From Plantactinospora soyae (lineage in GTDB: Bacteria; Actinomycetota; Actinomycetes; Mycobacteriales; Micromonosporaceae), in assembly GCF_014874095.1 (NCBI RefSeq), contig NZ_JADBEB010000001.1, positions 620,001 through 684,000 of the forward strand: DNA of 64,000 nt. Direction: 5' to 3'. Below, piece after piece: positions 1 to 64,000 of the stretch (its first letter is position 1; every line of letters begins with the position of its first letter). The translations under genes were made by a program, and so were the position numbers. The notes beneath the pieces were generated by a model, which worked only from the letters and a program-made list of their open reading frames with translations, did not search any database and was not told where the DNA came from.

Positions 1-1304
1 AGCAGTTCCGACCCGGGTGGGCCGACCAGTTGCACCCCGACCGGCAGGCCGTCCGGACGCAGCCCGACCGGGACCACCAGCGACGGCAGCCCGGCGATGT
101 TCCACGGCGCGGCGTACGGGGCGTACCGGATGCAGGTCAGCAGGTTGGACTGCCAGGACCGACCGGCCCAGCCCAGCGCTGCCGGCGGGGCGCTGGCCAG
201 TGCGGGGGTGAGCAGCAGGTCCACCGAGTGGTCGCTGAAGAAGCCGATCGACCGCTCCCGCCACGCCGTCCGGTCCTTCTCCTGGACCAGCCCCCGCCGC
301 TCCGCCCAGCCGCCCAACGCCGCGTGCCGCCGGGTACGCCGTTGCAGTGTCCCCGGGTCCAGCCCGGCCGCCGCCACCTCCGTGGCCGCCGACGCGAGCC
401 AGGTCGCGACGCCGCGCAGGCCGAGCGAGGTCGGGTAGACCGGGTCGACCGAGACCGCGTCGTGTCCGGCCGCCGCGAGCAGTCGGGAACCGGCCGCCAC
501 CGCGTCCCGGTTCGCCTGGTCGGGGCGGACGCCGGAGACCGGCGAACGCAGCGACACGGCGACCCGCAGCCGCTCCGGCGGCACCAGCTTGTCCGGGCGA
601 CGGCCGGCGAGTACGGCGAAGCCGACGGCGGCGTCGGCCACGGTGGTGGCCAGGATGCCGTGCTCGGTCAGTCCGTACCAGTCGTTCGCGCCGAGTTGGC
701 AGGGCACCACGCCCCGGCCGGGCTTGAGTCCGACCAGCCCGCAGCAGGCGGCCGGGATCCGGATCGAGCCGAGGCCGTCGTTGCACTGTGCGATCGGCAC
801 CATTCCCGAGGCCACCGCGGCGGCGGCACCGCCCGACGATCCACCCGGGGTGCGATCGGTACGCCACGGGTTGCGGGTCACCGCCGTCTCGTCGTCGGTG
901 AACGCGAACAGCCCCAGCTCGGGCATCCGGGTCACGCCGACGATGATCGCGCCCGCGCCGCGCAGCCGCCGGACCACCTCGTGGTCGTCCTCGGCGACCG
1001 GGCTACGGGCGGCCTCCGACCCGTTCCAGGTCGGCAGCCCGGCCACGGCGGTGTTCTCCTTGACCGCGATCGGCACCCCGGCCAGCGGAAGGTTGGCCAG
1101 GTCGTCCTGCTCGTCGACCTTCTCCGCCTCGACGATCGACTCGCCACCCCGCACCACCCGGAACGCCGACAGTTCGCGGTCCGTCCGGTCGACGTGGTCG
1201 AGGTGATCAGCTACCACCTGGGTGGCGGAGGCGTCACCACGGCGGACCGCCCGGGCGATCTGCTTCGCGGTCGCGCCCACCCAGGTCGGCATGATGTCCT
1301 GCAC
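1..1304 (-). CDS. amidase-signature family hydrolase (3' end outside window)
   Basis: Amidase-signature enzymes cleave amide bonds with a Ser-cisSer-Lys triad; the substrate here cannot be predicted. About 434 residues are visible. The catalytic Lys lies in VPIAVKEN (K82), followed near residue 150 by the Gly/Ser-rich signature GGSSGGAAAAVASG and the segment GSIRIPAACCGLVGLKPGRG. At the window edge the frame reads GLPSLVVPVGLRPDGLPVG, typical of the C-terminal part of the family, so little is missing. I chose the GTG at 1304 because GGGGAGG precedes it by 5 nt; an in-frame ATG at 1292 is the alternative. No signal peptide is visible, so it is probably cytoplasmic. The gene lies downstream of metB on the same strand, 125 bp away. 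Confidence 0.9.
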   Translation of the reverse strand, partial: MQDIMPTWVGATAKQIARAVRRGDASATQVVADHLDHVDRTDRELSAFRVVRGGESIVEAEKVDEQDDLANLPLAGVPIAVKENTAVAGLPTWNGSEAARSPVAEDDHEVVRRLRGAGAIIVGVTRMPELGLFAFTDDETAVTRNPWRTDRTPGGSSGGAAAAVASGMVPIAQCNDGLGSIRIPAACCGLVGLKPGRGVVPCQLGANDWYGLTEHGILATTVADAAVGFAVLAGRRPDKLVPPERLRVAVSLRSPVSGVRPDQANRDAVAAGSRLLAAAGHDAVSVDPVYPTSLGLRGVATWLASAATEVAAAGLDPGTLQRRTRRHAALGGWAERRGLVQEKDRTAWRERSIGFFSDHSVDLLLTPALASAPPAALGWAGRSWQSNLLTCIRYAPYAAPWNIAGLPSLVVPVGLRPDGLPVGVQLVGPPGSEL

Positions 1305-1429
1305 GGCCACCTCCCCATCGGCTTGTCCGCAGGGCTGTCCAGGCGGGCGGGGCGGTCCCACCCTGCGCGTCGGCCCGGACGCGCCGCGCCATCGGCGCGG
1401 CCCGTCCGGTACGCACGTCCGAACAGCGG

Positions 1430-2572
1430 TCAGCCGAGCGCCTGCTCCAGATCTGCGAGTAGGTCGTCGGCGGTCTCGATGCCGACAGACAGTCGCACGA
1501 GATCGGCGGGAACTTCAAGCGCCGAGCCGGCGGCACTTGCATGCGTCATTCGGCCCGGATGTTCGATCAGGGATTCGACCCCACCCAACGACTCGGCGAG
1601 AACGAAGAGTTTCGCCCGGTTGCAGATCTGTACCGCCTGCTCAGCCCCGCCAGCGGCGCGGAACGAGATCATTCCGCCGAACCGGCGCATCTGCTTCGCC
1701 GCGATTTCGTGCCCCGGATGTTCCGGCAGCCCCGGATAGAGGACCTCGGCGACCGCCCGGTGCCCATTGAGGTAGTCGGCGATCCGCTCGGCGTTGTCGC
1801 AGTGCCGGTCCATCCGTACCCCGAGGGTCTTCACGCCGCGCAGGGTCAGCCAGGCGTCGAACGGGCCGTTCACCGCGCCCATGGCGTTCTGGTGGTAACG
1901 GAGTTCCTCGCCCAGCCCGCTGCTGGCCGCGACCAGGGCGCCGCCGACCACGTCGGAGTGCCCACCGACGTACTTGGTGGTGGAGTGCACGACCACGTCG
2001 GCGCCGAGCGCGATCGGCTGCTGGAGGTACGGCGAGGCGAAGGTGTTGTCGACGACAAGCAGGGCGCCGATGTCCTTCGCCACCGAGGCCAGCCCGGCGA
2101 TGTCGGCGATCCCGAGCAGCGGGTTGGTCGGCGTCTCCACCCAGATGACCTTGGTCTGGCCCGGCCGGACGGCGGCCCGTACCGCGTCGACGTCGGAGAT
2201 CCGGGCCGGGGTCCAGGTCAGCCCCCACTGCTGCGCCACCCGGGCGAAGAGCCGGAACGTGCCGCCGTACGCGTCGTCTGGGATCACCACGTGGTCACCA
2301 GGCCGGCAGACGGTACGCAGCAGGGTGTCCTCGGCGGCCAGCCCACTGGCGAAGGTGAGCCCGACCGGACCGCCCTCCAGCGCCGCGAGGCACTCCTGCA
2401 GGGCGTCCCGGGTGGGATTGGCGGAGCGGCTGTACTCGTACCCCAGCCGGGGTGCGCCGACGGCGTCCTGCGCGTACGTGCTGGTCTGGTATATCGGCGG
2501 CACCACGGACCCCGTCCGGGGCTCCGGTTCCTGGCCGGCGTGGATGGCGAGTGTCTCGAACCCGTGACTCAT
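1430..2572 (-). CDS. metB: cystathionine gamma-synthase / PLP-dependent Cys-Met metabolism enzyme
   Basis: PLP enzyme of the Cys/Met metabolism family (380 aa, normal length). Cystathionine gamma-synthase condenses an activated homoserine with cysteine in methionine synthesis. The PLP-binding lysine is K200 in VVVHSTTKYVGGHSD, and the cofactor-binding aspartate is in LLVVDNTFASPY. The N-terminal YEYSRSANPT motif and C-terminal SLGGVESLIEHP are typical of the MetB/MetC branch. Sequence alone does not fully separate gamma-synthase from gamma-lyase or beta-lyase; naming follows the closest actinobacterial pattern. Translation starts 7 nt after a TAGCCT -10 box, so the mRNA is probably leaderless. 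It is divergent from the HIT gene, with only 23 bp between the two start codons. Confidence 0.9.
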   Translation of the reverse strand: MSHGFETLAIHAGQEPEPRTGSVVPPIYQTSTYAQDAVGAPRLGYEYSRSANPTRDALQECLAALEGGPVGLTFASGLAAEDTLLRTVCRPGDHVVIPDDAYGGTFRLFARVAQQWGLTWTPARISDVDAVRAAVRPGQTKVIWVETPTNPLLGIADIAGLASVAKDIGALLVVDNTFASPYLQQPIALGADVVVHSTTKYVGGHSDVVGGALVAASSGLGEELRYHQNAMGAVNGPFDAWLTLRGVKTLGVRMDRHCDNAERIADYLNGHRAVAEVLYPGLPEHPGHEIAAKQMRRFGGMISFRAAGGAEQAVQICNRAKLFVLAESLGGVESLIEHPGRMTHASAAGSALEVPADLVRLSVGIETADDLLADLEQALG

Positions 2573-2579
2573 TTGGATG

Positions 2580-2589
2580 AGGCTAGTCT
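2580..2589. promoter_or_regulatory. overlapping divergent -10 boxes for metB and the HIT gene
   Basis: The sequence AGGCTAGTCT contains TAGTCT reading right (2584-2589), 6 nt before the HIT GTG, and TAGCCT reading left (2585-2580), 7 nt before the metB ATG. The two hexamers share the central TA. The geometry predicts two leaderless transcripts from one bidirectional promoter. This is inferred from spacing only. Confidence 0.5.
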
Positions 2590-2595
2590 GCCCTG

Positions 2596-3015
2596 GTGGC
2601 GGGCTGCGTGTTCTGTGGGATCGTGGCGGGTTCGGTGCCGGCGTTCCGGGCGGTCGACTCCCCCGACGGGGTGGCCTTCCTCGACACCCGCCCGGTGTTC
2701 AAGGGGCACCTGCTGGTGGTGCCCCGCGAGCACCACGAGGTGCTGGGCGAGCTGCCGGCCGCCGCCCTGCCGGGGTACTTCGGGTTGGTCCAGCGGCTCG
2801 CCGTCGCCGTCGAGGCCGGTCTGGACGCCGGCGGCACCTTCGTGGCGATGAACAACCGGGTGTCGCAATCGGTGCCGCACCTGCACACCCACATCGTGCC
2901 CCGAACCAAGGGCGACGGCCTGCGCGGCTTCTTCTGGCCCCGGACGAAGTACGCCTCCGACGACGAGGCCCGGTCGTACGCCGACCGGATCGCCGCCGCC
3001 CTCGCCGAGGCCTAG
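2596..3015 (+). CDS. HIT family protein (nucleotide hydrolase/transferase)
   Basis: Histidine-triad protein, 139 aa, the usual size for the HINT/HIT group that hydrolyses or transfers nucleoside monophosphates via a nucleotidyl-histidine intermediate. The HxHxH motif is HLHTHIV (H95, H97, H99). The N-terminal CVFCGIVAG, with two cysteines, is common in HIT proteins and may bind zinc with a downstream His. The GTG start lies 6 nt after a TAGTCT -10 element, with no Shine-Dalgarno sequence, so it is probably a leaderless message. It is divergent from metB. The physiological substrate is unknown. Confidence 0.93.
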   Translation: MAGCVFCGIVAGSVPAFRAVDSPDGVAFLDTRPVFKGHLLVVPREHHEVLGELPAAALPGYFGLVQRLAVAVEAGLDAGGTFVAMNNRVSQSVPHLHTHIVPRTKGDGLRGFFWPRTKYASDDEARSYADRIAAALAEA

Positions 3016-3169
3016 CGAGCCTCTACCGCCGAAGGACCGGGGACGGCCCGGACCGGCATCCGGCGGGATTCCGCGTTGTCGAGCGGCTCGGTCTGCTGGC
3101 GGCGGTTCCGGGTAAGGATCTGTTGCCGCGCCGCGTTACATCCGGCAGAGGTACGAGAGGAGTTCCACC

Positions 3170-3832
3170 GTGTTCCTACGGCGAATGAAGGCCGAGCTGC
3201 CCACCCCCGACCAGGCGCTGCCCGGCCGGCTGATCGCGATGCCGATCTCCGACCGGCACGAGGTACTCGGCACGCCGCTGAAGGGCCCGTGGCCCGAGGG
3301 TGCGCAGGTCGCCGTCTTCGGGATGGGCTGTTTCTGGGGAGCCGAGCGACTGTTCTGGACCCTGCCCGGGGTGATTTCCACCTCGGCGGGCTACGCGGGC
3401 GGTTACACCCCGAACGCGACGTACGAAGAGGTCTGTTCCGGCGGGACCGGGCATGCCGAGGTCGTCCAGGTGGTCTACGACCCCTCGAAGATCAGCTATG
3501 AGGACCTGCTGAAGGTGTTCTGGGAGAACCACGACCCGACCCAGGGCATGCGGCAGGCCGGCGACGTCGGTACCCAGTACCGGTCGACGATCTACACGAC
3601 GACCGACGAGCAGTTGGCGACCGCGCAGGCGTCCCGGGACGCGTTCGCTCCGGTGGTGGCGCGGGCCGGCAAGGGCGAGATCACCACGGAGATCGACAAG
3701 CTCGGGAAGTACTACTACGCCGAGGACTACCACCAGCAGTACCTGGCGCCGACGAAGAACCCGAACGGCTACTGCACGCACGGGCCCAATGGCATGACCT
3801 GCCCGGTCGGGGTGGCCCGCACCGAGGGGTAG
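3170..3832 (+). CDS. msrA: peptide-methionine (S)-S-oxide reductase
   Basis: MsrA reduces methionine-S-sulfoxide in proteins and free methionine, repairing oxidative damage in the cytoplasm with thioredoxin-type recycling. The catalytic motif GCFWGAE is at residues 53-59 with nucleophile C54. The family landmarks [13 protein letters not shown] and the QYRS segment follow, and the C-terminal cysteines C202 and C211 are candidate resolving residues. Length is 220 aa, with an N-terminal extension of about 45 residues before the core, as in many actinobacterial MsrA proteins. The GTG start at 3170 is supported by GAGAGGAG 7 nt upstream. Confidence 0.96.
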
Positions 3833-3982
3833 CTGCCACCCAGCCGTACCGAGACACGTAGCAGTGCTGCCGCGCCGGGCCTTCCGGCGCGGCGGTTCGC
3901 TGTTCCCGCCCAGCGGGAAGTCGCCTTGGTGCCCCTCGCCCGGTCGCGCGGCTGGCAGCTCGTTGAGTGTGCGCAAAAACCG

Positions 3983-4012
3983 TTGCCGCTGGCGGCCGGG
4001 GATGGATAGCGT
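3983..4012 (+). promoter_or_regulatory. putative promoter of the 4.0-4.26 kb intergenic transcript
   Basis: TTGCCG at 3983-3988 and TAGCGT at 4007-4012 are separated by 18 bp, resembling a housekeeping-sigma promoter. Transcription would begin near 4019, just before the structured element below. Within the 461-bp interval after msrA I see nothing else supportable from 3833 to 3982. Confidence 0.35.
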
Positions 4013-4018
4013 GGCCGT

Positions 4019-4260
4019 ACACGCGAAGGGAGGTGGTCCGAGCTTTGTATAGCAATGGGACTCGTGAGGTGGCTGTCCGCTAGCCGCTGTCCTTGACAGT
4101 TTCGGTGTCCGCCGCAAGCGGGCAGTTGCAAATCGTCGAGACCGTGTGGCAGCGGTGCGGCGAATCCACGACAGCCACCCGACCCCCGGGGCGTCCGGCC
4201 ATAGTCCAGCCGGCGTCCGCGTGACAATGCTCACGCGGACACCCCGGGGGTCGCCTTTTC
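4019..4260 (+). ncRNA. candidate structured RNA or leader with small ORFs
   Basis: This interval between msrA and rnz folds on paper. An outer stem pairs GGTGGCTGTC (4068-4077) with GACAGCCACC (4170-4179), 10/10. Inside it CCGCTG (4084-4089) pairs with CAGCGG (4150-4155), and GTCCGC (4107-4112) pairs with GCGGGC (4118-4123) across CGCAA. GGGAGGTGG at 4028-4036 looks like a ribosome site. A 13-codon ORF runs from ATG 4055 to TGA 4096, and a second frame is open from TTG 4093 to TGA 4224, the two overlapping as TTGA. From GTG 4033 that second frame is interrupted only by TAG at 4081. A putative terminator follows. It matches no riboswitch or RNA class that I recognise. Confidence 0.35.
4180..4253 (+). 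terminator. nested inverted repeats upstream of rnz
   Basis: The arms 4180-4196 (CGACCCCCGGGGCGTCC) and 4237-4253 pair with one mismatch. An inner perfect hairpin pairs GTCCGCGTGA (4215-4224) with TCACGCGGAC (4231-4240) over a 6-nt loop. They share 4237-4240, so the two folds compete. CCTTTTCC follows. This could be a terminator or an attenuator for the preceding element. Confidence 0.5.
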
Positions 4261-4293
4261 CACCGGGAAGGCATCGCACCGGAAGGACCCGCC

Positions 4294-5346
4294 GTGTCGG
4301 TACGGGAACTGACGGTGCTGGGCACGGCCAGTCAGGTGCCGACCCGGCATCGCAACCACAACGGGTACGTGCTGCGCTGGGACCGGGAGGTCATCCTCTT
4401 CGACCCCGGCGAGGGTACCCAGCGGCAGATGCTGCTGGCCGGAGTCGCCGCCAGCGACCTGACTCGGATCTGTGTCACCCATTTCCACGGCGACCACTGC
4501 CTCGGCCTGCCCGGCGTGATCCAGCGACTCTCCCTCGACCGGGTCGCACATCCGGTCGACGCCCACTTTCCGGCCGGCGACGGCGAGTACTTCGCCCGGC
4601 TGCGGCACGCCAGTTCGTTCTACGAGACCGCCGAGCTCCACGAACGCCCGGTACTGGCGGACGGCCAGGCCTTCGAGACCGCCGCCGGCCGGTTGGAGGC
4701 ACGCCGACTCCGGCATCCGGTCGAGACGTACGGCTATCGGCTGGTGGAGCCGGACGACCGCCGGATGCTGCCGGACCGGCTGGCGGCGTACGGGATTCGT
4801 GGGCCCGCCGTCGGAGAGCTGGCCCGGACCGGCCACCTCGACCTGCCCGGAGGTCGCGTGCTGTTGGCCGAGGTGAGCGCGCCGCGCCCCGGCCAGCGGT
4901 TCGCCTTCGTGATGGACACCGGTCTCTGCGACGCGGTGTTCGCCCTGGCGGAGCGGGCCGACCTGCTGGTGATCGAGTCGACCTTCCTGACCGAGGACGC
5001 CGCGCTCGCCGCCGAGGTCGGCCACCTGACGGCGGCGCAGGCCGGGCGGGTGGCGGCCGAGTCGGGGGTACGTCGACTCGTGCTCACCCACTTTTCCCAG
5101 CGCTACGGCCCGGCAACCCGCCCGAAGCCGGTCGCCGGAGCACCGGTTTCCGGCACCGGGCCGGCGGTGGCCGGTACGGTGCCGGCGGCGGCGAGGGCGG
5201 CGGTCTCGACAGCGGAGCGTTTCGCCGCCGAGGCCCGGGAGCACTTCGACGGTGAGATCGTGGTGGCCGAGGACCTGATCCGGGTGCCCGTACCGGCTCG
5301 GTCGGTCAGCGGGGCAGCGACGCCGCCAGCCGCTTCGGCGCCCTGA
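4294..5346 (+). CDS. rnz: ribonuclease Z (tRNase Z), metallo-beta-lactamase fold
   Basis: RNase Z cuts the 3' trailer of tRNA precursors; it matters here because the tRNA-Leu gene in this window does not encode CCA. The metal motif THFHGDH holds H63, H65, D67 and H68. FVMDTG supplies a further metal ligand and THFSQRY the downstream His. Just after THFSQRY there is a ~35-residue Ala/Pro/Val-rich insertion that is unusual for the family. The end reads [12 protein letters not shown] plus a short tail. The GTG start at 4294 has GGAAGGA upstream. The 3' end overlaps the convergent MmcQ/YjbR gene by 41 bp. Confidence 0.9.
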
Positions 5347-5644
5347 TCCGCCAGGACTCCGCCAGCAGTTCGCTCAACTCGACGGGATCGATGGTGTCGA
5401 GCGCGACCACCACCATCGGGTAGTTGACGTAGTGCGCCGGCACGGTGAAGGTCTGCGGAGCCGCCGTGACCAGCGCCTCCCGCTCGTTCGTGAAGATCGC
5501 GATCCGCTCGCCGCCCTCCAGCAGCCGGACGAACAGCTTGCCGCGAATCTTGCAGGTCGGTGTCCCATATGAGGTGCCCTGTTCCACCTCGGGCAGCACC
5601 GACACCAGATCACACACTCTGTCCCAGGTGACCATATCGGCCAC
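5306..5644 (-). CDS. MmcQ/YjbR family protein
   Basis: Small 112-residue protein of the MmcQ/YjbR family, which adopts a CyaY-like fold and is often called DNA-binding, although its cell role is unclear. Family-like segments are [20 protein letters not shown] near the N terminus, the [12 protein letters not shown] strand-helix region, and the C-terminal [14 protein letters not shown]. The start is GTG at 5644. Its promoter region is the 17 bp shared with the divergent GNAT gene. The 3' end overlaps rnz by 41 bp. Confidence 0.85.
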
Positions 5645-5648
5645 GTTA

Positions 5649-5655
5649 CTACTAT
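5649..5655. promoter_or_regulatory. shared divergent -10 region
   Basis: CTACTAT gives TACTAT reading right (5650-5655), 6 nt before the GNAT GTG at 5662, and TAGTAG or ATAGTA reading left, 4-5 nt before the GTG at 5644. The divergent starts are only 17 bp apart, so both messages are probably leaderless. Confidence 0.45.
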
Positions 5656-5661
5656 CGACAA

Positions 5662-6189
5662 GTGACGCTCACCCTGCGCCCGGCGGTCGCCGGTGATCTG
5701 ATGGCCATCGGAGATCTTCACCACCGTTCGCGGTCGGCGGCCTACCGGGAGTTCATTCCGGCGTACGCGTTGGCCTCGGTCACCGGGGAGATGATGGGCC
5801 GGTACTGGACGGAGCGCTGGACGTACGAGCGGGACAGCCATCTGTTGACGGTGGCGGAGCGGGACCGCCGGCTGGTCGGCTTCACCTACCTCGGGCCGCA
5901 CGACCCGGAGGGGCCCGGCTCGGCCGGCCCGGACGTCGGCGAGTTGAACGCCATCCACCTGGATCCGGCGGAACAGGGGCGCGGCGTGGGTCGGGCGCTG
6001 ATGGTCGACGCCCTGGCGAAACTGCACGCCCAGGGCTGGCGGCGGGCGGTGCTCTGGGTGCTCGCCGAAAACGCCCATGCCCGGGACTTCTACGTCCGGG
6101 GCGGCTGGGTACCGGACGGTGTCGAGCGGGAGGGCGACATCGGCCCGGTGCTGACCCGGCAGATCCGGCACGTCCGCGACCTTCCCTGA
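5662..6189 (+). CDS. GNAT family N-acetyltransferase
   Basis: Acetyl-CoA-dependent GNAT acetyltransferase, 175 aa. The acetyl-CoA pyrophosphate loop is in LDPAEQGRGVGRALMVDAL (Q/R-x-x-G-x-G/A), preceded by the ELNAIHLDP beta strand. The C-terminal AENAHARDFYVRGGWVPDG is the standard N-x-x-A-x-x-F-Y-x-x-x-G-F/W region. The acceptor substrate cannot be predicted. The GTG start lies 6 nt downstream of TACTAT, so it is probably leaderless. It is divergent from the MmcQ/YjbR gene. Confidence 0.9.
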   Translation: MTLTLRPAVAGDLMAIGDLHHRSRSAAYREFIPAYALASVTGEMMGRYWTERWTYERDSHLLTVAERDRRLVGFTYLGPHDPEGPGSAGPDVGELNAIHLDPAEQGRGVGRALMVDALAKLHAQGWRRAVLWVLAENAHARDFYVRGGWVPDGVEREGDIGPVLTRQIRHVRDLP

Positions 6190-6253
6190 CAACTCCCGGA
6201 CCTCCCGCAATCCCACCCGTCCGACCTCCCGGAGTTCGCTGACCTTCCGCCTG

Positions 6254-6343
6254 TTCGCTCTGCTCGCTTTGTTCGCTCTGCTCGCTTTGTTCGCTCTGCT
6301 CGCCTTGTTCGCTGTGGGCGCTCTGTTCGCTGTGGGCGAAGCA
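6254..6343. repeat. 18-bp tandem repeat upstream of the S1C protease gene
   Basis: TTCGCTCTGCTCGCTTTG occurs exactly at 6254-6271 and 6272-6289, with one change at 6290-6307. Two further degenerate units (TTCGCTGTGGGCG core) follow at 6308 and 6326. The array ends about 55 bp before the protease ATG. The unit is a multiple of 3 but I see no convincing gene across it. Confidence 0.85.
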
Positions 6344-6396
6344 GCCACGCCGGCCCGTCGGGCATCGACCGGCCTCGTCGCGGCGTTGTCCGGCAC

Positions 6397-7353
6397 ATGA
6401 GCACCGAACAACTCGAACCGGAGCGCGCCGAGTCGGCCGCTCTGGACGCGTACTCGCAGGTGGTCACCACCGTGGCGGCGCGGGTGCTGCCGAGCGTGGC
6501 GGCGCTGGCCGTACGGAGCCCGCGCGGCGCCGGGGCCGGCTCGGCGGTGACCTTCACCGACGACGGATTCCTGCTCACCAGCGCACACGTGGTGGAGGGC
6601 GCCGGCGGCGGCGTCGCGACCTTCGGTGACGGTGCGGAGGCCCGGTTCGACGTCGTCGGCGCCGACCCGCTCTCCGACCTGGCGGTCCTCCGGGTCCGGG
6701 CCACCGCCGCCCCGCCGGCCGAACTCGGCGACGCCGACCCGCTCCGGATCGGGCAACTCGTCGTCGCGGTCGGCAACCCGCTCGGGCTCGCCGGTTCGGT
6801 CACCGCGGGCGTGGTCTCCGGGCTGGGTCGGTCGCTGCCGGCCCGGGACGGTCGGGTCGTCCGGCTGATCGAGGATGTGATCCAGACCGATGCGGCGCTG
6901 AATCCGGGCAACTCCGGCGGCGCCCTCGCCGACTCTGCCGGCCGGGTGGTCGGGATCAACACGGCCGTCGCCGGCTACGGCCTCGGTCTGGCGGTGCCGA
7001 TCAACTCCACCACCCGTCAGATCATCGGCGACCTGGTCAGCAACGGGCGGGTCCGCCGGGCCTGGCTGGGTGTCGCCGGAGTGCCCGTACCGCTGCCGCC
7101 GGCCGTCGCGGAACGGACCGGGCAGCAGCGCGGACTACGGGTGGTCGAGGTGGTTCCGGACAGCCCGGCCGGGATCGCCGGGATCTACCTCGGGGATGTG
7201 ATCATCTCGGCCGGCGGTCGACAGGTGGCCAACGGGCAGAGTCTCCAGCGGCTCATGCTCGGCCCGGCGATCGGCACCCGACTGCCGATGACCCTGCTCC
7301 GCCGGTCCGCGTTCGTCGACGTCATCGCCGTACCCACCGAGCTCGCCCGCTGA
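6397..7353 (+). CDS. S1C (HtrA/DegP-like) serine protease with PDZ domain
   Basis: Trypsin-fold HtrA-like protease of 318 aa. The triad is visible as His in LLTSAHVVEG, Asp in PLSDLAVLRV and Ser in NPGNSGGAL. The protease domain covers roughly residues 20-225. A single PDZ domain (QQRGLRVVEVVPDSPAGIAGIYLGDVIIS) fills the C terminus. There is no signal peptide or transmembrane segment at the N terminus, so unlike most HtrA proteins it appears cytoplasmic. ATG 6397 begins MSTEQLEPERAESAALDAYS; no strong ribosome site is apparent. It converges with cbs, with the repeat element at 7376 between them. Confidence 0.92.
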   Translation: MSTEQLEPERAESAALDAYSQVVTTVAARVLPSVAALAVRSPRGAGAGSAVTFTDDGFLLTSAHVVEGAGGGVATFGDGAEARFDVVGADPLSDLAVLRVRATAAPPAELGDADPLRIGQLVVAVGNPLGLAGSVTAGVVSGLGRSLPARDGRVVRLIEDVIQTDAALNPGNSGGALADSAGRVVGINTAVAGYGLGLAVPINSTTRQIIGDLVSNGRVRRAWLGVAGVPVPLPPAVAERTGQQRGLRVVEVVPDSPAGIAGIYLGDVIISAGGRQVANGQSLQRLMLGPAIGTRLPMTLLRRSAFVDVIAVPTELAR

Positions 7354-7375
7354 CGTCCGCTCGTCTCGCCGGACG

Positions 7376-7430
7376 GTTAGGAAGGGCCCCTTCTTCTACA
7401 AAAAACGATAAGAAGGGGCCCTTCCTTACA
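7376..7430. repeat. dispersed repeat element, copy 1 (also a likely bidirectional terminator)
   Basis: Two G/C-rich arms, AGGAAGGGCCCCTTC and AGAAGGGGCCCTTCC, flank the spacer TCTACAAAAAACGATA. The arms are palindromic and pair with each other, so in this copy the element can form a long hairpin between the convergent protease and cbs genes. Related copies lie at 37442-37496 and 51870-51922. Confidence 0.8.
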
Positions 7431-7432
7431 TC

Positions 7433-8809
7433 TCAGCGGGGGCGGGCGCCGAGGTGGGCGAGGAGGTCCTGGCGGGTGAGGACGCCCTTCGGCTTGCCGT
7501 CCACCAGGACGAGGGCGGCGTCGGACTTCTCCAACAGGCCGACCGCCTCGCTCACCGGCTGGCCGCCGCCGATCATCGGCAGCGGCGGGCCCATGTGTCG
7601 CTCGATGGTGTCGTGCAGTTCGGCCTCGCCGGTGAAGAGCGCGTCCAGCAGGTCCCGCTCGGCGATCGAACCGGCCACCTCGCCGGTCACCACCGGTGGC
7701 TCGGCCTTGAGCACCGGCAGCTGCGACACGGCGTACTCGCGCATGTAGTCGACGGCGTCCCGGACCGTCTCGGTGGGATGTACGTGGATCAGCTCCGGGA
7801 TGCCGTTCGGCTTGCTGGCCAGCGCGTCCGCCACGGTCGCCTCGCTGGCGCTGGTGGCCATGAAGCCGTACCGGGCCATCCACTCGTCATCGAAGATCTT
7901 GGAGAGGTAGCCACGACCGCCGTCGGGCAGCAGCACCACGACGACGTCGTCCGGCCCGGCCTGGCGGGCCACCTCGAGGGCGGCCGCCACCGCCATCCCG
8001 CAGGAGCCGCCGACCAGCAGCCCCTCCTCGCGGGCGAGTCGCCGGGTCAGTTCGAAGGACTCCTTGTCCGAGACCTTCACGATCTCGTCGCAGATGCTCC
8101 GGTCGTACGTCTCCGGCCAGAAGTCCTCACCGACGCCCTCGACCAGGTACGGCCGGCCGGTCCCGCCGGAGTAGACCGAGCCCTCGGGGTCGGCGCCGAT
8201 GATCCGTACCGCCCCGCCGGAGGCCTCCTTGAGGTAGCGGCCGGTGCCGGAGATGGTGCCCCCGGTGCCCACCCCGGCGACGAAGTGGGTGATCCGGCCG
8301 CCGGTCTGCTCCCACAACTCCGGTCCGGTGGTCTCGTAGTGCGAGCGCGGGTTCGCCGGATTGGAGTACTGGTTGGGCTTCCAGGCGCCCGGGATCTCCC
8401 GGGTCAGCCGATCCGAGACGTTGTAGTACGAGCGGGGGTCCTCCGGGGCGACCGCCGTGGGGCAGACCACGACCTCCGCGCCGTACGCCCGCAGCACGTT
8501 CTGCTTGTCCTCGCTGACCTTGTCCGGGCAGACGAAGACGCACTTGTAGCCCTTGAGCTGGGCCACCAGCGCCAGCCCCACGCCGGTGTTGCCGCTGGTC
8601 GGCTCGACGATCGTGCCGCCCGGCTTCAGCAGGCCCGCCTGCTCCGCCTCCTCGACCATCCGCAGCGCGATGCGGTCCTTGACCGAGCCACCGGGGTTGA
8701 AGTACTCCACCTTGGCGAGCACGGTCGCCGAGATGCCTGTGGTGACCTGCCGCAGCCGGACCAGGGGTGTGTCACCGATCAGTTCGATGACGTTGTCGTA
8801 GTAGCGCAC
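7433..8809 (-). CDS. cbs: cystathionine beta-synthase with C-terminal CBS-domain pair
   Basis: PLP enzyme condensing serine (or an activated serine) with homocysteine to cystathionine, the first step of transsulfuration. The PLP lysine is K44 in NPGGSVKDR; the substrate loop TSGNTGVGLA and the phosphate loop GVGTGGTISGTGRYL follow. After about residue 330 come two CBS domains (ATVADALASKP to RDLLDALF, and GGGQPVSEAVGLL to GVLTRQDLL), a regulatory module also found in eukaryotic and actinobacterial CBS. Length 458 aa is normal. The ATG start is at 8809, with a possible -10 TAGGCT on the minus strand at 8920-8915. With metB it gives the cell both directions of cystathionine chemistry. Confidence 0.94.
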   Translation of the reverse strand: MRYYDNVIELIGDTPLVRLRQVTTGISATVLAKVEYFNPGGSVKDRIALRMVEEAEQAGLLKPGGTIVEPTSGNTGVGLALVAQLKGYKCVFVCPDKVSEDKQNVLRAYGAEVVVCPTAVAPEDPRSYYNVSDRLTREIPGAWKPNQYSNPANPRSHYETTGPELWEQTGGRITHFVAGVGTGGTISGTGRYLKEASGGAVRIIGADPEGSVYSGGTGRPYLVEGVGEDFWPETYDRSICDEIVKVSDKESFELTRRLAREEGLLVGGSCGMAVAAALEVARQAGPDDVVVVLLPDGGRGYLSKIFDDEWMARYGFMATSASEATVADALASKPNGIPELIHVHPTETVRDAVDYMREYAVSQLPVLKAEPPVVTGEVAGSIAERDLLDALFTGEAELHDTIERHMGPPLPMIGGGQPVSEAVGLLEKSDAALVLVDGKPKGVLTRQDLLAHLGARPR

Positions 8810-9025
8810 GTCGCTGTGCCCTTCTCCAGTGCTCGCCGCCCGGCCGGCACTTGCCGGGCACAGAGTCGGTGCTGGTGGCGTGCGGTCGGGGCGACCGATG
8901 GCGTGTTCACGGTCAGCCTACGTGCCCCCGGTCGGGCAGGTGGGCGGGGTTCCTCAGCCCACCCGGCGACCCTGGATCGGCCGGCGGGGCGGGCCGAGGG
9001 TCGCGGCGGCCGGACGGTGTGCGGA

Positions 9026-9382
9026 TCAGGTCACCACGCCGCCGGGGATCACGGATTCCCGACGTGCCTCCCAGGCTAGGTAGCGCTCCGTCTCGGCCAG
9101 TACGGCGCCGGCCAGCCAGGTGACCATGAGCGCGTCGTCGGCGAGGCCGAAGAGCATCAGCATGAGTTCGGGTGCGAAGTCGATCGGGGACAGCACGTAC
9201 GCCGTCGCCGCCGTCATCATCGCCAGCCGCAGTCCGCCGTCGTACTCGCCCCGGGTGGTCGCCCGGATCATGCGGGGCAGGGCGGCGAGCCGCTTGCCCA
9301 GCGGCGGCCCACCCCGGGAGCCCGCGGTCAACGCCTGGAACAACGCCTTGAAGGCAGCAGTGCGCTTCAGTGTCTTGTCCAT
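9026..9382 (-). CDS. YkvA family (DUF1232) membrane protein
   Basis: Small DUF1232/YkvA protein of 118 aa and unknown function. The family core is AYVLSPIDFAPELMLMLFGLADDALMV, a hydrophobic helix with the SPIDF motif near residues 64-92; one or two membrane-associated helices are likely. The N terminus is basic. The 216 bp between it and cbs show only a possible cbs promoter. Confidence 0.8.
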   Translation of the reverse strand: MDKTLKRTAAFKALFQALTAGSRGGPPLGKRLAALPRMIRATTRGEYDGGLRLAMMTAATAYVLSPIDFAPELMLMLFGLADDALMVTWLAGAVLAETERYLAWEARRESVIPGGVVT

Positions 9383-9568
9383 CTCCGCGCCTCCTCTGTC
9401 GATTCATCATGCATCCGTACGCAAACCGCCGCTCGGCGCGGAGCCGGCGGGGGTCCGACCCGGATCGGCAACTGACCCCGGGAAGAGGCGGGACGGCGAC
9501 AGCGCGGGGTGTGCGACCGAGATAATCTCAAAGGTCGCGGGGTAGGGCATGACAGGCGGGGGGCCTTG

Positions 9569-10762
9569 ATGAGTCCGGCCGGATCGGTGCGACGGAAACA
9601 GTCGTCGTGGCGGAAGCAGTCGCGAAAGCAGCCGCCGCGTTGGGCAGGGTCGTCGTGGCTGACGCAGTCGCCACGGCGCGATCCGTCGTGGCAGCGGGAG
9701 CAGTCGTGGCTGATCGCCCGGCGGGTCGCGAAGGCCGCGGCCGTGGGAGTGGGGCTGACCGCGATCACCACCGTCGCCGCGACCGGGCTGCTGGTCGGGC
9801 AGGCCCGACAGGCCCGGCGGATCATCCCGTTGGCCGAGGCACCGCCGCCGCGCGGCGACGGCGTCTACGGCGCCAGATTTCCCGGCCGCCCGATCACGAT
9901 GGTGATCCTGGGCGACTCGTCCGCCGCCGGCTACGGGGTGCACCGCCCCCGGGAAACGCCCGGCGCGCTGCTCGCCACCGGCACCTCCCGCCGGTTGCGC
10001 CGTCCGGTACGGCTGTACCGGTTCGCCGTGGTGGGCTGCCTCTCGGCCGGGTTGCGCCCGCAGATCGACGCGGCCCTGGAGCGGGAGCCCGATCTGGCGG
10101 TGATCCTGATCGGCGGCAACGACGTGACGAACCGTACGCCGCCGTCGGTGGCGGTCCGCTATCTCGTCGACGCGGTACGCGAACTCCGGGCCGCCGGTGC
10201 CGAGGTGGTCGTGGGCACCTGCCCGGACCTCGGCGCGATCCAGCCGATCAAGCCGCCGCTGCGTTGGCTCGCCCGGCGGTGGAGCCGGCAACTGGCCGCC
10301 GCGCAGACGGTCGCGGTGGTCGAGGCCGGCGGCCAGACGGTGTCCCTGGGTGACCTGCTCGGTCCCCGGTTCGCCGCCGAACCGACCCGGATGTTCGCCT
10401 GGGACCACTTCCACCCGTCCGCCGAGGGGTACGCGATCGCGGCGGCGGCGCTGCTGCCGACCGTACTGGCGGCGCTCGGGGCCGGGCCGGAGCGCCGGCC
10501 GGCGCAGACCGGGGACCAGGGCGTCCGCTCGCTTCCGGAGGCGGCTCACGAGGCGGCCCGGCATGCTGGCACCGAGGTCCGGGCCGTCCGGGTCGGCGGC
10601 CACGAACACGGGCCGGGCGGGCGGTGGGCGCAGTTGCGCCGCCGTGGGGCCTGGTTCGGCCACCCCCGTTCGGGTGACACTGAGAGCCCGGAAGAGACCG
10701 GGACACCGGCACCGACAACGCTGGACGGGGCAGCAACCTCCACAGTAGAGGAACGCGCATGA
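9569..10762 (+). CDS. SGNH/GDSL hydrolase, membrane-anchored or exported
   Basis: SGNH-fold esterase/lipase of 397 aa. Block I is GDSSAAGYG (nucleophile Ser), block III GGNDV, and block V DHFHPSAEGY (catalytic Asp/His). A basic N terminus with repeated K/R-Q-S stretches (residues 8-50) precedes one hydrophobic segment, VAKAAAVGVGLTAITTVAATG, which would be a signal anchor. After the catalytic domain there is a low-complexity, probably disordered tail of ~80 residues. ATG 9569 was chosen over an upstream ATG at 9509 because GGCGGGGGG precedes it and the 20-residue extension is not protein-like. It overlaps the next gene by ATGA. Confidence 0.88.
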   Translation: MSPAGSVRRKQSSWRKQSRKQPPRWAGSSWLTQSPRRDPSWQREQSWLIARRVAKAAAVGVGLTAITTVAATGLLVGQARQARRIIPLAEAPPPRGDGVYGARFPGRPITMVILGDSSAAGYGVHRPRETPGALLATGTSRRLRRPVRLYRFAVVGCLSAGLRPQIDAALEREPDLAVILIGGNDVTNRTPPSVAVRYLVDAVRELRAAGAEVVVGTCPDLGAIQPIKPPLRWLARRWSRQLAAAQTVAVVEAGGQTVSLGDLLGPRFAAEPTRMFAWDHFHPSAEGYAIAAAALLPTVLAALGAGPERRPAQTGDQGVRSLPEAAHEAARHAGTEVRAVRVGGHEHGPGGRWAQLRRRGAWFGHPRSGDTESPEETGTPAPTTLDGAATSTVEERA

Positions 10763-11589
10763 CGGGACTAGACACGACCGGAGCGGTGATGTCCGGCATG
10801 GCCACCCGGCTCGCCAGGACAGCCGCGGTCACGCTGGCCGCCGGGGCGATCGGCGGAGTCGCGCTGCTGGTCGGCGAGGTCTTCCTGGCCCGTAACCGGC
10901 AGTACGCCCAGCCCGAACTGGGGCTGGCGCTGCGCTCCACCGTCGGTCGTACCGGCGCGCCGCCGCTCCGGCTGGTCCTGCTCGGCGACTCGGCGGCGCT
11001 CGGTGTCGGGGTGGACCGGGCCGACGACACGGTCGGTGGCCAACTGGCCCGGCTGCTCTCCGAGGGAGCGGGTCCGGCGGCCGGGGGCGAACGCCAGGTG
11101 TGGCTCTCCAGCGTCGGCGTCTCGGGGTCCCGCTCCACGGACCTGGCCACCCAGGTGGCCCGGGCGCTGCTCGGCGAGCGCCCGGACGTCGCGGTGATCC
11201 TGATCGGCGCGAACGACGTCACCGGGCTCCGCCGGCCCGGCGAGGCAGCGGCGTACCTCGGTGCGGCGGTACGCCGGCTCCGCGACGCCCAGGTCCGGGT
11301 CGTGGTCGGCACCTGTCCGGATCTCGGCGCGGTCCGGGCCATCGCGCCGCCGCTGCGCCAGCTCGCCGGCTGGCTCGGCCGGCACGCCGCCCGGGCCCAG
11401 TCCGTCGCGGTGGTCGAGGCCGGTGGCACCGTGGTCGATCTCGCCGCCGAGACCGGTGCGGTGTTCCGGGCCGACGTCGGAACGCTCTGCCACGACGGCT
11501 ACCACCCGTCGGCCGACGGCTACCGGGTCTGGGCGCACGCGCTGCTGCCCGCCGTGGCCAGGGCCGCCGCCGGCACCCGACAGCGGTAA
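10759..11589 (+). CDS. SGNH/GDSL hydrolase, second copy of a tandem pair
   Basis: Paralogue of the preceding gene, 276 aa, translationally coupled to it through a 4-bp ATGA overlap. It has an N-terminal hydrophobic segment (VTLAAGAIGGVALLVGEVFL, about residues 23-42). Block I is GDSAALGVG, block III GANDVTGLRRP, and block V YHPSADGY with the catalytic His. Compared with its neighbour it lacks the long disordered tail. Both share VVVGTCPDLGA and AVVEAGG, pointing to a local duplication. The substrate is unknown; secreted or envelope acyl-ester hydrolysis is plausible. Confidence 0.9.
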   Translation: MTGLDTTGAVMSGMATRLARTAAVTLAAGAIGGVALLVGEVFLARNRQYAQPELGLALRSTVGRTGAPPLRLVLLGDSAALGVGVDRADDTVGGQLARLLSEGAGPAAGGERQVWLSSVGVSGSRSTDLATQVARALLGERPDVAVILIGANDVTGLRRPGEAAAYLGAAVRRLRDAQVRVVVGTCPDLGAVRAIAPPLRQLAGWLGRHAARAQSVAVVEAGGTVVDLAAETGAVFRADVGTLCHDGYHPSADGYRVWAHALLPAVARAAAGTRQR

Positions 11590-11600
11590 CCGCGGTCGGT

Positions 11601-12275
11601 TCAGGTGGCGATTCCGACGGCCTGCCGGACCGACTCGGGCTGGTCGAGCGCCCGGAGCATGTAGTGCGCCACGTCGGCGCGCGGTATCCGGGCTCCCCGG
11701 CGCAGATTCTGCCCGTACGCCGTGCGGTAGGTCCCGGTCAGCGGCTTGTCGGTGAGTCTCGGCGGCCGTACCACCGTCCAGTCCAGGTCACTGTCCCGGA
11801 GCAGGTCCTCCATCACCGCGAGGTCAGCGTAGGGCCTGCGCAGGATGATCTTGATCATCGGGCTCAGCAGGTTCCGCATCAGGAACCCCTCACCCGGGTC
11901 GCGCCGGGGTGGATGGGGCCGGCCCACTGAGGGCACGGTCGAGATCGGCGCGGCGCTGACCACCACGATCCGGCGTACGTCCCGGGCCCGCATCGCCGCG
12001 ATCATCGCCCCGGTGCCCCGCGACGTCACCCCGGACTCGGCGATCGAACGTGCGCCGAGTCCGGACAGGACCGCGTCGGCCTTGTCGACGGCGTCGGCGA
12101 GCACCGCCGGGTCGGGAGCGGTGAGGTCGGCCGCGACCAGCCGTACGCCGCCCTGCTCCGCACGCAGCGCCGCCGGGTTCCGGACCACCGCCGTGACGTC
12201 GTGACCAGCCGAGACGGCCTGCCGCAGGAGATGACGGCCGATGCCGCCGGTGGCCGCGAAGATGGTGAGTTTCAT
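11601..12275 (-). CDS. NAD(P)H-binding protein (NmrA-like/atypical SDR)
   Basis: Rossmann-fold NAD(P)-binding protein of the NAD(P)H-binding/NmrA-like group, 224 aa. The dinucleotide motif is IFAATGGIGRHLLRQA at the N terminus, followed by HDVTAVVRNP and DAVLSGLGARS. Whether it is an active reductase or a redox sensor is not clear, since no canonical Tyr-x-x-x-Lys is obvious. It is divergent from the TetR gene, and the two operators between them make it the likely regulatory target. Its ATG is 18 bp from the nearer operator. Confidence 0.85.
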   Translation of the reverse strand: MKLTIFAATGGIGRHLLRQAVSAGHDVTAVVRNPAALRAEQGGVRLVAADLTAPDPAVLADAVDKADAVLSGLGARSIAESGVTSRGTGAMIAAMRARDVRRIVVVSAAPISTVPSVGRPHPPRRDPGEGFLMRNLLSPMIKIILRRPYADLAVMEDLLRDSDLDWTVVRPPRLTDKPLTGTYRTAYGQNLRRGARIPRADVAHYMLRALDQPESVRQAVGIAT

Positions 12276-12293
12276 GGCACTCCCAGTTGGTTA

Positions 12294-12332
12294 GTAAGTG
12301 CTTACTCACCATCTAGAATAGTGAGTGCTCAC
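12294..12332. promoter_or_regulatory. two TetR-type operators around a -10 box
   Basis: GTAAGTGCTTAC (12294-12305) and GTGAGTGCTCAC (12321-12332) are two near-palindromes of the form GTRAGTGCTYAC, centred 27 bp apart. TAGAAT at 12314-12319 between them is a good -10 box for the TetR gene. AGTTGG and CCAACT also border the pair at 12285-12290 and 12332-12337. This is consistent with autorepression and repression of the divergent gene. Confidence 0.65.
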
Positions 12333-12398
12333 CAACTGTCAACCGGGCCGATAACGTGCTCGGTGAAGATCGGAACGAAGCCGAGTGGAAGGCGATCC

Positions 12399-13058
12399 AT
12401 GAGTCGAGCCGAGACGACCCGGGAGCGCATCCTGGCCGCCGCGTCCACGGTGATCCGGGAGCAGGGCCTCGCGCACACCACCACGAAGGAGATCGCCCGG
12501 GTCGCCGGCTACTCCGAAGCCACCCTCTACAAGCACTTCCAGGGCAAGGAGGACCTCTTCCTGGCGGTACTGCGGATCCGGCTCGCCCCGTTCATCGGGC
12601 TGATGGTCCGGCTGCCCGAGAAGGCCGGCACCGGGACCGTACCGGCGCACCTGACGGAGCTCGGCCACGAGATGCTCCGGGTGTACGAGGACTCCGGTCA
12701 GCTCGCCATGGCCCTGTTCGCCGAACCCGTGCTGCTCGAACGACAGCGCGCGGCGTTCAGCCGGATGGGCGGCGGACCGCAGCACGCGAACGCCCTGTTC
12801 GCCGAGTACCTCCGGCGGGAGCGGCAACTCGGCCGGATCGCCCCGACGGCGAACCCGGTGGCGCTGGCCAACCTCTTCCTCGGCGCGTGCTTCCACCGGG
12901 CCTTCCTCGTCGCCTTCCTGGGTCCGACCGGTCGCGACCAGCTCCTCGAGCACGATCCGGACCGGTTCGTCGAGGAACTGGTCGCGGCGATCCCGTACGG
13001 CCCCACCCCGCCGGCCGGGGAACGATCCGAAACGGCCTCGCACCTCGCCCCCTGGTGA
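12399..13058 (+). CDS. TetR/AcrR family transcriptional regulator
   Basis: One-component regulator of 219 aa. The N-terminal helix-turn-helix is clear: TRERILAAASTVIREQG, TTKEIARVAGYSEATLYKHF, GKEDLF (residues 7-57). The C-terminal ligand domain is divergent. The ATG at 12399 is preceded by GTGGAAGG. It lies opposite the NAD(P)H-binding gene with paired operators between them, the standard layout for a repressor controlling itself and a divergent oxidoreductase gene. The ligand cannot be inferred. Confidence 0.92.
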   Translation: MSRAETTRERILAAASTVIREQGLAHTTTKEIARVAGYSEATLYKHFQGKEDLFLAVLRIRLAPFIGLMVRLPEKAGTGTVPAHLTELGHEMLRVYEDSGQLAMALFAEPVLLERQRAAFSRMGGGPQHANALFAEYLRRERQLGRIAPTANPVALANLFLGACFHRAFLVAFLGPTGRDQLLEHDPDRFVEELVAAIPYGPTPPAGERSETASHLAPW

Positions 13059-13089
13059 CCCCGGGACCGGATCGGGTTAACGTTTATTC

Positions 13090-14352
13090 ATGTCGACCGC
13101 GTCCCCCCGCGAAGCCGTTATCGTCGCGACCGCCCGTTCCCCGATCGGCCGAGCGCACAAGGGGTCCCTCCGGGAACTCCGCGCCGACGACCTTGCCGCC
13201 ACCATCGTCCAGGCGGCGCTGGACAAGGTGCCGCAACTCGACCCGACGCAGATCGACGACCTCTACCTCGGTTGCGGTCTGCCCGGCGGCGAACAGGGCT
13301 TCAACCTGGCCCGCGTGGTAACCACCCTGCTCGGCCTGGACACCGTCCCCGGCGCCACCCTCACCCGGTACTGCGCCTCGTCCCTCCAGACCACCCGGAT
13401 GGCGCTGCACGCGATCCGGGCCGGCGAGGGCGACATCTTCGTCTCGGCCGGGGTCGAGTGCGTCTCCCGGTACGTCCGGGGCAACTCCGACGGTCTTCCG
13501 CCGCAGGCACAGGAGCTGGTCGGCGGCGGTTGGCAGAACCCGAGGTTCGACGCGGCACGGGCCCGGTCGGCGACCCGGGCCAAGGGCGGCGCCCCGGTCT
13601 GGGAGAACCCCCGGCTCCAGGGCGGACTGCCGGACATCTACCTGACGATGGGCCAGACCGCGGAGAACCTGGCCGAGGCGTACGACGTCAGCCGGGCCGA
13701 CATGGACGAGTTCGGCGTACGCAGCCAGAACCTCGCCGAGAAGGCCATCGCCGACGGCTTCTGGGCTCGGGAGATCACCCCGGTCACGCTGCCCTCCGGC
13801 GAGTGGGTCGACTCCGACGACGGCCCCCGGGCGGGCGTGACCCTGGACGGGGTGACCGGGCTCAAGCCGGTGTTCCGGCCCGACGGTCGGGTCACCGCCG
13901 GCAACTGCTGCCCGCTCAACGACGGTGCCGCCGCCGTGATCGTGATGAGCGCGGAGCGGGCCCGCGAGCTGGAGATCACTCCGTTGGCCCGGATCGTCTC
14001 CACCGGGGTGACCGCGCTGTCCCCGGAGATCATGGGACTCGGTCCGGTCGAGGCGTCCCGGCAGGCGCTCCGCCGGGCCGGCATGACCATCGACGACGTC
14101 GACCTGGTCGAGATCAACGAGGCGTTCGCGGCCCAGGTGATCCCGTCGTACCGGCAGCTCGACATTCCGCTGGACAAGCTCAACGTGATGGGCGGCGCGA
14201 TCGCCGTCGGCCACCCGTTCGGGATGACCGGCGCCCGGATCACCGGCACCCTGCTGAACGCGCTGGACTGGCACGACAAGTCCATCGGGCTGGAGACCAT
14301 GTGCGTGGGCGGCGGCCAGGGCATGGCGATGGTGCTGGAGCGGCTGAGCTGA
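13090..14352 (+). CDS. thiolase family protein (acetyl-CoA C-acyltransferase)
   Basis: Thiolase catalysing condensation or thiolytic cleavage of acyl-CoA, 420 aa (normal). Nucleophile C95 is in LTRYCASSLQT, H375 in GGAIAVGHPFGMTGAR, and the acid/base cysteine C405 in METMCVGGGQG-type context (read here as ETMCVGGGQG). The NEAFAAQ motif is also present. Sequence does not decide between beta-oxidation and biosynthetic acetoacetyl-CoA use; no other beta-oxidation genes are nearby. The start lies just after TAACGT, so it may be leaderless or short-leadered. Confidence 0.93.
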   Translation: MSTASPREAVIVATARSPIGRAHKGSLRELRADDLAATIVQAALDKVPQLDPTQIDDLYLGCGLPGGEQGFNLARVVTTLLGLDTVPGATLTRYCASSLQTTRMALHAIRAGEGDIFVSAGVECVSRYVRGNSDGLPPQAQELVGGGWQNPRFDAARARSATRAKGGAPVWENPRLQGGLPDIYLTMGQTAENLAEAYDVSRADMDEFGVRSQNLAEKAIADGFWAREITPVTLPSGEWVDSDDGPRAGVTLDGVTGLKPVFRPDGRVTAGNCCPLNDGAAAVIVMSAERARELEITPLARIVSTGVTALSPEIMGLGPVEASRQALRRAGMTIDDVDLVEINEAFAAQVIPSYRQLDIPLDKLNVMGGAIAVGHPFGMTGARITGTLLNALDWHDKSIGLETMCVGGGQGMAMVLERLS

Positions 14353-14374
14353 GCCGCTGACCGACGGGCGGGGG

Positions 14375-14716
14375 TCAGAGGGCCTGGCGGGTCGCGGTCA
14401 CCTCGGCCTCGGCGTCGGTCAGCACCCCGGCCGGTGGGCCGGCGGCGATCAGGTCCGCCGCCACCACCCGGAGCTGGTCGGGCAGGGCCAGGTCGTTCTC
14501 CAGCCGGGGTACGGTCCGGCGCCGCTCGCCGGCCGCGTCCGCCGCCAGGTTGGCGAGCTGCTGGACGAGCCGGTGCAGCAGGTCGGCGCGGGCCGAGTTG
14601 CCGGCGGCGGCCGGCGCGACCCAGCGCGGCGCGGTCCAGTGACCCACCTGCCGGACCAGCAGGTCCACCTGGCGGGCCAGTGACTCGGCCGGGCGTCCCG
14701 GTCCGGCTGCGTTCAT
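14375..14716 (-). CDS. hypothetical protein
   Basis: A 113-residue protein that I do not recognise. It is Ala/Leu-rich and helical in appearance, with a central NSARADLLHRLVQQLANLAADAAGE segment and no cysteines, membrane segments or signal peptide. Codon use has the strong third-position G/C of its neighbours, supporting a real gene. It is convergent with the thiolase gene and sits 34 bp downstream of a Bax-inhibitor gene on the same strand. Confidence 0.6.
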   Translation of the reverse strand: MNAAGPGRPAESLARQVDLLVRQVGHWTAPRWVAPAAAGNSARADLLHRLVQQLANLAADAAGERRRTVPRLENDLALPDQLRVVAADLIAAGPPAGVLTDAEAEVTATRQAL

Positions 14717-14750
14717 CGCGGCAGAGTCTACGTTCAGCGGTCCGTGAGCC

Positions 14751-15506
14751 TCAGCGCCTGATGTAGCTGATCAGGCGGAGGATCTGCCAGTAGAGGAAGA
14801 TCAGGCCGACCAGCAACCCGAACGCGCAGTACCAGGCGTACCGGGTCGGCAGGCCGGCCCTGGCCCCGCGCTCCACCAGGTCGAAGTCGAGGATGAAGGT
14901 CAACGCGCCCACCGTGATGCAGACCAGGGCGAAGACGTACGGCAGCCAGCCGACCTTGCTGGTGGTGCTGTAGATCTCCAGCGCCTGCCGGCCGGCGATC
15001 AGGTACACGGCGAAGTTGACCAGACTCAGCACCACCACCCCGATCAGCGCGCCGACCACCATCCGGGTGAACCGGGGGGTGGCGCGGAGTACCCGGAGCC
15101 CGTACAGCACCGCCATTCCGGCGAAGACGCCGAAGGTGCCGACCACGGCCTGCACCACGATGCCGGGATAGATCGCCTCGAAACCCCGGCTCGCGACGCC
15201 GAGCAGCACGCCCTGAAGGATGGCGTAGACGCCGATGACGACGGGGTTGGTGATCCGGCGGATCGAGATCACCAGGGCCAGGACCAGCCCGGCCAGCGCC
15301 GAGCCGATCGCCGCCACGCCGGCCCAGTCCTCGGTCAGGAAGGTCCAGGCGATCGCGCCGGTGGCGCCGGTGAGCAGGAGCAGCCCGATGGTGCGGACCA
15401 CCACGTCGTCGACCGTCATCGCCCGGGCGGCGGCGGCGCCGAGTACCTGGCGTTCGACCCGGGCGGTGTCGTCCAGGCGGCTCAACACCGGGTTGGAACT
15501 TTCCAC
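14751..15506 (-). CDS. Bax inhibitor-1/YccA family membrane protein
   Basis: BI-1-like integral membrane protein with about seven hydrophobic helices; the family forms pH-sensitive calcium leak channels in some bacteria, but function here is unproven. The segment after the first 35 residues (VDDVVVRTIGLLLLTGATGAIA) starts the membrane domain. GTG at 15506 was chosen because GGGTGGGG precedes it and it aligns with the start of its paralogue (V-x-x-SNPVL-x-RL); an ATG at 15530 is the alternative. The paralogue lies 197 bp upstream on the same strand. Confidence 0.85.
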   Translation of the reverse strand: MESSNPVLSRLDDTARVERQVLGAAAARAMTVDDVVVRTIGLLLLTGATGAIAWTFLTEDWAGVAAIGSALAGLVLALVISIRRITNPVVIGVYAILQGVLLGVASRGFEAIYPGIVVQAVVGTFGVFAGMAVLYGLRVLRATPRFTRMVVGALIGVVVLSLVNFAVYLIAGRQALEIYSTTSKVGWLPYVFALVCITVGALTFILDFDLVERGARAGLPTRYAWYCAFGLLVGLIFLYWQILRLISYIRR

Positions 15507-15582
15507 GCCCCACCCTAACAACTCGGACATTTCCGTCCGCAGTACTCGGGCCCGTGCGACCGGCGGGGAGCCCGGCGGACGA

Positions 15583-15619
15583 CCGACGCCCGCCCCCGGA
15601 ATCCGGGGACGGGCGTCGG
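15583..15619 (-). terminator. hairpin between the two Bax-inhibitor genes
   Basis: The arms CCGACGCCCGCCCCCGG (15583-15599) and 15603-15619 pair along 17 bp with one mismatch over a 3-nt loop. It lies 85 bp after the stop of the upstream gene, as expected for a terminator on the minus strand. Confidence 0.6.
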
Positions 15620-15703
15620 GTCGGACCGGGGCGGTGCCGGGTGGCGCCGGGAACGTCAGCTCAGGTCGTCGCGGCCGGGCTCAGTGCCCGACTGAGGCTG
15701 GGC

Positions 15704-16528
15704 TCAGTCGTCACCCTGAAAGAAGCTGAGCAGTCGCAGGATCTCGATGTAGAGCCAGACCAGGCTGACCAGGATGCCGAACGCGGCGATCCAGGAGTAA
15801 CGGCGGGGCAGCCCCATCCGCACCCCCTCCTCCACCTCGTGGAAGCTGAGGATGAAGCTGAGCGACGCGATCACGATGCAGATCAGGCTGAACCCGATGG
15901 CCACCGGGCCACCGCTGCGCAGTCCGGTGTCGATGTCGGTGGTCAGCGTGATCACGAAGTTGATCAGCATGACCGCGAAGACGCCGACCATCGCCGCCAC
16001 GACGCCCCGGATGAACTTCGGCGTCGCCCGGATGGCCTTGACCTTGTAGAGCCCGGCCATCAGGAAGAAGACCCCGAAGGTGGCGATCACCGCCTGCAGG
16101 ACGATGCCGTCGTACCCGGCGATCGACTCGAAGAACTTGCTGACCATGCCGACGAAGACGCCCTCGATCACCGCGTAGGCGATCACGAGCGCCGGGTTCG
16201 CCATCCGCATGAACGAGATGACCAGGCCGAGCACCAGCCCGACGACGGCAGCGCCGATCCAGGCCGCGCCGACGAGCTCGTTCGGCACGAGCACCCAGGC
16301 CGCCGCGGCGGACAGCCCGGTGATGCCGAGCAGAGTGACGGTCTTGACGACGACGTCGTCGATGGACATTGGCTGTACGGTGGGCGGCGCGGCCGGGTAG
16401 CCATCCGCCGTCGGGTACGGCTGCCCGTAACCGGGCTGTCCGTATGCGCCGGCCGGGGCGTACCCGGCGGCCCGCTCCCGCTCGGCCGCCTGGCCGAGTC
16501 GGGCCAGCACCGGGTTGGACGTCTTCAC
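15704..16528 (-). CDS. Bax inhibitor-1/YccA family membrane protein (paralogue with YGQP-rich N terminus)
   Basis: Second BI-1-like protein, 274 aa. It shares SNPVL-x-RL, DDVVVKT and the overall helix pattern with the downstream paralogue. It differs by a Gly/Tyr/Pro/Gln-rich cytoplasmic segment (GYAPAGAYGQPGYGQPYP, about residues 20-55). GTG 16528 is preceded by AGGAGG with 9-nt spacing, a strong ribosome site that decides the start over ATG 16558. The C terminus ends in LSFFQGDD. The pair probably arose by tandem duplication. Confidence 0.87.
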   Translation of the reverse strand: MKTSNPVLARLGQAAERERAAGYAPAGAYGQPGYGQPYPTADGYPAAPPTVQPMSIDDVVVKTVTLLGITGLSAAAAWVLVPNELVGAAWIGAAVVGLVLGLVISFMRMANPALVIAYAVIEGVFVGMVSKFFESIAGYDGIVLQAVIATFGVFFLMAGLYKVKAIRATPKFIRGVVAAMVGVFAVMLINFVITLTTDIDTGLRSGGPVAIGFSLICIVIASLSFILSFHEVEEGVRMGLPRRYSWIAAFGILVSLVWLYIEILRLLSFFQGDD

Positions 16529-16661
16529 TGTGTCAAGCCTCCTGGAAGGTCGGTGCACGGTGACCGTGCCCTATCCAGGGTAATGGTCGCTGGCGATGTT
16601 GTGGAGATCCACGTCACTTGGCACCCGTGGCGGGGCGCTCGGCACCCGTGGCGAGGGGGTG

Positions 16662-16742
16662 TGCCCGGGGCGGGGATCGAACCCGCACGCCTTGCGGCAG
16701 CCGCTTTTAAGGCGGCCGTGTCTGCCATTCCACCACCCGGGC
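16662..16742 (-). tRNA. tRNA-Leu (anticodon UAA)
   Basis: The minus strand folds as a class II tRNA. The acceptor stem is GCCCGGG/CCCGGGC, the anticodon stem GCCGC/GCGGC encloses CTTAAAA with anticodon TAA, and the T arm is GCGGG TTCGATC CCCGC. A short variable hairpin (GCC gcaa GGC) identifies a leucine tRNA. The discriminator is A and CCA is not encoded. It lies 100 bp from the divergent membrane protein gene. Confidence 0.95.
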
Positions 16743-16842
16743 AGGGCGGCACCGGACGCGATCGTCCCTGGTGCCTGCCACGGTAGCGGGTGAACCCCCA
16801 CCGGGCGCACCCCGTTCTCGGATCGGCACTAGGGTCACTGTC

Positions 16843-18687
16843 GTGACCAGCACAGCCCGCGCGGCGCAGGACGCCGACTCCGGCCCGGCCACGACAGGCA
16901 CCGTCTCGGAGCAGAACGGATCCCGGTGGGAACGCGGGGTCGTCGCGCTCCGTCGGCACCGCACCGACCTGGCGATCGGCCTGCTCTTCCTCCTCCTCGC
17001 CGGCTGGCTGACCGCCGGAATGTGGCCGGATCCCGGTGCCCGGATCCTCTCCCTGAACCCCGAGGACCAGGCGCTGTACGAGTGGTTCCTGGCCGTCGAC
17101 TCCCGGGTCCTGCACGGGGACTTCGCCCTGCTCAGTGACCGGCTCAACGCCCCGACCGGGGTGAACCTGATGGCCAACACCACGGTCATCGCCCTCGGCA
17201 TGCTGTTCGCGCCGATCACCCTGGTCGCCGGTGCGCCCGCCACCTTCGCGCTGCTCGTCGCCGGCAACCTCGCCGGCACCGCCATCGCCTGGCACCTCTT
17301 CTTCACCCGGGTGCTGGGCGTCCGGCGGCTCGCCGCCGCGCTGGGCGCCGGGCTCTGCGGCTTCGGGCCGGGGATGCTCTCGCAGAGCAACAGCCACCTG
17401 CACATGACCGCCCAGTGGCTGGTGCCGGTGCTGGTCTGGCTGGTCGTCCGGCTGGTCCGGGCCGCCGATCCGCAGGGCCGGCCCGACCGGCCCGGTGTCG
17501 ATCGTCGCCGCGTCGTGACCTCGGCGGTCGGGCTGGCCGCCACCGTCTCGGTGCAGGTCTTCATCGGCGAGGAGGTGCTGTTCCTCACCGCCGTCGCCAT
17601 GATCATCCTGAGCCTGGCGTACGCCGCCGCGAACTGGTCGCTGGCCCGTCGGGTACTGCCCGGGTTCCTCGCCGGGATGCTGCTCGCCGTCGCACTGGCC
17701 GGCGTCGTGCTGGCGTACCCGCTCTGGTTCCAGTTCGCCGGGCCGCAGAGCGTACCCAACGGGATGTTCAGCCCGCACTACTTCTACGCCGACCTGGCCA
17801 GTTGGCCGGCGATCTCGCCGCTGTCCGTAGCCGGCTCCGCCGAGTCCGCCAAACTGACCACCGGAGCGGCCGAGTACAACACCTTCCTCGGCTGGCCGCT
17901 CCTGCTCGCCACGGTCGTCGCCGCCGGCTGGCTGATCCGGCGGCCGGTCGTCATCGCCTGCGTCGCGGCCGGACTCGGGATGGCGGCGCTGTCGCTCGGC
18001 CCGACGGTGGTGGTCAACCGGGAGGCGACCGATCTCAGCGGCCCGTACGCGCTGCTGCTCGGGGTGCCCGTGGTCGACGGCGCGCTGCCGATGCGGTTCG
18101 CCCTCGCGCTGTTGCCGCTGATCGCCACGGTGCTGGTGCTCGCCCTGGACCGGGGACTGGCCGCGAGTCGGCCACCCATCCGGATCCTGGTACCGGTCGC
18201 GGCGGTCCTCGCCCTGCTGCCGATCTTCCCGACCCAGATGGCGACCGCCGCCCGGCCCCCGGTGCCGGAGTACATCAGCGCCGGCCACTGGCGCGACTGT
18301 GTCGAGCCCGGTGGCGTGCTCGTGCCCGTACCGCTGCCCACCCCCAAGGAGCCCTGGCCGATGCGCTGGGCCGCCGAGGCGGACGCGTCGTTCTCGATTC
18401 CGGAGGGCTTCTTCATCGGTCCGTACGCGGCCGGCGGCAAGGCGTCGATGGGCACCTACAAGCAGCCGACCTCGCAACTGCTGACGGACGTGACGACCAG
18501 CGGCGTCGTACCGGCGATCGGTCCCGAGCAGCGCGAGCGGGCCCAGCAGGACGTCAGGTTCTGGCGGGCGTCCTGCGTCGTACTCTCCGACGACGCCGTA
18601 CACGTGGAGAGCCTGCGGATCACCCTGGAGGCACTCTTCGGCCCGTCCACCCGGGTCGCGGACGCCTGGACCTGGCGGGTCGGCTAG
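16843..18687 (+). CDS. large polytopic membrane protein, GT-C glycosyltransferase-like
   Basis: Integral membrane protein of 614 aa with about 11-12 hydrophobic helices. The layout resembles GT-C type, polyprenyl-phosphate-sugar-dependent glycosyltransferases. A cytoplasmic N terminus of ~45 residues precedes LAIGLLFLLLAGWLTAGMW. A large first external loop contains acidic residues (LNPEDQALYEWFL and LNAPTGVNLMANTTV). The C-terminal ~130 residues form a soluble external domain. No acceptor or sugar can be assigned. GTG 16843 lies 7 nt after TAGGGT (16830-16835), suggesting a leaderless mRNA. It overlaps the convergent ndh gene by 4 bp. Confidence 0.75.
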   Translation: MTSTARAAQDADSGPATTGTVSEQNGSRWERGVVALRRHRTDLAIGLLFLLLAGWLTAGMWPDPGARILSLNPEDQALYEWFLAVDSRVLHGDFALLSDRLNAPTGVNLMANTTVIALGMLFAPITLVAGAPATFALLVAGNLAGTAIAWHLFFTRVLGVRRLAAALGAGLCGFGPGMLSQSNSHLHMTAQWLVPVLVWLVVRLVRAADPQGRPDRPGVDRRRVVTSAVGLAATVSVQVFIGEEVLFLTAVAMIILSLAYAAANWSLARRVLPGFLAGMLLAVALAGVVLAYPLWFQFAGPQSVPNGMFSPHYFYADLASWPAISPLSVAGSAESAKLTTGAAEYNTFLGWPLLLATVVAAGWLIRRPVVIACVAAGLGMAALSLGPTVVVNREATDLSGPYALLLGVPVVDGALPMRFALALLPLIATVLVLALDRGLAASRPPIRILVPVAAVLALLPIFPTQMATAARPPVPEYISAGHWRDCVEPGGVLVPVPLPTPKEPWPMRWAAEADASFSIPEGFFIGPYAAGGKASMGTYKQPTSQLLTDVTTSGVVPAIGPEQRERAQQDVRFWRASCVVLSDDAVHVESLRITLEALFGPSTRVADAWTWRVG

Positions 18688-20027
18688 ACCGGGCGGTGGT
18701 CGCCCGGCCGGCTGCCCGCCGCGGACGCCTCGACGAACTCCTCCCGGGGGTCGTGCAACTGGCCCAGCGCGACGACCTCGCGGCGGAGGAAGAAGGCGAG
18801 GCTCCAGTCCACCACCACCCGCACCTTGCGGTTGAGCGACGGGATCCGGCTCATGTGGTACGTCCGGTGCATGAACCAGGCCGGCAGCCCGGTGAGCTTG
18901 ATCCCGTAGACCTGGGCGACGCCCTTGTGCAGTCCGAGGCTGGCGACGCTGCCCGCGTGCTTGTGCTTGTAGTCCACCGGAACCCGGCCCCGGATCACCG
19001 CCCGGATGTTGTCGGCCATCCGCGTCGCCTGCCGCACCGCGTGCTGGGCGCTCGGCGAGCAGTACGTCCCCGGCGGACCGGTGAGGTCGGGCACGGCGGC
19101 GCAGTCGCCGGCACTCCAGGCTCCCTCGACGATCTGCTCACCGTCGACCACCTGGAGCGTCGGAACGCAGGTCACCCGCCCCCGCTCGTCCCGGGGCAGG
19201 TCGGTCCGGGCCAGCATCGGGGAGGGCTTCACCCCGGCCGTCCAGACGATGGTGTCGGCCCGGAAGCTGTCGCCGTCGGAGAGCCGGACCAGTCCGTCCA
19301 CGCAGGATTCCAGCCGGGTCTCCAGCCGGATGTCCATCTTGCGCTTCAACAGCTGGGCGACCGTGTACGCGCCCATGTCCCGGTCCACCTCGGGCAGCAC
19401 CCGCAGGGTCGCCTCCACCAGCACCCAGCGCATGTCGTCGGCCTTCAGCTCCGGGTAGTACTTCAGCGCGTCCCGGGCCATGTCCTCCATCTCGGCCAGC
19501 GCCTCGATGCCGGCGTAGCCACCGCCGACGAAGACGAAGGTCAGCGCGCAGCGCCGGGTGTCCGGGTCGGTGGTGGCGGCCGCCACGTCGAGCCGGTCCA
19601 GCACGTGGTTGCGGAGGAAGATCGCCTCGCCGATGGTCTTGAAGCCGATGCCCCGCTCCGCCAGTCCGGGGATCGGCAGGGTCCGGGACACCGAACCGGG
19701 CGCCACCACGATGTGGTCGTACGCGATCTCGCGGGCCGGACCGATGATCGGCTGCACCGTCGCGGTCTTCCGGGCGTGCTCGACCCGGGTGACCGTACCG
19801 GCGACGATGGTGCAGCGGCGCAGCTCGCGCCGCAGCGGCACCACGGCGTGTCGGGGGGAGATGTTGCCGGCCGCCGCCTCCGGCAGGAACGGTTGGTACG
19901 TCATGTGCGGCTGCGGGTCGACCACGATGACCTCGGCCTCACGTGACCGGAGCTTCTTCGACAGGCGCAGGGCCGCGTACAGCCCGACGTGACCGGCACC
20001 TACCACAAGGATCCGCTGCGGATTCAC
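18684..20027 (-). CDS. ndh: type II NADH dehydrogenase (NAD(P)/FAD-dependent oxidoreductase)
   Basis: Single-subunit, non-proton-pumping NADH:quinone oxidoreductase at the cytoplasmic face of the membrane, 447 aa. The FAD-binding motif VVGAGHVGLYAAL is at residues 8-20, the second Rossmann (NADH) motif FVFVGGGYAGIEALAEM near 167-183, and the flavin-contacting segment ADTIVWTAGVKPSP and AGDCAAVPDL further on. The C-terminal region after residue 350 is the membrane-binding part. ATG 20027 lacks a strong ribosome site. It converges with the membrane protein gene by 4 bp. Confidence 0.9.
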   Translation of the reverse strand: MNPQRILVVGAGHVGLYAALRLSKKLRSREAEVIVVDPQPHMTYQPFLPEAAAGNISPRHAVVPLRRELRRCTIVAGTVTRVEHARKTATVQPIIGPAREIAYDHIVVAPGSVSRTLPIPGLAERGIGFKTIGEAIFLRNHVLDRLDVAAATTDPDTRRCALTFVFVGGGYAGIEALAEMEDMARDALKYYPELKADDMRWVLVEATLRVLPEVDRDMGAYTVAQLLKRKMDIRLETRLESCVDGLVRLSDGDSFRADTIVWTAGVKPSPMLARTDLPRDERGRVTCVPTLQVVDGEQIVEGAWSAGDCAAVPDLTGPPGTYCSPSAQHAVRQATRMADNIRAVIRGRVPVDYKHKHAGSVASLGLHKGVAQVYGIKLTGLPAWFMHRTYHMSRIPSLNRKVRVVVDWSLAFFLRREVVALGQLHDPREEFVEASAAGSRPGDHRPV

Positions 20028-20153
20028 GCCTCCATCCTTCCCCCACCGGCCTTCCGATGCGGGCCAGATGCCCCCTTCTGTGATTGACGACGCCAGGTGA
20101 CCCGCGTTACCCAGTTTGCGCCGATCTTCGGCTGACCGCCGCCGAACGCCCCG

Positions 20154-20705
20154 TCACCTGCGCCGGAACATCCAGCCGAGCAGGAAGGCGGCGAGCACGG
20201 CCAGGGCGAGACCGCCGAGCAGCGCGACGACGAAACTCCGGTCGCCCCACTGCCCGTCCACGGCGAGCAGCGGCACCGCCAGTACCGCCGAGGCGAGCGC
20301 CACCCCGAGCGCCCGGGACACCCACCGGGCCAGGACCTCGGGAGCCACCACCGCGTCGTACGACAGCAGGGCGGCCAGCGCCGCGAGGCTGTGCGTCAGG
20401 TAGAGGAAGGTGGCCAGGCCGAGCAGCCGCCACAGCTCCACCGGCTCGTCGTACCAGCCGGTGGCGACCACCCAGGCCCCGGCGGCGGCCAGCAGGACCA
20501 CGGTGGTCCAGGACCGGCGCGGTACGACCGCCGGCAGCAGCGCCGCGACCGTCAGCACGCCGAGCAGCCGGACGTCCGACGGCATCGCCGGGTACGCCAG
20601 CAGCAGGGAGACGAACGCGCAGAGGAACACCCCGACCCGTACCAGCAGGGGTGCCAGGGTGATCCGACCGATCGCCGCGTACAGCCGCATCATCCGGGTC
20701 ACCAC
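20154..20705 (-). CDS. membrane protein at the end of the MoxR operon
   Basis: A 183-residue protein with about five hydrophobic helices (for example LLVRVGVFLCAFVSLLLAY and the C-terminal SFVVALLGGLALAVLAAFLLGW) ending in a basic tail. I do not recognise a family. It follows the DUF58 gene by 28 bp on the same strand, so it is probably cotranscribed with the MoxR cluster. Start candidates are GTG/ATG 20705 and an internal ATG a few codons later. Confidence 0.7.
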   Translation of the reverse strand: MVTRMMRLYAAIGRITLAPLLVRVGVFLCAFVSLLLAYPAMPSDVRLLGVLTVAALLPAVVPRRSWTTVVLLAAAGAWVVATGWYDEPVELWRLLGLATFLYLTHSLAALAALLSYDAVVAPEVLARWVSRALGVALASAVLAVPLLAVDGQWGDRSFVVALLGGLALAVLAAFLLGWMFRRR

Positions 20706-20733
20706 CGGACTCCTCCGTTCGCCGACACGGGAC

Positions 20734-22205
20734 TCACCGCAGCGCGGGCCGGGGTGCGGAGGCGAGCCGGGCCACGTCCCGGAGCACCAGGTCGAGACTG
20801 CCGGCGCCGGCCCAGGTGACCACCGGTACGCCGTGCTCGCGGAGCTGGCCGATGGTGTTGTCCCGGTCCAGTCGCCAGAGCCGGTGCGCCACGTCGGTCC
20901 ACTGGCCCCGGGCCGGCGGGGTGGCCGACGGGGGCAGCGTGTCCACCGCCACCACGAACCTGCCGGACCGGGCCAACCGGGCCAGCATCTTCGCCGACCT
21001 GCCGTCCACCAGCGGGGTGAAGACCACCACCAGGGCGTTGGAGGAGAGCAGCTGCGGGCCGAAGACCTGGTCGTACGGCTCGTGCGGCGACTGCTCCACC
21101 CGGACGTCGAGCAGCCATTCCAGCAGGGTCAGGTACTGCCGGCGGCCGGTTGCCGGGCGCAGCCGACGGGCGGACGGGCCGTATTCGAGCAGCGACACCC
21201 GGTCGCCACGGTGCAGGTAGTGCTCGGCGATCGCGGCGGCGGCCCGGACGCAGGTGTCCAGCACCGAGGCGCTGCCCCGGATGCCACCCGAGCGACCGGC
21301 CTCGGCCAGTACGTCGAGCAGCAGCACCACCTCCGCGTCCCGGTCGGAGAGCATCGCGGCGACGTGCAGTTGCCGGGCCCGCAGCGAGACCCGCCAGTCG
21401 ATCCGGCGCAGCCGGTCGCCGGGCCCGAAGATCCGGACCCCGGCCAGCTCGCCGCCCTCGCCGGGGCGACGGGACCGGTGTCCACCGACCAGTCCGGCCG
21501 CCCGGGGCATGGCCTGGTCGGCGTCGAACGGCTCGGTGACCGGATAGACCGGCACCGCGCGGGCGTCGCTGAGCAGCGTCTGGCTCACCAGCAGCCCGTC
21601 GCAGGCGGCGGCCCGGACGGCGACCGGGCCGACCGAGTGCCGGCCCCAGCGCAGCGTCTCGCCACGCAGTTCGAGGTCGGAGATGGTGCCGGCCGGCACC
21701 GTGAAGCCGTACGGGCGGTCGGTGGCGCTCCGCCGGGCCGGTTGCTCCGGCTCCGGCGTACCGCCCCTGGCCGGGGTGTCGACCACGACGGTGTCCGGTT
21801 CGACGTCCCCGGCGCTGAAGGCCACCCGGTCGATCCGGAGCCACTTCGACACCACGGCACGGATCATGACCAGGTCGTAGCCGACCTCGTCCCGGTTACC
21901 CACGCCGATCGCGCCGACCAGCGGGCTCCCCTCGACCAGGTTGTTGTCGTCGACCGCGATCGCCAGCTCCGGCGCGAGCGAGGGACGCCGCCGGAGCGCG
22001 TACACGGTGCCGAGCGCGAACGGCGTGGCCAGCACGACGAGATCGACCCGCCCGAGCAGTGCTCCGGCCACCAGGAACAGCCCGGTCAGCAGTACCGCCC
22101 GGCGCAGCGCCGGGGTCGGGGTCCAGGTCGGCGCCGCCTCGTCGGGTACGCCGGTCGACCCGGCCCTGCGCTGCCCGGGTACGGCGGGCCGCACGTACGG
22201 TTCGG

Positions 22206-22209
<4 letters not shown>
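20734..22209 (-). CDS. DUF58 domain protein of a MoxR operon
   Basis: DUF58 proteins carry a von Willebrand A-like domain and work with MoxR AAA ATPases in envelope, stress or metal-insertion processes. This one has 491 aa. Two N-terminal hydrophobic segments (AVLLTGLFLVAGALLG and LVVLATPFALGTVYAL) anchor it, and the DUF58 hallmark GDRLRRIDWRVSLR falls near the middle. The following VVLLLDVLAEAG resembles a MIDAS-bearing strand, though the canonical DxSxS is not present. ATG 22209 overlaps the moxR stop by ATGA, so the two are translationally coupled. Confidence 0.88.
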
Positions 22210-23215
<1,006 letters not shown>

Positions 23216-23219
<4 letters not shown>

Positions 23220-23815
23220 AGCTTCTCCAATTGGGCGACGTACGCCGCGAGGTCGCGCGGCGGCGGAGTGCGCTTGGCAGGCGTACCGAGAAATTGCCAC
23301 AGGGGCTCGCCGAGCAGCGCGCGGGCCCGGCCCGGATCGCTGGACCGGGTGATGCCGTGCCGCTGCCGGAGCCGTTCGTCGGCGAGTTCGGCGAGCACCG
23401 GCAGCACCGCCCGGTTGAACCGCTCCGGCTCCCCCTGCGACCAGCCGAGCTTGGCCTCCCACCGGTTGACCGAGCTGCCCAGGGCGTCCTCGACGGTCCA
23501 GTTGTAGTTGCCGTCCTCCTCGCCCCGCTCGGGGTCCCGGACGTACCGGACCCGGGTGGTCGGCGGTGGCGTGAGCGCCCGGGCGACCCGACGGATCAGC
23601 AGCAGGGCCAGGAAGCCGGCGAAGGTCGCGGCGGGCGACACTCCGACCCCGACCATCCGGAGCCCGAGTACGACGGCGGCGGCGAGCGCCCCGGCGACGA
23701 ACGCGCTCCGCAGCCAGGCCCGTACGCCGCTGCCGCGTCGGGCTGCCGGAGGCTGCTGCTCCTGCTCCTCCTCGTGTTCGAGCAGGTCGTAGATGCTGGC
23801 GCTGGACTCGCTCAT
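23216..23815 (-). CDS. hypothetical membrane protein in the MoxR operon
   Basis: A 199-residue protein. An acidic, Gln-rich N terminus (LLEHEEEQEQQPP) is followed by two close hydrophobic segments (about residues 38-75: FVAGALAAAVVLGLRMVGVG and AATFAGFLALLLIRRVA), then a soluble Arg/Asp/Glu-rich domain. This is typical of the accessory membrane gene found in actinobacterial moxR operons; I cannot name a family. It overlaps moxR by 4 bp. Confidence 0.75.
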
Positions 23816-23864
23816 CCGAGCCTGCCCCGGGCCCGGTACCGGACGGAACGCTCGCTGCCGGCGG

Positions 23865-24629
23865 TCATGGGGCCACCTGCGTACTGGTGAGTTCGGTGCG
23901 CAGCCGTTGCAGCGCGGAACGGGCCTGGGTGCGCATCCGCTCGTCCACCGTGTGCGTGGCGTACCGCGCCTCCCGGTAGACCTCGGCGAACGCCGCCAGT
24001 ACGTCGGCGCTGACCGGTCGGTCGGCGCCGAGCAGCCGAGTCACCAGTTCGGTCGGGGTGTCCCCGGGCCGGCGTTCGACGCCGGCCGCCGCGGCGGCCT
24101 GTTCCAGCCGGACCCAGCAGGCGATCACCGCCTTGCGCGGGTCGGCGTCGCTGTCGGAGAGGTCGACCAGGCCGGCATCGAGCGCGGCGACCACTTCTTC
24201 GGCGGTCTCCGTCGCGGATCGGACCGACCGGCGACCGGTGCCCCTGGCCAGCCCCTTGCGGCGCCGCAGCAGGTCGCGGACCAGCGCCCAGAGCACCACA
24301 CCGAGCACGACCAGCACCACCGCGCCGCAGAGCAGCGCGCCGACCATCGGAATCCAGTCCGGCAGGGTCGGCCCGGTTTCGGGCGCGGCGCTCGGCTGGC
24401 CCGCCACGGCCGACGGCGCCGCCTGCTGCTCGGGCAGGGTCGGCAGGATGTCGCTCGGCGGCTCGATCCGCTCGAACCCGATCGACGAGTGGGCCGCCGC
24501 GAGGGCGGCCAGGCCCAGTAGTCCGGCGACGGCGGCCAGCGGCCACATCGTCCGCAGCAGCGCGGCGGTCAGCGTGGATCGGGCCGGCTGCTCCCCCGGA
24601 CGGGCACGACCGGAGTGCCCGTCGGTCAT
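23865..24629 (-). CDS. DUF4129 domain-containing membrane protein
   Basis: A 254-residue protein with a signal-anchor-like helix (MWPLAAVAGLLGLAALAAAH), a Pro/Ala-rich external stretch, a second helix (MVGALLCGAVVLVVLGVVLWAL) and a C-terminal cytoplasmic DUF4129 domain (ACWVRLEQAAAAAGVERRPGDTPTELVTRLL to EVYREARYATHTV). DUF4129 proteins are regular members of MoxR/DUF58 clusters and occur fused to transglutaminase domains elsewhere; no transglutaminase is present here. The start is ATG 24629 with AAGGGGCGG upstream. It is probably the first gene of the operon. Confidence 0.85.
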   Translation of the reverse strand: MTDGHSGRARPGEQPARSTLTAALLRTMWPLAAVAGLLGLAALAAAHSSIGFERIEPPSDILPTLPEQQAAPSAVAGQPSAAPETGPTLPDWIPMVGALLCGAVVLVVLGVVLWALVRDLLRRRKGLARGTGRRSVRSATETAEEVVAALDAGLVDLSDSDADPRKAVIACWVRLEQAAAAAGVERRPGDTPTELVTRLLGADRPVSADVLAAFAEVYREARYATHTVDERMRTQARSALQRLRTELTSTQVAP

Positions 24630-24651
24630 CGCCACCGCCCCTTCGAGCCGT

Positions 24652-25401
24652 CTAGCGGAGTTCGTCCAGCCCGGCCAGGCGCCTCGCCCGGGTGAACACC
24701 TCGTCCAGCATTGCCGGTGTGAGCCGTCCGGTAAAGGTGTTCTGCTGGCTGACGTGGTAGCAGCCGAGAACCTGCGGTACGGCGTCTCCGGACCAGTGTG
24801 CCCCATGGCCGAACCGGGGTCGCGGGGTGGGCGGGCGGACGCCGTACACGTGCCGGAGCGTCGGCCACCACGCCGCCCAGGCGAAGGCGCCCAGGGTGAC
24901 CACGACGCGCAGGGTGGGCCTGATCAGTTCGATCTCCCGGTGCAGCCAGGGCGCGCAGGTGTCCCGCTCGACCGGGGTGGGTTTGTTGTCCGGCGGCGCG
25001 CAGCGGACCGCGGCGGCGATCCGGGTGTGCCGCAGGCTCAGCCCGTCGTCGGACGCCACGCTGGTCGGCTGGTTGGCCAGCCCGGCCCGGTGCAGCGCGG
25101 CGAAGAGCACGTCCCCGGACCGGTCGCCGGTGAAGATCCGCCCGGTCCGGTTGCCGCCGTGCGCGGCCGGCGCCAGGCCGAGGATCGCGATCCGGGCGTC
25201 GGCGGGGCCGAAGCCGGGTACCGGCCGGCCCCAGTACTCCTGGTCCCGGAAGGCGGCGCGCCGGACCTCGGCGACCTCCTCCCGCCAGGCGACCAGGCGG
25301 GGGCAGGCGAAGCAGTCGGAGACCTCCGCGTCCAGCTCGGCCAGACCGCTCGCCCGCGGTGCGCGGGCGAGCACGTCCTGCGGGTTACGCGGCTGCGCCA
25401 A
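24652..25401 (-). CDS. type-5 uracil-DNA glycosylase (UdgB-like, 4Fe-4S)
   Basis: Family 5 uracil-DNA glycosylase, 249 aa, removing uracil and other deaminated bases from DNA. Motif 1 is [14 protein letters not shown], the family-5 form. Four cysteines for a [4Fe-4S] cluster are visible as CFAC (C30, C33), VRCAPP and DTCAPW. The C-terminal motif [13 protein letters not shown] is the DNA minor-groove loop. The cluster pattern and motif distinguish it from family 4. Its 5' end overlaps the upstream hydrolase stop by 17 bp. Confidence 0.93.
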
Positions 25402-26080
25402 GCCGGGTCCGGAAGAGTTCGAGGGTACGGGCCCAGGCGCTGGCCGCCGCCTGCTGGTCGAAGACCTCCGGGCGGTCGTCGTTGAAGAAGGCGTGCCGGG
25501 TGCCGGGGTAGTCGTGCAGAGCGCACTCGCCGCCGGCCGCCTCGATCGCCCGCTGAGCCGCCTTGACCCCGTCGGCGGCCGAGGTGCCGTCCTCCTCGGA
25601 GCAGTGGATGACGGCGGTCTTGCCGGCGTAGTTCGCCCAGTCCGGGCTCATCCGCTCCCAGGGCAGCACCGGGTAGAACCCGGCGGTCGCGACGATGCGC
25701 TCGGAGAGCGTCGCCGACCAGAGCGCCAGGCTGCCGCCGGCACAGAAGCCCACGCAGCCGACCTTGCCGACCACCTCCGGCCGCTCCGCCAGGTAGTCGG
25801 CGGCCCCGGCGATGTCCCGGGCGGCCTGGTCCATCGCCAGACCCATGATCAGCTTGCCGGCGTGGTCCGGTTCGGTGGTGGAGGTGCCGTGGTAGAGGTC
25901 GGGGGCCAGCGCCACGAAGCCGGCCTCGGCGAACCGGTCGGCGACCGAGGTGATGTGTGGCACCAGTCCCCACCACTCCTGGATGACGATGACGGCCGGC
26001 CCGGTCGTGCCGGCGGCGGGTACCGCGAGGTATCCCTCACTCGTTCCGCCGTTACTGCGGTAACTCACCATCTCGCCCAT
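25385..26080 (-). CDS. dienelactone hydrolase family protein
   Basis: Alpha/beta hydrolase of the dienelactone hydrolase group, 231 aa. The nucleophile is C113 in [13 protein letters not shown], a Cys elbow as in true DLH. The conserved Glu is in QEWWGL (E35), and the C-terminal acid and base are in [12 protein letters not shown] and [11 protein letters not shown]. The family opens cyclic esters in aromatic degradation, but no other ring-cleavage gene is nearby, so the real substrate is open. ATG 26080 is preceded by AGGAGGG. Confidence 0.9.
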
Positions 26081-26205
26081 CGGTGGCCCTCCTGTCGGTC
26101 AGTCATCGTTGGCTGGTCGCACAGTCTTTCCGACCGATGTCCGGTGGTCGGGTCTTGCGTGCCGGGTGTGCGGGTAGCCTGCCACGCTCGACCGGAGAGA
26201 CGGAA

Positions 26206-26262
26206 GGCAACGGCGACGTGGCGTACACCTCCTGTTGTGGAGGTGTACGCCACGTCGTTGCC
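26206..26262 (-). terminator. strong inverted repeat after the HAAS-domain gene
   Basis: A perfect 19-bp stem (26214-26232 with 26239-26257) has a TGTTGT loop, extended by GGCAAC/GTTGCC with a small bulge. There is no T-run, as is common for actinobacterial terminators. It lies 29 bp after the stop of the 26291-27340 gene. The rest of 26081-26290 shows nothing else. Confidence 0.7.
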
Positions 26263-26290
26263 GTTCGCCCCGCCCCCGGGGCCGGTCGGA

Positions 26291-27340
26291 TCAGCCGGTG
26301 GGGGTCGGAGTGGGAGTCGGAACGGCTCCGGACGCAGTCGGTGCGGGCGGACCGCTCGGGTTGGTCGACGGCGTCGCGTCGGGCGTCGGGCCCACGCTCT
26401 CCGTCGGCTCGGCGGACGCGGTGGGCACAAGAGTCGGCGGTGCGGTCGGACGCACCTGGAACGGGGCACCCTGCGGGCAGTACGGGTACGGCTGCCGCAT
26501 CGGGTCGACATAGTCCGGACCGGGCTGCAACCGCTGCTGCGCCTCCTCACACCACGGGTTGCCGAGCCGGATCGGCTCACCGTTCTGGTCGAAGAGCCGT
26601 ACGTCCGTCAGCAGTCGGCCCTCGCTGTCGTAGACGTAGACGTCCTGCACCCCGGAGTACTGGTCGGTGTAGACCGGCGAGTAGCCGTTGTAGCCGTCGG
26701 TGGCCCGGCCGTCGGCCTCGAAGAATCCGACCAGGCCGAAGCAGACCAGCAGCACCGTGCCGAGGTGCAGGATCCAGCGGGGTCGCTGACCCAACCGGTC
26801 GGTACGCCGGCCGAGCCAGATCGACCCGGTGACGGTCACCGCCAGCAGCAGGATCGCGGCCAGGCCGCTGCCGCCGAGCCGGGGCAGCAGGCCGAACGGG
26901 GCACCGGTCAGCAGCACGGTGATCAGCATGGCGGCCAGGTAGCCCCGGAGCACCCACCAGGCGGGGCGCAGCAGGAGGAGGTACTCGCTGAGCCGCTCGT
27001 ACCCGATCGGTGGACCGAGCCGCGAGTCCATAGTGCGCAACCGGTCGCGGCCCTTGCGTACGGCATCTGCGATCCGCCGATCCAGGTTGACGGCGCTGGC
27101 CGGCGCGGCCACCCCGGCGGCGGTACGCAGCTCGACCGCGTACAGCTGGGGCGGGCCGAGTCGCTCGACCAGCGAGCCTCCCCCCTCGGCGGCCACCTCG
27201 GCCAGGTGTTCCGAAAGGTCTTCGAGGAGTTCGTCGCGGACCGCCGGCGACAGGTCACCGAGCGCCTCACGGACCTGGTGCACGTACCGGGCGATCTCCT
27301 GCTCGGTCACGACGGTCGTGCCCCCGCTCTGCTCGGTCAT
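26291..27340 (-). CDS. HAAS-domain membrane protein paired with PadR regulator
   Basis: A 349-residue protein. Residues ~10-85 (EIARYVHQVREALGDLSPAVRDELLEDLSEHLAEV) match the HAAS/DUF1700-type helical domain that senses or binds PadR partners. It is followed by three to four hydrophobic helices and an external region (YNGYSPVYTDQYSGVQDVYVYD). It ends in a Pro/Thr-rich low-complexity tail. ATG 27340 overlaps the padR stop by ATGA, so the two are coupled. It probably acts with PadR in envelope signalling; this is inferred from family context. Confidence 0.82.
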   Translation of the reverse strand: MTEQSGGTTVVTEQEIARYVHQVREALGDLSPAVRDELLEDLSEHLAEVAAEGGGSLVERLGPPQLYAVELRTAAGVAAPASAVNLDRRIADAVRKGRDRLRTMDSRLGPPIGYERLSEYLLLLRPAWWVLRGYLAAMLITVLLTGAPFGLLPRLGGSGLAAILLLAVTVTGSIWLGRRTDRLGQRPRWILHLGTVLLVCFGLVGFFEADGRATDGYNGYSPVYTDQYSGVQDVYVYDSEGRLLTDVRLFDQNGEPIRLGNPWCEEAQQRLQPGPDYVDPMRQPYPYCPQGAPFQVRPTAPPTLVPTASAEPTESVGPTPDATPSTNPSGPPAPTASGAVPTPTPTPTG

Positions 27341-27666
27341 GCCGCCACTCCCTCGTCGAGCAGCTTCTCCATCGTGTCGGCGAACGAGCGCCACACCTTG
27401 CCCGACCGGACGAGCTGGTCACGTCCGGCCGCGTTCAGCGCGTAGTACTTGCGGTGCGGCCCCGATTCGCTGGGTACGACGTACGTGGTCAGCAGGCCGC
27501 CCTGGAAGAGCCGGCGCAGGGTGCCGTAGACCGAGGCGTCACCGATCTCCTCGAGGCCGGCGGCGCGCAGGCGGCGCATGATGTCGTAGCCGTAGCCGTC
27601 CTCGTCCTTCAACACGGCGAGGACCGCGAGGTCCAGCACACCTTTGAGCAACTGGGTGGTGTCCAC
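27337..27666 (-). CDS. PadR family transcriptional regulator
   Basis: A 109-residue winged-helix PadR regulator. The N-terminal LLKGVLDLAVLAVLKDEDGYGYDIMRRL and IGDASVYGTLRRLFQGGLLTTY are classic PadR recognition-helix regions, and the wing reads SGPHRKYYALNAAGRDQL. It has the short PadR-s2-like C-terminal helix. The GTG start at 27666 lies 6 nt after TAGTAT, with TTGACG 18 bp further upstream, so the transcript is leaderless. It heads a two-gene operon with the HAAS protein. Confidence 0.93.
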   Translation of the reverse strand: MDTTQLLKGVLDLAVLAVLKDEDGYGYDIMRRLRAAGLEEIGDASVYGTLRRLFQGGLLTTYVVPSESGPHRKYYALNAAGRDQLVRSGKVWRSFADTMEKLLDEGVAA

Positions 27667-27672
27667 TCGGCG

Positions 27673-27702
27673 ATACTACTGTTTAATCCGTAGTACCGTC
27701 AA
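27673..27702 (-). promoter_or_regulatory. padR promoter with an embedded dyad
   Basis: Minus strand: TTGACG (27702-27697), an 18-bp spacer, then TAGTAT (27678-27673), 6 nt before the GTG. TACTAC (27674-27679) and GTAGTA (27690-27695) form an inverted repeat covering the -10 box and spacer, a plausible PadR autoregulatory operator. Confidence 0.6.
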
Positions 27703-27741
27703 CAATGCACTAGCGTGGCGCACCGGGGTTACGGTGGCGCC

Positions 27742-28173
27742 GTGCCTGCCGAGACCGACGTACTGCGCTGCCTCACCGCGGCGACCGGGCTGTACCGGGG
27801 CCGGGGTGACGGCCCCGAGGGCGGCCCGTTCCTGGCCCGGATGGCGGTGAGCACCGGCCTGAACGGGCGTGCCGCCATTTTGGACTACGAGGCGACCACC
27901 GACCGGGACGGCCTGCGGCACGTCGAGCACAGCGTGCTGCTGCTGGGCGGCGGCGGCCGGCTCGAACTGCACGTCGCCAGCCTCGAACTGCCCGGGATGG
28001 TGCGCTTCACCCAGCAGACTCCCGGGCACTTCACCGCGTACGAGGGTCCGCTGGTGGCCCGGATCGTGCTGCGTACGCCCCGGCCCGGGGAGATCAGTTA
28101 CGCCTGGTGGTGGTCCCGGGACGAGGGCGAGCCCCGGGAGCAGTCCCGGGCCGACCTGCGCCGCAGCGGCTGA
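27742..28173 (+). CDS. conserved hypothetical protein, possibly lipocalin/nitrobindin-like
   Basis: A 143-residue protein with alternating short strands and many glycines (LYRGRGDGPEGGPF, HVEHSVLLLGGGGRLELHVASLE, MVRFTQQTPGHFTAYEGPLVARIVLRT). This suggests a small beta-barrel, but I recognise no family motif. There is no signal peptide. GTG 27742 lies 6 nt after TACGGT (27730-27735), implying leaderless translation; GTG 27715 is an alternative. It is divergent from padR and convergent with the SARP gene. Confidence 0.65.
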   Translation: MPAETDVLRCLTAATGLYRGRGDGPEGGPFLARMAVSTGLNGRAAILDYEATTDRDGLRHVEHSVLLLGGGGRLELHVASLELPGMVRFTQQTPGHFTAYEGPLVARIVLRTPRPGEISYAWWWSRDEGEPREQSRADLRRSG

Positions 28174-28190
28174 GCCGGGGTCCCCCGTCA

Positions 28191-28240
28191 GCCGGGACGG
28201 GGCGACGAACCGCCGGTCTGGTTCGGCGGTCCGTCCCGGC
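28191..28240. terminator. bidirectional terminator between convergent genes
   Basis: The outer arms GCCGGGACGG (28191-28200) and CCGTCCCGGC (28231-28240) pair perfectly. Inside, CCGCCG (28210-28215) pairs with CGGCGG (28224-28229). It lies in the 72-bp gap between the convergent 27742-28173 and SARP genes. Confidence 0.6.
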
Positions 28241-28245
28241 GTTGG

Positions 28246-31200
28246 TCAAACAGCCCGGACGGGGGTTGCCAGGCGGGTGAGGTGCCGCTCGACGTCGAGC
28301 CGTTCGGGCACGTTCATCCTGCGGAAGATGGCGAGTGCCCGCTCCCAGTGTCGGCGCGCCTCGATCGGGTCGTGCGGTTCCATCTGGGCGGCGATTCCGA
28401 CCAGTGCCCGTCCCTGCTCGTACGGGTGACTGATCCGGGTGGCCAACGTCAACGCATCGCGGTGGAACTGCACGGCCTCCACGGAACGTCCCTGGGCGGC
28501 GAGGGTCAGACCGATGCCGTTGAGAGCGGCCGCCTCGCTGTACGGCTCGCCGTGATGTTCTGCGGCGGTCAGCGCCAGTTGGTGGTGCCTGCGGGCGTCG
28601 TCCAGCTGTCGCAGCCCGCAGAGTGCCGCTCCCAACTCGTTGAGCGCGAACGATATCCCGAATCGGTTTCCCGTCCGTTCCCTGAGGCGCAGCGAGGCCC
28701 TCAGGTAGCGCACCGCTAGATGGTGCTGGCCGAGGCGTGACCTGACCGCGCCGATGTTGGCGAGGGCCAGGGCGACGTTGAACGTGCTCCCGGCAAGGTG
28801 TGCCATGAACAGGTGTTGCCGGTGTATCCGGAGGGCTTCCTCGTATCGCCCGAGAAACATCAGTGACAGGCCGACGCTGGGTAGGGCAGGCAGCACGTCC
28901 TGGCCTGACGATCGACGGTCGTGCAGAGAGCGCTGGTGGAGGTCGACCGAGTCGGTCAGTTTGCCGAGGTGCCAGTAGACGATCGCCAGATTCGACCTGC
29001 TGATGTTCGCTCCGTGCCGGTCGCCGATCCTCTCCCGCACCTCGATCGCCGTTTCCAGGTCCCGCTGTGCCTGCTGGCAGTCGCCGCTGCGGATATGGGA
29101 ATACGCACGGTAGTTGTACATCGTTCCGATCGCCGCCTCGTCGTCCAACTGACGCGCCGCCTCAAGCCCGTAGCGGTGGGTGTCGAGGATGTCGTCGTTG
29201 TACCCGCGAACGAAATAGAAGCGCCAGGCCACCCGAGCCAGCCGCCACGCCTGGTGCGGATGACCGTTCTCCGCCGCCAGGCGGACCAGGGCACGCAGGG
29301 TCTCCCGCTCCACATCCGGCCATTCCAGGTCCGCCCTCAGCAGGGACAGCAGATCCGGACGCAGTGGTTGATCGAGACCGAGTGTCGCCGCCATCGATGA
29401 CGTCTCCATCGCCCGGGTCGCGGCGAGGCAGGCGTGCAGGTAGTAGTCGAGGATCCGGCCGATCGCCGACCGGCACTCGCTTGGCTCGTCCGTGGACGTC
29501 GCGAGTTCGCGTGCGTAGTCGCGGACCAGATCATGGAGCCGGAACCGGCCGGCGACCGGTTCCTCCACCAGATGATGGTTGACCAGGGCCGCCACAGCGG
29601 TTTCCGCATCTGACAGCGGCACGTCCGCCAAGGCGGCTGCGGTGTCCAGACCGAAGTGCTCTCCCGGATGCAGGCCGAGCAACCGGAACATCCGGCGTAC
29701 CGGTTCGTGGAGCGGCTCGTACGAGAGGCTGAAGGCGCTGGCGACGGTATGGTCCTCCGCGGATAGTTCGCTGAGTACCGGGGTAGCCCGGTCGAGCCGT
29801 TGGGCCAGGTCCACCACTCGCCAACCGGGTCGGTGGGCGAGGCGGGCGCCCACGAGACGGATCGCCAGCGGAAGATAGCCGCAACGACGTACCACCACGG
29901 CTGCCGCCTCCGGCTCGGCGCCGACCCGATCCCGGCCGGCGACCCTCGCCAGCAGCTCGATCGCCTCGTTCCGATCGAGGACCGGTAACGACGTCGGCGG
30001 GGCATCGCCGCTGGCGAGCAGTCGTCGGCGGCTGGTCACCAGCACGAGCGTGCCGGGTGCCGCCGGAAGCAGCGGGGCCAACTGTTCACTGCTGCCCGCG
30101 TTGTCGAGCACGAGCACCGTCCGCCGGGCGGCGAGTTCCGATCGCCACAGCGCGATCCGGTGGTCGGGTTCGGTCGGGATCCGGCCGGCGGGCACGCCGA
30201 GCTGCCGCAGCAGGGTGACCAGCGCCGTCGCCGGATCCACCTGACCGCCCGCGCTGTGTCCCTGCAGGTCGACGAAGAGCTGCGCGTCGGGATAGCGGTC
30301 GGCGAGCTGGGTGGCTACCTGTACGGCCAACGCGGTCTTACCGATTCCGGCCATCCCGTCGATCACCCGCACCACCGCAGCGCCGGCGTTCGCTCCCTCC
30401 ACGGCGGCCACCAGCCCACGTACGGCCTCGGCCCGACCGGTGAAGTCGACGGCCGGCCGGGGCAGCCAACTGACTGGAAGCGCAGCCTGGTCGTCCTCGT
30501 CCCTTGGGAGAGCTGGCTTCCCGGGTCCGGATCCCGGCCGACCGGGCACCCGGGGCGCGATGACCGCCCACGGACGCTCCAGGGCGGGATCGCGGTTCAG
30601 TACCGCCTGATGGAGCTGACGTAACTCAGCACCGGGCTCGATGCCGAGCTGCTCGACCAGCACCGAACGGGCCGCACTGTAGGCGGCCAGGGCACCCGGC
30701 ACGTCCCCTTCCCGGCACAGCGCCCGCATCAACAGCGCATGGCCCCGCTCCCGCAACGGATGAGCCAGCAGATGGTCCCGCAACAACGCCACGGCCAGCC
30801 CGGGCCGCCCGGTCGCGAGGCACAACTCAGCCCGCTGCTCAACCAGACCAAGCCGCATCTCCCGTACGGTCTCGGCCCGCGCCGACAACACCGGTCCCAG
30901 CGGCAGACCGGCCAGCATCTGCCCCCGCCACCGCTCCTCAGCCCGGCCCAGCAGCTCACCGGCCTCGGGGAAGTCCTCACCGGCGAGCGCCACAGCCGCC
31001 CGCTGACACTCCGCCACGAACCCGATCAGGTCCACAGCCTCCGACGGCAGCCGAAGCTCATACCCGGATCCACGTCGGACCAGCAGACCCCGCCCCGCTT
31101 CCACCCGATCGAACATCCGCCGCAGGTTGGCCGCATAACCCCGGGTATTCGCCACCGCGGACGTCGGTGGCCTCTGCGGCCACAACTCATCGATCAGCTC

Positions 31201-31332
31201 GTCCACCCCGACCAACCGACCCGGCCGCATCGCCAGCATCGCCAACACCACCTGCTGCTTGGGCGGGCCGAGCAGCAACGGCATCCCGTCGGCGATGATC
31301 TCCAGGGGACCAAGAAGCGAAACCTGGAACAT
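28246..31332 (-). CDS. SARP/AfsR-type regulator (HTH-BTAD-NB-ARC-TPR)
   Basis: A 1028-residue Streptomyces antibiotic regulatory protein-type activator of the large AfsR class. Residues ~1-95 are the OmpR-like winged helix (MFQVSLLGPLEIIADG, YAANLRRMFD). Residues ~95-245 are the bacterial transcriptional activation domain (LGRAEERWRGQ, AYSAARSVLVEQLGIEPGAEL). A NB-ARC ATPase follows, with Walker A DGMAGIGKTALAVQVA near 325 and Walker B RTVLVLDNAGSSEQL. The C terminus from ~640 is TPR repeats. Such proteins switch on secondary metabolism or development, but no biosynthetic genes are adjacent. The ATG start is 306 bp from a direct-repeat array of SARP-site geometry. Confidence 0.93.
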   Translation of the reverse strand: MFQVSLLGPLEIIADGMPLLLGPPKQQVVLAMLAMRPGRLVGVDELIDELWPQRPPTSAVANTRGYAANLRRMFDRVEAGRGLLVRRGSGYELRLPSEAVDLIGFVAECQRAAVALAGEDFPEAGELLGRAEERWRGQMLAGLPLGPVLSARAETVREMRLGLVEQRAELCLATGRPGLAVALLRDHLLAHPLRERGHALLMRALCREGDVPGALAAYSAARSVLVEQLGIEPGAELRQLHQAVLNRDPALERPWAVIAPRVPGRPGSGPGKPALPRDEDDQAALPVSWLPRPAVDFTGRAEAVRGLVAAVEGANAGAAVVRVIDGMAGIGKTALAVQVATQLADRYPDAQLFVDLQGHSAGGQVDPATALVTLLRQLGVPAGRIPTEPDHRIALWRSELAARRTVLVLDNAGSSEQLAPLLPAAPGTLVLVTSRRRLLASGDAPPTSLPVLDRNEAIELLARVAGRDRVGAEPEAAAVVVRRCGYLPLAIRLVGARLAHRPGWRVVDLAQRLDRATPVLSELSAEDHTVASAFSLSYEPLHEPVRRMFRLLGLHPGEHFGLDTAAALADVPLSDAETAVAALVNHHLVEEPVAGRFRLHDLVRDYARELATSTDEPSECRSAIGRILDYYLHACLAATRAMETSSMAATLGLDQPLRPDLLSLLRADLEWPDVERETLRALVRLAAENGHPHQAWRLARVAWRFYFVRGYNDDILDTHRYGLEAARQLDDEAAIGTMYNYRAYSHIRSGDCQQAQRDLETAIEVRERIGDRHGANISRSNLAIVYWHLGKLTDSVDLHQRSLHDRRSSGQDVLPALPSVGLSLMFLGRYEEALRIHRQHLFMAHLAGSTFNVALALANIGAVRSRLGQHHLAVRYLRASLRLRERTGNRFGISFALNELGAALCGLRQLDDARRHHQLALTAAEHHGEPYSEAAALNGIGLTLAAQGRSVEAVQFHRDALTLATRISHPYEQGRALVGIAAQMEPHDPIEARRHWERALAIFRRMNVPERLDVERHLTRLATPVRAV

Positions 31333-31934
31333 TCAACCCCCGGTCAACAGGACAACGAATCCACCGCCACCGACACAGCCTATCGACCCTCTTGACAAGC
31401 CGTCAGCGCCCCGGATGTCCCCAGATCGTCTCAGGCGAGTTCGTCGATGCTGCAGCACACGGCCCCGGTACGGCGTCGTGCTGGCCCGGCGAGCAAAGGA
31501 TCCTGGTTGGACTTCGACCCACACTGTTCGCACCCTTGCCGAAGCCGGTGATCATCTGATCGGGCTGCCGGATGCCGCCCGCGCAGGCGCCTCGAACCGT
31601 GACGGCTGTCCTCGATCAGAAATTAGCAATTCCGACGATATCGAAAATATATCGCAAACATATCGATCTCATGTTGGCTGCTCGAATAATCTTCCCCGCA
31701 GCTTCGGCCAATCAATCGGATTTGGGGGAACCAAAAATCGATTACTCCAGATAGTTGCAATTCATATTACAGAAAAGGCGATACGCGGAAGCAGGCGCAA
31801 GCTCCCATCCGCACGTCGACCCCACAGCTCCCACCGAGCTGCCATGTTGTTCCAGAAATTTGATCCGCACCCGACGTTCCAGAACTCTGCCTCTTCGCTT
31901 TTCTCGGCGCCAGTCTCACTTAAGAAGGAGTTTG
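31333..31934. other. 602-bp AT-richer intergenic region, SARP to secreted protein
   Basis: The first ~280 bp resemble the window average and hold no supportable gene. From about 31615 to 31930 the base composition is clearly AT-richer than anything else in the window, with runs such as GAAAATATATCG and AATTCATATTACAG. It contains the heptamer array at 31638-31666 and AATAAT-type -10 candidates at 31685-31692. It probably holds the promoters of both divergent genes; this is inference. Confidence 0.6.
31638..31666 (-). promoter_or_regulatory. three heptamer direct repeats, SARP-type operator
   Basis: Plus strand: ATATCGA (31638), ATATCGC (31649) and ATATCGA (31660) with 4-bp spacers, exactly 11 bp apart. 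On the minus strand they read TCGATAT, GCGATAT, TCGATAT. SARP proteins are known to bind heptamer direct repeats on one helical face with 11-bp periodicity, near the -10 box. On the minus strand GCTAAT follows the last repeat by about 10 bp. The orientation therefore favours the SARP gene itself, though the secreted-protein gene is also possible. Confidence 0.5.
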
Positions 31935-33566
31935 ATGTACCTGTTGATGCGTCTACCTGTGACCGCACGGCTGCTGACCCTGTCAGCTCTCACTGCGGGC
32001 ACGGTTGCCGTTTCCGGCGCATTGTTCGTCGGTGTCGCCGCAGCGGCCCCGACGGATCCCATTGGCGATATCGATCCCTATGCGTCCATGGTCACCGAGG
32101 CGTCCTCGCAGCTCATGGAGGATCTCCTGGCGCTACAACCCGGATCGCAGAACGGGGGGATCTACGCCAACAAGGACGGCTACCACAACACCCGGGCGGG
32201 AAACGATACGGACGACTATTCCGTCCGGGACGTCGAGGACAAGGGTGGTCCAGCCGATAAAGCCGCAGCATACGACTGGACCTTCCCCGAGGCCCGAGGG
32301 TCGAGCCCCAACTACAGCAACATCGCCCGGTACTCCAATCGACTCCTCGCCTCCACCAGGGATCCGAACGACCCTCGCCTGGACGGATGGCGGGAATTTT
32401 TCGGCCAAGCCGACAACGACGGCGACGTGGAGGGCTGGGACTTCCGGTATGGCCGCGCGGCTTCATCTGACAACACGCACTTATGGCACATTCACCTTAG
32501 CGAGGACCGCGACAAGGTCACCAGGTTCGACAACAAGGAAGCACTGCTCAGTGTTCTTCGGGGGGAGACTACTCGAGAGTGGCGGAACAAGCCGGTCAGT
32601 CCGATTCTGGGGTACGACTCCGGGGCGTCGACCGTGCTGTACCGGTGGGGATCTACCGGTTCTTCGTTCAGTGGCCTGAGCACCGCGACGCACTCCTCTT
32701 TCGATCTGGACAACGTCGGTGACCGATTCGCCTCCGGTGACGTGAACGCAGACGGCAAGGACGACACCGTCATGGCCCACCAGAACCCCGACACCAGCTT
32801 CACGTTCAAGGTCTTCCTCAACGGAACCTCCACCCCGCAGAACTGGTACACCTCCGGCCCGATGAACCTCACCCCGGTCGGTAACCGACTCATCGTCGGC
32901 GACTTCAACGGCGACCGCAAACACGAGCCGATCCTCGCCTACGACTCCGGAACCGCAACCATCCTCTACCGCTGGTACTCCACCGGAGCATCATTCAGCA
33001 ACCTCAGCACCGCCACCTACTCCTCCTTCGACCTCGACAACGTCGGCACAAGAATCGCCGCCGGCGACGTCAACGCAGACGGCAAAGACGACACCGTCAT
33101 GGCCTACCAGAACACCGACACCAGCTTCACCTACAAAGTATTCCGCAGCGGCACCATCGCCCCGGAAAACTGGTACACCTCCGGCCCGATGAACCTCACC
33201 CCCGTCGGTAACCGACTCATCGTCGGCGACTTCAACGGCGACCGCAAACACGAGCCGATCCTCGCCTACGACTCCGGAACCGCAACCATCCTCTACCGCT
33301 GGTACTCCACCGGAGCATCATTCAGCAACCTCAGCACCGCCACCTACTCCTCCTTCGACCTCGACAACGTCGGCACCAGAATCGCCGCCGGCGACGTCAA
33401 CGCAGACGGCAAAGACGACACCGTCATGGCCTACCAGAACACCGACACCAGCTTCACCTACAAAGTATTCCGCAGCGGCACCATCGCCCCGGAAAACTGG
33501 TACACCTCCGGCCCAATGAACCTCACCCCCGTCGGCGACCGACTAATCCTCGGCGCCTGGCTGTAA
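31935..33566 (+). CDS. secreted protein, M15-like N-terminal domain plus FG-GAP/VCBS-like repeats
   Basis: A 543-residue exported protein. The signal peptide spans about residues 1-38, ending AAAAPTDP. Residues ~60-215 form a domain seen in streptomycete secreted proteins. The motifs KDGYHNTRAG, DKAAAYDWTF and THLWHIHLSEDRDKV could supply His, Asp and His zinc ligands as in M15/VanY-type peptidases (inference). Three repeats of ~109 residues follow, each with a calcium-type loop DVNADGKDD or DFNGDRKHE, as in VCBS/FG-GAP beta-propeller repeats. ATG 31935 was chosen over an upstream in-frame start because AAGGAG precedes it by 4 nt and the signal peptide begins there. Third-position G/C is lower than in neighbours. 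Confidence 0.85.
   Translation: MYLLMRLPVTARLLTLSALTAGTVAVSGALFVGVAAAAPTDPIGDIDPYASMVTEASSQLMEDLLALQPGSQNGGIYANKDGYHNTRAGNDTDDYSVRDVEDKGGPADKAAAYDWTFPEARGSSPNYSNIARYSNRLLASTRDPNDPRLDGWREFFGQADNDGDVEGWDFRYGRAASSDNTHLWHIHLSEDRDKVTRFDNKEALLSVLRGETTREWRNKPVSPILGYDSGASTVLYRWGSTGSSFSGLSTATHSSFDLDNVGDRFASGDVNADGKDDTVMAHQNPDTSFTFKVFLNGTSTPQNWYTSGPMNLTPVGNRLIVGDFNGDRKHEPILAYDSGTATILYRWYSTGASFSNLSTATYSSFDLDNVGTRIAAGDVNADGKDDTVMAYQNTDTSFTYKVFRSGTIAPENWYTSGPMNLTPVGNRLIVGDFNGDRKHEPILAYDSGTATILYRWYSTGASFSNLSTATYSSFDLDNVGTRIAAGDVNADGKDDTVMAYQNTDTSFTYKVFRSGTIAPENWYTSGPMNLTPVGDRLILGAWL
32894..33547 (+). repeat. two near-identical 327-bp units inside the secreted protein gene
   Basis: Units 32894-33220 and 33221-33547 encode 109 residues each. 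They differ at only a few bases over most of their length (for example GGCACAAGAATC versus GGCACCAGAATC). The unit before 32894 is clearly diverged. This indicates recent duplication or ongoing gene conversion. Confidence 0.85.
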
Positions 33567-33597
33567 CAACCACAAAGACACACCGACAACACAACCA

Positions 33598-33636
33598 GGT
33601 TCGGCCCCCACCACCCACAGGTGAGGGGCCGAACCC
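33598..33636 (+). terminator. hairpin after the secreted protein gene
   Basis: GGTTCGGCCCC (33598-33608) pairs perfectly with GGGGCCGAACC (33625-33635), followed by CTTGTTAC. It lies 31 bp after the stop codon. Confidence 0.7.
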
Positions 33637-33808
33637 TTGTTACGCATCTCGACAGGATCGTCCGGCCGGACGGGATCGCCACGAGCCGGTGACACAGAGC
33701 AGGGACGCCGATCCGGTGATGGTCAAGGCGCGGCTGCCTTAGCCGGCCCGAAGTGGAAGGTGTGGCTGGCGGGGAGAGGTTCCGAGTGCCGGCGGTACTG
33801 TCGGGGCC

Positions 33809-34408
33809 ATGGACCAACGTGACAGGGAGCCGGGAAGTCGGAGGCGACCGAAATGGCGCACGACCATGACTGCGGCCCTGGTCGCAGCGTCGGTGGTGGT
33901 CGGTGGTTGTGGCGGGGACCGCGACGAGCCGCGTACGGCCGAATCCGCCCCGGCTGCCACCGCGACGTCCCCCACTCACACGGCGACGCCGAGCACTGCC
34001 ACTGCCGGCCCCGCCGCCACCCTCGCCGAACTGGCGCGGCAACCCTGCCGCGCCCTCGATCAGCAAGACAGCAGCAGACTCGGCATCATCATCGAAGGAT
34101 CGGAGACGGACCTCGATGGCAAGTCCTGCCAATGGGGAGTCCTGGATGGACTGGTGGCCTTCACCCCGTACCCAACGGTTGACCAGACGACGGCCGCGGA
34201 GTTCCGGCACCTGAAACAGACCAAGATCGACGGTCGTCGGGCGGTCGCCGGCACCACTTCACGCGGGGGATGCACCACGCTCGTCGCGATCAGCGCCAAA
34301 CAGTCGTTCCGGCTCATCGCAAGCCCGCTCGGCGAAGAGGCGGCCGGGTCGAAATCCTGTCCCCTCAACACCACCTTCGCGACAGCGATCCTCGCCCACC
34401 TGGGATGA
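33809..34408 (+). CDS. lipoprotein, DUF3558-like
   Basis: A 199-residue predicted lipoprotein. A basic N terminus is followed by a hydrophobic stretch and lipobox (MTAALVAASVVVGGCGGD; Cys about residue 34). A Thr/Ala/Pro-rich linker leads to a globular C-terminal domain with PCRALDQQDSSRLGI, SCQWGV and conserved-looking cysteines (RGGCTTL, SKSCPL), resembling the actinobacterial DUF3558 family of unknown function. ATG 33809 is used; an internal ATG at 33866 would still leave a full signal sequence. It is followed after 17 bp by the metallopeptidase gene. Confidence 0.75.
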   Translation: MDQRDREPGSRRRPKWRTTMTAALVAASVVVGGCGGDRDEPRTAESAPAATATSPTHTATPSTATAGPAATLAELARQPCRALDQQDSSRLGIIIEGSETDLDGKSCQWGVLDGLVAFTPYPTVDQTTAAEFRHLKQTKIDGRRAVAGTTSRGGCTTLVAISAKQSFRLIASPLGEEAAGSKSCPLNTTFATAILAHLG

Positions 34409-34425
34409 GTTGACTGGAGGAGTCC

Positions 34426-35358
34426 TTGTCCGACGTCGAGGTCAGATACGGCGCGCCCGCGCCGAGAACGCCCGGCAACGACCGGGGATGGTCCCTCGAC
34501 GAGGTACGCCGGGCCATCTACACCCTCTACCGACGGCTCTCCCCGGACACCGTCCACGAATTCTCGGCGAGCATCCCGGCCGAGGACGTCACCGTGCGGC
34601 GCGACGAGGACCTGATCTCCGGCACCCAACGGGTCGCCCATGCCCTGGTCGAGCACCTGCGCCTGCCCGACACCCGGATAACCGTCACCTTCACCCCGAT
34701 GCCGCCCGGCCGGGCCGGTCGGGTGCTGCTAGGCACCGGACCGCAGTACTCCGTCGAGATCGACTCGACCTTCGTCGGTCGGCGCCGGGACATCGGCGCG
34801 GTCCTCGCGCACGAGGTGACGCACGTCTTCCTGGAGTACCACCACATGCGGTACGAGGACGAGATCCTGACCGACACCACCGCCGCCTACCTCGGCGTGG
34901 GCTGGCCGCTGCTCGACTCGCACCGCACCGCCGCCTACTACACCGAACGGCTCGGGTACCTCGGCTCACCCGCCTTCGGCTACGCCCTCGGCCGGCGGGC
35001 GGTCGCCTTCTCCGAGGACCCGCTGCCGTGGCTGACCAGTACGGACGCCCGGTCGGCGTACCGGAGTGGCTACGCCGTCGCCTACCAGGAGTGGACCCAG
35101 GCGCCGTTGGCGTCGGCCGATCCCGCCAGCCGGCGCCGGTACGACAAGGACCTGGCACAGGTACGCCGCCGGCTCGACCGTGGTGCCGCACGCCCGCACG
35201 CCGCCGCGAAGAGCGACCGGTACGCCTTCTCCGGCCGGTCACCGCTGCGGGTCACGTTCAACTGCCCGATCTGCAGCGTCCGGATCAGCCTGCCCGTCGC
35301 CAGTCGGGCCGAGATCTGCTGCCAGATGTGTGGAACCCTGCTCGACTGCGACACATAG
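34426..35358 (+). CDS. gluzincin-type metallopeptidase with C-terminal zinc ribbon
   Basis: A 310-residue protein that I cannot place in a named family. HEVTH at residues 129-133 followed by EILTD (E146, D150) fits the gluzincin HExxH...ExxxD zinc signature. Upstream, [20 protein letters not shown] looks like the edge strand and active-site helix. The C terminus has CPIC (280-283) and CCQMC (298-302), a four-cysteine zinc-ribbon-like knuckle. There is no signal peptide, so it is probably cytoplasmic. The TTG start at 34426 is unusual but is preceded by GGAGGAG with 3-nt spacing. It sits 17 bp after the lipoprotein gene, probably cotranscribed. Confidence 0.8.
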
Positions 35359-35404
35359 GAGCAGCGGGTTCCCACCGTCGACGGATCAGCCGGAAGATGG
35401 AGCC

Positions 35405-36364
35405 ATGCCACGTAGCGCACCCGACATCGACGTACCCGATCTTCGCGGCAAGCTCGCGGTCGTCACCGGAGCCAACAGCGGAATCGGGTTCGGTCTCAGT
35501 GGCCGGTTCGCCCGGGCGGGCGCGGAGGTCATCCTCGCGGTCCGTAACGAGCGGAAGGGCGCCGAGGCGATCGCCGAGATCCGTGCCCGGGTGCCCGACG
35601 CGGTCCTACACCTGCGGGAACTGGACCTCTCCTCGCTGGCCAGCGTGGCGGCGCTCGGCGCCGACCTGAACAGGGCCGGGCGGCCCGTCGACTTCCTGGC
35701 CAACAACGCCGGGATCATGGCCCCGCGTCGCCGGGCGGTCACCTCGGACGGGATCGAACTCCAGTTCGCCACCAACTATCTGGGGCACTTCGCCCTGACC
35801 GGCCACCTGCTGCCCCTGCTGCGGGCCGCCGGATCGGCCCGGGTGGTGTCGGTCAGCAGCCTCATGAGCCGCCTCGGACGGTTCGACTTCGACGACCTGC
35901 AGAGTGAACGTCGCTACCAGGGCGTGCTCGCGTACGGGGTCTCCAAGCTCGCCCAACTCGTCTTCGCCCGGGAACTCGACCGGCGCAGCGTGGCCGCCGG
36001 CTGGGGCATCCGCAGCAACGCCGCCCATCCCGGTGCGACCATCACGAATCTCCAGGTCACCGGACCCACCCACGGTGGACGGTCGGTACGGCTCAACCAG
36101 ATCCGGAACCGGCTCCTCTACCTCGTGCCCGGGGTCTGGCAGGAGATCGACGCCGGCATCCTGCCCGCCCTCTACGCCGCCACCAGCCCCGACGCCGAGG
36201 GCGCCGGATTCTACGGTCCAGACGGGTTCGGCGAACTGCACGGCGGCCCGGCACCCGCGAAGGTTCCCGCCCGCGCGCTGGACGACGAGGCCGCGGCCCG
36301 GCTCTGGGAGGTCTCGGAGCGGCTCAGCGGCGTGACCTATCCGAAGGCGCACCAGCCGGCCTGA
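35405..36364 (+). CDS. short-chain dehydrogenase/reductase
   Basis: Classical SDR, 319 aa, NAD(P)-dependent oxidoreductase. The cofactor motif [10 protein letters not shown] is near residue 22, [10 protein letters not shown] near 100, an active-site serine in VVSVSSLMS, and the catalytic Tyr/Lys in [11 protein letters not shown]. The overall layout resembles the retinol dehydrogenase/protochlorophyllide-reductase-like SDRs ([13 protein letters not shown]). The substrate is unknown. ATG 35405 has GGAAGATGGAG upstream. It is 46 bp downstream of the metallopeptidase gene and may belong to the same transcript. Confidence 0.92.
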
Positions 36365-36375
36365 GTCGGGAAGGT

Positions 36376-36407
36376 GCGGACGGCACCGAACGGGGGTGTG
36401 CGTCCGC
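36376..36407. terminator. bidirectional terminator between SDR and ppx
   Basis: GCGGACGGCAC (36376-36386) pairs with GTGCGTCCGC (36398-36407) with one bulged base, in the 58-bp gap between the convergent SDR and ppx genes. Confidence 0.5.
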
Positions 36408-36422
36408 TGTGGCCACCCGTTG

Positions 36423-37400
36423 TTAGGCCGGCAGCAGGCTGTAGGCGATCCCGTCGAGGATGTCGTGCTCGCTGGCGATCACCGAGGACATCCCGGCCTG
36501 CCGCATGATGACCTGGAGCACCAGGGCCCCCGCGCCGATCACGTCGGCGCGGCCGGGGTGCATCACCGGGATGGTCAGTCGCTCGGCCGCCGACCGGGCC
36601 AGCAGGTCCGTGGTCACCTTCACCACATCGGCGTACGACACCCGGGCGTGATGGATCTGCTCGGGCCGGTACTCCGGCAGGCCCAGGGCGATCCCGGCGA
36701 CCGTGGTGACCGATCCGGCCAGCCCGATCAGGGTGGCCGCCTCCCGTCCCGGCACCGCCGACAGTGCCCAGTCCACCACCGCCGTGATGTCGGCCTCGGC
36801 CGCCGCGACCTGCTCGGGCGTCGGCGGGTCGCCGGACAGGTGCCGCTCGGTCATCCGGACACAGCCGATGTCCACCGACACCGCCGCGTCAACCAGCGCC
36901 GTACCTCCGGTGGCCGGGCGGCGGCCGACGACGAACTCGGTCGACCCGCCACCGATGTCGACGACCAGGTACGGCTCCCGGACGTCGGCGTCCAGCCCGC
37001 GTACCGCCCCGGTGAAGGAGAGCCGGGCCTCCTCGTCGCCGGTCACCACCTCGGGCGCGACGCCGAGCGTGTCGAGCACCATCGCCCGGAACTCGTCGGC
37101 GTTCGACGCGTCCCGGGAGGCGGAGGTGGCGCACATCCGGACCTTCGTCACGCCCAGCGACTCGATCTCGGTCGCGTACCCGACCAGTGCCAGCCGGGTA
37201 CGTTCGATCGCCTCCGGCGCCAGCCGGCCGGTCCGGTCGATGCCCTGGCCGAGCCGGACGATCTCCATCCGCCGGACCACGTCGACCAGTTCCGCCTGCG
37301 GCCCGGCGGACGCCTCGGGCAGGTCCGCCACGAGCAGCCGGATCGAGTTCGTGCCGCAGTCGATCGCGGCGACCCGCTTGGGAACCGTTTCCGTCGTCAC
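36423..37400 (-). CDS. ppx: Ppx/GppA family exopolyphosphatase
   Basis: ASKHA-fold phosphatase acting on polyphosphate or pppGpp, 325 aa, the short actinobacterial form. Phosphate motif 1 is AAIDCGTNSIRLLVAD (residues 11-26), followed by TSASRDASNADEF and TGDEEARLSFTGA. The second nucleotide loop is LVVDIGGGSTEF, and the C-terminal LAGSVTTVAGIALGL is a third glycine loop. The start is GTG 37400. It is the last gene of the conserved eno-ftsB-DUF501-ppx run, separated from it here by argA and the repeat element at 37442. Confidence 0.92.
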   Translation of the reverse strand: MTTETVPKRVAAIDCGTNSIRLLVADLPEASAGPQAELVDVVRRMEIVRLGQGIDRTGRLAPEAIERTRLALVGYATEIESLGVTKVRMCATSASRDASNADEFRAMVLDTLGVAPEVVTGDEEARLSFTGAVRGLDADVREPYLVVDIGGGSTEFVVGRRPATGGTALVDAAVSVDIGCVRMTERHLSGDPPTPEQVAAAEADITAVVDWALSAVPGREAATLIGLAGSVTTVAGIALGLPEYRPEQIHHARVSYADVVKVTTDLLARSAAERLTIPVMHPGRADVIGAGALVLQVIMRQAGMSSVIASEHDILDGIAYSLLPA

Positions 37401-37441
37401 GGACGCCAGACTACTGGCCCGGCCGAACCCGAAGGCCGGGT

Positions 37442-37496
37442 GTTAGGAAGGGGCCCTTCTTCGACAGAAAGCGATAGGAAGGGGCCCTTCCTTACA
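37442..37496. repeat. dispersed repeat element, copy 2
   Basis: The direct-repeat arms AGGAAGGGGCCCTTC (left and right) flank the spacer TTCGACAGAAAGCGAT. The arms are also self-palindromic. The right end overlaps the TAA stop of argA (37492-37494), so the gene's stop codon lies inside the element. Confidence 0.85.
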
Positions 37497-38049
37497 GGCG
37501 TAGGAGCATGCGGACGTTGCCGAGGGTGTTCGGCTTGACCCGTTCGAGGCCGAGGAACTCCGCGACCCCCTCGTCGTACGACCGGAGGAGCTGTTCGAAG
37601 ACGGTCTGCGGGACCGGGGCACCGTCGATCTCGACGAACCCGAAGGAGGCGAAGAACCCGGTCTCGAAGGTGAGGCAGAAGACCCGGGAGACGCCCAGCT
37701 CACGGGCGGTCGCCAGCAGCTCCGTCACGATCCGCCAACCGATCTTGCGGCCCCGGTAGCCCGGGTGCACCGCCACGGTCCGGATCTCGGCCAGGTCCTC
37801 CCACATCACGTGCAGGGCCCCGCAGCCGACCACCGTCGCGTCGGTCGGGTCCACCGCGACCCAGAACTCCTGGACATCCTCGTAGAGCGTGACGGTCGCC
37901 TTGCTGAGCAGCCGGCGCTCGGGGCTGTAGGTGTCGATGAGTTCCCGGATCCCGCGTACGTCGGTCGTCCGGGCCCGCCGGACGACCAGCTCGGCCGGCA
38001 CCGACTCCGGCACCCGCTCCGAACCCGACTCCCGTTCCGGACGGGTCAT
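37492..38049 (-). CDS. argA: amino-acid N-acetyltransferase (N-acetylglutamate synthase, short GNAT type)
   Basis: GNAT enzyme of 185 aa matching the actinobacterial stand-alone N-acetylglutamate synthase, which makes the first intermediate of arginine synthesis. Diagnostic segments are RELIDTYSPERRLLSKATVTLYEDVQEF, VGCGALHVMWEDLAEIRTVAV, the acetyl-CoA loop YRGRKIGWRIV, and the C-terminal RSYDEGVAEFLGLERVKP. ATG 38049 was chosen because it overlaps the DUF501 stop by ATGA. The stop codon lies within the dispersed repeat copy 2, unlike most genes here. Confidence 0.88.
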   Translation of the reverse strand: MTRPERESGSERVPESVPAELVVRRARTTDVRGIRELIDTYSPERRLLSKATVTLYEDVQEFWVAVDPTDATVVGCGALHVMWEDLAEIRTVAVHPGYRGRKIGWRIVTELLATARELGVSRVFCLTFETGFFASFGFVEIDGAPVPQTVFEQLLRSYDEGVAEFLGLERVKPNTLGNVRMLLRL

Positions 38050-38612
38050 TCGGCCGGTTCCACGCAGGGGCCGGCGGCCCACCAGGGTTCGAGCAGTTCG
38101 AGCACCTCGTCACCGAAGGGGTTGACCCCGGGACCGGCGGCCAGCGCGTGCCCGAGGTGCACGTGCAGGCACTTCACCCGGCCCGGCATGCCACCGGCGG
38201 AGATCCCGTCGATCTCCGGCACCTGCCCGATCGCGTTCCGCCGGGCCAGGTAGTCCTGGTGCGCGGCCAGGTAGCGCTCGGCCAGTTCCGGGTCGGCGGC
38301 CAGCCGTTCGGCCATCTCCCGCATCACCCCGGCGGACTCCAGCCGGCTGCATCCGGCGACCGCCCGGGGACAGGTCAGGTAGAACAGCGTCGGGAAGGGC
38401 GTACCGTCGGCGAGCCGGGGGGTGGTCTCCACCACGTCCGGCAACCCGCACGGGCACCGGTGGGCCACCGCCCGGGTGCCACGCGGGGTACGCCCGAGCT
38501 GGGCGGCCACCGCGGCCAGGTCACCGGTGGTGGCCGGCTCCCGCACCGGTGCCGGCACCGCGTCGGCCGCCGCCCCCGTCCCGGGTACGTCGACCGCGTC
38601 GGGTCGGCTCAC
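38046..38612 (-). CDS. DUF501 domain-containing protein
   Basis: A 188-residue DUF501 protein of unknown function. The family core is VAAQLGRTPRGTRAVAHRCPCGLPDVVET and TPFPTLFYLTCPRAVAGCSRLESAGVM, with cysteines that could bind metal (RCPCG, LTCP, GCSRL). The C terminus includes MPGRVKCLHVHLGHALAAGPG, with a His/Cys-rich stretch. It lies between ftsB and argA with 4-bp overlaps on both sides. The eno-divIC-DUF501-ppx order is conserved across Actinobacteria (Rv1023-Rv1026 in M. tuberculosis). Confidence 0.93.
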   Translation of the reverse strand: MSRPDAVDVPGTGAAADAVPAPVREPATTGDLAAVAAQLGRTPRGTRAVAHRCPCGLPDVVETTPRLADGTPFPTLFYLTCPRAVAGCSRLESAGVMREMAERLAADPELAERYLAAHQDYLARRNAIGQVPEIDGISAGGMPGRVKCLHVHLGHALAAGPGVNPFGDEVLELLEPWWAAGPCVEPAE

Positions 38613-39289
38613 TGCCCGGCCCGTTCCGGCTCGTTCGCGGCCTGGATGCTCGACCAGAGGGTGTCGTACCAGGGATCCGGGGCGCGACCCTGCGTCGTCT
38701 CCGGAACGACACCGGCGTCCCGGGCGGCGCCCTCGCGATCGGTCAGCACCACGAGCGGCACCTCGCCGGGCAGCACCATGAAGAACCGCTCCCGTGCCTG
38801 GATCTTGACGTACTCCGGGTCGTCCCAGAGCGCGGCTTCCTGGGTCAGATCGCCGATCAGCTTCCGCTGCGCCTGCTGGGCCGCCTCAATCCGCGCGATG
38901 TCGGACTGCTGGTTGAGGTAGACCCGGACCGGATAGGTGTAGGCGAGGGCGAGCGCGACCAGGACTCCGGCCAGCACCGTCGCCCGCCCGGTGTACCGGC
39001 GGGGCTGCTGGGCGTAGGTGCGCTTGACCGTCCGGGCGGCACCGGTCCGCCGGGCCGCCCCGGGCCGGCTGCCCGACCGGGGTCCGTCCGCGCTCCGGCC
39101 GGCGCCAGTGGCCCGGGTGGAGCCGGACGCCCGGACACTTCCGGACGCCCGGACCGGGCCCTGTCTCGGTTCGGACCGGGCCCCCGGGTCGCGGGACGCG
39201 GCCCGGCCGGGCCGGGGCACCCCGGTCCGGCCGGTACGATCCGGCCGCCGGGCCGGGCCCTGGCCGCTCGGTGTACGGCGCTGCGTCAT
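38609..39289 (-). CDS. FtsB/DivIC family septum formation protein
   Basis: Bitopic division protein of 226 aa. A long, basic, Arg/Gly/Pro/Ser-rich cytoplasmic N terminus (~100 residues) precedes one transmembrane helix (ATVLAGVLVALALAYTYPV). A short coiled coil follows (DIARIEAAQQAQRKLIGDL), then the FtsB/DivIC signature ALWDDPEYVKIQARERFFMVLPGE. FtsB/DivIC bridges FtsL and FtsQ in the divisome. It is 30 bp downstream of eno and overlaps DUF501 by 4 bp. Confidence 0.92.
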   Translation of the reverse strand: MTQRRTPSGQGPARRPDRTGRTGVPRPGRAASRDPGARSEPRQGPVRASGSVRASGSTRATGAGRSADGPRSGSRPGAARRTGAARTVKRTYAQQPRRYTGRATVLAGVLVALALAYTYPVRVYLNQQSDIARIEAAQQAQRKLIGDLTQEAALWDDPEYVKIQARERFFMVLPGEVPLVVLTDREGAARDAGVVPETTQGRAPDPWYDTLWSSIQAANEPERAGQ

Positions 39290-39319
39290 CGCCGTCGCAC
39301 CTCCCCCCGAGGTTCTACG

Positions 39320-41651
<2,332 letters not shown>

Positions 41652-42076
41652 CCGGCGGACGCCTCGCTGCGCCGGATCGCCATCGCGGCGGCGGGCACCC
41701 TGCGCAGCCGCCGGCACCCTGCGCAGCCGCCGGCGGACGCCTCGGGCAGCCCTTCGACGCCTCGGGCAGCCCTTCGACGCCTCGGGCAGCCCGTCGACGC
41801 CGGCCCTGGTGGCGCCCGGAGCCGGCGCCGACGGGGCCTCTGACGGCGCGAGAACTCCACGCCGAGCCCGTTGCCGAACGCAGGAACGTTTTCCATTCGC
41901 AGGCTACCGAGCGGCCCGCCGATAACCAGCTGATTTGCCCGGAACCGGACGCGTACGACCCGCCGTGACCAGCGGCGCGACCGGACCTGACCGTGCCGCT
42001 CCGGGGCCGAGTCAGACCGGAGGCAAGATCAGACCAGGCCGAGTCAGACCAGGGGCAAGATCAGACCGGAGCCGAG
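41652..42076. other. 425-bp intergenic region with tandem repeats
   Basis: Two units of GGCACCCTGCGCAGCCGCC (41694-41712 and 41713-41731) are followed by three units of CTCGGGCAGCCCTTCGACGC (41741-41760, 41761-41780, 41781-41800, the last with one change). A later stretch (42005-42090) repeats GAGTCAGACC and GGCAAGATCAGACC. It lies between the convergent lipoprotein and DUF885 genes. No gene is supported. Confidence 0.75.
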
Positions 42077-43699
42077 TCAGATCAGGCCGAGCAGCACCGG
42101 GAGGTGCCGTGGTGGCGGAGAGCCGTGCGCGAGCATGGCGTCGTGCCACTGCCGGACCGGTACCCCGGCCGGCCGGCGCGCGGCGATCTCGGCGATCTGG
42201 CTGTAGCCCACGAAGTACGTGGAGAGCTGCGTCGAGGTGAGCAGCGCCCGCCGCCACTTCCCGGCCGCCTCGCCCTCCTCCTGGAAGCCCCGCTCCATCA
42301 TCAGCGCGAGCCCGTCGGACTCGGACATCTCCTCGCAGTGCACGAGCTGGTCGAGCAGGGCGTTGATGGTCAGCCGGAGCTGCATCTTGAGCTGCTGCAA
42401 CCGGACCGCCAGACCACCGAAGCCGCGTTCGGCCATCATTTGCTCGGCGTAGACGGCCCAGCCCTCGACGAACGGGCCGGAGTGGCCGAGCGCCCGGACC
42501 CGGCTGCTGCCCCGGTAGCGGCGGGCGTGCGCCAACTGGAGGAAGTGCCCCGGCATCGCCTCGTGCACGGTCAGATTGCGGATCATGTGGTCGTTGTACT
42601 CACGGTAGAACGACTCGGTCCGGGACGGCGACCAGTCGGCCGGGGTGGGCGCGATGCAGTAGTACGTCGGCACCTCGGCGGTCTCCAGCGGTCCCGGCGC
42701 GTCGCAGTAGGCGACCGCGACCCCGCGATCGTGCTCCGGCATCTCCTTGATCACGCACAGATCGTCGACCAGCGACACCAACTCGGCGTCGGCGACGAAG
42801 TCGGTCGCGTCGCCGAGGGTGAGCCGGGCCAGCGGCACGATCGAGGCGTCGTCCGGGTGCTCGTCGGCGAGCAGGTTCAGCGCCTGGCGTACCGCCCGGT
42901 CCGAGGCGGGACCACCGACCAGCTCGACAGCTGCCGTGCGGATCTCCTCGGTGACCCGGTCGAGATTCGCCCAGGCCCGGTCGAGCACCTCCCGGGCGGA
43001 CAGCTCGGTGTCCAGGGTGTGCCAGAGCTGCGCCTCCCAGAGCCGGCGGCCCAACCTCGGGTCGCGCCCCGGGCCGGCGTCGTCGCGCAGGCCGGTACGC
43101 AGCCAGTCGGCGAACCCGGTCAGCTCGCGTACCGCCGCCCGGGCGGCCGGTTCGACCGTGCTCCGCAACCCGGGAGCCTCGGCCAGCAGCGCCGGCACCT
43201 GTGCGCGGACCAGTGCCGCCGCACCGTCGAACTGCCCGACCGCGGTCTCGGCGTGCACCCGGGGAATGTCACGGAGCACCGCCCGCGCGGTGGCCAGCGC
43301 GTCCGGTACGGCCGCCAGTCGCCCCGCGAGGCTGGTCAGCCGTACGTCGGCCGGGGCGAACGGCCGGTCGAGCAGCGCGTACAGCAACGGTCCGGGGTTG
43401 TGGGCCAGCGGATTCCACTCGTGGCCACGTACCTCGGTCAGTTCGAAGATCCCCCGGTCGACCGAGGCCGACAGCACGGCGTGGTCCACCTGCTCCGGCG
43501 GCTCCAACTCCTCGGCGTCCACCTCGGAGAGCGCGTGGGCGGCGTCCCGCAGCATCGCCACCTGCCCGGCCACCGCCTCCACGGACCGGTCCGGCAACTG
43601 GTCGTCGACGCCGTGGTCACCGACGGACGAGGCCAGGGTGGGATCGCTGGCCAGGAGCGCGTCGACGATCCGCTCGGCAAGGGGAACGAATGGCGGCAT
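42077..43699 (-). CDS. DUF885 family protein, putative zinc peptidase
   Basis: A 540-residue DUF885 protein, a family of M32/gluzincin-like putative metallopeptidases. The HExxxGH motif is TVHEAMPGHFLQLAH (about residues 365-379), and the downstream third ligand region is PFVEGWAVYAEQMMAERGFGG. The C-terminal QQLKMQLRLTINALLDQLVH helix is typical of the family. There is no signal peptide, so it is cytoplasmic. The substrate is unknown. It ends next to repeat-rich intergenic DNA and follows the MocR regulator gene by 9 bp on the same strand. Confidence 0.9.
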   Translation of the reverse strand: MPPFVPLAERIVDALLASDPTLASSVGDHGVDDQLPDRSVEAVAGQVAMLRDAAHALSEVDAEELEPPEQVDHAVLSASVDRGIFELTEVRGHEWNPLAHNPGPLLYALLDRPFAPADVRLTSLAGRLAAVPDALATARAVLRDIPRVHAETAVGQFDGAAALVRAQVPALLAEAPGLRSTVEPAARAAVRELTGFADWLRTGLRDDAGPGRDPRLGRRLWEAQLWHTLDTELSAREVLDRAWANLDRVTEEIRTAAVELVGGPASDRAVRQALNLLADEHPDDASIVPLARLTLGDATDFVADAELVSLVDDLCVIKEMPEHDRGVAVAYCDAPGPLETAEVPTYYCIAPTPADWSPSRTESFYREYNDHMIRNLTVHEAMPGHFLQLAHARRYRGSSRVRALGHSGPFVEGWAVYAEQMMAERGFGGLAVRLQQLKMQLRLTINALLDQLVHCEEMSESDGLALMMERGFQEEGEAAGKWRRALLTSTQLSTYFVGYSQIAEIAARRPAGVPVRQWHDAMLAHGSPPPRHLPVLLGLI

Positions 43700-43708
43700 G
43701 CGGCAAAC

Positions 43709-45196
43709 CTAGACGATCAGTTCCGCCAGCGTCGCCACCGCGCGGGTCAGTACGTCAGGCGGGTGCGTCGCGTACCCGAGAACCAGTCCGGGCGGGCCGC
43801 CGGGGGCGAGCCGCAGCCGGGACAGTGGCACCGGCCCCAGTCCGGCCCGTCGCGCGGCGTCGCCCAGCGACACGTCGTCTACGTGCTCCGGCAACTCCAC
43901 CACCAGGTGCAGCCCGGCCGCCACGCCGGAGATCCTGGCGCTCGGCAGGTACCGGCGTACCGCCGCCGCCACCGCGTCCCGGCGCTGCCGGTGCACCCGA
44001 CGGAGCCGGCGCAGGTGCCGGTCGTAGCCGCCGCCGGCCAGCAACTCGGCGAAGGCGAGCTGTTCCAGCACCGGACCGCCGAGGTCGGCCGCCGTCTTCG
44101 CGGCCCGGACCGCCGGCCGCAGCCCCGGCGGTACGGCCAGCCAGCCGAGCCGCAGGGCCGGGGCGAGGGCCTTGCTGGCCGAGCCGATGTGCGCCACCAG
44201 GTCCGGAGCGAGTCCCTGGAGGCAGCCGACGGGGTCGCGGTCGTACCGGAACTCGGCGTCGTAGTCGTCCTCGATGATCAGCCCGTCGACCTGACGGGCC
44301 CAGCCGAGCAGGGCGGCCCGGCGGTCCGGTGCCAGCACCACGCCGGTCGGGAACTGGTGGGCCGGGGTGACCAGCACCGCCCGCAGGCCGCTGCGGGCCA
44401 ACGCGGCGACGTCCAGCCCGCCGTCGTCGACCGGGATCGGCACCAGCCGCAGGCCGTGCGCGACAAGGTGGCCCCGGATGCCCTCGCTGCCGGGGTCCTC
44501 CAGGCCGACGGCGTCCACTCCGACGGACCGGAGCGCCCCGGCGACCAGCCCGAACGCCTGGGCCGCACCGGTGGTGGCGATCAGGTCGAGCGGCCGGACC
44601 CGGGCGGCCCGGACCCGGCCGAGGTAGCCGGCGAGTTCGGCCCGGAGCCGGGGCGCACCCGCCGGATCGCCGTAGTCGAGGTCGGCGGCGCCGGCCCGGT
44701 CCAGCGCCCGCTCGTAGGCGCGGCGCCACGCCGTCCGGGGGAACATCCCCGGATCCGGTACGCCCGGCCGCAACGGCAGCACCCCACCCCGACCGGGCGG
44801 TACGTCCGCCGGGGCGGCGACGCGTCGACCGTCCCCGTCCCCATTCCCGTCCCCGTGCCGGGCGACCGGGGCCGGCTGCCGGCTCGGCCGAACCGGTTTT
44901 CCGGATGTCGCCCCGGCGGTCCTGCCCGCCGTCGCCGTCCCGTGCTGGCCGGGCGACACCGTCGTACCCGAGCCGCGCCGGGCCAGCAGTCGGCCCTCGG
45001 CGACCAGTTGCTCGTACGCCTCCACCACCACGCCCCGGGACAGCCGCAGGTCGGTGGCGAGATCCCGGCTCGACGGCAGTCTGCTGCCCGGGGCGAGCCG
45101 ACCGTCCACGATCGCCGTACGCAGGGCGACGGTGAGCCGGTCGGCCAGGCCGGGACGGTCCCGGTCCAGCTCGACCAACGCCTCCAGGATGGCCAA
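43709..45196 (-). CDS. MocR/PdxR-type regulator (GntR HTH plus aminotransferase domain)
   Basis: Fusion regulator of 495 aa. The N-terminal GntR winged helix (GLADRLTVALRTAIVDGRL, GSRLPSSRDLATDLRLSRGVVVEAYEQL) is joined through a Gly/Asp/Pro-rich linker to a fold-I aminotransferase-like domain. The PLP region includes IIEDDYDAEFRYDR and the Schiff-base lysine in HIGSASKALAPALRLGWL. MocR proteins sense PLP or amino-acid-PLP adducts and often control a divergent transporter, here the EamA exporter. TTG 45196 was chosen because GGAGG stands 5 nt upstream; longer starts are possible. Confidence 0.92.
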   Translation of the reverse strand: MAILEALVELDRDRPGLADRLTVALRTAIVDGRLAPGSRLPSSRDLATDLRLSRGVVVEAYEQLVAEGRLLARRGSGTTVSPGQHGTATAGRTAGATSGKPVRPSRQPAPVARHGDGNGDGDGRRVAAPADVPPGRGGVLPLRPGVPDPGMFPRTAWRRAYERALDRAGAADLDYGDPAGAPRLRAELAGYLGRVRAARVRPLDLIATTGAAQAFGLVAGALRSVGVDAVGLEDPGSEGIRGHLVAHGLRLVPIPVDDGGLDVAALARSGLRAVLVTPAHQFPTGVVLAPDRRAALLGWARQVDGLIIEDDYDAEFRYDRDPVGCLQGLAPDLVAHIGSASKALAPALRLGWLAVPPGLRPAVRAAKTAADLGGPVLEQLAFAELLAGGGYDRHLRRLRRVHRQRRDAVAAAVRRYLPSARISGVAAGLHLVVELPEHVDDVSLGDAARRAGLGPVPLSRLRLAPGGPPGLVLGYATHPPDVLTRAVATLAELIV

Positions 45197-45263
45197 TTGG
45201 TCCTCCAAAAGCCGCCATGAATGGCCCTGTAACTCGAACCACTTGCACCATAGCGTCGGCCTG

Positions 45264-46421
45264 GTGAACATCTCGAACCCGCTCGCCCTACTGCTCTGTG
45301 CCGGCGGCATGGTGATCGTCGGCAGCTCGGTCTCGATCAGCCAACTCATCGTCGACTACCCGCACCTCACCGGGCAGGCCGCGCGGTACGCGCTCGCCGC
45401 TCTCGTGCTGTTCGCCATCGCCCGCGCCGCGCCGGGCTTCCTGACCGGCGACGCCGACCCGGCCCGTCCGCAGGGCACCGGCTGGCCGACCCGGCGCGAG
45501 TGGCTGATCCTGACCGCCCTCGCCGGCACCGGGCTGGTCGCGTTCAACGCCTGCATCCTGATCGCACTGCCGCACGCCGATCCGGCCGTGGTCGGCACCT
45601 TCATCGGGGCGTCACCACTCGGCCTCGCCCTGCTCGGCCCGCTGCTGCGGGGCCGCCGCCCGACCGTCCGGCTGGTGGCCGCGGCCGGACTCGTGGTCGC
45701 CGGTACGGCACTGGTGCAGGGGAACGGACGGACCGACGCGATCGGCGTACTGGCCTCGATCGGGGCACTCGGCGGCGAGGTCTCCTTCTCCCTGCTGGCC
45801 GCCGCCGTGCTGCCGAGGCTCGGGCCGGTACGGGTGGCCGCCTACAGCTGTGCGCTGGCCGTACCGCTGTCGCTGCTGGTGGCACTGCCGGCGGGCGAGT
45901 TGGCCCGGTGGCGCCTGCCCACCGTGGTGGAGGGAACCGTCCTCGGCTACCTCGCGGCGTTCATGACCGTGGTCGCGTTCCTCGCCTGGTTCACCGGGCT
46001 GCGTCGACTCGGGGTCGAACGGGCCGGCGTACTGGTCGGGCTGATGCCGGTGGCCACGCTCGTCACCGCGGCGGTGCAGGCCGGCCGCGTACCCGACCTC
46101 GGACAGAGCGCCGGTGTGCTGGTGGTGGCGATCGGGCTCGCCGCCGGGGTAAGCGCGAGCGGCGGAGCCGCCCTCAGGAGGGCGGAACGGAGTCGCCCTC
46201 GGCGGCCCGGACCGACGCGGCGTACTCCAGGGTCGCCTGCCGCAGGGCCGCCTCGGCGTCCAGCCCCGCCGCCCGCGCCCGGGCGACGGTCTCCAGCAGG
46301 CTCGCGCCGAGCCGCGCTGCGGGATCCAGCGCCGCCGACGGCTCCGGCGTCCGCAGTTCCAGCCCCGACCGCTCCACCCGGTGCAGGATCTTCGCCGCCA
46401 GCGCCAGCGCCGGCTGGGTGA
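45264..46421 (+). CDS. EamA/DMT family exporter
   Basis: Ten-helix drug/metabolite transporter-family exporter; the core is ~305 residues. Two EamA halves are visible (LALLLCAGGMVIVGSSVSIS, VVGTFIGASPLGLALLGPLL, YLAAFMTVVAFLAWFTGLRRLGVERAGVLVGLMPV). After the last helix, ending near 46180, the frame stays open for ~80 Pro/Arg-rich codons to 46421, all antisense to mazG. That tail may be non-native. GTG 45264 lies 7 nt after TAGCGT (45251-45256), suggesting a leaderless mRNA. It is divergent from the MocR gene and a likely target of it. Confidence 0.85.
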   Translation: MNISNPLALLLCAGGMVIVGSSVSISQLIVDYPHLTGQAARYALAALVLFAIARAAPGFLTGDADPARPQGTGWPTRREWLILTALAGTGLVAFNACILIALPHADPAVVGTFIGASPLGLALLGPLLRGRRPTVRLVAAAGLVVAGTALVQGNGRTDAIGVLASIGALGGEVSFSLLAAAVLPRLGPVRVAAYSCALAVPLSLLVALPAGELARWRLPTVVEGTVLGYLAAFMTVVAFLAWFTGLRRLGVERAGVLVGLMPVATLVTAAVQAGRVPDLGQSAGVLVVAIGLAAGVSASGGAALRRAERSRPRRPGPTRRTPGSPAAGPPRRPAPPPAPGRRSPAGSRRAALRDPAPPTAPASAVPAPTAPPGAGSSPPAPAPAG

Positions 46422-47154
46422 GGGCGACGCCGTCCAGCACCGAGCCGCGCGGCTTCTCGGTCCGCTTGATCTGCTCCCAGTTCTCGGTGATCTCCTCGAT
46501 GGTGCCGACCGGGGCACCCGCGAAGACGTGCGGATTGCGCCGGATCATCTTCGCGACCAGGCCACCGGCGACGTCGTCGATCGTCCACCGCTCGTCGTCG
46601 GGCAGGTTCTCGGCCAGCCGGGCGTGCAGCACCACCTGCAACAGCACGTCCCCGAGTTCCTCCCGGAGCGCGACGAGATCCCCGGCGGCGATGGCGTCGT
46701 ACGCCTCGTAGCACTCCTCCAGCAGGAACTGGGCCAGGGTGGCGTGGGTCTGCGACAGCTTCCACGGATCCCCGCCCGGTGAGGCCAGCCGGTCCATCAC
46801 GGCGACCGCGTCGAGCAGCCGGGCGCCGGGCGGATCCCAGGAGCCGTACATCAGCTCCAGTTCGGCCAGACCGGGCTCCCGGGCCAGCCGCAACCCCAGC
46901 TCCCGGGCCAGCGACTCGTCACCGGCCGGGCCGGCCAGCCAGACCGCCGTACCGTGCGCCGCCACCGCGTCCAGCAGGGCGGCCACCGGCGTACCGGTGA
47001 CGGTGACCTCGGCGCCGCTCACCCGTACGGCCGTGGTCAGCTCGCTCTCGGCGCCGGCCAGCACCGGAGCGGCGCGTACGACGTCCCAGGCCGCCGCCGT
47101 CATCAGCCCGGCCGGCAGCCGGGGCGAGGTGACCAGCAGCACGATCCGGCTCAT
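46174..47154 (-). CDS. mazG: MazG nucleoside triphosphate pyrophosphohydrolase
   Basis: MazG hydrolyses (d)NTPs, including oxidised or non-canonical ones, to NMP and PPi, 326 aa. The catalytic all-alpha domain is in the C-terminal half: DPWKLSQTHATLAQFLLEECYEAYDAI and LREELGDVLLQVVLHARLA, the conserved ExxE and ExxD metal sites. VAGGLVAKMIRRNPHVFA follows. The N-terminal ~120 residues are a variable domain also seen in the mycobacterial protein. Its 3' end overlaps the convergent eamA frame by 248 bp. It lies downstream of mfd and a lipoprotein, as in the actinobacterial mfd-mazG cluster. Confidence 0.94.
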   Translation of the reverse strand: MSRIVLLVTSPRLPAGLMTAAAWDVVRAAPVLAGAESELTTAVRVSGAEVTVTGTPVAALLDAVAAHGTAVWLAGPAGDESLARELGLRLAREPGLAELELMYGSWDPPGARLLDAVAVMDRLASPGGDPWKLSQTHATLAQFLLEECYEAYDAIAAGDLVALREELGDVLLQVVLHARLAENLPDDERWTIDDVAGGLVAKMIRRNPHVFAGAPVGTIEEITENWEQIKRTEKPRGSVLDGVALTQPALALAAKILHRVERSGLELRTPEPSAALDPAARLGASLLETVARARAAGLDAEAALRQATLEYAASVRAAEGDSVPPS

Positions 47155-47196
47155 CGCGGTACGGGCGTCGCGGTAGGCGGGGCGTCCACCCGTCGC

Positions 47197-47967
47197 TCAG
47201 CGCGCGTCTGGTGCGGAACCGGTGGGTGACGGGGACGCGTCGACAACCGTGTCCAGCCCGCCTTGACCGACCGTGACACTCACCGCCGGCGTACCGCTCA
47301 GGAAGAGCACCGGGTACTCGAGGGGGCGGTACCGCGGGTTGACCGTGACCTTCTGGTCGGCCACCGCCTGGGTCAGCGTGTTACGCAGGGCCAGACCGCC
47401 GCGCAACTGCGGCTGGTCGAGCTGCTTCCCGGCTTCCTCGTCCTTCGCGTCCGGCGGCACCGCGCCGGTGCTCCGACCGAGGGCCACCAGGGACTGCAGC
47501 TCCTCCTTGGTCGGCTCCGCCTGGCCCTCGGGGATGCCCGCCACGCAGATCGCCAGATCGAGCGAGTGCTCGACATAGCGGGATCCCGGCGGCAGGCCCT
47601 GCTGCTTGGCCCACTCGTCGGCCGGCGGCCGCTCCGGCGAGGTGAAGTTCTTGCCGACGGCGAACCGCTCGCAGACCTCCGACATCACCAGCACGCGGAC
47701 GACCTCGGAACGGGTCGGCGCCTTCACCTCGGCGCCCTCCGGCGGAGTGCCGGGCTCCGGCGGCGCCGTCGGCTCCGCGGTCGGGACGTGACCGCCCGGC
47801 GGAACCTTGCTCCGGGCGTCGTCGAGAACCTTGGTCACCTCGTCCTCGGTGATCTTCCGATCACCGACGTACGCGGCGACGGTCGAGTCGGACCGGCAGG
47901 CGGAGAGGACGGTGGTGCCGAGCACGGCGATCACCGCGATCGAAGCCAGACGACGGGCACGCTGCAT
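47197..47967 (-). CDS. SurA-N-terminal-like lipoprotein
   Basis: Predicted lipoprotein of 256 aa. The lipobox is in MQRARRLASIAVIAVLGTTVLSAC (Cys about 24). The mature N terminus STVAAYVGDRKITEDEVTKVLDDA resembles the SurA/peptidyl-prolyl isomerase N-terminal chaperone domain; no parvulin catalytic domain is evident. Pro/Glu-rich stretches and paired cysteines (SEVCERFAVG, LAICVAGIP) follow. ATG 47967 is used; GTG 47988 with GAAGG upstream is an alternative. It lies between mfd and mazG on the same strand and may be a quality-control factor for exported proteins (inference). Confidence 0.78.
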   Translation of the reverse strand: MQRARRLASIAVIAVLGTTVLSACRSDSTVAAYVGDRKITEDEVTKVLDDARSKVPPGGHVPTAEPTAPPEPGTPPEGAEVKAPTRSEVVRVLVMSEVCERFAVGKNFTSPERPPADEWAKQQGLPPGSRYVEHSLDLAICVAGIPEGQAEPTKEELQSLVALGRSTGAVPPDAKDEEAGKQLDQPQLRGGLALRNTLTQAVADQKVTVNPRYRPLEYPVLFLSGTPAVSVTVGQGGLDTVVDASPSPTGSAPDAR

Positions 47968-48024
47968 GCTCGACACTCTCTCACGCACCCTTCGCCGCCA
48001 CCGGCACCGGGTCGCCTGATCCGG

Positions 48025-48207
48025 TCTTCGCTTCGCGACTGCGGGGCTCGCAGACCCGGCTCACTCCTCGCGCTCGCCCAACACATCTTCGCTTCGCGAC
48101 TGCGGGGCTCGCAGACCCGGCTCACTCCTCGCGCTCGCCCAACACACCTTCGCTTCACGACTGCGGGGCTCGCAGACCCGGCTCACTCCTCGCGCTCGCC
48201 CAACACG
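48025..48207. repeat. 61-bp tandem repeat x3 at the mfd 3' end
   Basis: Units 48025-48085, 48086-48146 and 48147-48207 are nearly identical. Read on the minus strand, each holds a GAGCGCGAGGAGTGAGCC start, a CTGCG AGCCC CGCAG hairpin and TCGCGAAG (TCGTGAAG in the third unit). The third unit contains the last seven sense codons and TGA of mfd. A 44-bp copy is at 60147-60190 (42/44 identical to 48032-48075). Confidence 0.9.
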
Positions 48208-51200
48208 TCGCGCAGGAGTTGGGCGCACCAGTCCAACAGAGCCTGGTCCCGCACTGGATCGCCGCCGATCCGCCGGGTCATCGGCCGGGGCACGCTGACC
48301 TGGTCGGTCGCCGCCTTGTAGACCGCGTCCGGGTGGTACCGCTTCAGCCGCAGCTGCTTCGAGTCCGGCAGCGGCAACGGACCGAACCGGACGTACTTGC
48401 CCTGTACGGAGACGTCGGCCAGCCCGTACGCCCGGGCGAGCAGCCGGAACCGGGCCACCGCGACCAGGTTCGCGACCTGCTCGGGCGGCTCGCCGTACCG
48501 GTCGGTCATCTCGGCGACGACCTCGGTCAGCCGGGCGGCGTCCCGGGCCTCGGCGAGCTTGCGGTACATCTCCAGCCGCAGCCGCTCCACCCCGATGTAG
48601 TCGTGCGGCAGGTGTGCGTCGATCGGCAGGTCGACCTTGATGTCGACCTCCTCCTCCGGGGCCTCGCCCTTGAAGGTCTGCACCGCCTCCCCGACCATCC
48701 GGACGTAGAGGTCGAAACCGACCCCCTCGATGTGTCCGGACTGTTCGCCGCCGAGCAGGTTTCCGGCCCCTCGGATCTCCAGGTCCTTCATCGCCACGTA
48801 CATCCCGGCGCCCAGCTCGGTGTGCTGGGCGATGGTGGCCAGCCGCTCGTGCGCGTGCTCGGTCAGCGGCTTCTCCGGCGGGTAGAGGAAGTACGCGTAC
48901 GCCCGCTCCCGGCCCCGGCCGACCCGGCCCCGGATCTGGTGCAACTGGGCCAGCCCGAGCAGGTCGGCCCGCTCCACGATCAGCGTGTTGGCGTTCGGGA
49001 TGTCGATCCCGGACTCCACGATCGTGGTGCAGACCAGGACGTCGTACTCCTTCTCCCAGAAGCCGACCATGACCTTCTCCAGGGCGTCCTCGCCCATCTG
49101 ACCGTGCGCGACGGCAACCCGGGCCTCCGGCACCAGTTCCCGGATCCGCCGGGCCGCCCGGTCGATCGACTCCACCCGGTTGTGCAGGTAGAAGACCTGG
49201 CCGTCGCGGAGCAGCTCACGGTGGATCGAGGCGGCCACCTGCCGGTCGTCGTACCCGCCGACGAAGGTCAGCACCGGGTGCCGCTCCTCCGGCGGGGTGG
49301 CGATGGTCGACATCTCCCGGATGCCGGTGATCGCCATCTCCAGGGTCCGGGGGATCGGCGTCGCCGACATGGTCAGCACGTCGACGGCGGTACGCAGCGT
49401 CTTGAGGTGCTCCTTGTGCTCGACCCCGAACCGCTGCTCCTCGTCCACCACCACCATGCCGAGCTGCTTGAACCGGGTGGCCGCCTGGAGCAGCCGGTGG
49501 GTACCGATCACGATGTCCGCGCTGCCGTCGGCCGCCGCCTCCAGGGTCAGTTCGGCCTCCTTCGGCGTCTGGAACCGGGACAGTTGCCGGATCTGCACCG
49601 GGAACTGCCCCATCCGCTCGGCGAAGGTGTTGTAGTGCTGCTGGGCCAGCAACGTGGTCGGCACCAGGATGGCCACCTGCTTGCCGTCCTGCACCGCCTT
49701 GAACGCGGCCCGGACGGCAATCTCGGTCTTGCCGTACCCGACGTCGCCGCAGATCAGCCGGTCCATCGGGACCGACTGCTCCATGTCCCGCTTGACCTCC
49801 TCGATCGCGGCGAGCTGGTCCGGCGTCTCGGTGTACGGGAAGGCGTCCTCCAGCTCCCGCTGCCACGGGGTGTCCGGGGCGAACGCGTACCCCTTGGACG
49901 CCTTCCGGGCGGCGTAGAGCTGGACGAGCTGGGCGGCGATCTCCTTGACCGCCTTCCGGGCCCGGGCCTTGGCCTTCTGCCACTCCGCGCCGCCCATCTT
50001 GTGCAGCGTGGGCGACTCGCCGCCGACGTACCGGGAGAGCTGGTCGAGCTGGTCGGTGGGGACGAAGAGCCGGTCGCCGGGCTGCCCGCGCTTGCTCGCG
50101 GCGTACTCGATGACCAGGTACTCCCGCTCGGCGCCGTTCACCGTGCGCTGCACCAGCTCGACGTACCGGCCGATGCCGTGCTGCTCGTGCACGACGTAGT
50201 CGCCGGCCCGCAGCTCCAGCGGATCGATGGTGTTGCGCCGCCGGCTCGGCATCTTGCGCATGTCGCGGGTCGACGAGCCGCGGCCGCCGGTGATGTCGTT
50301 GCCGGTGACGACCGCGAACCGGGAGGCGGCGTCGAGGAAACCGTGGTTGAGCGAGCCGCAGGCGACCACCAGCTCGCCGGGCTCCGGCGGAGCCGGGACG
50401 GTCTCGGTCAGCGCGGCGCCGAGCCCGGCGTCCCGGAGCACCTCGACCGCGCGCTGGGCCGGGCCGTGGCCCTCGAAGACCAGCGCCACCCCCCAGCCGT
50501 CGCCGATCCAGCGCTTGAGGTCGTCGACCACCCGGTCGGTCTCGCCGTGGTAGAGCGGGACCGGCTGGGCGGCCAGCGCCACCGACTCGCCCGCGTCCGG
50601 GGTCACCGTGACCACCGACTCCGGCTCGACCTCCCACGGCTGCACGTCGGTCGGCCCGGCGGCCTCGACCAGGCCGAACGGGGACACCGACCACCAGGGC
50701 TGACCGAGGCCGGCGGCGGTCGTGCGTACCTCCGCCAGGGTCTTGAAGGCGGCGGCGCCGACGTCGATCGGGGCCTGGCCGCCGACGGCCGCCGCGGCCC
50801 AGCTCGCCTCCAGGAACTCCGCCGAGGTACGCACCAGGTCGTGCGCCCGGGTCCGGATCCGCTCCGGGTCGCAGAGCAGTACGTGGGTGCCGGTCGGCAT
50901 GCAGTGCAGCAGCAGTTCGAGGGAGTCGATCCCGACCAGCGCCGGGGCCAGCGACTCCATCCCCTCGACCGGAATCCCCTCGGCCAGCTTGTCCAGGATC
51001 TCGGCCAGCTCCGGATGCTCCTCCGCCAGCTCGGCGGCCCGCCGGCGTACCGGGTCGGTGAGCAGGAGTTCCCGGCAGGGCGGGGCCCAGAGCGCCGGAA
51101 CCGCCTCGATGGTCCGCTGGTCGGCGACGGCGAAGGTACGGATCTCCTCCACGTCGTCGCCCCAGAATTCGATCCGGGACGGGTGCTCGTCGGTGGGCGG

Positions 51201-51800
51201 GAAGACGTCGAGGATGCCGCCCCGGACGGCGTACTCCCCCCGCTTGGTGACCAGGTCGACCCGGGCGTACGCGAGGTCGGTCAACCGGCGCGCGGTCTCC
51301 TCCAGCCCGGCCTCGCCGCCGACGGCCAGCCGGACCGGCTCCAGGTCGCCCAGCCCCTTGAGCTGCGGCTGCAACATCGATCTGACCGGCGCCACGACCA
51401 CCCGGACCGGACCGCTGTGCTCGGTCAGCTCCGGATGCGCCAACCGGCGCAGCACGGCGAGCCTGCGCCCGACGGTGTCCGACCGGGGCGAGAGCCGCTC
51501 GTGCGGCAGCGTCTCCCAGGCCGGATAGACCACGACCTGGTCGGGCGGCAGCAGGCTGCCCAGCGCGGCGGCCAGGTCGTCGGCCTCCCGGGTGGTGGCG
51601 GTCACGGCGAGCACGGGCCGACCCGCGCCGCCCTGGTCCTCGCCGGCCGCCACGGCGGCGACCATGAACGGCCGCAACGCCGGCGGCGCGGTGAGATCGA
51701 GTCCGTCCGCCTCCGGGCCAACGCCCCGGGCCAACGCCCGGGCCCGGGCCAACGCGGGGTCTCGAAGCGCGGCGGTCAGCAGACCGGCGAGCACGGTCAT
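48183..51800 (-). CDS. mfd: transcription-repair coupling factor
   Basis: Mfd displaces RNA polymerase stalled at DNA lesions and recruits UvrA, 1205 aa, normal length. The N-terminal UvrB-like half carries VYPAWETLPHERLSPRSD; the RNA-polymerase-interacting domain (GDYVVHEQHGIGRY) lies near residue 540. Helicase motifs are GDVGYGKTEIAVRAAFKAV (Walker A, about 685), VVDEEQRFGVEHKE (DEEQ, about 787), MSATPIPRTL and QIRGRVGRGRERAYAYF. ATG 51800 with AGAGG upstream is preferred to an ATG 10 codons earlier. The last codons (VLGEREE) and stop lie inside the 61-bp repeat. Confidence 0.97.
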   Translation of the reverse strand: MTVLAGLLTAALRDPALARARALARGVGPEADGLDLTAPPALRPFMVAAVAAGEDQGGAGRPVLAVTATTREADDLAAALGSLLPPDQVVVYPAWETLPHERLSPRSDTVGRRLAVLRRLAHPELTEHSGPVRVVVAPVRSMLQPQLKGLGDLEPVRLAVGGEAGLEETARRLTDLAYARVDLVTKRGEYAVRGGILDVFPPTDEHPSRIEFWGDDVEEIRTFAVADQRTIEAVPALWAPPCRELLLTDPVRRRAAELAEEHPELAEILDKLAEGIPVEGMESLAPALVGIDSLELLLHCMPTGTHVLLCDPERIRTRAHDLVRTSAEFLEASWAAAAVGGQAPIDVGAAAFKTLAEVRTTAAGLGQPWWSVSPFGLVEAAGPTDVQPWEVEPESVVTVTPDAGESVALAAQPVPLYHGETDRVVDDLKRWIGDGWGVALVFEGHGPAQRAVEVLRDAGLGAALTETVPAPPEPGELVVACGSLNHGFLDAASRFAVVTGNDITGGRGSSTRDMRKMPSRRRNTIDPLELRAGDYVVHEQHGIGRYVELVQRTVNGAEREYLVIEYAASKRGQPGDRLFVPTDQLDQLSRYVGGESPTLHKMGGAEWQKAKARARKAVKEIAAQLVQLYAARKASKGYAFAPDTPWQRELEDAFPYTETPDQLAAIEEVKRDMEQSVPMDRLICGDVGYGKTEIAVRAAFKAVQDGKQVAILVPTTLLAQQHYNTFAERMGQFPVQIRQLSRFQTPKEAELTLEAAADGSADIVIGTHRLLQAATRFKQLGMVVVDEEQRFGVEHKEHLKTLRTAVDVLTMSATPIPRTLEMAITGIREMSTIATPPEERHPVLTFVGGYDDRQVAASIHRELLRDGQVFYLHNRVESIDRAARRIRELVPEARVAVAHGQMGEDALEKVMVGFWEKEYDVLVCTTIVESGIDIPNANTLIVERADLLGLAQLHQIRGRVGRGRERAYAYFLYPPEKPLTEHAHERLATIAQHTELGAGMYVAMKDLEIRGAGNLLGGEQSGHIEGVGFDLYVRMVGEAVQTFKGEAPEEEVDIKVDLPIDAHLPHDYIGVERLRLEMYRKLAEARDAARLTEVVAEMTDRYGEPPEQVANLVAVARFRLLARAYGLADVSVQGKYVRFGPLPLPDSKQLRLKRYHPDAVYKAATDQVSVPRPMTRRIGGDPVRDQALLDWCAQLLRDVLGEREE

Positions 51801-52223
51801 GATCACAACCTCTGGGTGGGCACACGGCAACTACCCCGCGCCCAGGCCGGGCGGGGGGTGTACGGGCGAAAGGAAGAGCCCCCGCATATCGCTTTTTGTA
51901 TAGGAAGGGCCCCCGCTTAACACCTCACCCGAAGCCTATCCCCTGAGCCGGACAAGCCGGGCCGGCGGCCGACGGCCGGGGGCGGGCAGTCGGGGCCGGG
52001 CAGCGGCGGCCCGAGCAGGGGATGTGCGCCGGAGTCCCAGCTCCGGAGGTGTCGCGCCGACCGGGGCGGCCCGGTCGCAGGTGCCCCGGTGGGGACGATC
52101 AGCGCCACGCCCGGTGGCGGGCCGACCCGCGCCGGTCGCCGTCGAGAACCTGCCACCGGGGGCGCTATTCGCGTACGGGGTACGGAAACGTACGATCGGG
52201 CCGTACCCGGAGGAAGGCGAACG
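51801..52223. other. 423-bp divergent intergenic region, mfd to TetR
   Basis: Apart from repeat copy 3 at 51870-51922, this holds GC-rich sequence with no supportable gene. Near the TetR gene, GTACGGAAACGTAC (52180-52193) is a palindrome, and GGGTAC/GTACCC arms surround it; this may be the TetR autoregulatory operator. GGAGGAAGG at 52209 is the TetR ribosome site. Confidence 0.45.
51870..51922. repeat. dispersed repeat element, copy 3 (diverged)
   Basis: The direct repeats AGGAAGAGCCCCCGC (51871-51885) and AGGAAGGGCCCCCGC (51902-51916) flank ATATCGCTTTTTGTAT, whose reverse complement ATACAAAAAGCGATAT matches the spacers of copies 1 and 2. Here the arms are direct but not self-complementary, so it cannot form the long hairpin. 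It lies 70 bp upstream of mfd, not at a gene end. Confidence 0.75.
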
Positions 52224-53021
52224 ATGTCGGTGGAGCGCGGTGGCGGTGGAGATCCCGTCCGGACCCTGGCACTGCTCTGGAGCACCCAGCCGTCAGCGGG
52301 TCGACCGGGATCGACCGGCAGACCCGCCCGGGGCCGCCCACCCCGGCTGACCCTGGCACAGATCCGGCTCGCCGCCGTCGCGGTGGCCGATCGGGACGGG
52401 CTGGCCGCGATGTCGATGGCCCGGGTCGCCGAGGAGGTCGGGGTCGGCACGATGTCCCTCTACACGTACGTCCCGGGCCGGGCCGAACTGGTCGAGCTGA
52501 TGGTGGACAGCGTGCTGAGCGAGCGGAACCTGCCCGGCCCGGACGACGTACGCCCCGCGGGCTGGCGGGCCCGGATCGGCCTCTACGCGGAGCGGACCCG
52601 GGCGATGTACCTGCGCCATCCGTGGCTGCGGGAGGTTTCCACCGTCCGCCCGCCACTCGGGCCGGGTCTGCTCGCCCAGCAGGAGTACCTGCTCGCGGCG
52701 CTGGCCGACACCGGCCTACCGGCCAGGCGGAGGGTCGCCGCCGCCGACGCGATCGTCACCTTCGTCGACGCCGCCGCCGGGCGGCAGGCGGAGAGCGACC
52801 AGGCCGAGCGGGCCACCGGGCAGTCCACCGACGACTGGTGGTCGGAACGGAACTCGTTCTGGGAGGACCATTTCGACGTCGAGCGGTACCCGGCGATGAC
52901 CCGGACCTGGGAGGCCGACGGCTTCGTCGGCACCACCGAGGCGATGCTCGACGCCTACGAGTTCGGGTTGCGACTCCTGCTCGACGGCATCGAACGCACC
53001 ATCGGGGCCAGCCAGCGGTGA
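52224..53021 (+). CDS. TetR/AcrR family regulator with TetR_C-like domain
   Basis: A 265-residue regulator. A Gly/Arg/Pro-rich N terminus precedes the HTH: LTLAQIRLAAVAVADRDGLAAMSMARVAEEVGVGTMSLYTYV (about residues 47-90). The C-terminal part (GWRARIGLYAERTRAMYLRHPWLREV, FVDAAAGRQAESD, SFWEDHFDVERYP) resembles the tetracycline-repressor-type ligand domain. ATG 52224 is preceded by GGAGGAAGG. A GTACG-GAAA-CGTAC palindrome lies 31 bp upstream. No obvious target gene is adjacent, since the S66 peptidase gene converges. Confidence 0.88.
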   Translation: MSVERGGGGDPVRTLALLWSTQPSAGRPGSTGRPARGRPPRLTLAQIRLAAVAVADRDGLAAMSMARVAEEVGVGTMSLYTYVPGRAELVELMVDSVLSERNLPGPDDVRPAGWRARIGLYAERTRAMYLRHPWLREVSTVRPPLGPGLLAQQEYLLAALADTGLPARRRVAAADAIVTFVDAAAGRQAESDQAERATGQSTDDWWSERNSFWEDHFDVERYPAMTRTWEADGFVGTTEAMLDAYEFGLRLLLDGIERTIGASQR

Positions 53022-53030
53022 CGCGCCGAC

Positions 53031-53050
53031 GGCCCACCCTGCCGTGGGCC
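53031..53050. terminator. short hairpin between convergent genes
   Basis: GGCCCAC (53031-53037) pairs with GTGGGCC (53044-53050) over CCTGCC, in the 41-bp gap between the convergent TetR and S66 peptidase genes. Confidence 0.45.
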
Positions 53051-53062
53051 GACAGCCGCCGG

Positions 53063-54118
53063 TCAGTATCGGACGGTGATCCGCTTCGCCGTCGCGTCGA
53101 CCCGGACCTCGCCGCCGTACGGGACGATCAGCTGCGGGTCGGTGTGCCCGATCTCCAGGTCGAAGACGAGTACGGCGTCCGGGGCGTACGCGGCACAGGC
53201 CCGGCGTACGGCGTCCCGCTGCGCCCGCGCGTACGCCCGCTTCTGCTCCGGGCCGTACGGCTGGTCGCGGTCCCACGCCTTGGCCCGGCCGACCAGTACG
53301 GCGGGAAAGCCGCCGAGCAGCCCGCGCTCCCCCATGTCCCGCAGAATCCGGTACACCTCGACGTCCGACGGCAACTCCTCGGACGTCTCGATCAGCAGCA
53401 CACACCCGGCGTACGCCCCGCTCGGGCCGATCCGGCCGGCCCGGAGCAGCCAGGACAGCACCTCCAGGTTGCCACCCCAGATCCGTCCCTCGACCAGCCG
53501 GCGCGGGCCGTACCAGGTCCAGCCGGAGGCCGGGTACATGGTCGGGGCCCGGTCGAGCGTGTCCGGGTCGCGCCAGTCGCCCGACTCGTCGGTGTACTCG
53601 GCGACCTCGGGCAGGTCGTGCCATCCGGTCTCGAACAGCGCGGTCCGCAGCGAGTCCAGGGTCACCGGGTGCATCGCCCCGCCCCGGCCCAGGTGCACCA
53701 GGACCGATCCGCCGTGGTACCCGACGATGCCCAGGTCGTACAGGTGGGCGAGCAGGTTGGTGTTGTCGGAGTAGCCGTAGAACGGCTTGGGGTTGGCCCG
53801 CAGCACGGCGTCGTCCAGGTGCGGGATGACGCTGATCTGGTCATCGCCGCCGATGCTGGCCAGTACCGCCGTGACCGACGGGTCCGCGAACGCCGCGCTG
53901 AGGTCGCGGGCCCGGTCCCGTGGGTCGGCGTCCATCACCCGGGTGGTCGGGTACTCGACCGGGATCAGGTCGAGTTCGGTGCGTAGCCGGTGCAGGCCGA
54001 GTTCGTACACCTCGGGAAAGATCGCCGGCAGGCCGGCGGACGGGGAGAGCACCGCGACCCGGTTCCCCGGGCGGGGCTTGGCCGGGTAGACCGGCCTCGG
54101 AACGGAAGGGTCGGGCAT
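53063..54118 (-). CDS. S66 family LD-carboxypeptidase / MccF-like peptidase
   Basis: Serine carboxypeptidase of family S66, 351 aa. The nucleophile is S117 in KPFYGYSDNTNLL; the Glu and His of the Ser-Glu-His triad are in IWGGNLEVLSWL and DLEIGHTDPQLIVPYGG. Family members either trim muropeptides (LdcA) or inactivate microcin C-type and other toxic aminoacyl nucleotides (MccF). The length and the NLEVLS and GHTDPQ motifs favour the MccF-like branch, but both remain possible. There is no signal peptide, so it is cytoplasmic. The start is ATG 54118. Confidence 0.9.
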   Translation of the reverse strand: MPDPSVPRPVYPAKPRPGNRVAVLSPSAGLPAIFPEVYELGLHRLRTELDLIPVEYPTTRVMDADPRDRARDLSAAFADPSVTAVLASIGGDDQISVIPHLDDAVLRANPKPFYGYSDNTNLLAHLYDLGIVGYHGGSVLVHLGRGGAMHPVTLDSLRTALFETGWHDLPEVAEYTDESGDWRDPDTLDRAPTMYPASGWTWYGPRRLVEGRIWGGNLEVLSWLLRAGRIGPSGAYAGCVLLIETSEELPSDVEVYRILRDMGERGLLGGFPAVLVGRAKAWDRDQPYGPEQKRAYARAQRDAVRRACAAYAPDAVLVFDLEIGHTDPQLIVPYGGEVRVDATAKRITVRY

Positions 54119-54217
54119 GCCGAAAGGTTAGTGCCGGGCCGGACGGGATCTCCACGGCTGGCCGTGTCGTCGTACCCTGAGCGTCCACACAACGGCCCGA
54201 GAGATGCCGGAGTTCTC

Positions 54218-55093
54218 GTGACCACTCCTCCGCCGCCCGGACCCGGGTGGCAGCCACCCGACTCCGGCCCACCCGCGTCCGGCCCACCGGCATCCGGCCC
54301 GCCCGGGCCGCCACCGCCGGGCTACGGACCACCGCCCGGCTACGGCACCGCGCCCGGCTACGGACCACCGCCGGGGTACGGACCACCGCCGGGCCACGGG
54401 GCCGCCCCGGGTTATGGACCGCCACCCGGATACGGACCGCCGCCGGGCTACGGGCCACCACCCGGGTACGGGCCACCGCCGGGAGCACCGGGTGGCCAGC
54501 CGACGGCACCTCCGCCGACCGCCAAGCGGATCCCCGAGGACCAGCCGTTCGTGGTACGCCCGAACGCGGTCAAGCGGGGCCTGCTGCTCGGTGCGGTCGC
54601 CCTGCTGCCACTCCTGCTGATCGCCTGCGGCGTCGGAGTCGCTCTGCTCGGTTCGGACACCTCCTCCTCCGGCGGCGGCGGTTCGGCGCTGGCCCCGCTC
54701 GCCTTCTTCGGCTGCATGCTGGCCGTGATCGCGGCGTCGCTCGGCTTCCAGTTGTGGCTCATCGCCTCGGGCGGACCGGTGATGGCGGTCGGCCCGGCCG
54801 GCATGTGGATCAAGAGCCGTCCCACCCGTGGCCAGGCGATCTGGCTGCCCTGGGAGGGCATCGCGCAGATCTCCCGGCGCCGCTGGAGCCTGGAGAAGAT
54901 GGTGGTGGTCAAGGCCCGGGACCCCCGGGCGGACAGCAACCTCGGCGCCTTCACCGCCGTCGACGCCGGCCTGCTGAAACTCTTCTACGGCTCCGGCTTC
55001 ACCGCCACGCTGAACTTCGCCGACAAGCCGGAGGCGGAGATCATGGCGGCGATCACCCACTTCAGCGCCGGGCGCTGCCCGATCACCTGGTGA
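54218..55093 (+). CDS. membrane protein with PPPGYG-repeat N terminus
   Basis: A 291-residue protein. Residues ~1-105 are Pro/Gly/Tyr repeats (PPPGYGPPPGYG), disordered and likely cytoplasmic. Two hydrophobic helices (GLLLGAVALLPLLLIACGVGVALL and APLAFFGCMLAVIAASLGFQLWLI) flank a Ser/Gly linker. A C-terminal soluble domain reads GPAGMWIKSRPTRGQAIWLPWEGIAQISRRRW, resembling bacterial PH-like domains. The function is unknown. GTG 54218 is preceded by GGAG. The repeat tract is coded by 15-18 nt tandem units that may vary in number. Confidence 0.72.
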   Translation: MTTPPPPGPGWQPPDSGPPASGPPASGPPGPPPPGYGPPPGYGTAPGYGPPPGYGPPPGHGAAPGYGPPPGYGPPPGYGPPPGYGPPPGAPGGQPTAPPPTAKRIPEDQPFVVRPNAVKRGLLLGAVALLPLLLIACGVGVALLGSDTSSSGGGGSALAPLAFFGCMLAVIAASLGFQLWLIASGGPVMAVGPAGMWIKSRPTRGQAIWLPWEGIAQISRRRWSLEKMVVVKARDPRADSNLGAFTAVDAGLLKLFYGSGFTATLNFADKPEAEIMAAITHFSAGRCPITW

Positions 55094-55352
55094 CCAACCC
55101 GTGCCGGTGACCGGCACCACCGCCGACCGGGCCGGACCACGTCCGGGTGAGCAAGCTAACGATCACCGGCGGACAGTTCGGCCTGCGTCGGGCACGATCG
55201 GCTGACCTGCGGCTACCTCCGGCCGGATACGCTCGACGAGTGTGCGGCGGGGATCGGTTCGGCGTGGACCACGTTCGCGTCGGCGGCCGGCCGCCGATAG
55301 CATCCACGGTGTCGGACAGCGCTGTCCTCCGTACTCGATCAAGGAGCGCACG

Positions 55353-58139
55353 GTGACCGACCAGCACGATCACGACGGCCCCGACGCGGCGCTGCGCGCT
55401 GACATCCGCCGGCTCGGCAAGCTCCTCGGTCAGACCCTCGCCCGGCAGGAGGGCCCGCCGCTGCTCGACCTGGTCGAGGAGGTCCGCGCCCTGGTCCGGC
55501 ACGACGCCGAGGCCGCCGCCCAGCGGCTCGGCGCGATGGACGTGACCACCGGCACCAAGCTGGCCCGCGCCTTCTCCACCTACTTCCACCTGGCGAACAT
55601 CACCGAGCAGGTGCACCGGTCCCGGGACCTGCGCCGGCAGCGGGCCGCGCACGGCGGCTGGCTGGACCAGGCCGCCCGGCTGATCCGCGAGCGGGGGGTG
55701 CCGCCGGAGGAGATCGCCTCGGCCGCGCGCCGGCTCGCCGTCCGTCCGGTCTTCACCGCCCACCCGACCGAGGCGGCCCGCCGGTCGATCCTGTCCAAGC
55801 TGCGTGCCGTCGCCGACGAACTCGACTCCGAGGCGGCCGCCGCCATCCTCTACGGCGCCAGCGACGAGGCCCCGGCCAACCGGCGGCTCGCCGAGCTGCT
55901 CGACCTGCTGTGGCAGACCGACGAGCTGCGGCTCGACCGGCCGGACCCTACCGACGAGGCCCGCAACGCCATCTACTACCTCCGGGACCTGTACGCCGAG
56001 GCGGCGCCGCAGGTGCTCGACGACCTCGCCGACACCCTGCGCGGGCTGGGCGTGGAAACCGCGCCGACGGCCCGGCCGCTCACCTTCGGCACCTGGATCG
56101 GCGGGGACCGGGACGGCAACCCCTTCGTCACCCCGCAGGTCACCCGGGACGTGCTGTTGATCCAGTACGAGCACGGCATCCAGGCGACCGAGGCGGCGAT
56201 GGAGTCGCTGATCAACGAGATCTCGGTCTCCCGGCGACTGCGCGGGGTGTCCCTCGACCTCTCCGCCAGCCTCGCCAAGGACCTGGACGCGCTGCCCGAG
56301 GTCGCGGCCCGGTTCCGTCGGGTGAACGCCGAGGAGCCGTACCGGCTCAAGGCGCGGTGCGTCCGGGCGAAGCTGGCCAACACCCGGCGCCGCCTGGGCC
56401 AGGGCACCCCGCACGTTCCGGGTCGGGACTACCGGGGCTCCGCCGACCTGCTCGGCGACCTGGAACTGATGCGCGCCTCGCTGGCCCGCAACTCCGGTCA
56501 GCTCACCGCCGTCGGCCGGCTCGCCTCGGCGATCAGGACGGTCGCGGCGTTCGGCCCGCACCTGGCGACCATGGACATCCGGGAGCACGCCGAGGCGCAC
56601 CACGCCGTACTCGCGCAGTTCTACACGGCCGTCGGCGAGGTGCCCGACTACGCGGCGCTGAGCCGTACCGAGCGGACCAAACTCCTCGCCGAGGAGCTGA
56701 CCGGACGCCGACCGCTGTCCACCATGGACACGCCGCTGACCGAGGCGGCCCGGAAGACCTTCGACGTCTTCGGTACGGTCCGCGAGGTCCAGGAGCGGTT
56801 CGGCGTCGAGGTGATCGAGTCGTACATCATCTCGATGACGCTCGGCGTGGACGACGTACTCGCGGCGGTGGTGCTGGCCCGGGAGGCCGGACTGGTCGAC
56901 GTGCACACCGGCCGGGCCCGGATCGGCTTCGTTCCGCTGCTGGAGACCCCGGCCGAACTCGACGCCGGTGGCGAGATGCTCGACGAACTGCTGTCGCTGC
57001 CGGCGTACCGGTCGCTGGTGGCGGCCCGGGGCGACGTGCAGGAGGTGATGCTCGGCTACTCCGACTCGAACAAGGAGGCGGGGATCACCACCTCACAGTG
57101 GTCGATCCACCGGGCCCAGCGCGCGCTGCGGGACGTGGCCGCCCGGCACAACGTACGGCTGCGGCTCTTCCACGGCCGGGGCGGTACGGTCGGCCGGGGC
57201 GGCGGGCCGACCCACGAGGCGATCCTGGCCCAGCCGTACGGCACCCTGGACGGCGAGATCAAGGTGACCGAGCAGGGTGAGGTCATCTCCGACAAGTACA
57301 CCCTGCCGTCGCTGGCCCGGGAGAACCTGGAGCTGACCCTGGCCGCCGTGTTGCAGAGCACGCTGCTGCACACCACGCCGCGCCAGCCCGCCGAGGCACT
57401 GGACCGGTGGGACTCCACGATGGACGTCGTCTCCGGTGCCGCGTACCGCCGCTACCGGTCGCTGGTCGAGAACCCGGACCTGCCCGCGTACTTCTGGGCC
57501 TCCACCCCGACCGAACTGCTCGGCGCGCTCAACATCGGCTCCCGGCCGGCGAAACGCCCCAACACCGGTGCCGGACTCGCCGGGCTGCGCGCGATCCCGT
57601 GGGTCTTCGGCTGGACCCAGACCCGGCAGATCGTTCCCGGCTGGTTCGGTGTCGGGTCCGGGCTGGCCGCCGCCCGTGAGGCGGGAATGGCCGACGTCCT
57701 CTGCGAGATGCACCGGGCCTGGCACTTCTTCGGAACGTTCCTGTCGAACGTCGAGATGATGCTGAGCAAGACCGACCTCAACATCGCCCGGCGGTACGTC
57801 GAGACCCTGGTGCCGGAGCCGCTGCACCCGATCTTCCACATGATCGAGGCGGAGTACGAGCTGACCAAACGCGAGGTGCTGGCCATCACCTCGTCACCGG
57901 CGCTGCTGGAGAACTCGCCCGTGCTGCAACGTACGCTCGCCGTCCGGGACACCTACCTGGAGCCGCTGCACCACCTCCAGGTGGCCCTGCTGCGGCAGTA
58001 CCGCGACTCGGGTGCCGCCGGCCGGGCCGTGGCCACCGCACCGGGCGGTCGGCGTGCCCCCGGCGACGGTACGGCGCTGGAGCGGGCCCTGCTCACCACC
58101 GTCAACGGCATCGCCGCGGGAATGCGCAACACCGGCTGA
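55353..58139 (+). CDS. ppc: phosphoenolpyruvate carboxylase
   Basis: Carboxylates PEP to oxaloacetate, the main anaplerotic entry to the TCA cycle, 928 aa. Catalytic H137 is in [29 protein letters not shown] contacts PEP, K574 is in [11 protein letters not shown], and the mobile loop is [16 protein letters not shown]. The C-terminal MRNTG ending, with a terminal glycine, is typical because the last residues form the allosteric aspartate site. GTG 55353 has AAGGAG 6 nt upstream. The ~210 bp before it show no gene. Confidence 0.97.
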
Positions 58140-58272
58140 CCGGCCGCGCCACCGACGTACCCGGTCCGACGCTCAGCGGGCGTGTCGGGTACGGACGCCG
58201 CGACCACGACGTCGTCGAGCACCTACCCTGCCAACCGGAGCGAACACCGACTTGGGGCGTACGGAGGAAGCG

Positions 58273-58725
58273 ATGCGGGTGACGGTGCGCAGGGCGACCC
58301 CGGTGGACGCGCCGGCACTGGCGCGGCTGCGCTGGCGACGGGTAGAGGAACATGACGAGCCCGCCATGGACCGCGACGTGTTCCTGGAGATCTTCACGAG
58401 TTGGACGGTCGACCACCTCGCCACCCACCTGCCGTTCCTTGCCGAGGTGGACGGCCGGCTCGCCGGGATGACCTGGCTGATGCTCGCCGACCGGGCGCCG
58501 AGCCCCTGGAACCTCGACCGCCGCACCGGCGACGTGCAGGCGGTCTACGTCATACCGGAGCTGCGCAACCTCGGGGTGGGAAAGATGCTGATCGACACCG
58601 TGCTCGCCGAGGCCCGGCTCCGCGAACTGGAGTCGGTGACGGTGCACTCCAGCGACCGCGCGGTGCCGTTCTATCTGCGGGCCGGCTTCAAGGAGGGCCA
58701 GAACCGGCTCGAATGGCGCCCCTGA
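58273..58725 (+). CDS. GNAT family N-acetyltransferase
   Basis: A 150-residue GNAT. The acetyl-CoA motif is VQAVYVIPELRNLGVGKMLIDTVLAEA, and the C-terminal VTVHSSDRAVPFYLRAGFKEG places the enzyme in the general GNAT fold. The N-terminal half RRATPVDAPALARLRWRRVEEH is the usual first strand-helix pair. The acceptor is unknown. ATG 58273 is preceded by GGAGG. It lies 133 bp downstream of ppc. Confidence 0.9.
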   Translation: MRVTVRRATPVDAPALARLRWRRVEEHDEPAMDRDVFLEIFTSWTVDHLATHLPFLAEVDGRLAGMTWLMLADRAPSPWNLDRRTGDVQAVYVIPELRNLGVGKMLIDTVLAEARLRELESVTVHSSDRAVPFYLRAGFKEGQNRLEWRP

Positions 58726-58739
58726 GTCCGCTCGGAAGC

Positions 58740-58769
58740 GGGGCGACCGGCATTGCGCTCGGTCGCCCC
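58740..58769. terminator. bidirectional hairpin terminator
   Basis: GGGGCGACCG (58740-58749) pairs perfectly with CGGTCGCCCC (58760-58769) over 10 nt, between the convergent GNAT and secreted-protein genes. Confidence 0.65.
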
Positions 58770-58791
58770 GGTCCGGTTGCCCCGGCAGCCG

Positions 58792-59271
58792 TTAGAAGGC
58801 GTCAACGACGTTGAAGTACGACCACACCGCCGGCGGCCCGCAGATGGCGCGCAGGCTGTACGCACCCACCGCCGGCAGTACCGGGCTGTACCCACGGATC
58901 AGCGGATCGGTGCACTCCAGGTAGATCTGGACCGCACCGGTGTAGACCTCGCAGTAGAACTCGATGGAGTAGCCCGGCGGGGCGTACCCGTAGTAGCAGT
59001 TGAACAGCGACACGGTGGCGGCCTTGGCGGAGGTACGGATCGCCGTCATCCGCGACAGGTCGGGCTTCGTCTTCTGGACGGTGAACATCTCCGTGTCCAC
59101 CGGATGGGCCTTGCCGTTGGCGAGTTCGCCGGCCGGCGCCGGTGCCGGTGCCGGTGCCGCAGCGGCTGGCGCTCCGATGAAGGCGCACGCCGCCAACATG
59201 ACCAGCGCGGTTACCGCCAGCCGTAGTGTGGTTGCGATGCCGGACCTCGATCCGGCGAACGGTCGACTCAT
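58792..59271 (-). CDS. small secreted protein, cysteine-containing
   Basis: A 159-residue exported protein. The signal peptide is SGIATTLRLAVTALVMLAACAFIGAPAAAA-like, with cleavage probably near AAAA. A short Ala-Pro repeat (APAPAPAPAG) follows. The mature domain has four cysteines (FNCYYG, EFYCEVY, LECTDP, RAICGPP) that could form two disulfides, and is rich in Tyr. I do not recognise a family. ATG 59271 is preceded by GAGGAG with 9-nt spacing, which decides it over an upstream ATG at 59343. Confidence 0.75.
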   Translation of the reverse strand: MSRPFAGSRSGIATTLRLAVTALVMLAACAFIGAPAAAAPAPAPAPAGELANGKAHPVDTEMFTVQKTKPDLSRMTAIRTSAKAATVSLFNCYYGYAPPGYSIEFYCEVYTGAVQIYLECTDPLIRGYSPVLPAVGAYSLRAICGPPAVWSYFNVVDAF

Positions 59272-59421
59272 GTGGCCAGCTCCTCGGTCAGGTTCCGATG
59301 GGGCGACTCCGCCATCGGGAAACCCGACTATGGCGCCCGGCACTGGACAGCATCTGGACCGCGACTGAAGGCTCGAATGGTCGCGGCCCCGCCCGCCGGC
59401 GGCTGATCGCGTTCGCGCCGG

Positions 59422-60132
59422 TCAGCTCGTCTCGCCCGCGACGCTGAACGAGCGCAGCCGGTCGATGGCGAGCACGGTGAAGCCGACCGTGAAGACAGCG
59501 GACATCACGATCGCCACCGGCAGCGACACCTTGCCCTCCAGCAACGTCGTCGGCGCGATCGTGTCGGCCACCGTCATCACGTAGTGCTGGATCGACAGCA
59601 CAGTCGTACCGCTGACGACGTTGCCGAGCAGCCCCTCCCAGATCAGCACGTACACCAGGCCGAGCAGCACCGGGCGGCGGGTGATCAGGCTGAGCGCCAG
59701 GAAGAACGCCGAGTAGACCAGCGCGCCGATCGCGGTGGCCGCGGCCAGCCCCAGCCCGAACCGGATCGAGTTGGCCAGTACCCCGGCGACGTAGAGCGGA
59801 ATGGCGGCGGTCAGGGCGGTGACCGCCGCCGCCACCCCGAGCTTGGGCAGCACGATCTGCCAGCGGGGCAGCGGCTTGGTCAGCACGTGCACCAGGGTTC
59901 CGTCGTCGATCTCGGAACCCAACACTCCGGTGCCGACGATCAGCGCGATGACCGGCAGCACCACCCCGAGGCCGAGCCCGTAGATGATCGGCGCGCCCCA
60001 CTGGCCGGGTTCGACCCCGGCCGCCCGGGACAGCGCCGCCAGGAAGACCAGCAGCATCGGCAGGGGGAACAGCAGCAGGAACCGCCGACGGCCGAAGAGA
60101 CCGCGTGCGGTGATCCAGGAGATAGTCGACAC
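59422..60132 (-). CDS. ABC transporter permease
   Basis: ABC-2-type permease of 236 aa with about six hydrophobic helices (LLLFPLPMLLVFLAALSRAAG, GLGLGVVLPVIALIVGTGVLG, VLLGLVYVLIWEGLLGNVV). The DDGTLVHVLTKPLPRWQIVLPKLGVAA segment, with a short amphipathic coupling helix, is characteristic of ABC-2 exporters. It is the downstream partner of the ABC ATPase at 60198, separated from it by the 44-bp dispersed repeat. The start is GTG 60132. The cargo is unknown. Confidence 0.9.
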   Translation of the reverse strand: MSTISWITARGLFGRRRFLLLFPLPMLLVFLAALSRAAGVEPGQWGAPIIYGLGLGVVLPVIALIVGTGVLGSEIDDGTLVHVLTKPLPRWQIVLPKLGVAAAVTALTAAIPLYVAGVLANSIRFGLGLAAATAIGALVYSAFFLALSLITRRPVLLGLVYVLIWEGLLGNVVSGTTVLSIQHYVMTVADTIAPTTLLEGKVSLPVAIVMSAVFTVGFTVLAIDRLRSFSVAGETS

Positions 60133-60146
60133 CAGTTACTCCTTAG

Positions 60147-60190
60147 TTCGCGACTGCGGGGCTCGCAAAACCGGCTCACTCCTCGCGCTC
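60147..60190. repeat. single copy of the 44-bp stop-associated repeat
   Basis: It matches 48032-48075 at 42 of 44 positions. On the minus strand it begins 7 nt after the TGA of the ABC ATPase gene and lies before the permease start, so it sits inside an operon-like pair. It includes a GC-rich core, though here the hairpin CTGCG/CGCAG is changed to TTGCG. Confidence 0.85.
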
Positions 60191-60197
60191 ACGGACT

Positions 60198-61109
60198 TCA
60201 CGCCTCCACAAGGTAGGAGAAGACACTCTCCAGGGACTCGTCCGAGGGCAGCAGTCGGCGTACCCGGATGCCCGAAGCCAGCGCGATCTTCGGCAGTGCC
60301 CGGGTGAAGCTGCCGTAGTCACCGGCCCGGACGGTCAGCCCGTCGCGGTCGATGTCCACGCCGTTGACCGACGGCTGCCCCATCAGCTCGACCGCCAGCC
60401 GCCGGTCGTCGCTGGACTGGACCGCGAAGACGTGCGGGCGGTTGGTCATCAGCCGCCGGATCGTCCGGAAGTCGCCGGAGGCCGCCAGCCGGCCCGAGAC
60501 GATCACCTGGACCGTCCCGGAGACCTGCTCGACCTCCTCCAGGATGTGCGAGCTGAACAGGATGGTCCGGCCGGCACCGCCGAGCGAGTGCAGCAGCTCC
60601 ATCATGTGCATCCGCTGTCTCGGGTCCATCCCGTTGAACGGCTCGTCGAGCAGGAGCACCTCGGGATCGTGCACGAGCGCGGCGGCGACCCGGGCCCGCT
60701 GGCGCATGCCCTTGGAGTAGGTACCGATCCGGCGGTCCTGGGCGTCGGCCAGCTCCACCAGGTCGATCGCCCGCTGCGCCGCCGCCTCCGGCTGGGGCAG
60801 ACGGTGCAGCCGGGCGCTGGCCAGCACGAACTCGTACGCGCTGAGGAAGTCGTAGACGGCCTCACGCTCGGTGACCAGGCCGAGTCGGCGGTAGACGGCC
60901 GGGTTCCGCCAGGTGGGTTCACCGCCGAGCGTCACCGTGCCCCGCGAGGGGGCCAGGAACCCGGCCATCATGTGCAGCACGGTGGTCTTGCCGGCGCCGT
61001 TCGGTCCCAGCAGACCGGTGACCCCGGTGCCGAGACTCATCGTCACGTCGTTGACCGCCACCACGTTGCCGTACCAGCGGGACACCCCGCTGAGGTCCAC
61101 GTTCGTCAT
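60198..61109 (-). CDS. ABC transporter ATP-binding protein
   Basis: ABC ATPase of 303 aa. Walker A is GLLGPNGAGKTTVLHMMAG, the signature TYSKGMRQRARVAAAL, Walker B EVLLLDEPFNGMDP, and the H-loop ILFSSHILEEVEQ. The C-terminal ~85 residues (after SGRLAASGDF) are the accessory domain typical of ABC-2 exporters. ATG 61109 was chosen over an upstream ATG because homology starts there and AAAGG precedes it. It probably pairs with the permease at 59422. It is downstream of a second ATPase/permease pair. Confidence 0.95.
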   Translation of the reverse strand: MTNVDLSGVSRWYGNVVAVNDVTMSLGTGVTGLLGPNGAGKTTVLHMMAGFLAPSRGTVTLGGEPTWRNPAVYRRLGLVTEREAVYDFLSAYEFVLASARLHRLPQPEAAAQRAIDLVELADAQDRRIGTYSKGMRQRARVAAALVHDPEVLLLDEPFNGMDPRQRMHMMELLHSLGGAGRTILFSSHILEEVEQVSGTVQVIVSGRLAASGDFRTIRRLMTNRPHVFAVQSSDDRRLAVELMGQPSVNGVDIDRDGLTVRAGDYGSFTRALPKIALASGIRVRRLLPSDESLESVFSYLVEA

Positions 61110-61161
61110 GCTGAGTGACCTTTCATTCCCCACCGGCTTCTGGAACGCGCGCTTCCCACGC

Positions 61162-62046
61162 TCACTTGGCGGCGACCTTCCGGTAGCGGGCGAGCAGGAG
61201 GAGTACACAACCGGTTACCAGGGCGACCGTCACGATGGCGTACAGCGGGCCGTAGCCGCCGATGCCGGCCTCGCCGGTCGACTCGAACACCCAGTCCCCG
61301 AGCCCGCTGACCAGGCTGACCGGGCTGGCCAGGCCGGCCAGCTGATTCGCGGTCGCGTTCGGCATCAGGGCCAGCACCACCACGACCGGGGTGGTGAGCA
61401 TGAAGGCACCCACGATCGCCCCGGCCGCGAGGGCGCGCCGCCGGATCAGCGACGAGATCAGCAGCGCCACGGCGCCGAAGACCACCGCGTGGACGGCCAC
61501 ATAGGCCAACGCACCCACGAAGTCACCGAACTCGCTCCACACCAGGCCGACCTCGCCCAGGGTGAAGGCGGCCCCGACGAACATCACCGTCATCGGTCCG
61601 GCCAGCAGCAGGAAGGTCGCGCAGACCAGGGACGCCAGCCGGGCCAGTGCGTAGTCGCCACGGCGCAGCGGGCGGGCGAAGTACAGCGGCAGCACACCAC
61701 TGTGCAGGTCGCGGGAGGCGAGTTCCGGTGCGACGACGGCAGAGAAGAAGATGATCAGGACCGTCAGCACCTCGGGGAACTCGGCGTAGCCCAGTACCAC
61801 CTCGCCGGTCTGGGCGCGTATCGCGGTCAGCACCACGGCGACGACTCCGACCACCCCGATCAGCAGCCACGGGAAGATCTTCGCCTTCGCGGTACGGCCG
61901 AGTCCGAAGGCGGCCCGCAGTCCGTGCAGGAACAGCGCACCGAAGATGTGCCGCCGGCCGAGCCGGGAACCGGCGTACCGCTGGTAGCCGATGTCGTGGA
62001 TGACTCCGGTGGGCCGGGCGGCCTGCTGGGTGTCGAGCGTGGTCAC
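61162..62046 (-). CDS. ABC transporter permease
   Basis: ABC-2-type permease of 294 aa. The N-terminal region VIHDIGYQRYAGSRLGRRHIFGALFLHGLRAAFG is typical of the actinobacterial exporter permease group. About six helices follow (IFPWLLIGVVGVVAVVLTAIRA, ALAGAIVGAFMLTTPVVVVLALM-like, and the C-terminal AIVTVALVTGCVLLLLARY). ASRDLHSGVLPLYFARPLRRGDYALARL is the coupling-helix region. GTG 62046 overlaps the upstream ATPase stop by 4 bp, so the two are coupled. Confidence 0.92.
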   Translation of the reverse strand: MTTLDTQQAARPTGVIHDIGYQRYAGSRLGRRHIFGALFLHGLRAAFGLGRTAKAKIFPWLLIGVVGVVAVVLTAIRAQTGEVVLGYAEFPEVLTVLIIFFSAVVAPELASRDLHSGVLPLYFARPLRRGDYALARLASLVCATFLLLAGPMTVMFVGAAFTLGEVGLVWSEFGDFVGALAYVAVHAVVFGAVALLISSLIRRRALAAGAIVGAFMLTTPVVVVLALMPNATANQLAGLASPVSLVSGLGDWVFESTGEAGIGGYGPLYAIVTVALVTGCVLLLLARYRKVAAK

Positions 62047-63023
62047 TGGAGTCCTTCCCGGGTGGTGCCGGCGGCGGCCGGCTCGGCCGGCTGGCTCGGC
62101 TCGGCGGGCTCGGCAGGCTGGGTCGGTTCGGTGGCGAAAAGCTCCGCGACCCGGTGCCGTCGCTGGTCGAGCCGGTGCAACGGCAGGTCGAGTTCGGCGA
62201 CGGCGGTCAGGATCAGGTCGTACGTCGCGTCGTCGAGCAGCGGTACGAGCAGCAGTTGACCGTCGGCGCGTACCGACAGGCCCGCCTCGGTCAGCCGGGC
62301 GGCCAACTCCTCGGTGCCCTCGCTGACCTCGATCGAGAGCACCTCGGTCACCGTGGTCATGTCGGAGAGCTGCGCGGAACGGAGCAGTCGACCGCCCTCG
62401 ATCGCGACGAGGGCGTCACAGATCCGTTCGACCTCGCCGAGCAGGTGCGAACAGACCAGCACGGAGATGCCGAACTCGGTGCCGATCCGTTCGATCAGGG
62501 CGAGCATGGCATCCCGGCCGGCCGGGTCCAGTCCGTTGGTCGGCTCGTCGAGCAGCAGCAGATCCGGGTCGTGCACCAGGGCCTGGGCCAGCTTGACCCG
62601 CTGCTTCATCCCGGTCGAGTAACCGCCGATCTGCCGGTACCGCTCCTCGTAGAGGCCGACGTGCCGCAGCGTCTCGGAGGCCCGCTCCCGGGCGATCGTC
62701 CGGGGCAGCCCGCTCATCCGTCCCATGTGCGTGACGAACTCGGCTGCCGACAGGTCCGGCGGCAGACAGTCGTGTTCGGGCATGTAGCCGACCCGGGTCC
62801 GGACCTCGTGCCCGTCCACGGTCGGGTCGAGCCCGAGCACCCTGGCCTGCCCGCTGGTCGGGCCGAGCAGACCCAGCATGATCTTGATGAAGGTCGACTT
62901 GCCGGCCCCGTTGGCCCCGACCAGACCGACGATGCCGGGCTCCACGGTGACCGTCAGGTCGGACAGCGCGGTCACCTGGTTGCCGTACGTCTTGGTCAGC
63001 GACTGGGTCGCGATCAGTGTCAC
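62043..63023 (-). CDS. ABC transporter ATP-binding protein
   Basis: ABC ATPase of 326 aa. Walker A is GLVGANGAGKSTFIKIMLG, the signature GGYSTGMKQRVKLAQAL, Walker B DLLLLDEPTNGLDPAGR, and the H-loop VLVCSHLLGEVERI. The C-terminal accessory domain ends in a Pro/Ala/Glu/Gln tail (PAEPAEPSQPAEP) coded by short tandem repeats. GTG 63023 lies 6 nt after TAGGGT on the minus strand, predicting a leaderless message and making it the first gene of the four-gene ABC cluster. It is coupled to the permease at 61162. The cargo is unknown. Confidence 0.95.
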   Translation of the reverse strand: MTLIATQSLTKTYGNQVTALSDLTVTVEPGIVGLVGANGAGKSTFIKIMLGLLGPTSGQARVLGLDPTVDGHEVRTRVGYMPEHDCLPPDLSAAEFVTHMGRMSGLPRTIARERASETLRHVGLYEERYRQIGGYSTGMKQRVKLAQALVHDPDLLLLDEPTNGLDPAGRDAMLALIERIGTEFGISVLVCSHLLGEVERICDALVAIEGGRLLRSAQLSDMTTVTEVLSIEVSEGTEELAARLTEAGLSVRADGQLLLVPLLDDATYDLILTAVAELDLPLHRLDQRRHRVAELFATEPTQPAEPAEPSQPAEPAAAGTTREGLQ

Positions 63024-63334
63024 GCCGCCACCCTAGAGCCCCGGAGCCCGGCAGGGGGTCCGGGACAGACCCTGAGGGTTCCCCTGATCCTTGTGGCCCG
63101 TCACCCTGATCCGGCTCGGCCGGGCGGACAAAACCAGCCAACCTGGCGCCTCGGGCCACCGATTGGGTTCGACCGGTCATTCGACGCTTCCGAACTTCCC
63201 TCGGTTGGGTAATCTCCTCGTGGCCACCGATCAAACACGGTGCTGCCGATCGGGACGTCCAATCGGGAGTGGCGGTCTCGACCGATCGGCGGCAGGCTGA
63301 GAAACTGTGGGCCGGCCGGGTAGTTGGGGGTGCG
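63024..63334. promoter_or_regulatory. 311-bp divergent intergenic region
   Basis: On the minus strand TAGGGT at about 63035-63030 precedes the ABC ATPase GTG by 6 nt. For the plus-strand gene, TAGTTG at 63321-63326 stands 8 nt before the ATG with GGGGGTG between; TAATCT at 63210 is another candidate. CCGAT/ATCGG half-sites recur at about 63247-63290. No gene is supported. Confidence 0.4.
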
Positions 63335-64000
63335 ATGAGCAACGGGTGGGTGCTGCCCGACGAGTTGCTGCGTGACGCTCCGGCGTACACGCCGCGCCCA
63401 TTTGAGCTGGCCGACCTGGAGTTACTCCTCTCCGGTGCGTACGCCCCGCTCGATGGCTTCATGGGTCGCGCCGATCTGGCCTCGGTGGCCCGGCGCGGGC
63501 GGCTCGCCAACGCCACGCCCTGGCCGGTGCCGGTGACCCTGCAGATCCCGGGCGAGCTGACCAAGGGGCTCGACCTGGCCAATCCGGCGGAACGCGCACT
63601 GGTCCTCACCGACCCGGAGGGGGCGCCGACCGCGCTGCTGGAGGTCACCGACCTGTGGCCGAACCGTCAGGGCGGGTACGGCGTGGGCGGCACCGTCCGC
63701 CGGATCGGTGACGGCGGGCACGGCCCGTTCCAGCGGCTGCGCCGGGCGCCGGGCGAGGTACGCGAACTGCTGCCGCCGGGCCGGGTGCTCGGGGTGATCG
63801 CCGACCGCCCGCTGCACCGCCCGCAACTGGCGCAGATCGCCCACGCGGTCCGGACCCTCGCCGCCCACCTGCTCATCCTCGTTCCGGTCGCCGACAGCAA
63901 CCCGGACGGGCTGGCACCGGAGGTGCTGGTACGCAGCGTATTCGGGGCGCGGGACCGGATGCCGCCGGCCACCATCGTCGCGGTGCCGATCGCCCGGCGC
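63335..64000 (+). CDS. sulfate adenylyltransferase-like protein with degenerate active site (3' end outside window)
   Basis: The first 222 codons of a protein with the ATP-sulfurylase N-terminal and catalytic-domain layout. LELLLSGAYAPLDGFMGRADLASV matches the family G-A/G-F-x-P-L-x-GFM segment, and PWPVPVTLQI follows as usual. Where active enzymes have QxRNPxHxxH, this one reads IADRPLHRPQ; the Gln, Arg, Asn and second His are gone. Downstream LILVPVADSNPDG replaces the usual HPLVG-type stretch. It is therefore probably catalytically inactive as a sulfurylase. The unseen C terminus may hold an APS kinase domain (inference). The start is ATG 63335. Confidence 0.75.
   Translation, partial: MSNGWVLPDELLRDAPAYTPRPFELADLELLLSGAYAPLDGFMGRADLASVARRGRLANATPWPVPVTLQIPGELTKGLDLANPAERALVLTDPEGAPTALLEVTDLWPNRQGGYGVGGTVRRIGDGGHGPFQRLRRAPGEVRELLPPGRVLGVIADRPLHRPQLAQIAHAVRTLAAHLLILVPVADSNPDGLAPEVLVRSVFGARDRMPPATIVAVPIARR

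Follow-up and report, generated by a model that had tools for sequence, protein, structure and literature searches.

The analysed stretch of DNA, referred to here as the window, comprises 64,000 nucleotides of the Plantactinospora soyae genome. Two divergent genes flank the array of repeats described here. On the minus strand, positions 28246–31332 encode a large SARP of 1028 amino acids, a predicted activator composed of a winged helix followed by BTAD, NB-ARC and TPR parts. Its BTAD match (1.2e-32) lies above the cut-off, and its Trans_reg_C match (3.7e-05, 24.1 bits) falls under the cut-off of 26.2. The nearest solved relative is AfsR (8k60, E 3.9e-105, with the alignment starting at residue 4). 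Since the protein scores 500.7 bits against the NCBIfam AfsR equivalog NF053617, below its cut-off of 1430, we consider it AfsR-like and not AfsR itself. On the plus strand, positions 31935–33566 encode the predicted target, a secreted-looking protein of 543 amino acids with a conserved N-terminal domain that carries an HLWHIH motif and precedes FG-GAP repeats. Its start was read as the ATG at 31935, and its signal-like N-terminus was judged by eye, with no signal-peptide program. The N-terminal domain keeps an invariant H-W-H-I-H in an alignment of 19 rows and has no convincing family match in Pfam, PHROGs or NCBIfam. The initial annotation had described the neighbours as a SARP/NB-ARC/TPR regulator and a secreted protein, and the domains agree with this. 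The genome as a whole holds 48 BTAD matches, and its own paralogue of the FG-GAP N-terminal domain (L163, 4,682,000–4,694,000) has two divergent BTAD genes nearby, between which a TGGCAAC-type period-11 triple scores 17 of 21. The open-access literature yielded no paper joining SARP (or BTAD with NB-ARC) with FG-GAP, in a search that most subscription papers lay outside.

Between the two genes, the plus strand carries ATATCGA (31638–31644), ATATCGC (31649–31655) and ATATCGA (31660–31666), separated by 4-bp spacers in an exact 11-bp period, with the core TATCG at 31639–31643, 31650–31654 and 31661–31665. The three starts, 31638, 31649 and 31660, and the minus-strand heptamers TCGATAT, GCGATAT and TCGATAT are as the initial annotation gave them. 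A degenerate fourth repeat, ATGTTGG (31671–31677, plus strand), continues the 11-bp register with TGTTG at the core position, keeping three of the five core bases, and occupies the helix turn that separates the third repeat from the -10 box. The array also lies, as had been proposed, in the only strongly AT-rich stretch of the window: GC over 150 nt is lowest at 31620, at 0.40 against 0.71 overall, and the sole other place below 0.52 is 12258–12409, at 0.51. With up to three mismatches, the pattern matched this place alone in the window (in two overlapping registers) and nothing in 100 window shuffles; with up to two, the array itself was the single match in the whole genome of 9,715,930 bp. 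When the AT-rich 200 bp (31601–31800) were shuffled 1000 times by a first-order Markov scheme, an equally good period-11 heptamer triple arose once, and an equally good triple at any period from 8 to 18 arose five times.

Downstream of the repeats, TAATCT (31687–31692, plus strand) forms a -10 box at a distance of exactly 21 nt (10 + 11) from the third TATCG and 10 nt from the degenerate fourth core; transcription from this box would start near 31699. The third perfect core has the same 21-nt offset in four related loci (L196–L199), and the window's three perfect repeats thus stand one turn farther from the -10 box than in most relatives. No consensus sigma-70 promoter was detected in 31333–31960, and the -35 region of the predicted target promoter is poor, as at SARP operators. 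According to the part of PMC10936776 available to us, SARP direct repeats recur every 11 or 22 bp, with the last one 8 bp from the -10 box. Written as TATCGNN, the last heptamer matches this rule of PMC10936776, as far as that text was available, and in the window the 8-bp spacing is seen solely at the degenerate fourth repeat. In the 120 nt following nine arrays, TANNNT occurred 11 times, nine of them at offset 10 or 21. The proposal of a SARP-type operator is supported by the 11-bp period together with a -10 box in the canonical register, with one amendment: TATCGNN describes the heptamer better than the TCGAnnn suggested earlier. The TATCG strand faces the secreted FG-GAP gene.

Relatives of the window SARP were searched in 150 genomes at E 1e-250, which gave 19 rows, one of them the window's own, and the surroundings of 17 were taken; other clade members may therefore exist. 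L077 and L093 came from a separate search of SARP loci, and L074 was left out for its helix of another type. In a tree of 41 rows, 19 SARPs, the window's included, formed one clade at 100/100 (L200 was too short for the tree); the clade's named members are Micromonosporaceae. The recognition helix of the window SARP is SAVANTRGYAANLRR, and close forms, SA[VI][AP]N plus a similar helix, occur in L003/L193, L009/L194, L010/L195, L063–L066/L196–L199, L068–L073, L075–L077 and L093, in a comparison that omitted L067. L004/L200 keeps only the beginning of this helix; this SARP copy (G006) is without much of the DNA-binding and BTAD region and retains both an operator and the structured element described below. 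The helix by itself is not diagnostic of the clade: another SARP of the same genome, at 7,988,420, which has no exact triple and was not among the rows of the tree, carries the SAVAN-type helix SAVANLRTYASGLRR at 37% overall identity. Aligned to 8k60, R87, R94 and K95 of AfsR correspond to R64, R71 and R72 of the window SARP, T88 to G65 and R92 to N69; the contact residues are those named in section 7 of PMC10936776, as far as available, with the numbering matched through shared sequence. Because the base-reading positions differ from those of AfsR, a changed DNA core would be consistent with the protein.

To count the operator across SARP loci, we defined it as an exact TATCG pair at 11 bp with TANNNT 10, 21 or 32 nt (10 + 11k) after the second core. 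The count covered 450,399 bases: the whole window, 17 stretches of about 20 kb, L172 (18 kb), and L077 and L093 (15 kb each). The most frequent start-to-start distance between exact TATCG cores was 11 bp (25 pairs), followed by distances of 22 (8 pairs, as triples give) and 10 (7 pairs). TANNNT stood at 10, 21 or 32 nt in all 25 pairs, overlapping pairs of a triple being counted apart; its background frequency across the 21 loci is about 0.0009 per base. The 25 pairs make up 20 arrays in 20 of the 21 loci, a count in which close orthologues (L196–L199 and several of L201–L209) are not independent; as L172 had been found by the motif itself, the count without it is 19 of 20. The two-repeat form was defined after looking: it was seen in the DNA 3' of stop codons and then counted, the three-repeat scans having missed the two-repeat operators of L201–L209, L077 and L093. 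The operator occurred in none of 43 other SARP loci (46 less L077, L093 and L122; 615 kb scanned). Of these 43, 21 were included in the tree, and none of the 21 fell within the clade.

In all 20 operator loci the TATCG strand faces the sequence that follows, and the SARP gene adjoins the operator in 20 of the 21. At 18 of these loci the site is oriented like the SARP gene and sits either immediately beyond the gene's first in-frame stop codon or no more than about 110 nt from it, where it can serve only the downstream sequence; in the other two, the window and L172, the TATCG strand faces an FG-GAP-type gene. In the comparison with related genomes suggested in the initial annotation, the 11-bp period is kept in 20 of 21 loci and is absent at L193 (G004), the closest orthologue of the window SARP, where no operator was found even at one mismatch with the -10 at 10 or 21. 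That annotation had named as refuting evidence an orthologous locus that keeps both genes and lacks the repeats. No such locus was encountered: L193 is without the array, but its genome, G004, has no FG-GAP relative at E 1e-30. Since this closest orthologue lacks the operator, the combination of SARP, array and FG-GAP gene is seen in the window and in G047 only.

We also searched 354 genomes of the family. Three ATATCG repeats with at most one mismatch gave four matches, the window among them. In G047 (L126/L172), the array lies 70–97 nt before a secreted-looking gene in the same orientation, whose FG-GAP matches are weak and below the Pfam cut-off, and the SARP gene follows on the same strand. 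In the tree, the L172 SARP sits on a long branch away from the clade, and we treat this link as a separate case. Of the other two matches, one is close to an ABC-type solute-binding-like gene and one precedes a PadR-like gene, both genes being named from sequence. The exact TATCG triple matched nine times in eight of the 354 genomes, and a reversed-pattern control five times. Four of the nine are beside clade SARPs and one beside the G047 SARP, all five with the -10 in register; the remaining four, around which a SARP was sought within 1.5 kb on either side, have no -10 in register. Both clade SARPs of the window's own genome have an exact triple beside them, and these two are the only ones in that genome. 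Within the genus, the triple at one mismatch gave eight matches in seven genomes (control, one), four at clade SARPs and four without the -10 in register, one of the latter (L220) near a different SARP-like gene. Two cores followed by 10 nt and TANNNT, at one mismatch, likewise gave eight matches in seven genomes (control, one); four of the eight, including both from the window's own genome, are at clade SARPs, and this pattern is blind to the window's own site.

Several further sites resemble the operator. One (L194:6315–6357, plus strand; positions 1,885,314–1,885,356 of the window's own genome) has two core mismatches with TAGGCT at 10 nt, and lies 2 kb from the paralogous SARP and before a secreted-looking ORF (6377..7393). 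In L220 and L225 (G003), similar TATCG pairs are followed by CACATACG, and one of these sites is less than 1 kb from a different SARP-like gene (30% identity). The array does not appear to be a property of the FG-GAP family, an idea we rejected: among 21 loci with relatives of the N-terminal domain, some with uncertain starts, none had a period-11 triple (score of at least 16 of 21) in the 450 bp or less examined upstream.

The idea that all SARP genes have such arrays was likewise rejected, as the period-11 excess is only moderate. In the 500 bp upstream of 48 SARP genes of this genome, the window's included, triples scoring at least 19 occurred at period 11 in 4 of 48 genes, and at other periods in none or one; at a score of at least 17, period 11 had 9 of 48, periods 9 and 15 had 6, and period 18 had 5. 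Across 61 upstream regions of the window gene and its relatives, whose sequences are related, scores of at least 18 occurred nine times at period 11 and at most once at others, and scores of at least 17 occurred 13 times at period 11 and eight times at period 12. We claim no single rule for all SARPs, because the distance to TANNNT is not constant among the other arrays of this genome. Sister Micromonosporaceae SARPs (L080, L083–L085, L092 and others) have period-11 CGCTNTC arrays at about -100 to -70 before their own starts. Actinomadura SARPs (L104, L105, L107, L109 and L114, of GTCCATG type, and L099, with GTCCTGG three times) have period-11 triples about 240–415 nt before the start. Two other BTAD genes of the window's genome, at 1,039,814 and 535,208 (L141, L144), have the perfect triples CTGCCGT (-77) and CTGTCGG (-70).

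Overall, the repeats, the -10 register and the same geometry and orientation recur across the SARP clade, which strongly supports reading the array as a SARP operator, of a known kind with a clade-specific core. Its most likely target is the secreted-looking gene, in agreement with that part of the earlier proposal. We regard it as quite probable that the array is an activator operator through which the divergent AfsR-like SARP, or a close paralogue, drives the FG-GAP gene at 31935–33566. Copies of the SARP would occupy the TATCG repeats side by side on successive helix turns, compensate for the absent -35 element and bring RNA polymerase to TAATCT at 31687–31692. This would lead to rightward transcription of the FG-GAP gene and perhaps of genes beyond, in response to a signal presumably read by the NB-ARC/TPR part. 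We infer binding, activation, the start site and the choice between the two paralogous SARPs from the sequence. Several observations weigh against this reading: the missing operator at L193, the lack of period-11 triples upstream of the 21 relatives of the FG-GAP N-terminal domain, the extra turn between the perfect repeats and the -10 box with a fourth repeat that keeps three of five core bases, N69 in place of R92, and the inconstant -10 distance of the other SARP arrays of this genome.

The same operator might instead be worked by the paralogous SARP at 1,887,338–1,890,412, or by both proteins, and not mainly by the adjacent one. The paralogue is 59% identical overall to the window SARP, has the near-identical recognition helix SAVANTRSYAANLRR, and its own operator has the same core, but the presence of a SARP gene next to the operator in 20 of 21 loci makes this unlikely. 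An unrelated regulator recognising AT-rich motifs, for example of the PadR type, is suggested by CGATAT repeats before the PadR-like gene of L124 (one of the four motif matches, its family read from sequence). We consider such a regulator very unlikely, as the PadR-like match (L211) has no -10 in register, and the SARP-gene link and -10 register in 20 of 21 loci would be left unexplained. Coincidence is made easier by the AT-rich composition of the spacer, as the local shuffles show, but chance would have to account for the same core, period, orientation and -10 register in the clade and for their absence from the 43 other SARP loci, and is extremely improbable.

A further possibility is that one array serves both directions, activating the FG-GAP gene and, through the palindrome CGATATCG (31636–31643), also the SARP gene. 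In the earlier interpretation, autoregulation is the less well supported part. The two genes are divergent, and the minus-strand TATCG of the palindrome stands exactly 10 nt before a possible divergent -10 box, TAATTT (31620–31625, minus strand), a weak candidate for transcription toward the SARP gene. Against a bidirectional role, only one minus-strand core is perfect, the next two positions (TATAT and TATGT) matching three of five bases, whereas efficient binding by PimR needs at least two monomers in the available part of PMC5930380, and by our own estimate from local base composition, TANNNT at that single offset is expected in about 2% of cases by chance. The SARP gene also has a candidate proximal -10 box of its own at about -50: TAGGCT in TCGATAGGCT (31377–31382, minus strand), some 50 nt before the start. 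CGATA followed by a TANNNT-like box occurs at a similar place in L003, L009 and L010. Moreover, in the 18 loci where the site comes after the SARP stop codon, it is unable to drive the SARP. Of the 19 other clade SARPs, 18 (all but L067) were searched over 800 bp upstream, as was the L172 SARP, and none had an ATATCG pair at 11 bp (at most two mismatches). An operator upstream of the SARP gene is thus not conserved in these orthologues, and we rejected conserved autoregulation; "probably autoregulation", as stated in the initial annotation, is unsupported, given the position of the site in 18 of 20 loci. A bidirectional function in the window itself seems rather unlikely, and activation of the FG-GAP gene remains the reading we prefer.

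In the relatives, the operator precedes other sequences. In L196–L199 it lies before the gene of an nSTAND1-domain protein (L198: E 6.6e-81; the others by position and a like start sequence), and in 14 loci (L194, L195, L200, L201–L209, L077 and L093) it is followed by a structured stretch, the most unexpected by-product of the analysis. This conserved element has three hairpins and about 150 nt (L201:11379–11528, plus strand) and lies between the SARP gene and, in 12 of the 14 loci, a moaC-like gene, named from sequence, whose start falls within the 420 nt read. Across 11 sequences and 31 of 34 predicted pairs, 14 pairs had two-sided changes, a number reached in none of 500 shuffles (mean 7.2) and compared with 0–6 in slid controls; the structure was derived from the same alignment, which favours covariation, and the 11 sequences are related. 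Single-fold z values were -4.3 (L201), -3.7 (L206) and -2.7 (L195).

An RNA model built from the 11 sequences (R2) recovered the element in the three left-out loci, in the corresponding position (E 7e-5 to 8e-4), and had no match in the leaders of the window, L172, L193 or L196–L199. Against the element, R2 also matches more weakly elsewhere, for example at L203:877 (E 0.02), matches the opposite strand of the element, and gave five matches (E 0.013–0.097) among the 43 other SARP loci. Weak matches lie about 200 nt before two sister-clade SARP starts on the plus strand (L082:1863–1990, E 0.013; L081:5670–5797, E 0.054). A model from the other three sequences (R1) returned those three only from the 354 genomes under strict filters. 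In the fetched loci it also matched L206 (E 7e-4), weakly L208, L209, L093 and L201 at the same place (E 0.12–0.91), and the opposite strand three times (L194, L195 and L200). A structured leader in the window was rejected, with z +1.0 and no R1 or R2 match there; the one R2 match in the window (E 0.73) lies away from the leader.

In ten scanned loci, no Rfam family reached its gathering score, and the best match below it was a plant-virus element (E 1e-4) on the opposite strand of L195. Identity with a Moco riboswitch was rejected, as the matches at E<=5 included no Moco family, only others below gathering scores. So was a small protein in place of an RNA: the 11 sequences share no consistent reading frame, although L205 and L208 are open in all frames. 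The element may be a SARP-driven small RNA. In the open-access literature, no paper was found on SARP with Micromonospora small or noncoding RNA or with moaC; most subscription papers lay outside the search.

Taken together, these observations allow a broader reading, which we offer tentatively as plausible but not yet probable. An AfsR-like SARP clade would activate a conserved structured RNA of about 150 nt encoded immediately downstream of the SARP gene, in an arrangement that mirrors afsR-afsS with an RNA as its product. The window would be a derived duplicate with the operator before a secreted beta-propeller-type protein, and in another genus the operator would stand before an nSTAND1 ATPase; the operator would then be a movable module by which a single sensor is connected to a variety of outputs. 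If the structured element is indeed the regulator's common partner, possibly as a small RNA, this would be an unusual SARP output. Actinomycetes have many large AfsR-like SARPs, of which, to our knowledge, few have known targets. For one such clade, sequence alone provides a DNA core, a -10 register and a likely target gene, and with core and register in hand, targets can be read off genomes.

Among known systems, the AfsR operator (the afs box in the afsS promoter of Streptomyces coelicolor) offers a close comparison. AfsR shares the architecture of SARP, NB-ARC/NOD and TPR, and at afsR-afsS, as in most of the relatives, the SARP gene is followed directly by the site. The afs box has two repeats and the window three to four; R92 of AfsR contacts T-38, where the window SARP has N69; and instead of AfsS, what appears to be controlled here is an FG-GAP protein, an nSTAND1 ATPase or a structured element. 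The two operators share 11-bp direct repeats, a poor -35 and a fixed distance to the -10, as described in the available part of PMC10936776. In the part of PMC10972967 at hand, the AfsR repeat is reported as CGTT(T/C)ATCGNN; the window repeat shares its ATCG and is without the GTT half.

The main PimR operator (the pimM promoter of Streptomyces natalensis) has, in the accessible portions of PMC5930380 and PMC10972967, three heptamers with 4-nt spacers in an array clear of the -35; the likeness to the window lies in perfect repeats one turn away from the canonical place. Its heptamer is CGGCAAG, unlike TATCGNN, its target is a PAS-LuxR regulator gene, and PimR itself has a guanylate-cyclase/LAL-like half in place of NB-ARC/TPR. 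ActII-ORF4 and DnrI are small SARPs of antibiotic clusters, unlike the large SARP of the window. Their heptamers have a TCGA consensus, which is loosely shared here, as TATCGA contains TCGA. They bind heptameric direct repeats that overlap the -35 region, and sites with three repeats exist, according to the available part of PMC10972967.
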